Part shown: one piece after another, positions 1-36,583 of the stretch
How the letters are laid out: the number at the start of each line of letters is the position of its first letter
Numbering within the stretch: position 1 is the first letter of the stretch
Source of the DNA: Candidatus Omnitrophota bacterium
Lineage (GTDB): Bacteria > Omnitrophota > Gorgyraeia > Zapsychrales > Zapsychraceae
Assembly: GCA_023247445.1 (NCBI GenBank)
Contig: JAHFGL010000023.1
Coordinates: 1-36,583, forward strand
Direction: 5' to 3'
DNA length: 36,583 bases
The notes under the pieces: generated by a model
Databases searched by the model: none
What the model saw: only the letters and a program-made list of their open reading frames with translations
Told to the model about the DNA's origin: nothing
Translations under genes and position numbers: made by a program

Positions 1-17
1 GAGGGATTGAGGGAAGG

Positions 18-905
18 ATGCCAGAAATAAGAAAAAGTTTATCTAAAAGACTATTAATGAAGTTGTTGATTGGAGCAGTGGCTGTGACGGTGAATTTGAG
101 TAGTTCAATGGCTGGGGCGCAGGATCAGCAGTCAGGTTATAGCTATGGTTTCTTAAAGAAATCCAGAGCATTTATTGCACAATATGTTGCTATTGATGGA
201 GATTTTGAAAATGTTTCAAAAAACTGGAGGGATCTGCTGGACCCTAATAGTAATAGTCGAGTTCATCTTGCGATATCCCCAGGAAAAGTTTGGTTTGAGG
301 TTAATTTCCCTTTTCCCGCCGGTCCGAAGAGTTCTTTAGATAATTTTTCTTTCGTCGCCGAACGTGCGGCTAAATCGGCACAAGACAAAATAACGTTAAT
401 TATTCAGGAAGCACGAGATAAGGCTAAAAGTTATATTCCATCTTTTCCTGATAATCAAGCAAGCGAAAACTCAGAACCAGATACTAAAAATGCTGGTACA
501 AGGGAAGTTTCTACACCTCTTCCTGTCAGAGAAGCGAAAGAAACGGCAACAGAAACACAAGAACTCGAGTCTCAGAATAATGGTAAAACACCACTTGACC
601 AGCCGGCAAAGAGTGAAGCTGAAAATAAAGATATCGATGAGTCAATGTTTTCAACTCCAGTATCAGAAGTTAAAACTAAAAAACCCAATGAGGTTGGAGG
701 TATCGATTTTAATCCCAACGGCATTAATATGGCTGTTGAAAATAAAGGCGAGGCGCCTAAGTTTAACTTTGATCTGCAACAGCTTAAAGATTTGAATATT
801 CAGGGTCTCCAACCGATTATTACCAACATGATGCCAGTAACCAACATCCCCCTTTTGTTGGGAATTAATAATGAAGAAGAATCTTTGGATGAGTCAAGCT
901 CGTAG
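18..905 (+). CDS. Secreted protein of unknown function with GGIDxN-type C-terminal block
   Basis: I do not recognise a named family. The N-terminus has a basic stretch, then a hydrophobic run (about residues 15-32) ending in SSSMAGAQ, which fits a cleavable Sec signal peptide. Residues about 140-225 are a low-complexity, charged Glu/Lys/Thr/Ser-rich linker. The C-terminus (about 226-283) reads VGGIDFNPNG, then a leucine/isoleucine-rich stretch with the pattern PVTNIPLLLG. The next gene, a 2325-aa protein, ends in a related block, so the two proteins are probably exported or sorted in the same way. A GAGGGAAGG run just before the ATG at 18 can act as a ribosome binding site. The frame is open to the left edge of the window and a second ATG at 57 also leaves a good signal peptide, so the exact start is uncertain. 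Confidence 0.75.
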   Translation: MPEIRKSLSKRLLMKLLIGAVAVTVNLSSSMAGAQDQQSGYSYGFLKKSRAFIAQYVAIDGDFENVSKNWRDLLDPNSNSRVHLAISPGKVWFEVNFPFPAGPKSSLDNFSFVAERAAKSAQDKITLIIQEARDKAKSYIPSFPDNQASENSEPDTKNAGTREVSTPLPVREAKETATETQELESQNNGKTPLDQPAKSEAENKDIDESMFSTPVSEVKTKKPNEVGGIDFNPNGINMAVENKGEAPKFNFDLQQLKDLNIQGLQPIITNMMPVTNIPLLLGINNEEESLDESSS

Positions 906-987
906 TTCTATCATCGTCGATAAATAAGGCAAGAAAACGTTTCCCGCAAATGCCTCCTAGCCCCTAGTTTTCGCTAAAAATGCAATT

Positions 988-993
988 TATACT
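988..993 (+). promoter_or_regulatory. Possible -10 element upstream of the giant gene
   Basis: TATACT lies 68 bases before the 2325-aa gene in a 156-bp gap. The matching -35 position (965-970, TAGTTT) is poor, so the call rests on the -10 alone. The gap holds no terminator that I can see. The giant gene has a G-rich ribosome binding site (GGGGGGAT, about 1050-1057). Confidence 0.25.
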
Positions 994-1061
994 TTTTATG
1001 TATGAGAAAACATTTATTTTAATGAGATATTCTTTTTAACCAATCCTTCGGGGGGATAATC

Positions 1062-4000
1062 ATGATTTCAAAAAAAGGTATTTTTCAGTGGATCAAAGAG
1101 TCATCTGCTTTTAGATGGGTGAATCTGGCGGTGGTCATGTTTTTTGTCAGCAATTTTGTTCTCTTTGATTTCGGGAGAACACAAGCTGCCTCTGCCCAGA
1201 TATTGATTCAACATACACCAGGAACGCTCTTGCCATTATCTGCCCCCATGAGTCCTCCTATATTAAGAGGAATACAAGTTCACCCTGAACAACCTTTTGA
1301 TTTCGATTTTATTATGGATGGTCCAGAAGGAAAGCCCATTGAGGAAAAAGAAGCAAGTCAGATGGTTAAATATTTTCTAACCCTTTTAGCCATTCCAGAA
1401 GGAGATGTTTGGGTTAACCTTTCACCTTATGAAAAAGATAAAATTGTTCCTTCGACACTTGGTGCTACCGATGTCGGCAGAGAGCTTTTAGTTCAAGATT
1501 ATCTGCTCAAACAATTATCTGCTTCACTAACTTATCCCGAAACTGAGTTAGGTCAGAATTATTGGAAAGAGCTTTATGAAAAAGTGGGCAAAGAGTTAGG
1601 GATGAAGGATGTGCCACTCAACACTTTTAACAAAGTTTGGATTGTTCCGGCCAAGGCGGTTGTTTATGAAGCTAATAATCAAGCTTATGTTGTTGAAAGT
1701 CGATTGAAAGTTATGCTTGATGAGGATTACGTTGCCTTACATAAAAATATTGATTCAGAACGGTTTGGAACCAATCAAGTCGAGAATAAAGAGGCCAAAG
1801 AGGTTAATAAAATTATTTCAGATGCCACGCGCGATATTCTTATTCCGCAGCTAGAGAAAGAAATCAATGAAGGCGAAAATTTTGCATCGCTACGACAGAT
1901 TTATAACGCCATGATTTTGGCTACGTGGTTTAAGATGAAATTAAAATCAAGCGTCGTTAGTCAACTTTATGCCAACAAAAGTAAAGTTGTCGGCATTGAG
2001 ATGGATGACACAACATACAAACAGGAAGTTTATGAACAGTATTTAGAGGCGTTTAAAAAAGGCGCGTATGACTATATTAAGGAAGATTATGATAGTGAAA
2101 CCCAAAGTGTCGTTCCGCGTCAATATTTTTCTGGAGGGGTTAGGGGATTAGATGAGGCAATGTTGAGTGTTCAAAGCGGGACGCCAGGGATGTTTCGAGC
2201 TCTTTTTGAAAGATTAAAAGGAAGAAGAATGCAATCGTTGGGCGTGAGGCTGGGGCAATTATTTTCTATGCCTCAATGGAGAAAACAGAGTCCAGCAGCT
2301 ATCCTTGAGACCTTAAAGGCGGGAAAAGATTTAAGTTTAAATCAACGATTGAGTAGTTTTAATAGTTTTATGACTAGTCTTGTGACTAATGATTCTCCTT
2401 TAAAAACTTTAGCGGAACGAAAGGAATTCATTAGGAAATTATTACTTCAGAATATACGTGAAAATAAATTCAATTTGCTTGAGTTGCAACAAATCTTTAG
2501 TGTTTTATCAGACGGTATTATTAATAACAATTTAGACCTTAGTCGATTTGATTATATGAGGGACTTTCTTAATGAGCTCGTTTTCGCGATGGCTAATAAT
2601 GGAGGAGCTCCATTTGTTGCGCAACAACTTAACCGACTCAATGATTTGATTGACCCGCCCATAACAACCGCCCAAGGCGTTGCAGAATTAAACGCACAAC
2701 CGACCGATCAAAATGCGCTAAAAGCAAGAGTGAAATTATTAAGAACATTTCGTGGGGCTTTGGAAATGACCTTTTTTTCTGGAAATGCATTGGCCGCGGC
2801 TAATGCCTCACAACTTCCTTTTCGATTTAATGAAAAGATATCTACAGTAGCAACAGGGAAGGAAAAAGAAGGTCAAGAAATTAAAATGAGAAGGCTCGTT
2901 GACGAAATCGTTCGGCAACGACAGGCCTTAGTTGCCGCTTTGGAAGGGTTCCAAGTGGATAATGATGTTTCATTTACTGACTCGGTTAGCATTGAATTTG
3001 TTGATCGTTTGCCCTCGGGAGCACAGGCTGAGTTTAATAATACAGATGGGATCTTAAGAATTGCCGTGACGATGAATCCAAATGAGATTAAAAAGCAAAT
3101 CGTGGCGGGTCTTGTTTCAGGAAAATTACGAGCGATCGAAACTCAATTAACTAAGGACCTTGGACAATATTGGGGTCCATTATTGTTTGGTAAAATTCAG
3201 CAGATGGTTACGCAAGGGATATCTCTACAAGCATTCATCACGCTTTATAATATTCTTAACACGGATAAAGTAACGAAAGTTCAAAGATCTGATTTTTTAA
3301 ATGAGTTGGTCAATGTTTCTATTGATAAAAGTAAGGACAAAGCCGCCAAAGGTGTGGCTATCGACAAATTATTAAAGCGCGCAGAAGATCTTTTAGTCGC
3401 TGATTTAAAGACTGCAAAGAATCAAAGAGAACGTGGGCGAATTTGGAAAGCATCTTATGCGCTACGCAATGCTGCTCTTGGATTAGCAGGACTCGCGGCG
3501 GTAGCTTGGGGTGGAAATGCTGCTCTTAATGCTCCTGTCGATGGCAATCTTGCTGACAGAGGGGCGGCTATTGCCAGTGTTGTTCAAGATGAAAAAGCTT
3601 CTAATTTATTGGCAGGACAAACACCAAGCGCAACGGCATCAATGACAGGAACACAAACGGCAAGTCCGACGGCAACACCAACGGCAACAACAGCAGAACC
3701 GTCAGCTACACCAACTTCAGGAACAGTTGAAGCGATTGCGGCTCGTCAAGCAGAAAATACAATAACACCGATCATCGTATCACCTCCAACAGCGACACCA
3801 GGTAAACCAACACCGAATGTAACACCTGAGAATCCTTCATTTCGCCTTTCGCTTGCAAAAAGACAGGCAGTAAAATGGGCAACACAAACAGCGAAGGCAG
3901 AAGAACAAACAGGAACACCAACGGCAACACCGACAGCAACGCCAACTGCGACCCCAACTGAAACAGCAACATCATCACCAACGGCAACGCCTAGTCCATT

Positions 4001-7000
4001 TGATCCAACAGGAGAAACCACGCCAAGCGCGACTAAAATCGTAGATGAAATTACAGTTAAAAATCCAAAAATAACTCCTGATCAAAAAGCTGAACTTGAG
4101 AAAATGGTTGAAGGAGCTTTGGCCGGAAACCAAATAACCATTGCTGATATTATGAAAAGGTTAGGTGAATTATTGAATCCAGCGGCTACGCCAACAGTCG
4201 CAGTTCCGGTAGCATCGCCAACAGCTAAAGCAACACCTGAGGCCACCAAGGCCGCTGCCGTAGATATGATTGCTAGACATATTATGCCTGGATACCAAGC
4301 AACCTATAATCAATTAAAAAAGTTTATGGGCGAGGGAGCTAATCCTATTCGACGTTTTCAAGAAAGATATAATCAAATACCAGGTGTTACTAAAATTAAG
4401 GTAGATGATATTATCGGCCCCGAGACGGCTGGAAAGTTTACCGCGGTTAATTTAGCCGGAGGATTTGAAGCTTATGAAAAAGGAATAAATAATCCTATAA
4501 ATGATCCTATTGAAAAGTTTGTGGCAAGTGTTGCCGCAGAAACTCCAGCGAGTAGTCCAGCCGTTGATGCGTTTGTTGAAGAGGTTGAAAGTATTCTTGC
4601 TGAAGTTAATGTGTTTTTAAAACAAGATGAAGCAGAAAGAAGTCCGATAAGATTAGCTGTTTTAGCTAGTCAATTAGATAGTGCTATTAATAATTTTCCT
4701 GCTAGCGATGCGCTTAAGCCAGAAGGGCGACAGGCTTTTCAACAATTAAATTTATTATCAGCATTACTCAAAGGAACATCTCTCGAAGGAGAGCGAAATC
4801 TTCCAAGAGCCGTCAAATATGCTCAAGGACAATTAGGTATTGTAAAAACTAGTGTTGTAGAGACGACAGAAGTTGGTACTGTAGATCAAACAGAAACAGC
4901 ATCTAAAGAACAAGGGTTGGCTGCCAAAGCATTACGTGCTGTTAAGAAAATTGGTAATAAAATTTATGGAGAGGAAGAAGGACGAGAGTTAGATCGTCGC
5001 ATTAAGGGGTTGAGCGACAAGTTAGGTGAATTTGAAACAGCGGCTGGAGTTGTCAGTGCCGACAAAATAAATGTGCTAGGGCAAGTAAGGGGAGTATTAG
5101 GTTTAATGGCTCAGGTAAACCCAACAATAGAAGGAGCAGAGGGTGCTTACAAGGCTAAGGCTATTCAGTTAGAAGGTCTATTAAATAATTTAGGCAAAGA
5201 TGCTCCACTAAGTAGAGAGCAACAAAGAGTTGTCAATGAAGCAAAGGATCAACTTAATGGTTTTAAAGAGTATGCCGCCCGTGCTGGTCAAGATGTGAGT
5301 CCAATCGGAGTTAAGATCGTTGTAGTGGCATCAGCGAAAGCCGGGAAAGCAGCTGCACAGGCCGTTGGGAAAGCAGCCACAGCCGTGCAAGATGCTATAA
5401 CCAGAGATAATTCTCAAGCCCCTGTTGCTCAAAGATCAGAGGATGTTTATAACGCATTAGATGGGATTGATATGAAAGGTTTACCATCTGATGTTCAAGA
5501 CGCAATCAATGATGCCGCTTGGGATGCTTTAGTGATGCATGTCAGCGCCCAGGATTTGAGCAGCAAAGGTCCGCAAGGAGCGTATCCGTTAGTGAGAGAT
5601 TATTTAAGTAACTTTTTTCAAAATACACCAGGCTTTTTATCTCGTACATTTACTAGTCCTTCGGCTCAATTAAAAAGATTGACGGGACAAGAAAATCAGC
5701 AAGAAGCATTAGCCAGAATTGTGGGTGAGGCAACAGATGCCGTTAATAAGATTAAGCCTGAATCATTAACAGAACAACAACAGGCCTCTGTTAAAAAGTT
5801 AAAAGGTGAATTAGAGTTTTTGAAAAACTATTTACAACTTTTAAAAGAAGGTAAAGTTGAAGAAGCGAAGGCGTCGTTAGCTAAACGATTAACGGATTCT
5901 TTGGCTGATTTAGGTAGTCGATTTGTTGCTGGGCCTGCGCAAAGGGCGATCAATGCCGTCAGTCCTAAAGTCGCGGAGTTAAAGGATCAAGCCGCAGAAG
6001 TCGGTGATGGACTTAAAGGAGTTTTGATAGTTCGTCACGGAGTTGAAACTCGGACTAAGAGTAGTGATATTAAAAATGAAGCAGGGAAATTAAAAGGCAA
6101 AGTTAATGCGACAGGTCAAGCCGCTCTTGATTCTATTGTTAAAGAGGCAGAAGTTATTCGTAAAGCCGCAAAGAATTTTGAACAAGATGGGGCTAGGGCG
6201 ATGATTCAAACTTCGGCTCAATCAATGAGTGCTTCTTTCGATATAGTAAGAAATAATTTAGTAGGCGCTGGATTAGCTGAGCAGATAGCGATCGCTAGAA
6301 TGCGTGCGATGGCAGAAGGAATTCAGTCTTTAGCCGCTGAGGGAGATATGACATTGCCCCGAACGGTACAGCTTGTCAGTGTGCCTTTAAAGGTGATGGA
6401 AGGTGTTGTCGAACCAATTCTTTCTCCTGTTTATACTGCCGGGACTGTTACTAGAGAAGTTAAATCCGCCGCGGTTGAAGGACAAGAAGCATTGGCTAAT
6501 TTGGGTCGAGAAATTCAGCAGACCTTTGTTGCTACTCAATCCAGAAGGTTAAAGGATGATTTAGGCCGTCTTAAATTTTCTCTTGAAGATCTTAGAAATA
6601 ATTCTGGAGTGCGTAAAAATCCAACGGCTTTTAATGATGTCATAACTCAGGCTGACATTTTGCAATCAATGGTTGGAGATTTAGCGGATCCATTACAAGT
6701 AGCAATTTTTAATACTCGTCTGACAGGGTTAGAACGTTCAGTTCAAACAATGGAAGGACAGGTAGATAAAAAGGATGTGGAGGCGGCTGTCGCGTTGGCT
6801 CGTCTCAGATACTATATTGATAATATCAAAAGCAAAATTGCCGATGGGCAAACAGCGCAGCAAGAGCTGGCTAGATTAAGCGGAATTTATGATGGGATTG
6901 GCAGTGCTTTGCAGTCAATAGCGGATGCGGCGGAAAATGTTTCTACATCTGTTGGAACAAGATTAAAAACACTCGTGGCTAGTATAACGCCTAAACAAGA

Positions 7001-8039
7001 GCCGGTGGTTGTTGTTGATGCCCAAGTTCTTGGTCAACAAACAGAAGCTGTCCATGCGATATTAATGCAATATTATCAGTTGTTTGGTTACGGTACTGAA
7101 GCAAACTTGGCAATACGAGAATTGTTAGGTCAGGCAGAAGAAAGTTTAAAATCTGCGCGAGAAAGTTCAGATCCTAAAAAAGCTAAAGAACAAATAGACG
7201 CTGCGAAAGCAAAGTTAAGACAAGCTCAAGAGCGTATTTCTAAAGATGGTGCTAATCCTGGAAGAAAATTAACAACAGAAACGATAGCTGATTTAAAAAC
7301 TGCTAAGAATGAACTTGATGGAATTTTAGCGCAAGGAAATTTAAATCCGCAAGATACGCAAGGCATTGCAGATCTTGATAAAAAGTTGGGCCAAATTATT
7401 GATGATTTTATCGTCAACCATCCAACGATGGATGAAAAATCTTTTGATGGATTAATACAGGCGCGTACTTATACAGGTATCGCCATGAGCGGAACAATGC
7501 CAGCTAGTGTTATGGCACAGACCTTAGGTGTGGCTCAGACGGGAATTAATAACACTTTGGCATCTTGGAATGCACAGTTTGCTGAGTTAATGGCCAAAGG
7601 TGAACGCGAGGGATTAGTGGCGATGTCGGTAAGTCTCGACAATACCGTCAAGGCCTTAGAGACAGCGCAAACTTCTGCTCAAGAAGCGGATGAGGCATTG
7701 CTGACGCTTTCCCAAGAGGATCGAGAAAAGGAGAAAGTTGGAGGTATCGATCTTAATTTGCTTTCATCCGATGTCGATGTTCAAAGCAGTGGTGAGCCCA
7801 TTGAGTTATTAGATATTCCAATGTCAACAGAGATGATTCAGAATTTTCAAGGATTTGATTTTACCATCATGCAGTTTAGCCCGATTGCCAACCCGGTTCA
7901 GTATCTAGGGCAGTTAATTGAGCCAGGGGTGTCAACGGATGTTGATCAAACATCTTTACCAGAGGCAGATCAAAAACCGATGGATGGAGAGTTGTTAAGT
8001 AAGGTTTATATTAAGTCAGATGAGCTGGTGATGGTTTAA
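1062..8039 (+). CDS. Giant (2325 aa) secreted/surface protein with T/P/A-rich linker and long helical tail
   Basis: No named family is recognised. Residues about 17-45 form a hydrophobic segment ending in AASAQ, consistent with a signal peptide or anchor. Residues about 45-800 are mixed helical sequence. A second hydrophobic stretch (about 803-825, LGLAGLAAVAWGGNAAL) may cross or contact a membrane. Residues about 850-1067 are a Thr/Pro/Ala/Ser-rich linker with repeated TPTATPTAT units. Residues about 1090-1130 (IRRFQERYNQ then IGPETAGKF) faintly resemble a peptidoglycan-binding repeat. From about 1150 to 2200 the sequence is rich in Ala, Leu, Lys, Glu and Gln and looks like long alpha-helical or coiled-coil bundles. 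The C-terminus (about 2226-2284) repeats the GGIDLN ... PIANPVQYLG pattern seen in the upstream gene. The ATG at 1062 follows GGGGGGAT. A cell-surface or envelope-spanning structural role is inferred, not shown. Confidence 0.85.
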   Translation: MISKKGIFQWIKESSAFRWVNLAVVMFFVSNFVLFDFGRTQAASAQILIQHTPGTLLPLSAPMSPPILRGIQVHPEQPFDFDFIMDGPEGKPIEEKEASQMVKYFLTLLAIPEGDVWVNLSPYEKDKIVPSTLGATDVGRELLVQDYLLKQLSASLTYPETELGQNYWKELYEKVGKELGMKDVPLNTFNKVWIVPAKAVVYEANNQAYVVESRLKVMLDEDYVALHKNIDSERFGTNQVENKEAKEVNKIISDATRDILIPQLEKEINEGENFASLRQIYNAMILATWFKMKLKSSVVSQLYANKSKVVGIEMDDTTYKQEVYEQYLEAFKKGAYDYIKEDYDSETQSVVPRQYFSGGVRGLDEAMLSVQSGTPGMFRALFERLKGRRMQSLGVRLGQLFSMPQWRKQSPAAILETLKAGKDLSLNQRLSSFNSFMTSLVTNDSPLKTLAERKEFIRKLLLQNIRENKFNLLELQQIFSVLSDGIINNNLDLSRFDYMRDFLNELVFAMANNGGAPFVAQQLNRLNDLIDPPITTAQGVAELNAQPTDQNALKARVKLLRTFRGALEMTFFSGNALAAANASQLPFRFNEKISTVATGKEKEGQEIKMRRLVDEIVRQRQALVAALEGFQVDNDVSFTDSVSIEFVDRLPSGAQAEFNNTDGILRIAVTMNPNEIKKQIVAGLVSGKLRAIETQLTKDLGQYWGPLLFGKIQQMVTQGISLQAFITLYNILNTDKVTKVQRSDFLNELVNVSIDKSKDKAAKGVAIDKLLKRAEDLLVADLKTAKNQRERGRIWKASYALRNAALGLAGLAAVAWGGNAALNAPVDGNLADRGAAIASVVQDEKASNLLAGQTPSATASMTGTQTASPTATPTATTAEPSATPTSGTVEAIAARQAENTITPIIVSPPTATPGKPTPNVTPENPSFRLSLAKRQAVKWATQTAKAEEQTGTPTATPTATPTATPTETATSSPTATPSPFDPTGETTPSATKIVDEITVKNPKITPDQKAELEKMVEGALAGNQITIADIMKRLGELLNPAATPTVAVPVASPTAKATPEATKAAAVDMIARHIMPGYQATYNQLKKFMGEGANPIRRFQERYNQIPGVTKIKVDDIIGPETAGKFTAVNLAGGFEAYEKGINNPINDPIEKFVASVAAETPASSPAVDAFVEEVESILAEVNVFLKQDEAERSPIRLAVLASQLDSAINNFPASDALKPEGRQAFQQLNLLSALLKGTSLEGERNLPRAVKYAQGQLGIVKTSVVETTEVGTVDQTETASKEQGLAAKALRAVKKIGNKIYGEEEGRELDRRIKGLSDKLGEFETAAGVVSADKINVLGQVRGVLGLMAQVNPTIEGAEGAYKAKAIQLEGLLNNLGKDAPLSREQQRVVNEAKDQLNGFKEYAARAGQDVSPIGVKIVVVASAKAGKAAAQAVGKAATAVQDAITRDNSQAPVAQRSEDVYNALDGIDMKGLPSDVQDAINDAAWDALVMHVSAQDLSSKGPQGAYPLVRDYLSNFFQNTPGFLSRTFTSPSAQLKRLTGQENQQEALARIVGEATDAVNKIKPESLTEQQQASVKKLKGELEFLKNYLQLLKEGKVEEAKASLAKRLTDSLADLGSRFVAGPAQRAINAVSPKVAELKDQAAEVGDGLKGVLIVRHGVETRTKSSDIKNEAGKLKGKVNATGQAALDSIVKEAEVIRKAAKNFEQDGARAMIQTSAQSMSASFDIVRNNLVGAGLAEQIAIARMRAMAEGIQSLAAEGDMTLPRTVQLVSVPLKVMEGVVEPILSPVYTAGTVTREVKSAAVEGQEALANLGREIQQTFVATQSRRLKDDLGRLKFSLEDLRNNSGVRKNPTAFNDVITQADILQSMVGDLADPLQVAIFNTRLTGLERSVQTMEGQVDKKDVEAAVALARLRYYIDNIKSKIADGQTAQQELARLSGIYDGIGSALQSIADAAENVSTSVGTRLKTLVASITPKQEPVVVVDAQVLGQQTEAVHAILMQYYQLFGYGTEANLAIRELLGQAEESLKSARESSDPKKAKEQIDAAKAKLRQAQERISKDGANPGRKLTTETIADLKTAKNELDGILAQGNLNPQDTQGIADLDKKLGQIIDDFIVNHPTMDEKSFDGLIQARTYTGIAMSGTMPASVMAQTLGVAQTGINNTLASWNAQFAELMAKGEREGLVAMSVSLDNTVKALETAQTSAQEADEALLTLSQEDREKEKVGGIDLNLLSSDVDVQSSGEPIELLDIPMSTEMIQNFQGFDFTIMQFSPIANPVQYLGQLIEPGVSTDVDQTSLPEADQKPMDGELLSKVYIKSDELVMV
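3617..4255 (+). repeat. Thr/Pro/Ala-rich low-complexity coding repeat
   Basis: Short imperfect repeats built from ACACCAACGGCAACA-like units encode the TPTATPTAT linker of the giant protein. The densest part is about 3910-3990. Unit number could vary between strains by slippage. The reverse strand stays open in places here only because of the base composition. Confidence 0.7.
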
Positions 8040-8082
8040 ATCTGTATCTACTTTGTTAACGTGAGTTCGACATAACGTTTGA

Positions 8083-8168
8083 GTCATTCTGAGCCCCAAC
8101 GGGGCGAAGAATCTCAAATCACTTAAGATACTCGGAGATCCTTCGTCACTACGTTCCTCAGGATGAAC
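8083..8168. repeat. REP-like double-stem palindromic element between convergent genes
   Basis: The outer arms TCATTCTGAG (8084-8093) and CTCAGGATGA (8157-8166) pair over 10 bases with one G-U. The inner arms CGAAGAATCTC (8105-8115) and GAGATCCTTCG (8135-8145) pair at 10 of 11 positions. The element sits between the 3' ends of the giant gene and the minus-strand helicase gene, where it could also end transcription from both sides. The TCATTCTGAG/CAGGATGA wording resembles palindromic intergenic repeats common in many environmental genomes; that comparison is from memory. Confidence 0.7.
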
Positions 8169-8190
8169 GACATTAGCCTTTATAACTTAC

Positions 8191-10401
8191 TTATTCAGTC
8201 CATTCATCAGAAGTTGCGGTAACAAGTTCTCGAGCAGGTTTTTCGGCGAGTTGTTTTAGAATATCATTGGCCAGCGATTTTCCAATCTGAGGGATTTTGG
8301 AAAGTTGATCAGCCGAGAGACGTTTAACGTCCGTTAGTTTTTTGATGCCACTATTAAAAAGATTTCGCGCACGCACGCGGCCAACTCCTTTTAATTCCAC
8401 GAGCTCGAGCAATTCTTTTTTAACCCCATAATGCACACGATTACGTAGCGCCTCCAGCTGAAACGTTAATGTTCGTTTATGGAATAGTTGCGCGATCATT
8501 CCTGTTGCGTAGAGGAGCCATTGAACAGACTCAATATGGCGAAAGATATCTCCGGGTCCGATTCCAAACTGATCACAGATCATTTCTTCTTTTTCTTCAT
8601 CGATCCATTGACTGAGCAGCCACGTCGTTTTAATCGTCGCTAAGTAGGCATAAAGATCATCAAACGCTCCAAAATTATCCGCCGTCATAATAAATTCGTC
8701 AGCAAATTGGGAAGCGAAGGTCTCCAGAACTTCCATATCATTTTTCCCGACATTTAAAACTGGACTATCCGGTGCGCAGCAAATTAGATGCAAAATCCCA
8801 ATCGGAGGAAATGGAGCGGTGTCTTTGAGTTTACTTAAACCGTTACGCAGGATAATTGCCGTCATGGGGTCAATATAAAGACGGCTGGTGAGCGCCCCCA
8901 GCGGTGTGGCAAAAAAACGAAATCCGCTTTTTTCAATAAATCCTTCTTTGTTTAAAAATTCAAAGATCTCGCTGATGATCTCTAAAAGATTTGAAGTCTG
9001 CCTTTGATGATAGAGAAAGGTGTGTTTGATAAATTCAAACATACTGTTGACGTCATTGACATATCCGCCAGCAACGGAGGATAAGATCTGGATCCGTAGC
9101 GAAGCTTCGTTAGAGAGTTTTGAAATGACCGGCTCCGGCGCGGCATGAATATATTTTTCAAACAGTGTTTGGGTTTCTGAAAATGTTTTGGCAATAAGAA
9201 CTGCTTCGCCGTAATCATCAAACTGCGGACGTCCAGCGCGTCCGGCGCATTGCTTGTATTCAGACGTAGGAATATAGGCAGCACCAATGCCGCTTTCAAA
9301 ACGTTTTAAGTCGCGGATAATCGCCCGTCGGGCGGGCAGGTTAACGCCGGCTGCAAGGGTTGGTGTACAACTAATAACTTTAATTAAATTCTTTTTAAAA
9401 CTTTCTTCGATTAGCTCCCGCTGATTTGGTTTGAGCCCTGCGTGATGAAAGGCGACACCGTGTAAAACAACATCGGCCAACTTGCGGCAAATTTTTGTCG
9501 AATCACTGGGGCCGCCAGCCATTTTTTTAGATATTGGAATTAACTGACTTCGTTCATCGGCGGTTAAGATTTTTCCAACGCTCTTACAAACTTGAACACT
9601 CACCGCCTGCGCGGATCGGCGGGAGTTAACAAAAATGAGAACCTGTCCTTGGGCGCGTAGCGTATCAACGCTTAGTTTACTTAAATCATCCGGCTCATCT
9701 TCGGTAATCATTTTTGTCGCGTAGCCATCAAACTGAATGCGTTCATTATAATAAACGCCTTCTTTAAGTGGGATCGGCCGCCATTGACTTAAGACAAGTT
9801 CGGCTTTGAGCCAGTCAGCCATTTCCTGCGCGTTACGCACGGTGGCGCTCAGCGCCAAGACCTGGACGTTTGGATTAAGTTGCCTAATCCTGGCGATTAA
9901 GATTTCCATTGTGGGCCCACGCAGACCGTCATTAATAAAATGAATTTCATCCAGGACAACGACACTTAAAGAATCAATCAACCACTTGGCTTTGGATCGC
10001 AGCAGTGAATCTACTTTCTCGGCGGTCGCGACAATAATTTTGTAACGATTTAAATATTTGCTGGGAGAATCGATGTCGCCAATGGCTAGACCAACGTCAA
10101 TACCCAGATCGGCGTATTTTTTCTTAAAGTCATTAAATTTTTCGCTCGCCAGGGCTTTTAACGGCGCGATGTAGAGACAGCGTCCGTTATTGGCAAGAAT
10201 GGATTTGAGCATGCACAGTTCGGCGATGAGAGTTTTTCCCGCGGCGGTTGGCACTGACATCAAAAGATTTTTGCCTTTTAAAATTCCTTTGGTGATGGCT
10301 TCGGCTTGCGGGGGATAAAGGTCTTGGATTTTTGAGGCCAGAAAAATGTCGATGGCGTTTTGCGGAAAATCATTTTGCTCCAAAACATTTCGTAATTTCA
10401 T
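8191..10401 (-). CDS. Ski2/Hel308-like superfamily 2 DNA helicase
   Basis: An ATP-dependent helicase, probably 3'-5' on DNA and acting on stalled forks or recombination intermediates by analogy with Hel308. The superfamily 2 motifs are in order: Q-motif-like YPPQAEAI (29-36), Walker A PTAAGKT (51-57), motif II DEIH (151-154), motif III SAT (185-187), then FVNSRRSAQ, HHAGL, CTPTLAAGVNLPARR and motif VI QCAGRAGRP (about 383-391). After a winged-helix/ratchet-like part, residues about 660-725 carry helix-hairpin-helix sequence (LKGVGRVRARNLFNSG, then IPQIGKSLANDIL). At 736 aa the length matches Hel308. These enzymes are best known from archaea and eukaryotes but related bacterial copies exist. 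The gene is divergent from dtd. No Shine-Dalgarno sequence precedes the ATG, and the likely promoter ends almost at it. Hel308 versus another Ski2-like branch is not settled. Confidence 0.93.
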   Translation of the reverse strand: MKLRNVLEQNDFPQNAIDIFLASKIQDLYPPQAEAITKGILKGKNLLMSVPTAAGKTLIAELCMLKSILANNGRCLYIAPLKALASEKFNDFKKKYADLGIDVGLAIGDIDSPSKYLNRYKIIVATAEKVDSLLRSKAKWLIDSLSVVVLDEIHFINDGLRGPTMEILIARIRQLNPNVQVLALSATVRNAQEMADWLKAELVLSQWRPIPLKEGVYYNERIQFDGYATKMITEDEPDDLSKLSVDTLRAQGQVLIFVNSRRSAQAVSVQVCKSVGKILTADERSQLIPISKKMAGGPSDSTKICRKLADVVLHGVAFHHAGLKPNQRELIEESFKKNLIKVISCTPTLAAGVNLPARRAIIRDLKRFESGIGAAYIPTSEYKQCAGRAGRPQFDDYGEAVLIAKTFSETQTLFEKYIHAAPEPVISKLSNEASLRIQILSSVAGGYVNDVNSMFEFIKHTFLYHQRQTSNLLEIISEIFEFLNKEGFIEKSGFRFFATPLGALTSRLYIDPMTAIILRNGLSKLKDTAPFPPIGILHLICCAPDSPVLNVGKNDMEVLETFASQFADEFIMTADNFGAFDDLYAYLATIKTTWLLSQWIDEEKEEMICDQFGIGPGDIFRHIESVQWLLYATGMIAQLFHKRTLTFQLEALRNRVHYGVKKELLELVELKGVGRVRARNLFNSGIKKLTDVKRLSADQLSKIPQIGKSLANDILKQLAEKPARELVTATSDEWTE

Positions 10402-10407
10402 GTGGCT

Positions 10408-10436
10408 GTTTTAACATAAGGGCTAATCCTTGTCAA
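10408..10436 (-). promoter_or_regulatory. Promoter of the helicase gene, likely leaderless
   Basis: On the minus strand a perfect -35 TTGACA (10436-10431) is followed after 17 bases by TAAAAC (10413-10408), matching 4 of 6 at -10. The expected transcription start falls within a base or two of the helicase ATG (10401), and no ribosome binding site lies between them. The 16-bp palindrome at 10439-10454 abuts the -35. Confidence 0.5.
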
Positions 10437-10438
10437 TT

Positions 10439-10454
10439 AGTCAGATATCTGACT
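10439..10454. promoter_or_regulatory. Perfect 16-bp palindrome, candidate operator
   Basis: AGTCAGATATCTGACT is a perfect palindrome two bases upstream of the helicase -35 element. A dimeric regulator site is the natural reading. A weak hairpin with the following T-run is possible, but no plus-strand gene ends here. Confidence 0.55.
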
Positions 10455-10457
10455 TTT

Positions 10458-10487
10458 TTGAATTCAGCAGAATTCTGCTAAATTCAA
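10458..10487. promoter_or_regulatory. Near-perfect 30-bp palindrome, candidate operator
   Basis: The core AGCAGAATTCTGCT (10466-10479) is a perfect palindrome. It is flanked by TTGAATT and AATTCAA with a single mismatched pair (10465/10480), so 14 of 15 pairs match. It lies 15 bases upstream of the dtd -35 element and between two divergent promoters. No regulator gene is adjacent. Confidence 0.6.
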
Positions 10488-10502
10488 AACATGTCATACT
10501 CA

Positions 10503-10531
10503 TTGACCATGCTAAAGACGCAACATATAAT
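10503..10531 (+). promoter_or_regulatory. Sigma-70 promoter for the dtd-tatD operon
   Basis: TTGACC (10503-10508), a 17-base spacer and a perfect TATAAT (10526-10531) form a near-consensus housekeeping promoter. The expected start near 10538 gives a leader of about 37 bases before the dtd ATG, with AAAGGGA (about 10560-10566) as a plausible ribosome binding site. Confidence 0.7.
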
Positions 10532-10574
10532 CAACCCATCTGCTTTTTTGTTAATGATAAAAAGGGAAACTTAG

Positions 10575-11018
10575 ATGAAAGTTGTTATTCAACGCGTCAC
10601 AGAAGCGCAGGTCGATGTCGCCGAGGAAACGGTTGGTCAAATTGGCGAGGGGATGCTAATTTTTGTTGGTATTGGCAAAGAGGATACAACCCAAGAAGCG
10701 GATATTCTTATTCGAAAGATTATTGGGCTACGAATCTTTGAAGATGATAAGGGGAAGATGAATTTATCCGCGCTTGAACAGCGTGCTGAGATTTTAATTG
10801 TCTCGCAGTTTACGTTGTATGGCGATTGTGACAAAGGCCGTCGACCCTCCTTTGATAAGGCGGCTGAGCCAGAGATAGCCGAGGAGCTTTATAATTATCT
10901 TGTCGAAGGCTTGCGTAAGTATGATTTGAAAATTGAAACCGGCCGATTCCGCGCGATGATGGAAGTTTCGCTCGTTAATGATGGCCCGGTTACTTTTATT
11001 TTAGAAAGTAATAAATAA
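10575..11018 (+). CDS. dtd: D-aminoacyl-tRNA deacylase
   Basis: A cytoplasmic proofreading enzyme that hydrolyses D-amino acids (and mischarged glycine) from tRNA. The family starts with MKVVIQRV, as here. The two signature motifs are present: SQFTLYGDCDKGRRPSF (about 77-93) and the cis-Pro motif NDGPVTF near the C-terminus. The length of 147 aa is typical. The ATG at 10575 is the family N-terminus. A longer open frame from 10430 in another register is not the gene. It is the first gene after the 10503-10531 promoter, and tatD follows after 3 bases, so the two are co-transcribed. Confidence 0.96.
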   Translation: MKVVIQRVTEAQVDVAEETVGQIGEGMLIFVGIGKEDTTQEADILIRKIIGLRIFEDDKGKMNLSALEQRAEILIVSQFTLYGDCDKGRRPSFDKAAEPEIAEELYNYLVEGLRKYDLKIETGRFRAMMEVSLVNDGPVTFILESNK

Positions 11019-11021
11019 CAA

Positions 11022-11795
11022 ATGAAGATTATCGACACGCATGCTCACTTGGATCAACTCCCAAATCTTGATCAAGCTTTAAAGAATGCCGCATCCGCTG
11101 GCGTGGAAGCTATCATGGCGATGAGCATGGATTTGGCTTCCTGCAAAAAGAGTCTCTTAATTAAGCAAACGACCAGTCAACCAAAGATTTATTTGGCGAT
11201 GGGGATGCATCCTTCTGAAGTAAATCTTGCTGATTTGGACGCGCTTATTTTGCTGATTAAAGAAAATCGAAATCAGTTAAACGCCATTGGCGAAATTGGT
11301 TTGGATTTTTGGTATAAATGGGTTCGAAAAGATGAGGCTAAAAAAGATGAGCAGCGTCAGGTTTTTCATCGGCTTTTAAATCTGGCCAAGGAACTAGATC
11401 TTCCGGTTGTGATTCATTCCCGAGGAGCCTGGCGGGAATGTTTTGAGACCGCTCAAGGCTTAGGATTGACCAAAGTAAATTTCCATTGGTATAGTGGACC
11501 TCTTGATGTATTAAGTGATATTATGTTGGCTGGATACTTTGTTTCGACCTCCCCGAGTGTTGCGTTTAGTCCGCAGTCACGCGAGGCGATGAGTCATGCC
11601 GCAATTGAGCAGACCTTGATTGAAACCGATTGTCCGGTTTATTTTGGTAATCGAGATGATGGAACAGGATTCGAGGCCGAACCCAAAGACGTTGTTCGAA
11701 CGCTTAAGGCTTATTGTGATTTAAAAAAGATTGAAGAATCCGTTGCCCTCAATATTTTTAATCAAAATGCTAAGAAATTTTTTGGGATAACATAG
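11022..11795 (+). CDS. tatD: TatD-family metal-dependent hydrolase (DNase)
   Basis: A TIM-barrel hydrolase of the amidohydrolase superfamily; family members act as 3'-5' exonucleases or DNases. Metal-binding signatures are visible: HAH (H7, H9) at the N-terminus, EIGLDF (about 91-96), VIHSRGA (about 127-133), the NFHW histidine (about 152) and ETDCPVY (about 201-207). The length of 257 aa is normal. The sequence is somewhat divergent in the middle, for example EIGLDFWYKW. It starts 3 bases after the dtd stop. Dtd and TatD often travel together as a translation/DNA quality-control pair; the exact substrate here is inferred. Confidence 0.92.
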   Translation: MKIIDTHAHLDQLPNLDQALKNAASAGVEAIMAMSMDLASCKKSLLIKQTTSQPKIYLAMGMHPSEVNLADLDALILLIKENRNQLNAIGEIGLDFWYKWVRKDEAKKDEQRQVFHRLLNLAKELDLPVVIHSRGAWRECFETAQGLGLTKVNFHWYSGPLDVLSDIMLAGYFVSTSPSVAFSPQSREAMSHAAIEQTLIETDCPVYFGNRDDGTGFEAEPKDVVRTLKAYCDLKKIEESVALNIFNQNAKKFFGIT

Positions 11796-11816
11796 AAGAT
11801 AGGAGAATAGGACAGG

Positions 11817-13889
11817 ATGAAGAAATTTTTATTAATTATTTTAATCACTGTTATAGTCCTCGCCGCTGGGGCCGGAGCATATTTTTACTTTAATACTAGA
11901 TTTCCACTCGCGATAGAAAATGTTTTGCCAAAAGAGCCGCTGGTCTACATTAAATTTTCTGATACACAGAAGAATTGGAATAAATTAACCGCAACGCAAT
12001 TTTGGCAAAATGTAAGCAGCATTGATTATGCGGGTGTTATGGCCAAGTCAAAGGCAAATCGAGATTCGGCGCAAGCGATAAGTCTTATCAAAGCTCAATT
12101 GAGCGATCCTCAAGTAACGGAGATCATCGCTAAATTTTTGGGACGAGAAGTCGCGGTGGCTGTTTACCCAACGAATGTTGATCTTGAGAAAATGTCTAAA
12201 CTAGAAAATTCTGATGTTGGAGTATTTGTGGAAGAATTGTTGGCCAATGTTTTTATTGTAACTCGACTCGATCCTCAGATTCAATTGGCGGAGTTTATTG
12301 CCGGGGTTACAAAACAGGTTGGCGCCGATATTGCGCTCGACAAATCAGATTATAATCATCACACCATTTATGCTTTTACCATTCCAGAAGTTAATGTGAA
12401 ACTTAACTTTGTGCGCATTCGTGATTTGCTTGTTATTAGCGTCGGAGGTAGCGCAGCGAAGCTGAGCGTTGATGTTGCCGGCCGCAAAAAAGAGTCTTTG
12501 ATGAAAGATGCTGATTTCCAATTAGCTCAAAAACGATTTTTAAAATCACCAAGCATGATTTGTTATGTTCATCTTAAAGCTTTGTTGGCGGGGTTAGAAC
12601 AAACATTTAAAGACGCAGGCGCTTTGACCACGGCCGATGCGAGTTCCACGCAGGATCAAGTTGCGGCTTATTTTGCCGATATAAAAGGTTTGGAGTCTTT
12701 AGGAGTCTCAAGCGTTATGGATCCTCAGGTTCAAATTAAAACAGATGTGCTACTTAATAAAAATGAAATGAGTCCCAACTTAGGAGCGTTACTTTCGTCC
12801 TGCAGTCCCAAAGAGAATAGGGCGCTGAATCTTGTTCCTCATGATGTTCTTGGTTATTATTGGGTCGGGTGTTTTGATTTTGCACAAACTTGGAGTCAGT
12901 GGAAAGAAAGGTTCCCGAACAAATTAGGGAAGACGTCTAGTGAAGAAGACTCCGGCGCTCCTCAAGAGATATTTGGATTAAATATCGAGCAAGATATTTT
13001 ACCTGCTTTCGGTTCAGAAATTGGAGGATATTTGTCTGATATCGTGACAATAGGTGATTATCCTTCACCGAATGTTTTGCTTTTTATTCAAATCAAAGAA
13101 AAGGCAAAAATTGAACAACTTTTATCAAAGTTCGCCGATCAATTGGCGGCAAATCTTCAAAAAGAAGATTACTCAAACGTAACTATTAACTATTTAACTT
13201 TGCCAACGGATAATGACGTTGAATTTAGTTTTTGTTTGTTAGACGATTACTTGTTGTTCGCCCCTAATCGGCAAATTATTAAAAATGCGATTGATGCTAA
13301 AAATGATTCTTCGTTGGCACTGGTTTCCAGTGACGATTTTAAGGATGTTAATTTGTCCGTCATAGATAAAACCATTAACATTCAATATGTCAAAGTTGAT
13401 AAGATGATGCAAAAAGCGGCCACTCTTGTTGATTGGCTCGAGAAGCAGGATCAAAAGGAAGAAGATAAGCGAGCGGCCTTTAGGACGGGAACAGAAAAAA
13501 AATTAATGGATCTTAAAACAGAAATGACCGCTAAAGAAGCACAGCTTAAAGAAACCCAGGATGCGTTAATGAATTTAAGTACTCGGATTAAAGAGATTGA
13601 GTCTCGAGGGGAAGCTGTTGTGGATAAACAAAAAGAAGCCAGCGTTCTGCAAAATAAAATAGACGGCTTTAAGAAAGAAATCGCGGCCAATCAAGATCGT
13701 GTCAAAGAATTGGATTATGTTATTAGAGATTATCAGGCGCACGCTGTGGATCCTGTGCAGCGACAAGCGTATTTAGACAATTTAACCTATCCACTTTTAA
13801 AGTCCTTTGAATTTATTCGAACATATGGGGCAAAAATGACGCTGGAAGATGATGTCCTCGAATTTATTATGTCGTTTAAAATAGAATAG
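11817..13889 (+). CDS. Membrane-anchored protein, DUF3352-like, with coiled coil
   Basis: One N-terminal hydrophobic helix (about residues 3-25, LLIILITVIVLAAGAGAYFY) follows Met-Lys-Lys and fits an uncleaved anchor or signal peptide. The next block, LPKEPLVYIKFSDTQKNWNKL, resembles DUF3352-type envelope proteins, in which a chaperonin-like or beta-rich ectodomain follows; this family call is tentative. Residues about 545-650 are strongly charged (repeated Lys/Glu/Asp/Gln heptads) and should form a coiled coil. The ribosome binding site AGGAGAATAGG lies just upstream. It sits 21 bases after tatD and probably belongs to the same transcript. Function unknown. Confidence 0.8.
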   Translation: MKKFLLIILITVIVLAAGAGAYFYFNTRFPLAIENVLPKEPLVYIKFSDTQKNWNKLTATQFWQNVSSIDYAGVMAKSKANRDSAQAISLIKAQLSDPQVTEIIAKFLGREVAVAVYPTNVDLEKMSKLENSDVGVFVEELLANVFIVTRLDPQIQLAEFIAGVTKQVGADIALDKSDYNHHTIYAFTIPEVNVKLNFVRIRDLLVISVGGSAAKLSVDVAGRKKESLMKDADFQLAQKRFLKSPSMICYVHLKALLAGLEQTFKDAGALTTADASSTQDQVAAYFADIKGLESLGVSSVMDPQVQIKTDVLLNKNEMSPNLGALLSSCSPKENRALNLVPHDVLGYYWVGCFDFAQTWSQWKERFPNKLGKTSSEEDSGAPQEIFGLNIEQDILPAFGSEIGGYLSDIVTIGDYPSPNVLLFIQIKEKAKIEQLLSKFADQLAANLQKEDYSNVTINYLTLPTDNDVEFSFCLLDDYLLFAPNRQIIKNAIDAKNDSSLALVSSDDFKDVNLSVIDKTINIQYVKVDKMMQKAATLVDWLEKQDQKEEDKRAAFRTGTEKKLMDLKTEMTAKEAQLKETQDALMNLSTRIKEIESRGEAVVDKQKEASVLQNKIDGFKKEIAANQDRVKELDYVIRDYQAHAVDPVQRQAYLDNLTYPLLKSFEFIRTYGAKMTLEDDVLEFIMSFKIE

Positions 13890-13926
13890 TGATCCTTTAT
13901 ATAAACTAAATGAAACTAATGACCAC

Positions 13927-14106
13927 GTGAAATTCAATCGAACATATATTATCTTCGCAAGTCTTCTCTTGTTGTGTCTTGCCGTAAGTGGCTGCGCTTT
14001 ACTACAAATCCCAGGGCAACTTATTGGTGGAACCTTTAGTGTGTTAGGGAAGCTCTTAGGCGTCGTCAAAAGCATGCCCAAACCTCCCCCGTGGGTGTTT
14101 TTGTAA
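13927..14106 (+). CDS. Small (59 aa) lipoprotein with GTG start
   Basis: Translation from the GTG at 13927 gives a Lys/Arg n-region (MKFNRT), a hydrophobic core and a lipobox LAVSGC with the acylated Cys at residue 23. The mature part is only 37 residues: ALLQIPGQLIGG, then a second hydrophobic stretch, ending in PKPPPWVFL. The frame is closed by TAA at 14104-14106, and polX starts 6 bases later. No ATG in this frame precedes the signal, and no clear ribosome binding site is visible, so translation may be coupled to the gene before it. The complete lipoprotein signal in so short a frame makes chance unlikely. Role unknown; an outer-membrane or periplasmic-facing lipid anchor is inferred. Confidence 0.75.
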   Translation: MKFNRTYIIFASLLLLCLAVSGCALLQIPGQLIGGTFSVLGKLLGVVKSMPKPPPWVFL

Positions 14107-14112
14107 AGTTAT

Positions 14113-15834
14113 ATGCGTAACCAAGAAATTGCCGATATTTTTACGAAAATGGGAACTCTCCTGGAGATTAAGGGAGAGAATATTTTTAAGATTAAGGCCT
14201 ACTATAAAGCCGCCGATAATATCCGTGCCCTCGCCGAAGATATTGAACAAGTAAAAAACGAAAATCGTTTGTCACAAATCCCCGGAATAGGTGCCGCCAT
14301 TGAAAAGAAAATCATTGAGTGGCTGGACACTGGTCACATGAGCGCTTATCAAGAGTTGATCAAAGAGGTTCCCGTGAGCTTGCTAAAAATCGTTGAAGTT
14401 CCTTCTGTTGGTCCCAAGAAAGCAAAATTGTTTTTTGAAAAACTTCATGTGAAAAGTCTTGAGGATTTAAAAAAGGCTGTCGATGGCGGAAAATTGACTG
14501 GCTTAGAAGGCATTAAAGAAAAGACTATTGAAAATATTGCCAAAGGACTTAAGGTCGTTGCTGAGGGGCAAGAACGGATGAATTTAGGGATTGCCACGGA
14601 AGTTGCCGAGGAGTTTTTATCACTGCTTAAGAAGTTGCCGGAGGTGAAAGATATTTCAGTAGCTGGAAGTTTGCGTCGAGGATCAGAAACAGTGCGGGAT
14701 ATTGATATTTTAATTGAGTCGGCTAATCCTAAAAAGATTATGGATTATGTTGTTTCTTTACCGCAGGTTCAAAATATTAATGCCCATGGTGAAACAAAAT
14801 CGTCGATTCTAACAAAAGATAATGTGCAGGTGGATGTTCGCGTGATTGAACCCAAAAGTTTTGGTGCGGCGCTTCTATACTTTACGGGGTCGAAGAATTT
14901 TAATGTGAAGTTGCGTCAGATTGCGATGAAAAAAGATATGAAGGTTAATGAGTATGGTGTTTTTTTAGTTAAGGATGGCAAAGAAAAATGCCTGGCGAGT
15001 AAAACCGAAAGAGAATGTTTTGATGTTCTGGGATTGCCGAATATTCCGCCAGAGTTACGAGAAGATATTGGAGAAGTGGAGTTGTTTGGCGAGAAGAAAA
15101 TTCCTAAGCTTATCGAAGCGAAAGATATTAAGGGCGAACTGCATGTTCACTCCACGTGGTCAGATGGAAGAAACACGATCGCTGAAATGGTTGAAGCGGC
15201 TATGAAACTCGGCTATGAATATTTAGCCATTAGCGATCATTCCGAGCGTCTTAAGATTGCTGGCGGGCTTTCCGCGGAAGATTTGAAAAAGAAGAAAAAA
15301 GAGATTGATATGCTTAACAAAAAGTTAAAAAATTTCCGAATTTTATTTGGTACGGAAGTAGAAATAGACAGCGAAGGCAATTTAGATTACAATGATCGCA
15401 TCTTAAGCGAGTTTGATGTGGTTATTGCGGCGATTCACAGCGGATTTGAACAAAGTCCGGAGCAATTAACGCGGCGTTTAGTTAGGGCGTGTCAAAATAA
15501 ATACACGCATGCCATTGCGCATCCAACGGCGATCCATATTGGTAAACGGCAGCCGCTTAACATGGATTTTAAAGAAGTTTGCAAGGCTGCGGTTGACCAT
15601 AATGTGTTTTTAGAAATTAATTCGTTTCCGGTACGCTTAGATCTTAATTCATCGAACGTTTATTTTGCCCGCAGTCAGGGCGTCCAATTTGTTATTAACT
15701 CGGATTCACATAGCATTGATCATTTAGATTATATTAAATTTGGCATTTCTATTGCTCGTCGAGGTTGGTTACGCTCTGAAGATGTAATTAATACATTGTC
15801 CGTAGAACAGTTGCTTAAGAAAATTAAAAAATAG
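14113..15834 (+). CDS. polX: DNA polymerase X family with C-terminal PHP domain
   Basis: A repair polymerase that fills short gaps, with a PHP phosphoesterase that gives 3'-5' exonuclease or AP-endonuclease activity in characterised bacterial PolX. Domain order: helix-hairpin-helix region (about 1-170, with SQIPGIGAAIEKKI and VPSVGPKKAKLFFEKL), nucleotidyltransferase motif AGSLRRGSETVRDIDILI (about 183-200, DID carrying the metal-binding aspartates, third Asp in VQVDVRVIEP), then PHP from about 342 with ELHVHSTWSDG, AISDHSE, EVEIDSEG, AAIHSGF, AHPTA and NSDSH. All PHP metal motifs appear intact. The length of 573 aa matches Bacillus PolX (about 570). The gene starts 6 bases after the small lipoprotein gene. 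Confidence 0.96.
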   Translation: MRNQEIADIFTKMGTLLEIKGENIFKIKAYYKAADNIRALAEDIEQVKNENRLSQIPGIGAAIEKKIIEWLDTGHMSAYQELIKEVPVSLLKIVEVPSVGPKKAKLFFEKLHVKSLEDLKKAVDGGKLTGLEGIKEKTIENIAKGLKVVAEGQERMNLGIATEVAEEFLSLLKKLPEVKDISVAGSLRRGSETVRDIDILIESANPKKIMDYVVSLPQVQNINAHGETKSSILTKDNVQVDVRVIEPKSFGAALLYFTGSKNFNVKLRQIAMKKDMKVNEYGVFLVKDGKEKCLASKTERECFDVLGLPNIPPELREDIGEVELFGEKKIPKLIEAKDIKGELHVHSTWSDGRNTIAEMVEAAMKLGYEYLAISDHSERLKIAGGLSAEDLKKKKKEIDMLNKKLKNFRILFGTEVEIDSEGNLDYNDRILSEFDVVIAAIHSGFEQSPEQLTRRLVRACQNKYTHAIAHPTAIHIGKRQPLNMDFKEVCKAAVDHNVFLEINSFPVRLDLNSSNVYFARSQGVQFVINSDSHSIDHLDYIKFGISIARRGWLRSEDVINTLSVEQLLKKIKK

Positions 15835-15845
15835 ATTTTTATTTT

Positions 15846-16724
15846 ATGTTTGTCATTAAAAATAAACAAATCCTCGCCAACGACATCAAGCGCATTGATG
15901 TCCACGCCCCGCATATCGCCAAGAAAATTCAGCCAGGACAGTTTGTGAGTGTCTGCCCGCAAGAAGGGGATGAGCGCATTCCTTTAACGGTCGTTGAGGC
16001 CGATCAGATCAAAGGCACGATTGCGTTAATTTTCCAGGAGATCGGCGAAACAACCAAACATTTTGGTGCCATTCCCATTAATGAATCAGTTTTTTCTATC
16101 CTCGGACCTTTGGGAACGCCAGCAAAGATTGAGAAAAAAGGAACAGTTGTTTGTATTGCCACTGGTATTGGTGCTGCACAGATTTTGCCGATTTGTCGTG
16201 CGTTTAGAAAAGCCGGTAATAAAGTTATTGGAATCGTTGGGGCCAAAACAAAACGAACATTACTGCTTGAGGCCCAGATGCGCTTATCTTGTAATAAAAT
16301 TTTTATTACTACCAATGATGGATCCTGGGAGCGTCGAGGCGTGGTCACGGATGCTCTTAAAGATATGATTCAAAAACAAGAAGTTGATCTTGTTTATGCC
16401 ATTGGCTCCGCTGAGATGATGCAGGCGGTTTGCTTATTAACGCAGACTAAAAATATTCCGACGCGTGTTGCGTTAAATCCTATGATGGTTGATTGTATGG
16501 GGATGTGCGGCTCTTGTCGGGTAAAAATTGGTGAGGAGATTTTACTCGCCTGTGTTGATGGCCCTGAGTTTGATGGCCACAAAGTTGATTTTAATCATTT
16601 TAATATTCGGGTAAACGCATTTAAGGGAATCGAAGAATGGCACAACCGATCGTCACAACCCAACCCAAAGAACGACGAACCAAAAACTTTCAGGAAGTTT
16701 CTCTCGGGTATTCTAAGAGAATAG
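15846..16724 (+). CDS. nfnA: Ferredoxin-NADP+ reductase subunit alpha (NfnA/SudB-like, FAD and [2Fe-2S])
   Basis: The small subunit of an NADH-dependent ferredoxin:NADP+ oxidoreductase, which couples NADH, NADPH and ferredoxin pools by electron bifurcation in anaerobes. It has an FNR-like fold: an FAD-binding RIPLTV (44-49), a nucleotide-binding VVCIATGIGAAQ (101-112), and a C-terminal cluster-binding segment VDCMGMCGSC (215-224) with a further Cys at 236. In characterised NfnA an Asp plus three Cys hold the [2Fe-2S] cluster; D216, C217, C221, C224 and C236 are the candidates here. Length 292 aa. The gene overlaps nfnB by 88 bases in another frame, which strongly supports a two-subunit complex. 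Related subunits (dihydroorotate dehydrogenase PyrK, sulfide dehydrogenase) look alike; the partner gene decides for Nfn/Sud. Confidence 0.9.
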   Translation: MFVIKNKQILANDIKRIDVHAPHIAKKIQPGQFVSVCPQEGDERIPLTVVEADQIKGTIALIFQEIGETTKHFGAIPINESVFSILGPLGTPAKIEKKGTVVCIATGIGAAQILPICRAFRKAGNKVIGIVGAKTKRTLLLEAQMRLSCNKIFITTNDGSWERRGVVTDALKDMIQKQEVDLVYAIGSAEMMQAVCLLTQTKNIPTRVALNPMMVDCMGMCGSCRVKIGEEILLACVDGPEFDGHKVDFNHFNIRVNAFKGIEEWHNRSSQPNPKNDEPKTFRKFLSGILRE

Positions 16725-17992
16725 TCTCGGAAGAAGCGCGACGTTGTCCACAATGCGCCAATCCAGTCTGTATGCAAGGATGCCCATTAGGAATTAATAT
16801 TCCAGGTTTTATTCGTCATTTACGGGAAGGTCAAATTAGAGAAGCGTACGAAAGGATTAAAGAAAAAAATCCTTTGCCGTCGATCTGCGGACGGATCTGT
16901 TCGGCGCCGTGCGAAGTTTCGTGTGTTTTGACCGATGAAGGAGCTCCTATTGGAATCAGGGCGTTGGAGCGATATTCTTCTGACTTTGGACGAACAAAAC
17001 AAAAACGTCAAACAGTTTTTAGTAAAGGAAAAAAGATTGCGATTGTTGGTTCTGGTCCGGCGGGCTTGGCCGCGGCGAGTGAACTGGCTGCCCAAGGATA
17101 TCAAGTGACCATTTATGAGGCGCTGGACAAACCCGGCGGAGTTCTTCGTTATGGGATCCCGGAGTTTCGCATTCCCAAAAAGATTTTGGATGAAGAGATT
17201 GGTGAGATTAAGGCCTTGGGAGTAGAAATTGAAACCAATTTTTTTATCGGTCAAACAGCAACGCTCAAGGATTTATTTGAAAAAGGATTTGTGGCGATTC
17301 TGCTTGCCACCGGTGCTGGCATGCCAAAGTTTATGGAACTTCCCGGATCAAATTTAGGCGGTGTCTATTATGGTGAAGAATTTTTAATGCGTGTCAACTT
17401 AACTCGTCCAGCAACATTTTCTCGTCAGAAACCGAACTTTATGCTTGGATCTAAAGTCGCGGTTATTGGATCTGGTAACACGGCTTTAGATTGTGCTAGG
17501 GCCTGCGTTCGTTATGGCAGCCAGGTTAATCTTGTCTTTAGGCGAACGGAAGAAGAGATGCGAGTTCGCCGAGAAGAATACGAATTTGGTAAAGAAGAAG
17601 GAATTGCTGCTGAACCACTCGTTAAACCCATCGAAATTGTGGCCAACTTAAATAATTTTGTCGGTGGACTAAAATGTATTCGGATGGATTATGCGGAGTC
17701 AACAGAAGAGGGGAAATGGGATTTGGTTCCGGTGCCAGACTCTGAATTTGTTTTAGATGTCGATACCGTTATTATTGCAATTGGTCACAAGCCAAATTCT
17801 CTCATTGGAAAATTTGATTCGCATTTGGTTATGAACGCCGAGGGAACTATTCGTCTTGATGAGGAAACTGGGATGACGTCCATCCCCGCTGTCTTTGCCT
17901 GTGGCAATGTCGTCACCAATGCCGGACCAGTTGTTGAGGCGATAGCCTCCGGCAAGAATGCTGCAAAAAATATCGTTTCGTATTTAAAATGA
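16637..17992 (+). CDS. nfnB: NADPH-binding subunit of NfnAB (GltD-like flavoprotein)
   Basis: The large subunit of the NfnAB ferredoxin:NADP+ transhydrogenase, homologous to the small subunit (GltD) of glutamate synthase. The N-terminus binds two [4Fe-4S] clusters through C37, C40, C45, C49 and C84, C88, C92, C96. The FAD site is VGSGPAGLAAASELAAQGY (about 137-155), the NADPH site is VIGSGNTALDCARACVRYG (about 277-295), and the family's closing motif FACGNVVTNAGPVVEAI is near the C-terminus. Length 451 aa. Some genomes label this protein glutamate synthase small subunit, but no large glutamate synthase subunit is next to it. The ATG at 16637 lies inside nfnA; this start keeps the whole cluster region, so the 88-base overlap is probably real. 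It ends in an ATGA overlap with panB. Confidence 0.93.
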   Translation: MAQPIVTTQPKERRTKNFQEVSLGYSKRIVSEEARRCPQCANPVCMQGCPLGINIPGFIRHLREGQIREAYERIKEKNPLPSICGRICSAPCEVSCVLTDEGAPIGIRALERYSSDFGRTKQKRQTVFSKGKKIAIVGSGPAGLAAASELAAQGYQVTIYEALDKPGGVLRYGIPEFRIPKKILDEEIGEIKALGVEIETNFFIGQTATLKDLFEKGFVAILLATGAGMPKFMELPGSNLGGVYYGEEFLMRVNLTRPATFSRQKPNFMLGSKVAVIGSGNTALDCARACVRYGSQVNLVFRRTEEEMRVRREEYEFGKEEGIAAEPLVKPIEIVANLNNFVGGLKCIRMDYAESTEEGKWDLVPVPDSEFVLDVDTVIIAIGHKPNSLIGKFDSHLVMNAEGTIRLDEETGMTSIPAVFACGNVVTNAGPVVEAIASGKNAAKNIVSYLK

Positions 17993-18801
17993 ACTTAAAA
18001 ATAAATAAAAGAATAAAAAATAAAATCATTATGCTCACTGCCTATGATTATCCAATGGGAGTCCTTTTGGATCAGGCGGGGGTGGATATTGTTTTGGTAG
18101 GCGACTCGCTCGCTAATGTTGTTCTGGGTCTGCCATCAACGCGCGATGTGACGATGGATGAAATGATTCATCACACTAAAGCTGTTCGGCGTGGCGTAAA
18201 GAATGCCCTTCTTGTTGGCGATATGCCTTATTGTGCTTATCAAGCGAACCCTAAAGATGCTGTAAAAAATGCGCAGCGCTTTATTAAGGAAGCTGGTTGT
18301 GATGCAATTAAGCTGGAATGGTTTGATCAATGTTTAGAAGTGGCTAAAAAAATTCGTCAAGCAGGAATTAAAGTGATGGGGCATGTGGGTTTAACGCCGC
18401 AAACCGCTGATCAGCTAGGTGGTTTGAAAGTGCAGGGAAAAGATGCTATTTCCGCTCAGAAGATTATCGATCATGCCAGGGATTTGGAAAAGATAGGGTG
18501 TTTTAGTGTTGTTTTAGAGTGTGTCCCTACAGAGGTTGCGAAGATTATAACTGACAAATTGTCAATTCCCACTATTGGTATAGGAGCTGGCAAGTTTTGT
18601 GATGGACAGGTGCTTGTTATTAACGATTTGATTGGCATAAGTGGTTCATTTAACCCACGTTTTGTTAAAAAATATGCTAATTTAAGTGGTAATATTTTAA
18701 GCGGAGTGCAATCCTTTATTAAGGAAGTTAAAGCTGGGAAATTTCCTGATAAACAGCATAGTTATACAATTGATCCACAGGAATTGCGTCAGTTAAAATA
18801 G
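17989..18801 (+). CDS. panB: 3-methyl-2-oxobutanoate hydroxymethyltransferase
   Basis: The first committed step of pantothenate (coenzyme A) synthesis: methylene-tetrahydrofolate transfers a hydroxymethyl group to 2-oxoisovalerate to make ketopantoate. Family motifs are clear: LTAYDYP, VLVGDSLANVVLG, LLVGDMPY, KLEW, GHVGLTPQ, VLECVPTEVA and IGIGAGKFCDGQVLV. The Mg-binding and catalytic residues correspond to D39, D78, K108 and E177. Length 270 aa. The ATG overlaps the nfnB stop (ATGA), so translation is coupled. No panC or panD is visible in this window. Confidence 0.97.
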   Translation: MNLKINKRIKNKIIMLTAYDYPMGVLLDQAGVDIVLVGDSLANVVLGLPSTRDVTMDEMIHHTKAVRRGVKNALLVGDMPYCAYQANPKDAVKNAQRFIKEAGCDAIKLEWFDQCLEVAKKIRQAGIKVMGHVGLTPQTADQLGGLKVQGKDAISAQKIIDHARDLEKIGCFSVVLECVPTEVAKIITDKLSIPTIGIGAGKFCDGQVLVINDLIGISGSFNPRFVKKYANLSGNILSGVQSFIKEVKAGKFPDKQHSYTIDPQELRQLK

Positions 18802-18813
18802 AGGAGGTTTTTC

Positions 18814-19134
18814 ATGAAAAAATGTCCTTTTTGTGCGGAAGAGATTCAAGATGACGCGATTAAGTGTCGTTATTGCAATGAATTTTTGGACAAGTCTAAT
18901 ATCCCGCAACCTAAAGATAATCTGAAATGGTATTTTAAGACTTCGTTCTTGGCGTTTTCCTTTTTTTGTGTCGGGCCACTTATTCTGCCCTTGATCTGGC
19001 TTCATCCAAAATTCAATCGAACTGTAAAGATTGTTGCCACATTGGCTATTGGCATAATCAGTTATCTTTTATATAAAGTAACCATGAATGCGCTTAGTCA
19101 ACTTGGTGAATTCTATAAAATGCTTTCTCCTTAA
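18814..19134 (+). CDS. Small membrane protein with N-terminal zinc ribbon
   Basis: A zinc-ribbon motif, CPFC (4-7) and CRYC (18-21), opens the protein and is followed by a short linker and two hydrophobic segments (about 42-65 and 72-90). Proteins with this [18 protein letters not shown] beginning are common and of unknown role. A strong ribosome binding site (GAGGAGG, about 18802-18808) lies 5-6 bases before the ATG. It follows panB by 12 bases and is probably on the same transcript. Length 106 aa. Confidence 0.85.
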
Positions 19135-19163
19135 GAAAATTCTATTTTGGCTGATGATATCCC

Positions 19164-19192
19164 TTGCTTTTCTAAAAACTTTTCGATAGAAT
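19164..19192 (+). promoter_or_regulatory. Probable promoter of glyS, likely leaderless
   Basis: TTGCTT (19164-19169) and TAGAAT (19187-19192) are separated by 17 bases. The -10 matches 5 of 6. Transcription should begin about 7 bases later, next to the glyS ATG at 19201. The sequence between (AACTCCTC) has no ribosome binding site. Confidence 0.45.
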
Positions 19193-19200
19193 AACTCCTC

Positions 19201-20517
19201 ATGATTACCCAAAAAAATGATGTCATGGAAAAAATTGTTTCGTTGTGCAAACGGCGAGGATTTATTTTTCAGTCTTCTGAAATCTACGGTGGATTAGGCA
19301 GCACTTGGGATTATGGTCCCTTAGGTGTTGAACTTAAACGCAATGTTAAAGGGGCCTGGTGGCGGGCGGTCGTTCACACCCGTGATGATGTCGTTGGTCT
19401 TGATTCAGCCATTCTTATGCATCCTAAAACCTGGGAGGCTTCTGGTCACATCTCCAATTTCCACGATATTGTTATTGATTGTAAAAATTGTAAAAAACGC
19501 ATTCGGCAAGACCATCTTAAAAATGGTAAGTGTCCCTATTGCGGTACCAAAGAATTTACCGAAGGTCGCGCTTTTAATTTAATGTTTAAGACCCATGTTG
19601 GGCCGGTCGAAGATTCAAGCTCCGCTTCCTACCTTCGTCCAGAAACAGCCCAAGGAATATTCGTTAATTTTAAAAATGTTTTAGATGCGACTCATCGCAA
19701 GCTTCCTTTAGGAATTGCGCAGATTGGGAAATCTTTCCGTAATGAAGTAACCCCGGGAAATTTTACATTTCGTATGCGTGAATTTGAACAAATGGAGATC
19801 GAATATTTTACAAAACCTCAAGATGCTGATCAATATTATCAGCAGTGGATTGAAGAAAGATTTAATTGGTATTTGAACTTAGGAATCAAAAAAGAGAAGC
19901 TTAAAAAACGTGAGCATGGTCAAGATGAATTGGCCCATTACGCCAAGGGCTGCACGGATATAGAATATGAATTTCCTTTTGGTTGGTCCGAATTAGAGGG
20001 GATTGCTCATCGTGCAGATTATGATTTAAAACAGCATTCCCAATTCTCGGGGGTTGATTTGCAATACCATGATCAAGTCACCAACGAAAGATTTTTTCCC
20101 TATGTCATCGAACCTTCTGGTGGATGCGATCGTGCAACGCTGGCTTTTTTAACCGATGCCTATCATGAAGAAGAGGTCAAAGGCGAAACGCGGGTTGTCT
20201 TAAAGTTTAGTAAAGAGCTGGCCCCTATCAAAGTGGCAGTGTTGCCACTTCTTAAAAAGAATGGGGACATTGTTGAGCTTGCCAAAAAAATAAAAAATAA
20301 TTTACAAAAAGATATTGTTTGCGTTTATGATGATACAGCTGCAATCGGGAAACTTTATCGACGTCAAGATGAGGTGGGAACATTCTTCTGCGTAACCGTC
20401 GATGTTCAATCACTAGAAGACAAACAAGTCACCGTTCGCAGTCGCGACACAATGTTGCAAGAAAGAATTCCGGTAGATAATCTTAAAAAGTATTTAATGG
20501 AGAAATTAGCGTTATGA
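19201..20517 (+). CDS. glyS: Glycyl-tRNA synthetase, single-chain class II type
   Basis: Charges tRNA-Gly with glycine in the cytoplasm. This is the alpha-2 homodimer type (also called GlyQS), not the split alpha/beta type. Motifs: KRRGFIFQSSEIYGGLGSTWDYGPLGVEL (split here as residues 17-45), ASGHISNF, a zinc-binding insert with C94, C97, C111 and C114, LRPETAQGIF, motif 2 SFRNEVTPGNFTFRMREFEQ (178-197), and a motif 3 region EPSGGCDRATLAFL that differs slightly from the usual EPSxGxxR wording. A C-terminal anticodon-binding domain follows. Length 438 aa. It overlaps ppdK by ATGA. Confidence 0.96.
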   Translation: MITQKNDVMEKIVSLCKRRGFIFQSSEIYGGLGSTWDYGPLGVELKRNVKGAWWRAVVHTRDDVVGLDSAILMHPKTWEASGHISNFHDIVIDCKNCKKRIRQDHLKNGKCPYCGTKEFTEGRAFNLMFKTHVGPVEDSSSASYLRPETAQGIFVNFKNVLDATHRKLPLGIAQIGKSFRNEVTPGNFTFRMREFEQMEIEYFTKPQDADQYYQQWIEERFNWYLNLGIKKEKLKKREHGQDELAHYAKGCTDIEYEFPFGWSELEGIAHRADYDLKQHSQFSGVDLQYHDQVTNERFFPYVIEPSGGCDRATLAFLTDAYHEEEVKGETRVVLKFSKELAPIKVAVLPLLKKNGDIVELAKKIKNNLQKDIVCVYDDTAAIGKLYRRQDEVGTFFCVTVDVQSLEDKQVTVRSRDTMLQERIPVDNLKKYLMEKLAL

Positions 20518-23405
20518 CACCCAAAGAATTATTAGCAGTTTCAGCCAACCGATTTGGTAAAACAATTAAAACTAAAAGAACGACAAACAGTGATTTAAAA
20601 AGTTTGTTAGAAAACAAGAAAGAGAAGGGGCAATCGATGTCAACAAAGCATGTTTATTCTTATGGCGCCGGAAAAGCTGAGGCCAAAGGCGAAGAATTAA
20701 GTAAAAGTGTTTTAGGTGGAAAAGGTATTGGTCTTATGGAAATGACGAGCATCGGCATTCCTGTTCCAGCTGGTTTTACCGTAACTATTCAAACTTGCGA
20801 AGAATATTATAAGCTCGGCCGCAAACTTCCTTCTGGACTAGAAAAGGAAATTCGCGAAGCTGTGATTAAACTTGAAAAGGTAACTGGCAAGAAATTAGGT
20901 GATTCGAATGACCCTTTACTTGTCTCTGTTCGTTCTGGGGCCGCGCGTTCGATGCCTGGGATGCTTGAAACAATTTTAAATCTTGGCCTTAATGATAAAA
21001 GCGTCGAGGGATTAGCTAAGAAAACAGGTAATGCACGTTTTGCTTATGATGCCTACCGACGATTTATTCAGATGTATTCCGCAACGGCGATGGGTTTATC
21101 CAAACAGCCAATGGAGGATATGCTCCATGAAATGAAACATCAAATTGGCGTCAAGACTGATCCTGAAATCCCGGCTGAGAAACTCAAAGAACTCTGCGAT
21201 CAATTCAAAGCATTTTATAAGATGAATCGAAAAGAAGATTTCCCTCAAGATCCATGGAAACAATTGTGGGGCGCTGTCATGGCTGTTTTTAATAGTTGGG
21301 AAGCCGAAAAGGCCCAGACTTACCGACGGGTTGAGAAAATTACAGATTTAAAAGGAACTGCGGTTAACGTCGTGCAAATGGTTTTTGGAAACAAAGGTGA
21401 AAATAGCGGAACAGGTGTCTGCTTTACACGCGATCCAAATACTGGTGAAAATACATTTTACGGTGATTATTTAATTAATGCCCAAGGCGAAGACGTCGTT
21501 GCGGGTATTCGCACACCATTAAAATTATCAACGCTGCAAGATACGATGCCCAAAGCGTATGATCAGCTTTGTGCGGTGCGAGCGATCCTTGAATCTTATT
21601 ACAAAGAAATGCAGGATCTTGAATTTACGATCGAAGATGAAAAACTTTATATGCTTCAGTGCCGCACGGGGAAACGTTCTCCAGCGGCGGCTTTTAGTAT
21701 CGCGCTAGATCACGCTACCAAACCGCTTTTGTCTAGAGTTCAGGCGAATGATTTGGTCAAAAAAGGATATCTGCCAAAAAAATATGCTGAACTTGCTGTT
21801 AAGCCGGTGATCAGTAAAGAACAGGCTGTCAGCCGTATTAATTCCGATGATATTGAACGTTTATTTTATCCGGTTATTGATACGAAGAAAACAGCTTCGG
21901 ATCAACTAAAGTCCATTCGTTTGGGAAGTGGTATCAATGCCGTTCCCGGTGCTGCGGCTGGTAAAGTTGTTTTCACGGCAGCTGATGCTGAAAAATTAGG
22001 TCATAAAGGCGAAGCTGTAATTTTAGTTCGTAAGGAAACCAGCCCCGAAGACGTTGGTGGGATGCACGCCGCTAAAGGTATTTTGACGGCGACTGGTGGA
22101 AAGACATCGCACGCCGCTGTTGTTGCCCGCGGTTGGGGAAAATGCTGCATCGTCGGCTGCGAAGCCTTGAATATTAATTATGAAACCAAATCCATGGTTG
22201 TTGGTGGAAAAACAATCAAGCAAGGTGATTTCATCACCCTGGATGGATCAGCTGGTGAAATTTATTCAGGCAACTTGCCACTTAAAGAGCCTGAACTTCC
22301 TCATTCATATTATGTGATTCTTGGTTGGGCTGATAAAATTAGAACCATTAATGTTCGTACGAATGCTGACACCCCCTATGATGCGACCAATGCCATCAAG
22401 ATGGGCGCCGAAGGGATTGGACTTTGCCGTACTGAACATATGTTTTTTGATACCGAAGAACGTCGTTTAGCGATTCAGGAAATGATCGTTGCAGAAACGC
22501 TTCAAACACGTAAAACTGCGCTGGCTAAACTTTTACCTTTTCAGATCAATGATTTTTACGGCATCTTTAAAGCGATGAACGGCTTTCCGGTCACGATTCG
22601 CTTGATCGATCCGCCGCTGCATGAATTTACACCGAAAGATCATGCTGGAATTGAAAAGTTAAGCAAGATTACTGGACTTGCGCCAGACAAAATTAAACAT
22701 CGTTGCGAACAGCTTCATGAATCGAATCCCATGTTGGGTCATCGTGGCTGCCGTCTATGTATTACGTATCCAGAGATTTTGGATATGCAGGTGACCGCAA
22801 TAATTCAAGCGGCGATTAAATGCGTTAAAGAAGGGATCAAAGTGTTACCGGAAATTATGATCCCTTTAACGATGGATAAAAAAGAATTTCAAATCTTGAA
22901 AGAACAAACTCGTGTTGTCGCTGAGAATTTGATTAAACAGGCGAAGGTTAAACTTCCTTACTTAATTGGAACGATGATTGAAATTCCGCGCGCGGCGCTT
23001 TTAGCAGATCAGATTGCCGAAGATGCCGAATTCTTTAGCTTCGGAACCAATGATTTAACACAGATGACCTTAGGTCTTTCACGCGATGATGCTGGAAGAT
23101 TTTTACCGACCTATGTCGCTACAGAAAAAGATGGTGGTTATGGAATTTTCCGTGATGATCCTTTCCAAAGCTTGGATCAGGACGGCGTTGGAATGCTTGT
23201 TAAATTTGGTATTGAACGCGGCCGATCTACACGAAAGAATTTAAAAATTGGAATTTGCGGTGAACACGGCGGAGAAGCAGAAAGCGTCAAGTTTTGCCAT
23301 CGTGTGGGAATGAATTATGTGAGCTGTTCGCCTTACCGCGTTCCAATTGCTCGTCTAGCGGCAGCACAGGCGGCGCTTAGCGATAAATTTAAATCAAAAA
23401 AATAA
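20514..23405 (+). CDS. ppdK: Pyruvate, phosphate dikinase
   Basis: Interconverts pyruvate, ATP and phosphate with phosphoenolpyruvate, AMP and pyrophosphate, serving glycolysis or gluconeogenesis in anaerobes. The N-terminal ATP-grasp domain begins at KHVYSYGAGKAEAKG and includes SVRSGAARSMPGMLETILNLG. The swivelling phosphohistidine domain carries TATGGKTSHAAVVARGWGK (His about 534). The PEP/pyruvate barrel contains GLCRTEHMF, GTMIEIPRAAL, FSFGTNDLTQM and the catalytic YVSCSPYRVP near the C-terminus. All key residues are present. The ATG at 20514 overlaps the glyS stop (ATGA) and gives 963 aa. A second ATG at 20637 has a good ribosome binding site (AGAAGGGG) and matches the usual PPDK N-terminus (922 aa), so the first 41 residues, which are basic, may not be translated. 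Confidence 0.96.
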   Translation: MTPKELLAVSANRFGKTIKTKRTTNSDLKSLLENKKEKGQSMSTKHVYSYGAGKAEAKGEELSKSVLGGKGIGLMEMTSIGIPVPAGFTVTIQTCEEYYKLGRKLPSGLEKEIREAVIKLEKVTGKKLGDSNDPLLVSVRSGAARSMPGMLETILNLGLNDKSVEGLAKKTGNARFAYDAYRRFIQMYSATAMGLSKQPMEDMLHEMKHQIGVKTDPEIPAEKLKELCDQFKAFYKMNRKEDFPQDPWKQLWGAVMAVFNSWEAEKAQTYRRVEKITDLKGTAVNVVQMVFGNKGENSGTGVCFTRDPNTGENTFYGDYLINAQGEDVVAGIRTPLKLSTLQDTMPKAYDQLCAVRAILESYYKEMQDLEFTIEDEKLYMLQCRTGKRSPAAAFSIALDHATKPLLSRVQANDLVKKGYLPKKYAELAVKPVISKEQAVSRINSDDIERLFYPVIDTKKTASDQLKSIRLGSGINAVPGAAAGKVVFTAADAEKLGHKGEAVILVRKETSPEDVGGMHAAKGILTATGGKTSHAAVVARGWGKCCIVGCEALNINYETKSMVVGGKTIKQGDFITLDGSAGEIYSGNLPLKEPELPHSYYVILGWADKIRTINVRTNADTPYDATNAIKMGAEGIGLCRTEHMFFDTEERRLAIQEMIVAETLQTRKTALAKLLPFQINDFYGIFKAMNGFPVTIRLIDPPLHEFTPKDHAGIEKLSKITGLAPDKIKHRCEQLHESNPMLGHRGCRLCITYPEILDMQVTAIIQAAIKCVKEGIKVLPEIMIPLTMDKKEFQILKEQTRVVAENLIKQAKVKLPYLIGTMIEIPRAALLADQIAEDAEFFSFGTNDLTQMTLGLSRDDAGRFLPTYVATEKDGGYGIFRDDPFQSLDQDGVGMLVKFGIERGRSTRKNLKIGICGEHGGEAESVKFCHRVGMNYVSCSPYRVPIARLAAAQAALSDKFKSKK

Positions 23406-23415
23406 AGAAATAAAA

Positions 23416-24243
23416 ATGACCGATCCAATCAAAGCCTATCTTAAAGATGTTCGACCGATTGCGCTACTTACTCCCGCGCAGGAAGTTGAATTATCGAAGC
23501 TCATCAAAAAAGGTGATAAAGCCGCGCGCGAATCGATGATTAAGGCTAATCTGCGTCTTGTCATCAGTATCGCGAAACGCTATGTCAACTTAGGCGTTGC
23601 CCTAAGTGATTTAATCGAAGAAGGCAACATTGGTTTGATGAAGAGCGTTGAGAAATTTGATCACACCAAAGGTTTCCGTTTCTCGACGTATGCGGCCTGG
23701 TGGATTAAGCAGGGGATTTCCCGCGCTATCATTGATCAGGGAAAAATGATTCGTGTCCCTGTTTACATGAATGAAGAAATTGTGAAATACAAAAAGATGG
23801 TTGAAAAATTAACACACAAATTAAATAGAAAGCCGAGTTTTGCCGAGATCGCTAAACGCATGAAGTTGTCCATTGATAAAGTTAAAGATTTGGAACAATC
23901 AATCGCCAAGATGTCGAGTTTGGAAGCGCCCATTGGTGAAAGTGGCGATGCGCAAGTTAAGGATATGATCGAGGACGAAAATGTCCTTAGTCCTGATGAT
24001 GAACTCGAAGAACTTTTTAATAAAGAACGTGCGAATGATTTTCTTTCGATGTTGACGGATCGTGAACGCCAAATTTTAGATTTGCGTTATGGAATTACTG
24101 ATGGCGAAACAAAGACGCTAGCGGAGATCGCCAAGGTTCTTGGTGTCTCGCGTGAACGTGTCCGTCAGATAGAGGCGGCGACAATTAAAAAGATCCGCCA
24201 AATTTTAAAACAAAGAGAAGTTAATAAAGAAAATGATCAATAA
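23416..24243 (+). CDS. RNA polymerase sigma factor, sigma-70 family (RpoD/RpoS-like)
   Basis: A DNA-binding initiation subunit of RNA polymerase. Region 1.2 (DPIKAYLKDVRPIALLTPAQEVELSK), region 2 (ANLRLVISIAKRYVNLGVALSDLIEEGNIGLMKSVEKFD and FRFSTYAAWWIKQGISRAI, quoted in part), region 3 (RKPSFAEIAKRMKLSIDKV) and region 4 with a helix-turn-helix (TLAEIAKVLGVSRERVRQIE) are all present. There is no region 1.1 and the protein is only 275 aa, so it looks like a group 2 or compact group 1 factor rather than a full-length RpoD. It follows ppdK by 10 bases with a poor ribosome binding site. It overlaps the LacI-like gene by 11 bases. Confidence 0.95.
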   Translation: MTDPIKAYLKDVRPIALLTPAQEVELSKLIKKGDKAARESMIKANLRLVISIAKRYVNLGVALSDLIEEGNIGLMKSVEKFDHTKGFRFSTYAAWWIKQGISRAIIDQGKMIRVPVYMNEEIVKYKKMVEKLTHKLNRKPSFAEIAKRMKLSIDKVKDLEQSIAKMSSLEAPIGESGDAQVKDMIEDENVLSPDDELEELFNKERANDFLSMLTDRERQILDLRYGITDGETKTLAEIAKVLGVSRERVRQIEAATIKKIRQILKQREVNKENDQ

Positions 24244-25084
24244 AAAAAGAAAACCAACTTTTGTTTTGGTTGTTCCACGCTTCGAAGATATCTTCCATTC
24301 CTATTTTGCCGGCGAAATTATTAAAGGGGTCAGTTTAACGGCAAGCCGCATTAATTCCGACGTTCTCATCCATATTACCGATCGATCCAATCATAAAGGA
24401 TGGCTTGATTCGACACTCATGGACCGCCGATTTATTGACGGCATTATTTTTGCGGATATTGATAATGATCTTAACGTAGTGACAAAAGCCATCAGCTACG
24501 GTGTGCCTTGCATGGTTTTAAATAATATTTTAGATGAACCGATTAACTATGTTGCCGTTGATAATAGAAAAGCCGCGGTTGAAGTTGTTGACTATTTGAT
24601 TCGCCTTAAACATACGAATATTGCGACCATTGCTGGAGATGTTTCAACGCAGGCAGGCTTGATGCGTTTAGAAGGATTTCGAGAGGCCCTTTTAAAAAAT
24701 AATCTTCCTATTGCACGTAACAATGTTACATTTGGAGATTTTTTAAGAACACCGGCGCGTATGGCCGCCCAAAAATTATTAAAATTAAAGGAAAGACCAA
24801 CCGCGATTTTTGCGGCCTCTGATGTCATGGCGCTTGAGCTTTTGGATGTCGCGAAGTCGATGAAGATCAAGGTTCCTGATGAATTGTCTATTGTGGGATT
24901 TGATGACAACCCTTTAAATGCAACAAGCTCGATTCCTCTAACAACTGTTGCCCAACCTTTGATTGAGATGGGGCGATTGGGAATGGAGAACTTAAGTCTT
25001 ATTAGTCAAGGAAAATTAAGCTTGCCCGTAAAAGCTGTTTTACCAACGACCTTAATCAAACGCGAAACCACCGTTAAAGTTTAA
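24233..25084 (+). CDS. LacI/PurR-type ligand-sensor domain without helix-turn-helix
   Basis: The whole protein (283 aa) is the periplasmic-binding-like sensor of LacI/GalR regulators: PTFVLVVPRFEDIFHSYFAG at the start, then DGIIFADID, NYVAVDNRKAAVEVVDYLI, AGLMRLEGFREAL, PTAIFAASDVMALELLDVA and DELSIVGFDDNPLNATSSIP with LTTVAQP. The usual N-terminal helix-turn-helix (about 60 residues) is missing, and no signal peptide is present, so it should be a cytoplasmic small-molecule sensor without its own DNA-binding domain. It starts inside the sigma factor gene (11-base overlap), which links the two products in dose and probably in function. A sugar or nucleoside ligand is the family norm; the ligand here cannot be told. 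Confidence 0.88.
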   Translation: MINKKRKPTFVLVVPRFEDIFHSYFAGEIIKGVSLTASRINSDVLIHITDRSNHKGWLDSTLMDRRFIDGIIFADIDNDLNVVTKAISYGVPCMVLNNILDEPINYVAVDNRKAAVEVVDYLIRLKHTNIATIAGDVSTQAGLMRLEGFREALLKNNLPIARNNVTFGDFLRTPARMAAQKLLKLKERPTAIFAASDVMALELLDVAKSMKIKVPDELSIVGFDDNPLNATSSIPLTTVAQPLIEMGRLGMENLSLISQGKLSLPVKAVLPTTLIKRETTVKV

Positions 25085-25125
25085 TTCAATTTAAATTAGA
25101 GAATAATAATCCAAAGGAAAAGTTT

Positions 25126-25650
25126 ATGGCTAAAACAATTGATTTAAAGAAATATATTCGCGATATCCCAAATTTTCCTAAAGAAGGGATTATTTTTAAA
25201 GACATTACGACATTGCTAAAAGATAAAACAGCATTTAAAAGTGCGGTTGATATATTGGCCAAGAAATTTGCCAAGGATAAGATCGAATATGTTGTTTGTG
25301 TGGAAGCCCGTGGATTCATTTTTGGTTCAGCGGTAGCCTACAAACTTGGTGCTGGTTTTATTCCTGTCCGCAAAAAAGGAAAACTTCCGTATAAGACAAA
25401 AAGTGTGACTTATCAATTAGAATATGGCACAGATGTGCTTGAGATTCATGAAGATGCTATCCCGCCCAAATCACGCGTTCTTATTGTTGATGATCTTTTA
25501 GCAACTGGAGGAACGGTTAAGGCGGTGGTCGATCTCTTGAAATCCCAAAAAATTGTGATTGCTGGTGTTGCCTTCCTTGTAGAACTCAGTTTCCTTAATG
25601 GTAAAGATCGATTAAAAGGTTTAGACATTTTTTCGATTTTAAAATATTAA
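25126..25650 (+). CDS. apt: Adenine phosphoribosyltransferase
   Basis: Purine salvage in the cytoplasm: adenine plus PRPP gives AMP and pyrophosphate. The family start DLKKYIRDIPNFPKEGIIFKDIT is present (residues 6-28 in part), with EARGFIFGSAVAYKLGAGF and the PRPP-binding motif VLIVDDLLATGGT (about 122-134). Length 174 aa is typical. The ribosome binding site AAAGGAA lies 8 bases before the ATG. It sits 41 bases after the LacI-like gene and 4 bases before the next gene. Confidence 0.97.
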   Translation: MAKTIDLKKYIRDIPNFPKEGIIFKDITTLLKDKTAFKSAVDILAKKFAKDKIEYVVCVEARGFIFGSAVAYKLGAGFIPVRKKGKLPYKTKSVTYQLEYGTDVLEIHEDAIPPKSRVLIVDDLLATGGTVKAVVDLLKSQKIVIAGVAFLVELSFLNGKDRLKGLDIFSILKY

Positions 25651-25654
25651 ATTA

Positions 25655-26239
25655 ATGTCCCCGCGACCATCTTTTAATTTCAAAAAAATATTTATTATTT
25701 TTATCGTGGTTATTGTTGCCGCAGGAGCTTCTTTTTACATTTATAAAAATGTAAATTTCAAAAGAGCTCGGCCTAATAATCCTCAAATACAAGGGCTTAT
25801 GGACAAAGCCATGAGCGATTGGAAATCAGGAAAAATTAAAGAGGCAGAGGCAACCTTTTCTAAAGTTGTCACCATAGATCCTCAGAATGCACAGGCTTAT
25901 TTTAGTTTAGCCTACCTCAATGAAACAGCAGGGCAACCCAAAAAAGCCCTAGAGTATTATGAAAAAACTATTTTGTTGGATCCGAAGAATTCAGAAGTCC
26001 ATTATAACCTTGGTAATATCTATGCCCACCTACAATTGAATGAGAAAGCAGTTTTTTCGTATCAACAAGCGGTGAAGTTTAATCCCAAACATGTTAATGC
26101 TTGGGTCAATCTTTCGATTTTAAGTTTTTATGGAAAAGATTTTGTTCATGCGGTTGAATATTGTGATCGGGCTGTTGCGTTAGGATACAAGGCTCCCGCA
26201 GAGTATTTAGAGGCGCTAAAGCAGTATCGGAAGAAGTAA
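25655..26239 (+). CDS. Membrane-anchored TPR protein
   Basis: One transmembrane helix (about residues 12-32, FIIFIVVIVAAGASFYIYK) is followed by three to four tetratricopeptide repeats (about 50-185), for example AMSDWKSGKIKEAEATFSKV, AYFSLAYLNETAGQPKKALE and HYNLGNIYAHLQLNEKAVFS. TPR proteins are protein-protein scaffolds, and this one should face the periplasm or the outside. It starts 4 bases after apt with no clear ribosome binding site of its own. Length 194 aa. Partner unknown; the TMTC-like protein beyond the tRNA also carries TPRs. Confidence 0.88.
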   Translation: MSPRPSFNFKKIFIIFIVVIVAAGASFYIYKNVNFKRARPNNPQIQGLMDKAMSDWKSGKIKEAEATFSKVVTIDPQNAQAYFSLAYLNETAGQPKKALEYYEKTILLDPKNSEVHYNLGNIYAHLQLNEKAVFSYQQAVKFNPKHVNAWVNLSILSFYGKDFVHAVEYCDRAVALGYKAPAEYLEALKQYRKK

Positions 26240-26263
26240 AACAATAGGTTTTTTATAACAGTA

Positions 26264-26299
26264 TGCGCCTGCCCCTCGCAGATGCTCGGGACTGGCGCA
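26264..26299 (+). repeat. GC-rich imperfect hairpin after the TPR gene
   Basis: TGCGCC (26264-26269) pairs with GGCGCA (26294-26299), and CCC/GGG can pair inside. AATTTTT follows (26300-26306), so it may work as an intrinsic terminator of the apt-TPR transcript or may be a palindromic repeat unit. The stem is interrupted, which keeps confidence moderate. Confidence 0.45.
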
Positions 26300-26317
26300 A
26301 ATTTTTCCTGATGATAA

Positions 26318-26344
26318 GTTTTTGCATCTGATGGATGCAAAAAC
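26318..26344 (+). terminator. Perfect 11-bp hairpin, probable terminator
   Basis: GTTTTTGCATC (26318-26328), a 5-base loop and GATGCAAAAAC (26334-26344) form a perfect stem, followed by GTTTATTTTTATT. It lies 79 bases after the TPR gene and 20 bases before the tRNA. Confidence 0.55.
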
Positions 26345-26364
26345 GTTTATTTTTATTGAAATTT

Positions 26365-26438
26365 GCGCCTGTAGCTCAATTGGATAGAGCGAGGCTCTCC
26401 TAAGGCCTAGGTTGACCGTTCGATTCGGTCCAGGCGCG
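26365..26438 (+). tRNA. tRNA-Arg (anticodon CCT)
   Basis: A full cloverleaf can be drawn. Acceptor arms are GCGCCTG and CAGGCGC (7 bp) with discriminator G. The D-stem is GCTC/GAGC. The anticodon stem is AGGCT/GGCCT (one G-U) with loop CTCCTAA. The T-stem is GACCG/CGGTC with loop TTCGATT. The anticodon CCT (26399-26401) reads AGG. The CCA end is not encoded, so it must be added enzymatically. Confidence 0.95.
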
Positions 26439-26552
26439 TTCTACCTTAAATAGCTAATAAATTATTTAAAAAAGAACGTGCCAGTACTGACTACAAATAA
26501 AGGTTTCTGGAAAAGTCAGTGCAGGCGCGGATTAAGATCTACTCGCCTAATA

Positions 26553-28793
26553 ATGCAAATTAAAAAACATGCCGGTATAATTTTTATTCTCCTAGCTGTT
26601 TTTTTTGCTTTTTCCCCTTCTCTACAAAACAATTTCACCAATTGGGATGATGAATCTCATCTGTTAGATAATCCCGCCGTCCTTTCTCTGGCCCCCAATA
26701 ACTTTATTCAGATCTTTACTCAAATGGTTAATAATACTTACATCCCTTTAACGACTTTATCGTTTGCGGTTGAATACCACTTTTTTAAATTTAATCCTTT
26801 CGTTTACCATTTAGATAATCTCATCCTTCATTTGTGGATTACATTCCTCGTTTTTGGGTTGGCCCAACGATTAGGATTAAACTTATACGCAGCGTTGGCG
26901 GCCGCTCTTTTATTTGGTATTCATCCGATGCACGTAGAATCGGTGGCGTGGGTAACAGAAAGAAAGGATGTTTTGTATGGACTATTTTATCTTTTGGCGA
27001 TTAATTCATATTTAGATTATAAGAAAAATAACCAACGAAAAATTTACTTTTTGTCTATTTTCTTTTGTTTATTAAGTATTTTGGCCAAACCCATGGCCTT
27101 AAGTTTGCCGTTAATTCTTTTACTTTGCGATTGGTTTGGGCAAAGACAATTTACAAAGTCTCTATTCATCGAAAAGATTCCCTATGTCCTTATCGTTGTT
27201 CCTGTGGCCTTAATCACTTTTATACTCAATACCCATGCCTCAGAGAGGTCTTTTGTTGAGGGAGTAATGATCTGGTTTTGGTCATTAACCTTTTATATTC
27301 AAAAATTTATTTTTCCTTATCCTTTGGTCCCACTTTATAGCCTACCCAAACCAGTTGTTTTTTCAAATTGGCCTTATTTACTATCAGCTTTAACGGTTGT
27401 CATTACAACGTCGACAGCCATTTTTTCTAGAAAAAATCGTTGGGTTATTTTTGCTTTTGGATTCTATTTCTTTTCTATTTTCTTTTTATTACGTTTTGAT
27501 GAAAGTAAAGATATCAGCCTTGTGGCAGATCGTTTTATGTATCTGCCGAGCATTGGATATTGTTTGTTATGGGGATGGGGATTGGGAAAAATTGATTTGT
27601 CATTCCCGCGGAAGCGGGAATCTTTAACGAGAGTTTTTAGATCCCCGATTGAAGCATTCGGGGATGGCAAAAAACTCCTTCAATTTGGATTCATTGGATT
27701 GTACTTATTTTTAGGTTTTCAAACATTTAACCAATGTAAAGTCTGGAAAGATGGTCTTACCCTTTGGTCTGTAGTTATTGAGCATTTTCAGGACATCCCG
27801 CTTGCTTATTACAATCGAGGGAAGGCTTATGAGTATGAAAAGCAGCCCAAAGAGGCCCTAATCGACTATACACAAGCGATCAAGCTACGTCCTGATTATG
27901 CCGAGGCTTATACTAATCGAGGAGGCATTTATCAGGAAGAGCATCGCTATGAGTTGGCCCAAGCTGATTTGAACAAAGCCCTTTCAATAAATCCTAACTT
28001 TGATAAAGCATTAAACAATAGAGGAATTATTTATAATAATATTAGAAGCTATGATTTGGCTATCGTGGATTTTACTAAGGCAATTGCGATTAATCCATCC
28101 TTTGACCGTGCCTATAATAACCGTGGATTGAGTTTATTTTACCTTAAATCATATGAAAGGGCATTGTTGGACTTTAATCAGGCCATTTTGCTAAATCCAA
28201 CTTATGCGGATGCTTATTTTAATCGCGCAAATTTACATAAAACTATGGGAAATAATAGTTTATCGTTAGATGACTATGCCAAAACATTGGCTTTTAACCC
28301 TCAAAATTTAAAGGCTTATTTAAATAGGGCAAACCTTTATGGAGCTATGGGTGAATATGATTTGGCCATAGCTGACTATAATACTTTGCTTAAATTTGAT
28401 CCAAATAGCGGTGAGGGCCATAACAACCGGGGTGTTGTTTATCAAGCCAAGGGGGAATATCAACTAGCTTTGGCTGATTTTAAGCGATCTTTAGCCATTA
28501 ACCCTCGATTTAGCCCTGCTTACGCCAATTTGGGGAATATTTACACCGAAACAGAGGATTTTGACCAAGCTATTGAGAGTTATACAAAGGCTTTAGCCAT
28601 AGAAAATGAGTCTGCCACCCTTTACTATAGGCGTGCGATAGCTTTTATTGGCCAGAAAGATTATACAAAGGCTCTTGAAGATGCTTTAAAAGCGAAGTCG
28701 TTAGGTTATCCAGATATGGATATTTTTGTAGTCAAATTGGAAAAAATGATGGTAGGGGTGGGCAAAGATAGTCTTCCGAAGACTAGTCCTTAA
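26553..28793 (+). CDS. TMTC/DUF1736-like polytopic membrane protein with TPR repeats
   Basis: The N-terminal half (about 1-390) has about ten hydrophobic segments and the marks of the TMTC/DUF1736 family, a GT-C-type glycosyltransferase relative: NWDDE near residue 30, HPMHVESVAWVTERKDVLYG (about 110-130), AKPMALSLPLILLL and VADRFMYLPSIGYCLL (about 325-340). The C-terminal half (about 410-720) holds eight to nine TPR units such as YYNRGKAYEYEKQPKEALID and AYTNRGGIYQEEHRYELAQA. Eukaryotic TMTC proteins are O-mannosyltransferases; bacterial function is not established. The frame runs back to a GTG at 26478, but those 25 residues are not hydrophobic and do not look like a start, so I chose the ATG at 26553, next to the signal-like helix. 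A palindromic repeat is inserted in frame between the two halves. Confidence 0.88.
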   Translation: MQIKKHAGIIFILLAVFFAFSPSLQNNFTNWDDESHLLDNPAVLSLAPNNFIQIFTQMVNNTYIPLTTLSFAVEYHFFKFNPFVYHLDNLILHLWITFLVFGLAQRLGLNLYAALAAALLFGIHPMHVESVAWVTERKDVLYGLFYLLAINSYLDYKKNNQRKIYFLSIFFCLLSILAKPMALSLPLILLLCDWFGQRQFTKSLFIEKIPYVLIVVPVALITFILNTHASERSFVEGVMIWFWSLTFYIQKFIFPYPLVPLYSLPKPVVFSNWPYLLSALTVVITTSTAIFSRKNRWVIFAFGFYFFSIFFLLRFDESKDISLVADRFMYLPSIGYCLLWGWGLGKIDLSFPRKRESLTRVFRSPIEAFGDGKKLLQFGFIGLYLFLGFQTFNQCKVWKDGLTLWSVVIEHFQDIPLAYYNRGKAYEYEKQPKEALIDYTQAIKLRPDYAEAYTNRGGIYQEEHRYELAQADLNKALSINPNFDKALNNRGIIYNNIRSYDLAIVDFTKAIAINPSFDRAYNNRGLSLFYLKSYERALLDFNQAILLNPTYADAYFNRANLHKTMGNNSLSLDDYAKTLAFNPQNLKAYLNRANLYGAMGEYDLAIADYNTLLKFDPNSGEGHNNRGVVYQAKGEYQLALADFKRSLAINPRFSPAYANLGNIYTETEDFDQAIESYTKALAIENESATLYYRRAIAFIGQKDYTKALEDALKAKSLGYPDMDIFVVKLEKMMVGVGKDSLPKTSP
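27599..27668 (+). repeat. In-frame palindromic repeat inside the TMTC-like gene
   Basis: Two perfect 8-bp hairpins stand in tandem: ATTCCCGC/GCGGGAAT (27602-27609, 27614-27621) and ATCCCCGA/TCGGGGAT (27641-27648, 27658-27665). The wording is that of REP-like intergenic repeats (from memory), but here it is translated as SFPRKRESL and RSPIEAFGDGK, between the last membrane-domain motif and the final hydrophobic helix. The gene stays open. Confidence 0.75.
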
Positions 28794-28807
28794 AGCCATT
28801 TAGGAGG

Positions 28808-28869
28808 TTTTCTAGTCGACAAAATCAGATTTTTAAGGCCATTTAAGCTATTAAAATTTAACTAGAAAA
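28808..28869. repeat. AT-rich inverted repeat after the TMTC-like gene
   Basis: TTTTCTAGT (28808-28816) and ACTAGAAAA (28861-28869) are perfect 9-base arms with 44 bases between. The long loop and lack of G/C make it a weak terminator candidate; it ends 15 bases before the next promoter. Confidence 0.35.
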
Positions 28870-28884
28870 TATTTTGAAAAATTG

Positions 28885-28913
28885 TTGACAGCCCTTTTAT
28901 GCTATGCAAGAAT
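28885..28913 (+). promoter_or_regulatory. Promoter of the porin-like gene
   Basis: A perfect -35 TTGACA (28885-28890), a 17-base spacer and AAGAAT (28908-28913) preceded by TGC, an extended -10. Transcription from about 28920 gives a long leader of about 160 bases. Confidence 0.6.
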
Positions 28914-28934
28914 ACACACACTTTTCAACCCAGT

Positions 28935-29032
28935 GATGATTTCAATTTGACCAAGAAAGGGGGGATATAAATAAAGTGTCTGAAATCGTCAGAGAAACTG
29001 GTTTATGGTCGCAACATTCTAGGCCAACCTAG
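28935..29032 (+). promoter_or_regulatory. Structured 5' leader of the porin-like gene
   Basis: GATGATTTCA (28935-28944) pairs with TGAAATCGTC (28981-28990) over 10 positions with one G-U, enclosing a G-rich run (AAAGGGGGGAT). A second hairpin CTAGG-CCAA-CCTAG lies at 29019-29032. A possible 18-codon reading frame from GTG 28976 to TAG 29032 overlaps both. It could be a cis-regulatory RNA, an mRNA-stabilising leader or a leader-peptide attenuator. It does not match a riboswitch class I can name. Confidence 0.45.
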
Positions 29033-29082
29033 TTATATATATTAGAAGTTAGTCATAATTCTTTACTTTTTGGAGGAGACAA

Positions 29083-30540
29083 ATGAAAAAATTAACTTTA
29101 TTAGCAATCTTGGCCGTAGCTTTTACAGCTATGCCAGCCTTTGCTAGTGTTCAAAATGTGAAGGTTAGCGGGGATATCGATTCCACGTTCCTTCATCGTG
29201 CCAATTTTGATCTTGGTGCGGCTGTTATCAAAACGAGAGAGCAAAATGTGTTTTTGACTCAAACCAGAGTCCGCATTGATGCTGACCTCTCTGACAATGT
29301 TTCATCAACTGTTGCTTTAATCAATGAAAGAGCTTGGAACGAAGATAACTTAGGTACATCGGCCGACAGCACAGACATTGATCTTAACTTAGCTTATGTT
29401 ACGTTAAGAGAAATGCTCTATTCACCGTTAACGGTGGTTCTTGGTCGTCAAGCGTTCCATTATGGTAACAGCTTCATCGTTGATTCTGCCGGGACCAATA
29501 ATGTGGCTCCAGCAGATTCTGGTCTTAGCTTAATTGCTAAAGACTTAACCAAGCAAACCGCTTTGGATGCTATCAGACTCATCTTTGACTACAATCCTCT
29601 AAAATTAGAGTTATTGTATGCCAAATTAGATGCGAACACTGTAGCTTCATCAGGATCTGAAGAAGAACTAAATCGTGATGATATCGACCTCTTAGGTTTT
29701 AACTCAACCTATGAACTTGGTGACAAGATGAATACTCAAGTTGAAGGTTATATCTTCGCCAGAATTAACCATGGGGCTAAATCTTCAGGTGCAGGTTCAA
29801 TTAACAATGCTGTTCAAAAGAATGATACCCTCTATGTTCCTGGCTTAAGAGCTAGCACAAATCCAATTGAAGGATTAAATGTGCAAGGTGAATTTGCTTG
29901 GCAAAGAGGTACCAAGGTTACTCCATCGGGAACACTTGCTAATGACGTACAACAAAGAGAAGCCTATGGTGCTCAAGTAATTGCTAATTATCAAATTCCA
30001 GTCTTGAAAGAAAATAAACCTATGGCGCAATATGTTTACACATGGGTTTCTGGAGATAAAAATTCAGGCGACGCAGCTTCAGCTGGACAACGTTCAGCTA
30101 ATCGATGGACAGCTTGGGATCCTTTCCTAGAAAATCAAGCAGGTGGAAAGATCTACAATGTTATGTTCAATCTAAGCAATGCGCATATCCACACTGCTTC
30201 TTTACAGATCGATCCTATCCAAGACGTTACTGTTAAAGGTAGCTGGACAGGACTTTGGACTGATAGAGATGTAGATTGCGGTGGAAATTCTACAACGAAT
30301 ATTCCACTTGTTGCTTGTGCTAGCACTGTTGTTGCACCAGATGCAGCGACCTATGCTACTGTTGTTCAAGATGGAGCTGATGCTCTTGGACATGAATTCG
30401 ATATCGATACAACTTATAACTACACTGAAGATGTTCAAATCGGTGCTAGTTTAGGTTGGTTTATACCGGGCGAAGTTTTCGCTCCGCAAAATCGCGATAT
30501 TGCAACTCAAGCGATTGTTCATGCTAATGTAAACTTCTAA
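29083..30540 (+). CDS. Porin-like outer-membrane beta-barrel protein
   Basis: A clear Sec signal peptide (MKKLTLLAILAVAFTAMPAFA, cleavage after AFA about residue 21) leads into sequence with alternating polar and hydrophobic residues typical of beta strands, for example VSGDIDSTFLHRANFDLG and NVQGEFAWQRG. The protein ends in IVHANVNF; a C-terminal Phe is the usual signal for outer-membrane barrel assembly. The VVLGRQAFHYGN region resembles alginate-export-type porins, a tentative family call. Length 485 aa. A strong ribosome binding site (TTGGAGGAG), a near-consensus promoter, a long structured leader and a strong terminator suggest an abundant, independently expressed protein. The substrate cannot be told. 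Confidence 0.87.
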   Translation: MKKLTLLAILAVAFTAMPAFASVQNVKVSGDIDSTFLHRANFDLGAAVIKTREQNVFLTQTRVRIDADLSDNVSSTVALINERAWNEDNLGTSADSTDIDLNLAYVTLREMLYSPLTVVLGRQAFHYGNSFIVDSAGTNNVAPADSGLSLIAKDLTKQTALDAIRLIFDYNPLKLELLYAKLDANTVASSGSEEELNRDDIDLLGFNSTYELGDKMNTQVEGYIFARINHGAKSSGAGSINNAVQKNDTLYVPGLRASTNPIEGLNVQGEFAWQRGTKVTPSGTLANDVQQREAYGAQVIANYQIPVLKENKPMAQYVYTWVSGDKNSGDAASAGQRSANRWTAWDPFLENQAGGKIYNVMFNLSNAHIHTASLQIDPIQDVTVKGSWTGLWTDRDVDCGGNSTTNIPLVACASTVVAPDAATYATVVQDGADALGHEFDIDTTYNYTEDVQIGASLGWFIPGEVFAPQNRDIATQAIVHANVNF

Positions 30541-30559
30541 TCATTAGCTTGTATTATCA

Positions 30560-30596
30560 AACCCCCTGTGGCTTTTAGCCACAGGGGTTTTCTTTT
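30560..30596 (+). terminator. Strong intrinsic terminator of the porin-like gene
   Basis: CCCCTGTGGC (30563-30572) and GCCACAGGGG (30578-30587) form a perfect 10-bp GC-rich stem with a 5-base loop, followed by TTTTCTTTTT. It lies 20 bases after the stop codon. The rest of the gap to 30829 is AT-rich, with a lone TATAAT at 30749-30754 as a possible -10 for the next operon and no good -35. Confidence 0.93.
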
Positions 30597-30829
30597 TGTC
30601 ATAGCAATATTTTTGTGTGATAAAAAATATCATTTCGCTCAAGTAAAATATTCTCCAGGTAGCTTTTAGAAATTATCGACGGAATGAATATAAAAATAAT
30701 ATTAAAATAAATGAAATTGTATTTTTAAATTATATATTTCTTTGTTACTATAATCATTAATCTTCCACCTTCCTAGTGTGCTAATTAAATTTTTTAAGAA
30801 ATATTTTTTATAGAGAAAAGTTGTAACGA

Positions 30830-31420
30830 ATGACGCGCGACGATATCTATGATCATCTAGCCCAAGTTTATCTTGGGAAGCGAAAAGAAGCTGATCATAA
30901 AAAAAAGCAGCAATTTAATGCCTGGCTGGTAATTAATATTTTAATTACCGTTATTATTTTTGGCAGCGCTTTTTATGGCTTGACGGCATTCTTAACACAA
31001 CGTAGTTCTTCATTACAGGATAATATTGTTTTTGCACTCCATCATGGACCTATCCGCCTCGAATACAATTTTAAAGATTCTTTCCACCCCGATGAAACTT
31101 TTGTTTTATCAATTCCAAAAATGGATGCTAGTAGATATAAAAGTCTCCAATTCGCCATTCGCGCTAAAGAAGAAGGAACTCCAGGGGTTATTAAATTGGT
31201 TTTACATAATACAAAGAACGAGACGGCCTCGTATTATTTAAAAGGTATTGATATGTCTTGGCAGGAATTTCGTATTCCTTTAAAGGAATTTCGACAAATC
31301 ACCGACTGGAGTAACTTAACGGATGTTTCGTTTGTTGTAGAATCATGGAATGTTGAGAGTCAAAAAGGGTTAGTGCTAATCGATAATATTAATTTATCGA
31401 GTCATACTATTCGTCAATAA
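30830..31420 (+). CDS. Membrane-anchored beta-sandwich protein, CBM/CIA30-like
   Basis: A charged cytoplasmic N-terminus (about 1-27) is followed by one transmembrane helix (about 30-55, WLVINILITVIIFGSAFYGL). The outer part (about 70-190) resembles the jelly-roll domains of CIA30 or CBM11-type proteins: SRYKSLQFAIRAKEEGTPGV, MSWQEFRIPLKEF and GLVLIDNINLS. Those domains bind carbohydrates or assist assembly; the match is by pattern only. No clear ribosome binding site precedes the ATG. It is the first gene of a likely four-gene operon, ahead of the ParA-CBM48 fusion, so two candidate carbohydrate-binding proteins sit side by side. Confidence 0.75.
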   Translation: MTRDDIYDHLAQVYLGKRKEADHKKKQQFNAWLVINILITVIIFGSAFYGLTAFLTQRSSSLQDNIVFALHHGPIRLEYNFKDSFHPDETFVLSIPKMDASRYKSLQFAIRAKEEGTPGVIKLVLHNTKNETASYYLKGIDMSWQEFRIPLKEFRQITDWSNLTDVSFVVESWNVESQKGLVLIDNINLSSHTIRQ

Positions 31421-31455
31421 ATTTTAAAGACAATAATAAAAGGGGGCCAAACCAG

Positions 31456-32670
31456 ATGAAAATTATTTCCATCGCAAATCAAAAAGGCGGTTGTGGGAAA
31501 ACGACAACAGCTATTAACTTAGCCTCAGCCCTTAGCCAGAATGGGCGTAAGGTTTTGTTGATTGATTTGGATCCACAAGCCCATGCCTCGCTTGGTTTGG
31601 ATGTTGAAAGTCAGGATAGTATTTATAATGTGATTTCGCGTTTGACCCCTCGTAAATTAAAAATTGAAAATATTATAAAGAGAGTCGCTGATAGTTTTGA
31701 CATTGTTCCTTCCAATATCCTCGTTGGAACTTTAGAACAGGAATTATCGGACGAAATTGGTCGTGAGCTAAAATTGTCAGAAATCTTAAACCCACTACGA
31801 AGTCAATATGATTATATTTTGATTGATTGTCCGCCGAGCTTAGGGATTTTAACCGTTAACGCCATTCGCGTCAGCAATGAAATGATTATCCCCGTTGAAA
31901 CGAGTCGTTTTTCAATGCAGGGGGTCGATCATTTGATGGATATTGTTAATTTAGTTAAAGATCGTCTTAACCATGTTGTTTCCTGCCGAGTTCTTGTTAC
32001 GATGTTTGATTCTCGCTTACGCCATTCATTTGCGATGTTATCTGCTTTTAAAGAAAGATTTAAGGGCCTATTGTTTGACACAATCGTTCACATTAACGTT
32101 AAACTTAAAGAATCCGCCGTCATGGGAAAACCTGTGGATGCGTATGACAAATATTGCCGAGGTTCAAAGGATTATAATACTTTAGCCAAAGAAATTATTT
32201 TTAATGATACGCCTAAAGAATTGCGAAAGGAAGAGAAGGCAACAAAAGTAGTAAAAGTTGAAAAAGTAGAGAAAATACAAGAAGTAGAAGCGGTCGAAAC
32301 AGTTGAAGAAATTGAAACAGCCGCTGAGCCAACCTTTCAACCAATGTCTACGCGTATGCAAGAATTAGTTGCCGAGCAATCAAAGGAGCTCTTTAAAACA
32401 ACATTTGCCATTGAAGCGGTGAATGCAAAATCGGTTTATGTAACAGGTAGTTTTAATGATTGGTCGTTAGATGATAGCTGCCGATTACAACAGGTAAACG
32501 GACGATGGGAAGTTGATTTAGAGCTTAAGCCTGGCGTTTATAAGTATCAATTTATCGTCGATGGTGTTTGGAAAGAAGATTCCAAAAACCCGCGCAAAGA
32601 ACGCAATTCCTTTGGAGACATCAATTCGCTCGTTGAGGTAAAAGCTGATGAATCCCCAGCCACCCCGTGA
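31456..32670 (+). CDS. ParA/MinD-type ATPase fused to a C-terminal CBM48/AMPK-type glycogen-binding domain
   Basis: Residues 1-250 form a ParA-type ATPase: deviant Walker A KGGCGKTT (10-17), switch/Walker A' DLDPQAHAS (about 37-45), Walker B LIDCPPSLG (about 121-129). Such ATPases place chromosomes, plasmids or protein clusters by ATP-dependent dimerisation on a surface. A charged linker (about 255-300, VVKVEKVEKIQEVEAVETVE) leads to residues about 315-395, which read TFAIEAVNAKSVYVTGSFNDW, then WEVDLELKPGVYKYQFIVDG and DSKNPRKERNSFGDINSLVEV (quoted in part), the pattern of the CBM48/AMPK-beta glycogen-binding fold. The fusion is unusual. No parB is nearby. A ribosome binding site AAAGGGGG precedes the ATG. 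The next gene overlaps by 23 bases. Confidence 0.92.
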   Translation: MKIISIANQKGGCGKTTTAINLASALSQNGRKVLLIDLDPQAHASLGLDVESQDSIYNVISRLTPRKLKIENIIKRVADSFDIVPSNILVGTLEQELSDEIGRELKLSEILNPLRSQYDYILIDCPPSLGILTVNAIRVSNEMIIPVETSRFSMQGVDHLMDIVNLVKDRLNHVVSCRVLVTMFDSRLRHSFAMLSAFKERFKGLLFDTIVHINVKLKESAVMGKPVDAYDKYCRGSKDYNTLAKEIIFNDTPKELRKEEKATKVVKVEKVEKIQEVEAVETVEEIETAAEPTFQPMSTRMQELVAEQSKELFKTTFAIEAVNAKSVYVTGSFNDWSLDDSCRLQQVNGRWEVDLELKPGVYKYQFIVDGVWKEDSKNPRKERNSFGDINSLVEVKADESPATP

Positions 32671-32974
32671 GGATCCTCAGATTCTTGAGGGGAAAGTTTT
32701 TGCCATTCTTTCCTATCTTTCTATTCTTTGTATAATTCCGTTAGTTCTTAAAAAAGAAAATCCGTTTGTTTTGTCCCATGGGAAACAAGGATTGGTCATT
32801 TTTGTGGCCGAGGTGGGCATTTTTATTGTCCATATTGTTCTTGGAACGTGGATACTCAAGACAGGAATGTTTATTCTTGGCGCTATTTCTTTTTGGGGGA
32901 TCATTGTCTGCCTTAAGGGGGAATATCTTAAGCTTCCCTTTGTCTCGGATATTGCAGAAAAAATTACGTTATAA
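32648..32974 (+). CDS. Small membrane protein, Tic20/DUF4870-like
   Basis: Three hydrophobic segments (about 17-35, 48-66 and 70-88). The pattern AILSYLSILCIIPLVLKKENPFVLSHGKQGL matches the DUF4870/Tic20-like family (residues 18-48 in part), whose members are small membrane proteins without a firm role. Length 108 aa. It starts inside the ParA-CBM48 gene (23-base overlap), with GAGG-like sequence near the start, so the two are translated together. It may be a membrane partner for the ATPase; that is inference from the overlap. Confidence 0.82.
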   Translation: MNPQPPREDPQILEGKVFAILSYLSILCIIPLVLKKENPFVLSHGKQGLVIFVAEVGIFIVHIVLGTWILKTGMFILGAISFWGIIVCLKGEYLKLPFVSDIAEKITL

Positions 32975-32991
32975 ACCCGATATCGACTACA

Positions 32992-33456
32992 TTGGCCATT
33001 TTTAGAAAAATAATAGCTTCTCTAAAAAGAATATTTGATACATCATCTCCTTCTTATTCAAAGAAAAAGAAATCAAAAAAAATTCCCGCCGCAAAAATTC
33101 GTCCTAAAAAGAAAATCAATTTAGGAAAGAAGAAATATTCCTCACGGACGATTAAACAAAAGAAACCAATAAAAAAAGAAATTTTGACTAAAAATGATGC
33201 CCCCCAAGGTGTTTTGGTTGGAGAAATAACACATTTTTTTTCAAAGATCCAAGTGGTTGTTGTCAAAATGACGGAAGGGAGTATTGTGGTAGGAGATCGG
33301 ATTCATATTAAGGGGAAGAATTCTGATTTTGTGCAGAAAATTTTGTCGTTACAGATTGAAAGTGTCGATGTCAAAATTGCCCGCAAAGGAAATTTGGTGG
33401 GCTTAAAGGTTGAAAAGACAGCTCAACCTGGGGATAAAGTTTATAAATTAAAGTGA
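32992..33456 (+). CDS. Basic protein with EF-Tu domain-2-like beta-barrel
   Basis: Residues about 1-70 are very basic (Lys-rich, KKKKSKKIP, KIRPKKKIN) and could bind nucleic acid. Residues about 75-154 match the translation-factor domain-2-like barrel found alone or at the end of U32 peptidases: VLVGEITHFFSKIQVVVVKM, GSIVVGDRIHIKG, IESVDVKIARKGNLVGLKVE and PGDKVYKLK. No GTPase domain is present. The only start near the 5' end is TTG at 32992, and no clear ribosome binding site is visible. It lies 17 bases after the DUF4870-like gene. The role is unknown; RNA or ribosome contact is a guess. Confidence 0.75.
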   Translation: MAIFRKIIASLKRIFDTSSPSYSKKKKSKKIPAAKIRPKKKINLGKKKYSSRTIKQKKPIKKEILTKNDAPQGVLVGEITHFFSKIQVVVVKMTEGSIVVGDRIHIKGKNSDFVQKILSLQIESVDVKIARKGNLVGLKVEKTAQPGDKVYKLK

Positions 33457-33487
33457 TTTCTCCGAATAGAGTTTTTGAATCGATCAA

Positions 33488-33516
33488 TTGTTTTATTAAA
33501 TATTAGATGTTATACT
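33488..33516 (+). promoter_or_regulatory. Probable promoter of the pilin-leader cysteine-rich gene
   Basis: TTGTTT (33488-33493), 17 bases, TATACT (33511-33516). The leader to the ATG at 33562 is about 39 bases, AT-rich and without a ribosome binding site. Confidence 0.45.
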
Positions 33517-33561
33517 TTGATTGCCTAATTTAGAAAAATTATTTTTTTATTCTAAGAAATT

Positions 33562-35940
33562 ATGATCAAAAGACTAAATAAAATTGGACAAAATGCTATT
33601 GAGTATATGCTCATTGTCGCAACGGTAACTGTTGTTTTGGTTGCTGCGGCTGGCCCCAAAGGATTTCTCACCCAGCGGATTAATAAAGCCCTTGATCTTT
33701 CGGTGGGAGGGATTGAAACCATGGCCAATTGTGTCTGTTATCAGGACGACCCTAGTGGGTGCAACCCTAGAGCCCCCTGTAGTTTTTCTGATGCCAATGC
33801 TCCCCTTTGTAATAATAATCATGTTTGTGATGCTGGTGAAGATTGTGTAACTTGCGGTGATTGTTCGTGTACTCCTGTAGACGGTGGAGATGATGGTGGG
33901 GGTACAGATGGTGGTGATGGTACTGATGGGGGAACGGGTTCAACTTTTACTTGTCCTGGCAATGGTTGTGAACGCGTTTTAGGAGAAAATTGTGAAAATT
34001 GTCCGCAAGATTGCGGCTCATGTTGCGGGGATGGCGCCTGTGATCCTACGTTAGGAGAGTGCGTATCTTGCCTTTCAGACTGTCGTCCTAATGGAACATG
34101 GAGCGCACCAACAGTAAGCTCAACAGGATGCATGAATATATTTGGATTATGTCGAAAAGCTGTTGCCACCTCTCGAACATGTCAGAATCCAACCCCTGAA
34201 TGCCCTAGCGCTGCTTGTTCAGGGTGTAATGCAATAGGGGGAGGTTGCCCTAATACTGATATTGTCAATTCGTTTACGAGTTGTTCACCAGGGGAATCGT
34301 GCTGTGGAAATACAGCAATAGAGGCGGGCGAGCAATGTGATGATGGAAACGCGGTTGATGAGGATGGTTGTTCTTCAAGTTGTCAGATTGAACTTGCTCC
34401 TGGTTGTCCAGCGGATAGTAATCATTTGATACCTTTTTGTGGAACATTTTCTGTTCCAGCACAACTAGATGGAGGGTCTTTTTCAGGCGTTTGCACATCG
34501 GCTAATTGTGATTTTACGGTCATATGTAATGGTGGAACATTCGAAGACACACTCTCTAATTGTCGTGTCCCGGTTTGTGGTAATGGGGTACCTGACCTAG
34601 GTGAGCAATGTGATGATGGGAATACAACAAATGGAGATGGTTGTTCTTCGAGTTGTAAGCTTGAAACGGGTTCTAATTGTCCTGCGGAAAGTAATTTTCC
34701 CATAGCACTCTGTGGAACATTATCTATTCCAGCGATGAATGATGGAGAATCTTTTACAGCTACTTGCACGGATAGTAATTGTGATTTTATATTCCACTGT
34801 ACTGATGGTTTAATTGAGCCCGGAGGATTCTCTAATTGTCGCGCCCCGGTATGTGGGAATGGAGATCTTGAATTTGGGGAACAATGTGATGATGGAAATA
34901 CAACAAATGGAGATGGTTGTTCTTCGGGTTGTGACACTGAAACTGTTTCTAATTGTCCGGCAAAAAGTAATTTTCCCATAGCACTCTGTGGAACATTATC
35001 TATTCCAGCGATGAATGATGGAGAATCTTTTACAGCTACTTGCACGGATAGTAATTGTGATTTTATATTCCACTGTACTGATGGTTTAATTGAGCCCGGA
35101 GGATTCTCTAATTGTCGCGCCCCGGTATGTGGGAATGGAAACATTGAGTTAGGGGAACAATGTGATGATGGGAATACAGCAAATGGAGATGGTTGCTCTT
35201 CAGGCTGTCAAATTGAAGTTGCTGCTTGTGGTGATGGAACTGTTCAGTCAGGTGAGCAATGTGATGATGGGAATACAGCAAATGGAGATGGTTGTTCTTC
35301 AGGCTGTCAACTAGAACCTCCCCGATGCGGTGATGGAAGGATTGATCCTGGCGAGCAATGTGATGATGGAAATACAGTTGACACAGATGTGTGTACTAAT
35401 CTTTGTCTCAATGCTGTTTGCGGGGATAATTCTGTTCAATCTGGGGTAGAACAATGTGATGATGGTGGGACTGATCCAGAGGATGGTTGTTCGCCAACGT
35501 GTCAAAATGAAACATCTATTTGCGGAAATCTCATTATTGATCCAGGAGAATTTTGTGACGATGGAAATAGACTTTCTAGTGATGGGTGTTCCTCATCATG
35601 TCAGTTGGAACCATTATTTTGCGGAGATAATTTATGTGATCTTAATGAAGGAGTAAATCCGTCACCATGCCCGGGTGATTGTACGTGCAATAATACTCGT
35701 CCGGTCGTGCGCTGTAAAATTCAGCCAGATTATACTGTTTGGACAGAGGGGCCCACATTTGATAAATGTACGCGCACTCACCACAATTTTACAGTTCGAT
35801 GTAGAAATAATCCGGGTCATCCGGATTTTTGTGATACAAATGAAACTATCACCGTAGGCACTAGAACGTGCTCGCCAACCACAAGAGGACCAAGAGCTTG
35901 CAAGGTTGTCAATAATACAAAAAGATGCGTGCAACTTTAA
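33562..35940 (+). CDS. Cysteine-rich surface protein with Flp-pilin-like leader and DUF4215 repeats
   Basis: The N-terminus MIKRLNKIGQNAIEYMLIVA carries a prepilin-type leader: cleavage after G9, Glu at +5 and Tyr at +6 (the Flp G/xxxxEY pattern), then a hydrophobic helix to about 30. After a short pilin-like stretch come Cys-rich repeats, a Gly/Asp linker (about 105-128), and about eight DUF4215-type units of the form CGNGxxExGEQCDDGN...GDGCSSxC between about 247 and 690, then another Cys-rich tail to 792. DUF4215 repeats are typical of secreted, disulfide-bonded proteins. A pilus-tip or pilus-linked adhesin is inferred. Two 92-residue units are almost identical at the DNA level, a recent internal duplication. 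No pilus assembly genes are in the window. Confidence 0.85.
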   Translation: MIKRLNKIGQNAIEYMLIVATVTVVLVAAAGPKGFLTQRINKALDLSVGGIETMANCVCYQDDPSGCNPRAPCSFSDANAPLCNNNHVCDAGEDCVTCGDCSCTPVDGGDDGGGTDGGDGTDGGTGSTFTCPGNGCERVLGENCENCPQDCGSCCGDGACDPTLGECVSCLSDCRPNGTWSAPTVSSTGCMNIFGLCRKAVATSRTCQNPTPECPSAACSGCNAIGGGCPNTDIVNSFTSCSPGESCCGNTAIEAGEQCDDGNAVDEDGCSSSCQIELAPGCPADSNHLIPFCGTFSVPAQLDGGSFSGVCTSANCDFTVICNGGTFEDTLSNCRVPVCGNGVPDLGEQCDDGNTTNGDGCSSSCKLETGSNCPAESNFPIALCGTLSIPAMNDGESFTATCTDSNCDFIFHCTDGLIEPGGFSNCRAPVCGNGDLEFGEQCDDGNTTNGDGCSSGCDTETVSNCPAKSNFPIALCGTLSIPAMNDGESFTATCTDSNCDFIFHCTDGLIEPGGFSNCRAPVCGNGNIELGEQCDDGNTANGDGCSSGCQIEVAACGDGTVQSGEQCDDGNTANGDGCSSGCQLEPPRCGDGRIDPGEQCDDGNTVDTDVCTNLCLNAVCGDNSVQSGVEQCDDGGTDPEDGCSPTCQNETSICGNLIIDPGEFCDDGNRLSSDGCSSSCQLEPLFCGDNLCDLNEGVNPSPCPGDCTCNNTRPVVRCKIQPDYTVWTEGPTFDKCTRTHHNFTVRCRNNPGHPDFCDTNETITVGTRTCSPTTRGPRACKVVNNTKRCVQL
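34688..35139 (+). repeat. Recent in-frame 276-bp tandem duplication
   Basis: The 176 bases at 34688-34863 and 34964-35139 look identical by eye, with a period of 276 bases (92 codons). The DNA between is more diverged. A third, older copy of the same protein unit lies upstream (about 34395-34580). Confidence 0.85.
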
Positions 35941-35944
35941 GTTT

Positions 35945-36376
35945 ATGAACAAAGATTCCAAACGATTACCCAACGAAATTAATCTTATCCGTCGATATCT
36001 TACCTGGTGTTATAAAACAACCAAAGAAGATTTGGATCGTATTGATCGTTATTATACGCAAGACAGAGCCGATCAATTTATTTTAGACCAGCTAATGAAA
36101 GATCCTAAGTTTTTTAAGGAAGACGATGCTTATCAAAGCCTGGTGAGAGATTTCGAGAAATATATGGTCACCAAAAAAGAGAATGTTGATAAAAAGAAGT
36201 TTAAAAATATAGAGAAAAAAGTTTTAGATCCAAATTATAAATATTTAAGTAATCGATTTCAGGCTATCGAAAAAGCTATCCAACATTTTCTGGGTCAGAA
36301 AGAATTGGCGAAAATCACAGATCTTTATGAGCAGGAGATGACAAAAAGGATTTTAGAGGCGAAAGAACATGTTTGA
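35945..36376 (+). CDS. Small charged helical protein of unknown function
   Basis: No family recognised. From the ATG at 35945 the protein is 143 aa, rich in Lys, Glu, Asp, Tyr and Gln, with no signal peptide or membrane helix, and is probably all-helical (IRRYLTWCYKTTKEDLDRID, RDFEKYMVTKKENVDKKKFK). The frame extends to an ATG at 35906, inside the preceding gene, but those 13 residues add nothing recognisable, so the ATG 4 bases after the preceding stop is preferred. No ribosome binding site is obvious, and translation is probably coupled to the cysteine-rich protein. It is likely cytoplasmic. Confidence 0.75.
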   Translation: MNKDSKRLPNEINLIRRYLTWCYKTTKEDLDRIDRYYTQDRADQFILDQLMKDPKFFKEDDAYQSLVRDFEKYMVTKKENVDKKKFKNIEKKVLDPNYKYLSNRFQAIEKAIQHFLGQKELAKITDLYEQEMTKRILEAKEHV

Positions 36377-36380
36377 CCTG

Positions 36381-36510
36381 AACTTCCAATTAACAATTTC
36401 CAAATACCAAACAATACACAAATTCCAATGACCAAGATTCAAGCTTAAAAAAATTGTTTGTAAATTGTGGTTTGTTAATTGTTTGTAATTTGGTGCTTGG
36501 GATTTGGAGG
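36381..36510. repeat. AT-rich intergenic repeat with inverted arms
   Basis: CAATTAACAA (36387-36396) and TTGTTAATTG (36472-36481) are perfect 10-base inverted arms, and both flanks are built from CCAAATxCCAA-like and TTGGxATTTGG-like words. It lies between convergent genes. The CCAAT/ACAA word style resembles interspersed intergenic repeats of uncultured bacterial genomes (from memory). Confidence 0.5.
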
Positions 36511-36511
36511 G

Positions 36512-36583
36512 TTAACGGCGGCTATCACGGATTTTTTGTTGGTTTTGGCGCATCATTTCTTTTTGGCGTGCGCGAATTTCTTC
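36512..36583 (-). CDS. C-terminal end of a minus-strand gene (partial)
   Basis: Reading the minus strand from the right edge gives 23 residues, EEIRARQKEMMRQNQQKIRD then SRR, closed by TAA at 36514-36512. The stretch is highly charged and helical, without hydrophobic residues to suggest a membrane segment. The body of the gene lies outside the window, so no function can be given. Confidence 0.6.
   Translation of the reverse strand, partial: EEIRARQKEMMRQNQQKIRDSRR

Follow-up and report, generated by a model that had tools for sequence, protein, structure and literature searches.

Two adjacent genes at the start of the window (the whole stretch of Candidatus Omnitrophota DNA analysed here, 36,583 nt) encode proteins that end in a similar way. 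A sequence-only reading likened this common end to a sorting or anchoring signal, which raises the question of what the tail is. Both open reading frames were found as that reading had described them (18-905, 295 aa; 1062-8039, 2325 aa). The features that matter here are the following, with N-module denoting a conserved N-terminal module.

18..905, + strand: P0001, 295 aa; export signal, unique low-complexity body and C-terminal tail, without N-module
51..122, + strand: predicted Sec signal of P0001; hydrophobic core LLMKLLIGAVAVTV then AGAQ; hydropathy 2.3
636..653, + strand: DESMFS, linker-like, a relaxed D-x-A-M-[LVF]-[ST] motif ahead of the P0001 tail, by sequence inspection
696..866, + strand: P0001 tail, GGIDFN ... 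PVTNIPLLLG, from the tail alignment and tail searches
1062..8039, + strand: P0002, 2325 aa, a two-ended giant with signal, N-module, variable body and tail
1062..1190, + strand: predicted Sec signal of P0002, by simple hydropathy
1218..2138, + strand: N-module of P0002, WVNLSPYEKD ... QDYLLKQ ... YFSGG; profile match E 2e-154
2151..2168, + strand: linker motif DEAMLS, immediately 3' of the N-module, by motif scan
2169..7688, + strand: variable body of P0002, with helical-looking and Thr/Pro-rich stretches and no confident Pfam domain
7689..7706, + strand: linker motif DEALLT, shortly upstream of the P0002 tail, by motif scan
7740..7913, + strand: P0002 tail, GGIDLN ... PIANPVQYLG, then 41 residues before the stop; tail alignment

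The two tails are 32% identical in the alignment, and the pattern noticed earlier (VGGID(F/L)N, QG, P..(T/A)N and a final LG) was reproduced. The 15-base DNA identity at the GGID segment is exact, and the 15-mer gttggaggtatcgat occurs in the window only at positions 693 and 7737. Simple hydropathy and sequence inspection called Sec-like N-terminal signals on both proteins, in line with the export signals proposed before. The view that the proteins otherwise differ needs correcting: P0002 carries an N-module of about 310 residues found throughout the tailed family, and only P0001 lacks it, even with HMMER --max. The P0001 body has no homologue in the 73 genomes of the order except for one marginal 26% match.

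Tails and N-modules across Omnitrophota genomes

Searching the window's genome with the P0001 tail identified seven more intact tails (E 1.6e-12 to 2.2e-7), all terminating ORFs of 1443-4963 aa, so the likeness is far beyond chance. The tail is present, in a single copy per protein, in at least 108 Candidatus Omnitrophota proteins and is an Omnitrophota feature. It spans 55-60 aa and opens with GGI(D/N), in which GGI is invariant, and a later Pro and Gly are near-invariant. All 108 matches lie 0-78 residues from the stop codon, with no internal occurrence and no restriction to two paralogues. Moreover, no complete tailed protein lacking an export signal was recognised, and a hydrophobic core was called by simple hydropathy at 75 of the 77 N-termini examined. 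No match was found among Pfam, NCBIfam or PDB sequences: 71 tails gave only unrelated NCBIfam matches (E > 0.06), and 35 tails gave three single weak unrelated matches in Pfam. The tail query matched no viral contig, and the tail was rejected as a phage feature.

The N-module, conserved over about 310 residues behind a Sec-type signal, is present in 70 of the 73 genomes of the order, with 1 to about 76 copies each. It is missing from G107, G146 and G147, and G107 also lacks the tail. Of 70 tailed ORFs with an upstream stop codon, 67 carry the N-module, and the other three are explained by assembly breaks or frameshifts. The tail carriers are therefore not independent proteins, and the earlier proposal of a tail on unrelated proteins was not borne out, P0001 being the sole exception. 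In an independent sample picked by the N-module, the tail was found in 12 of 15 proteins, and two of the three misses have assembly gaps; L220 and L233 have an N-module and no recognisable tail. Of the unpaired parts in the window's genome, the five N-modules are each truncated by a contig end, and the three tails each belong to an ORF open at a contig start. No short tailed ORF in other genomes was recognised as signal plus tail in the manner of P0001; those seen are contig-edge pieces or show signs of broken genes. Most members of the two-ended family span 2-15 kb, and the longest N-module proteins listed have 5839 and 6160 aa. The N-module has no sequence family in Pfam, NCBIfam or PDB, and Foldseek gave no match to its fold at E < 0.001. 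An N-module query matched three IMG/VR contigs, two of them with the tail, which are perhaps host DNA beside prophage.

A compact tail domain was not supported by AlphaFold2 (AF2), which predicted none from 71 aligned tails (pTM 0.22 for the tail alone). When a whole 795-aa member was modelled, about 20 residues at the start of the tail came out ordered and partly as strands (pLDDT 74-81); the same stretch is unstructured in the model of the tail by itself. This is consistent with docking of the tail within the full chain, in models that are weak overall (mean pLDDT 54.7).

Short C-terminal homology regions on many signal-peptide substrates per genome are known from the PEP-CTERM/exosortase, GlyGly-CTERM/rhombosortase and MYXO-CTERM systems (PMC1569441, PMC3237569, PMC11980579). 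The Omnitrophota tail resembles them in being short, C-terminal and carried by many signal-peptide proteins per genome. Unlike them, it has by inspection no PEP motif, basic cluster or recognised canonical membrane helix, and its carriers share the N-module. Exosortase, the protease examined as a possible partner enzyme, does not track the tail and was rejected: it is absent in the tail-rich genomes G115, G132, G045, G071, G087, G116 and G137 and present in G107, G146 and G147. PEP-CTERM-like proteins exist separately in the window's genome. What stands of the sorting proposal is thus a C-terminal position on many exported proteins; the shared N-module and the lack of a curated tag speak against it. 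Specifically, a self-contained C-terminal signal for sorting or anchoring, with a dedicated protease or export gate cutting near GG-I-D and only a historical tie to the N-module, would fit the extreme C-terminal position, the invariant GGI with its later Pro and Gly, the non-compact AF2 prediction and a genome from another order that retained GGI[DNS] near the end while the remaining tail diverged. P0001, with a signal and a tail but no N-module, is the case that suits a pure tag and keeps this reading alive. We nevertheless consider it unlikely, given that pairing with the N-module is almost obligate, that the stretch after the conserved core (after ..LLG) is often acidic without a PEP-CTERM/LPXTG-type basic cluster, and that no NCBIfam or Pfam sorting family was matched.

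Enzyme-like bodies and lineage-dependent motifs

Between the N-module and the tail lie 356 to more than 4,000 residues of changing domains. Many resemble cytosolic enzymes (PGK, enolase, isocitrate lyase, GH77 and Fic), and AvrB-like and LMWPc domains are also found. Several enzymes may share one chain, including PGK with enolase, PGK with His_Phos_1, and malate synthase with isocitrate lyase; acyl-CoA dehydrogenase, MutS V and ThiG are joined in a single 5005-aa protein. These enzymes are second copies, and most genomes retain a normal PGK of about 400 aa. Among the captured PGKs, some active sites are almost intact and others plainly eroded, which makes enzymatic function in every member doubtful. 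Most PGKs bookended by the two conserved ends cluster together within the order, separate from the housekeeping PGK; their capture therefore looks old, and ongoing capture from the host genome is unsupported in this order.

Two short motifs, D-x-A-M-[LVF]-[ST] and S-S-P-[VIM], occur in the bodies at domain borders, behind the N-module and ahead of the tail, and the type depends on the lineage. Strict DxAM[LVFI][ST] was found 60 times in bodies and never in control ORFs totalling 208,000 residues, and SSP[VIM] 73 times versus twice in the same controls. Only one of 58 DxAM-type motifs falls inside a Pfam domain (expected 8.4), itself at the domain border, whereas 21 of 57 motifs lie within 45 aa upstream of the tail (expected 6.1) and 20 of 41 within 60 aa downstream of the N-module (expected 5.7). 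In one protein, for example, PGK occupies residues 1684-2089, DAAMLS stands at 2099 and enolase begins at 2114. None of the 108 proteins has both motif types (expected 7.4), and 46 bodies have neither. Among loci added outside this set, genomes G137 and G071 have both types, and their proteins L170 and L172 combine them in one chain. At least two origins are needed for the SSPV genomes.

Streptomyces relatives and codon bias

Distant homologues of the N-module were identified in Streptomyces (hhalign 99.9%, E 3e-31, 30% identity over 237 columns). They are plasmid-borne secreted hypothetical proteins (WP_121549542.1, WP_331747086.1 and WP_266737726.1) of about 760-830 aa with one match per record. 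They end in a transmembrane segment and basic residues, three with LADTG/LAHTG, and are apparently surface-anchored, some via an LAxTG-like signal. Unlike the Omnitrophota proteins, they lack the tail, and GG[IV]D[FL] flanks the domain on both sides. The tail could accordingly be a displaced domain edge, with the N-module and tail as the two ends of one domain that tolerates middle insertions in ordinary lineage-specific paralogues without any part in sorting or processing. The family's frequent tandem arrays and decayed copies, and the erosion of captured PGK domains, would suit such paralogues. However, a profile comparison of the tail with the Streptomyces GG[IV]DF segment aligned the GGID site without significance (E 0.01, probability 3%), leaving a suggestive motif only, and lineage-specific, mutually exclusive border motifs would be left unexplained; we therefore regard this account as rather improbable.

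The conserved sites also show synonymous bias. GGT is the second Gly codon of GGI in 92 of 101 tails (expected 27.5), with no conserved N-module column equally fixed and no bias at other Gly-Ile pairs. At 40 of 61 DxAM sites, GCG encodes the Ala of the motif (expected 15.1). The linkers were rejected as recent DNA repeats, as these 61 sites are encoded by 58 different DNA words, although the bias remains. A gene-capture cassette, a DNA-level element whose conserved ends and linkers fuse neighbouring genes in frame, would account for the bias and for patchwork bodies such as the 5005-aa protein, but is very unlikely given the diversity of DNA words and the apparent age of PGK capture.

A two-ended family read as exported polyproteins

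As far as it can be read from sequence, the chain consists of a signal and N-module, variable domains with lineage-dependent motifs, and the tail. We lean, by a little, towards a two-ended family of giant exported polyproteins in which the tail forms the C-terminal end and acts with the N-module. These chains would probably be processed after export. The chain would be exported whole, with the tail cooperating with the N-module, most simply by folding back on it or by sharing its step of export or anchoring. The linker motifs would be recognition points, probably protease cut sites, and cutting there would free or separate enzyme modules outside the cytoplasm. In P0001 the tail would act in trans, together with the machinery of the N-module. 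A bolder version, in which cells export dozens of polyproteins to place second copies of central-metabolism and signalling enzymes outside, perhaps into a host or prey, and a lineage-specific protease cuts at one of two interchangeable, mutually replaced codes, is tentative and on the whole doubtful.

Type IX secretion in Bacteroidetes (PMC5445135) uses a C-terminal domain on large secreted proteins, and the Omnitrophota tail is likewise a C-terminal module of large exported proteins, but it is shorter, has no compact domain in AF2 and matches no Pfam or NCBIfam model. Polymorphic toxins and Rhs-type proteins combine a conserved export module with variable, exchangeable enzymatic parts in many paralogues per genome, as the two-ended proteins do, except that here two conserved ends enclose the variable part, which contains mainly metabolic enzymes. 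Viral polyproteins hold several enzymes per chain with short recognition motifs between them. The two-ended chains have a similar arrangement, but these are cellular genes with signal peptides and many paralogues, and their cleavage is proposed from the motifs.

Giant proteins characterise the Omnitrophota. In the passages of Seymour et al. 2023 (PMC10066038) considered here, ORFs above 20 kb are described as mostly poorly conserved with few annotated domains, surface or host-interaction proteins are suspected, and their roles are reported as poorly understood. The two-ended family belongs to the same phylum and also has very long ORFs, but it differs from the giants described there in being mostly 2-15 kb, with two conserved ends, enzyme-derived modules and linker motifs; those passages give no description of the N-module, the tail or the linker motifs.

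The two-ended giants, predicted to be exported, form a large, previously undescribed family in an uncultured Omnitrophota order. The rule of N-module, tail and linker motifs defines a large class of long exported proteins, covers nearly all genomes of the order, in which copies reach about 76 in a single genome, and yields testable modules. Even on a modest reading, two new and very large sequence families result. Should the motifs prove to be cleavage sites, the bacterium would be making exported polyproteins whose cleavage code can switch; polyprotein delivery, if true, would represent an undescribed kind of cellular export-and-processing system. If the enzymes act outside, the family would bear on how tiny, possibly predatory Omnitrophota cells exploit others.

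Distribution and sequence of the C-terminal tail

The sequence-only reading held that two neighbouring window proteins have related C-termini, and this likeness is real: the alignment showed 32% identity across the last ~60 conserved residues of P0001 and P0002, and gttggaggtatcgat occurs at only two sites in the window, 693 and 7737. The window comprises all of contig C7 in a genome of 2.29 Mb and 75 contigs.

Features of the window
18-905, P0001, 295 aa, ORF confirmed
1062-8039, P0002, 2325 aa, ORF confirmed
696-704 and 7740-7748, GGI codons of the two tails
8191-10401 (-), DEAD/DEAH helicase with Pfam archaeal helicase domain 4 (Hel308-like), seemingly unusual for a bacterium

A single-tail query identified seven further intact tails in the same genome (E 1.6e-12 to 2.2e-7), all ending ORFs of 1443-4963 aa, and one decayed copy. 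In the phylum sample, the tail was present in 17/145 genomes, including this one, with up to at least 44 copies per genome; 16 of the 17 belong to the same order. A scan of genomes standing for about 85,000 species yielded 143 relatives; 78 loci were kept. Almost all were labeled Candidatus Omnitrophota, and the few other labels probably reflect misnamed or contaminated bins. The tail query had no match in viral contigs.

The C-terminal position extends well beyond the window: all 108 matches in the collected loci and the window's genome lie 0-78 residues from a stop codon, one per ORF and never internal. The consensus is GGI(D/N)(L/F)N..xLDLQIKRDGxGVPLPL..Q...(N)x(I)xG(F)xPVIINIxPxxNLPLLLG, and GGI alone is invariant in the widest set. 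At locus L011, an intact tailed gene is followed immediately after its stop codon by a decayed second tail, at about 10545-10675 (G000:C27:77562-77645); broken copies and tandem arrays are common in the order.

Pairing of the tail with an N-terminal module

The tail had been proposed to sit on otherwise unrelated proteins, which did not hold. Behind a signal-like N-terminus, 67 of the 70 tailed ORFs having an upstream stop share one ~310-aa N-module, and the three exceptions are explained by a frameshift in one, a contig edge in another and an assembly gap in the last. Among 15 complete ORFs picked by N-module, 12 were tailed; assembly gaps affect two of the others, and the third is L233. In the window's genome, five N-modules without a tail all run off contig ends, and three tails without an N-module lie in ORFs open at contig starts.

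The N-module is strongly conserved (WVNLSPYEKDRIIP..FG.TEMGRDLL.QDY.LKQ..ASL.YPE ... NTFNKVWIVP ... EIEKEVNEGK.FA.LRQIYNSMILATWYK ... IPRKYFSGG), and had no relative in Pfam, NCBIfam or PDB sequences. It occurs in 70/73 genomes of the order and 37/145 over the phylum, with up to 76 copies per genome. Three genomes of the order (G107, G146 and G147) have none and are natural controls for seeking partner machinery. IMG/VR contigs classed as viral also encode N-module proteins (L220-L222); the complete ~1219-aa ORF of L220 has no recognizable tail.

P0001 is the only clear case of signal and tail without an N-module. Because of this protein and the strictly C-terminal position, the original proposal that the tail is a sorting signal remains a rival; the tail was expected to track with one conserved protease or secretion gene, and exosortase was tested and excluded as partner. 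PEP-CTERM-like proteins are encoded beside two two-ended genes (L011, 10741-11460; L012, 486-1133), in a genome with one exosortase.

Bodies, captured enzymes and linker motifs

The bodies between N-module and tail range from 356 to over 4,000 residues and contain, according to Pfam, cytosolic-type enzymes and signalling domains.

Pfam domains in bodies
PGK, enolase, His_Phos_1, isocitrate lyase, malate synthase, GH77, UDPGP, phosphoglucomutase, glutamate dehydrogenase
NAPRTase, acyl-CoA dehydrogenase, MutS V, ThiG, DnaJ, Fic, AvrB-like, LMWPc, aldo/keto reductase, others

Effector-like domains (Fic, low-molecular-weight phosphatase and AvrB-like) stand among the enzyme modules in L014, L016 and other bodies. 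PGK was found in 44/46 genomes, nearly all with a complete copy of normal length, so the body PGKs are second copies; about ten of the 46 carry an additional, more divergent PGK within a long ORF. Captured PGKs range from nearly intact motifs (L063 and L069) to loss of substrate and nucleotide motifs (L052 and L067). In a small, weakly resolved tree, most captured copies of the order cluster away from housekeeping PGK and are therefore old.

Counts of 4-mers over 144,000 body residues revealed two linker motifs, both far above chance: D-x-A-M-[LVFI]-[ST] (60 in bodies vs 0 in control ORFs totalling 208,000 residues) and SSP[VIM] (73 vs 2). They are enriched directly downstream of the N-module and directly upstream of the tail. 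P0002 carries DEAMLS downstream of its N-module and DEALLT upstream of its tail, and P0001 carries DESMFS upstream of its tail. The motifs sit at domain borders: only 1/58 DxAM-type motifs falls within a Pfam domain (8.4 expected), at a ThiG/propeller border. No protein among 108 had both types (7.4 expected; 0/5000 shuffles). Linker type is also split largely by genome, and two genomes had both (4.4 expected, P 0.07), which is weak as a genome-level test alone. In later loci, the split was kept in motif-rich genomes, and both types occurred in two genomes and in two proteins of those genomes. On a PGK tree, SSPV genomes require at least two origins. In 92/101 tailed proteins GGT encodes the second Gly of GGI (27.5 expected), and in 40/61 DxAM motifs GCG encodes the Ala (15.1 expected), a synonymous constraint representing a nucleotide-level signal.

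Distant relatives and a proposed two-ended polyprotein

By profile alignment, a domain found in secreted proteins encoded on Streptomyces plasmids shares homology with the N-module (hhalign E 3e-31, 30% identity), and the two make up an undescribed domain family across phyla. The Streptomyces homologues, of about 760-830 aa, end in a TM helix and basic residues, and 3/6 carry LADTG/LAHTG, similar to LAXTG, the signal of class E sortases (PMC5148588). GG[IV]D[FL] flanks the N-module-like domain on both sides in 6/6 (L223-L228), suggesting from sequence that the Omnitrophota tail may be an element from the edge of the N-module fold that has been displaced; these sites were the best matches of the tail profile, not significantly so. 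Tails have diverged in G036, from another order, with GGI[DNS] kept. Its N-module proteins (L145-L155) show two further tail types, one short and diverged, the other with a helical-looking C-terminus of ~90 aa after GGID.

Overall confidence was low in the AF2 model of a complete 795-aa member (pLDDT 54.7); most of the N-module scored far higher, and Foldseek found no fold with the model. The first ~20 tail residues reached pLDDT 74-81 and were partly strands, whereas the tail by itself formed none, which is weakly consistent with the tail docking elsewhere on the chain.

The observed architecture, distribution, motif statistics and N-module homology are best read as a family of two-ended polyproteins. 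The chain would be exported, as simple hydropathy and surface-anchored homologues suggest; tail and N-module would act jointly, and a lineage-specific protease would cleave the linkers. Such proteins may have a role in host or prey interaction.
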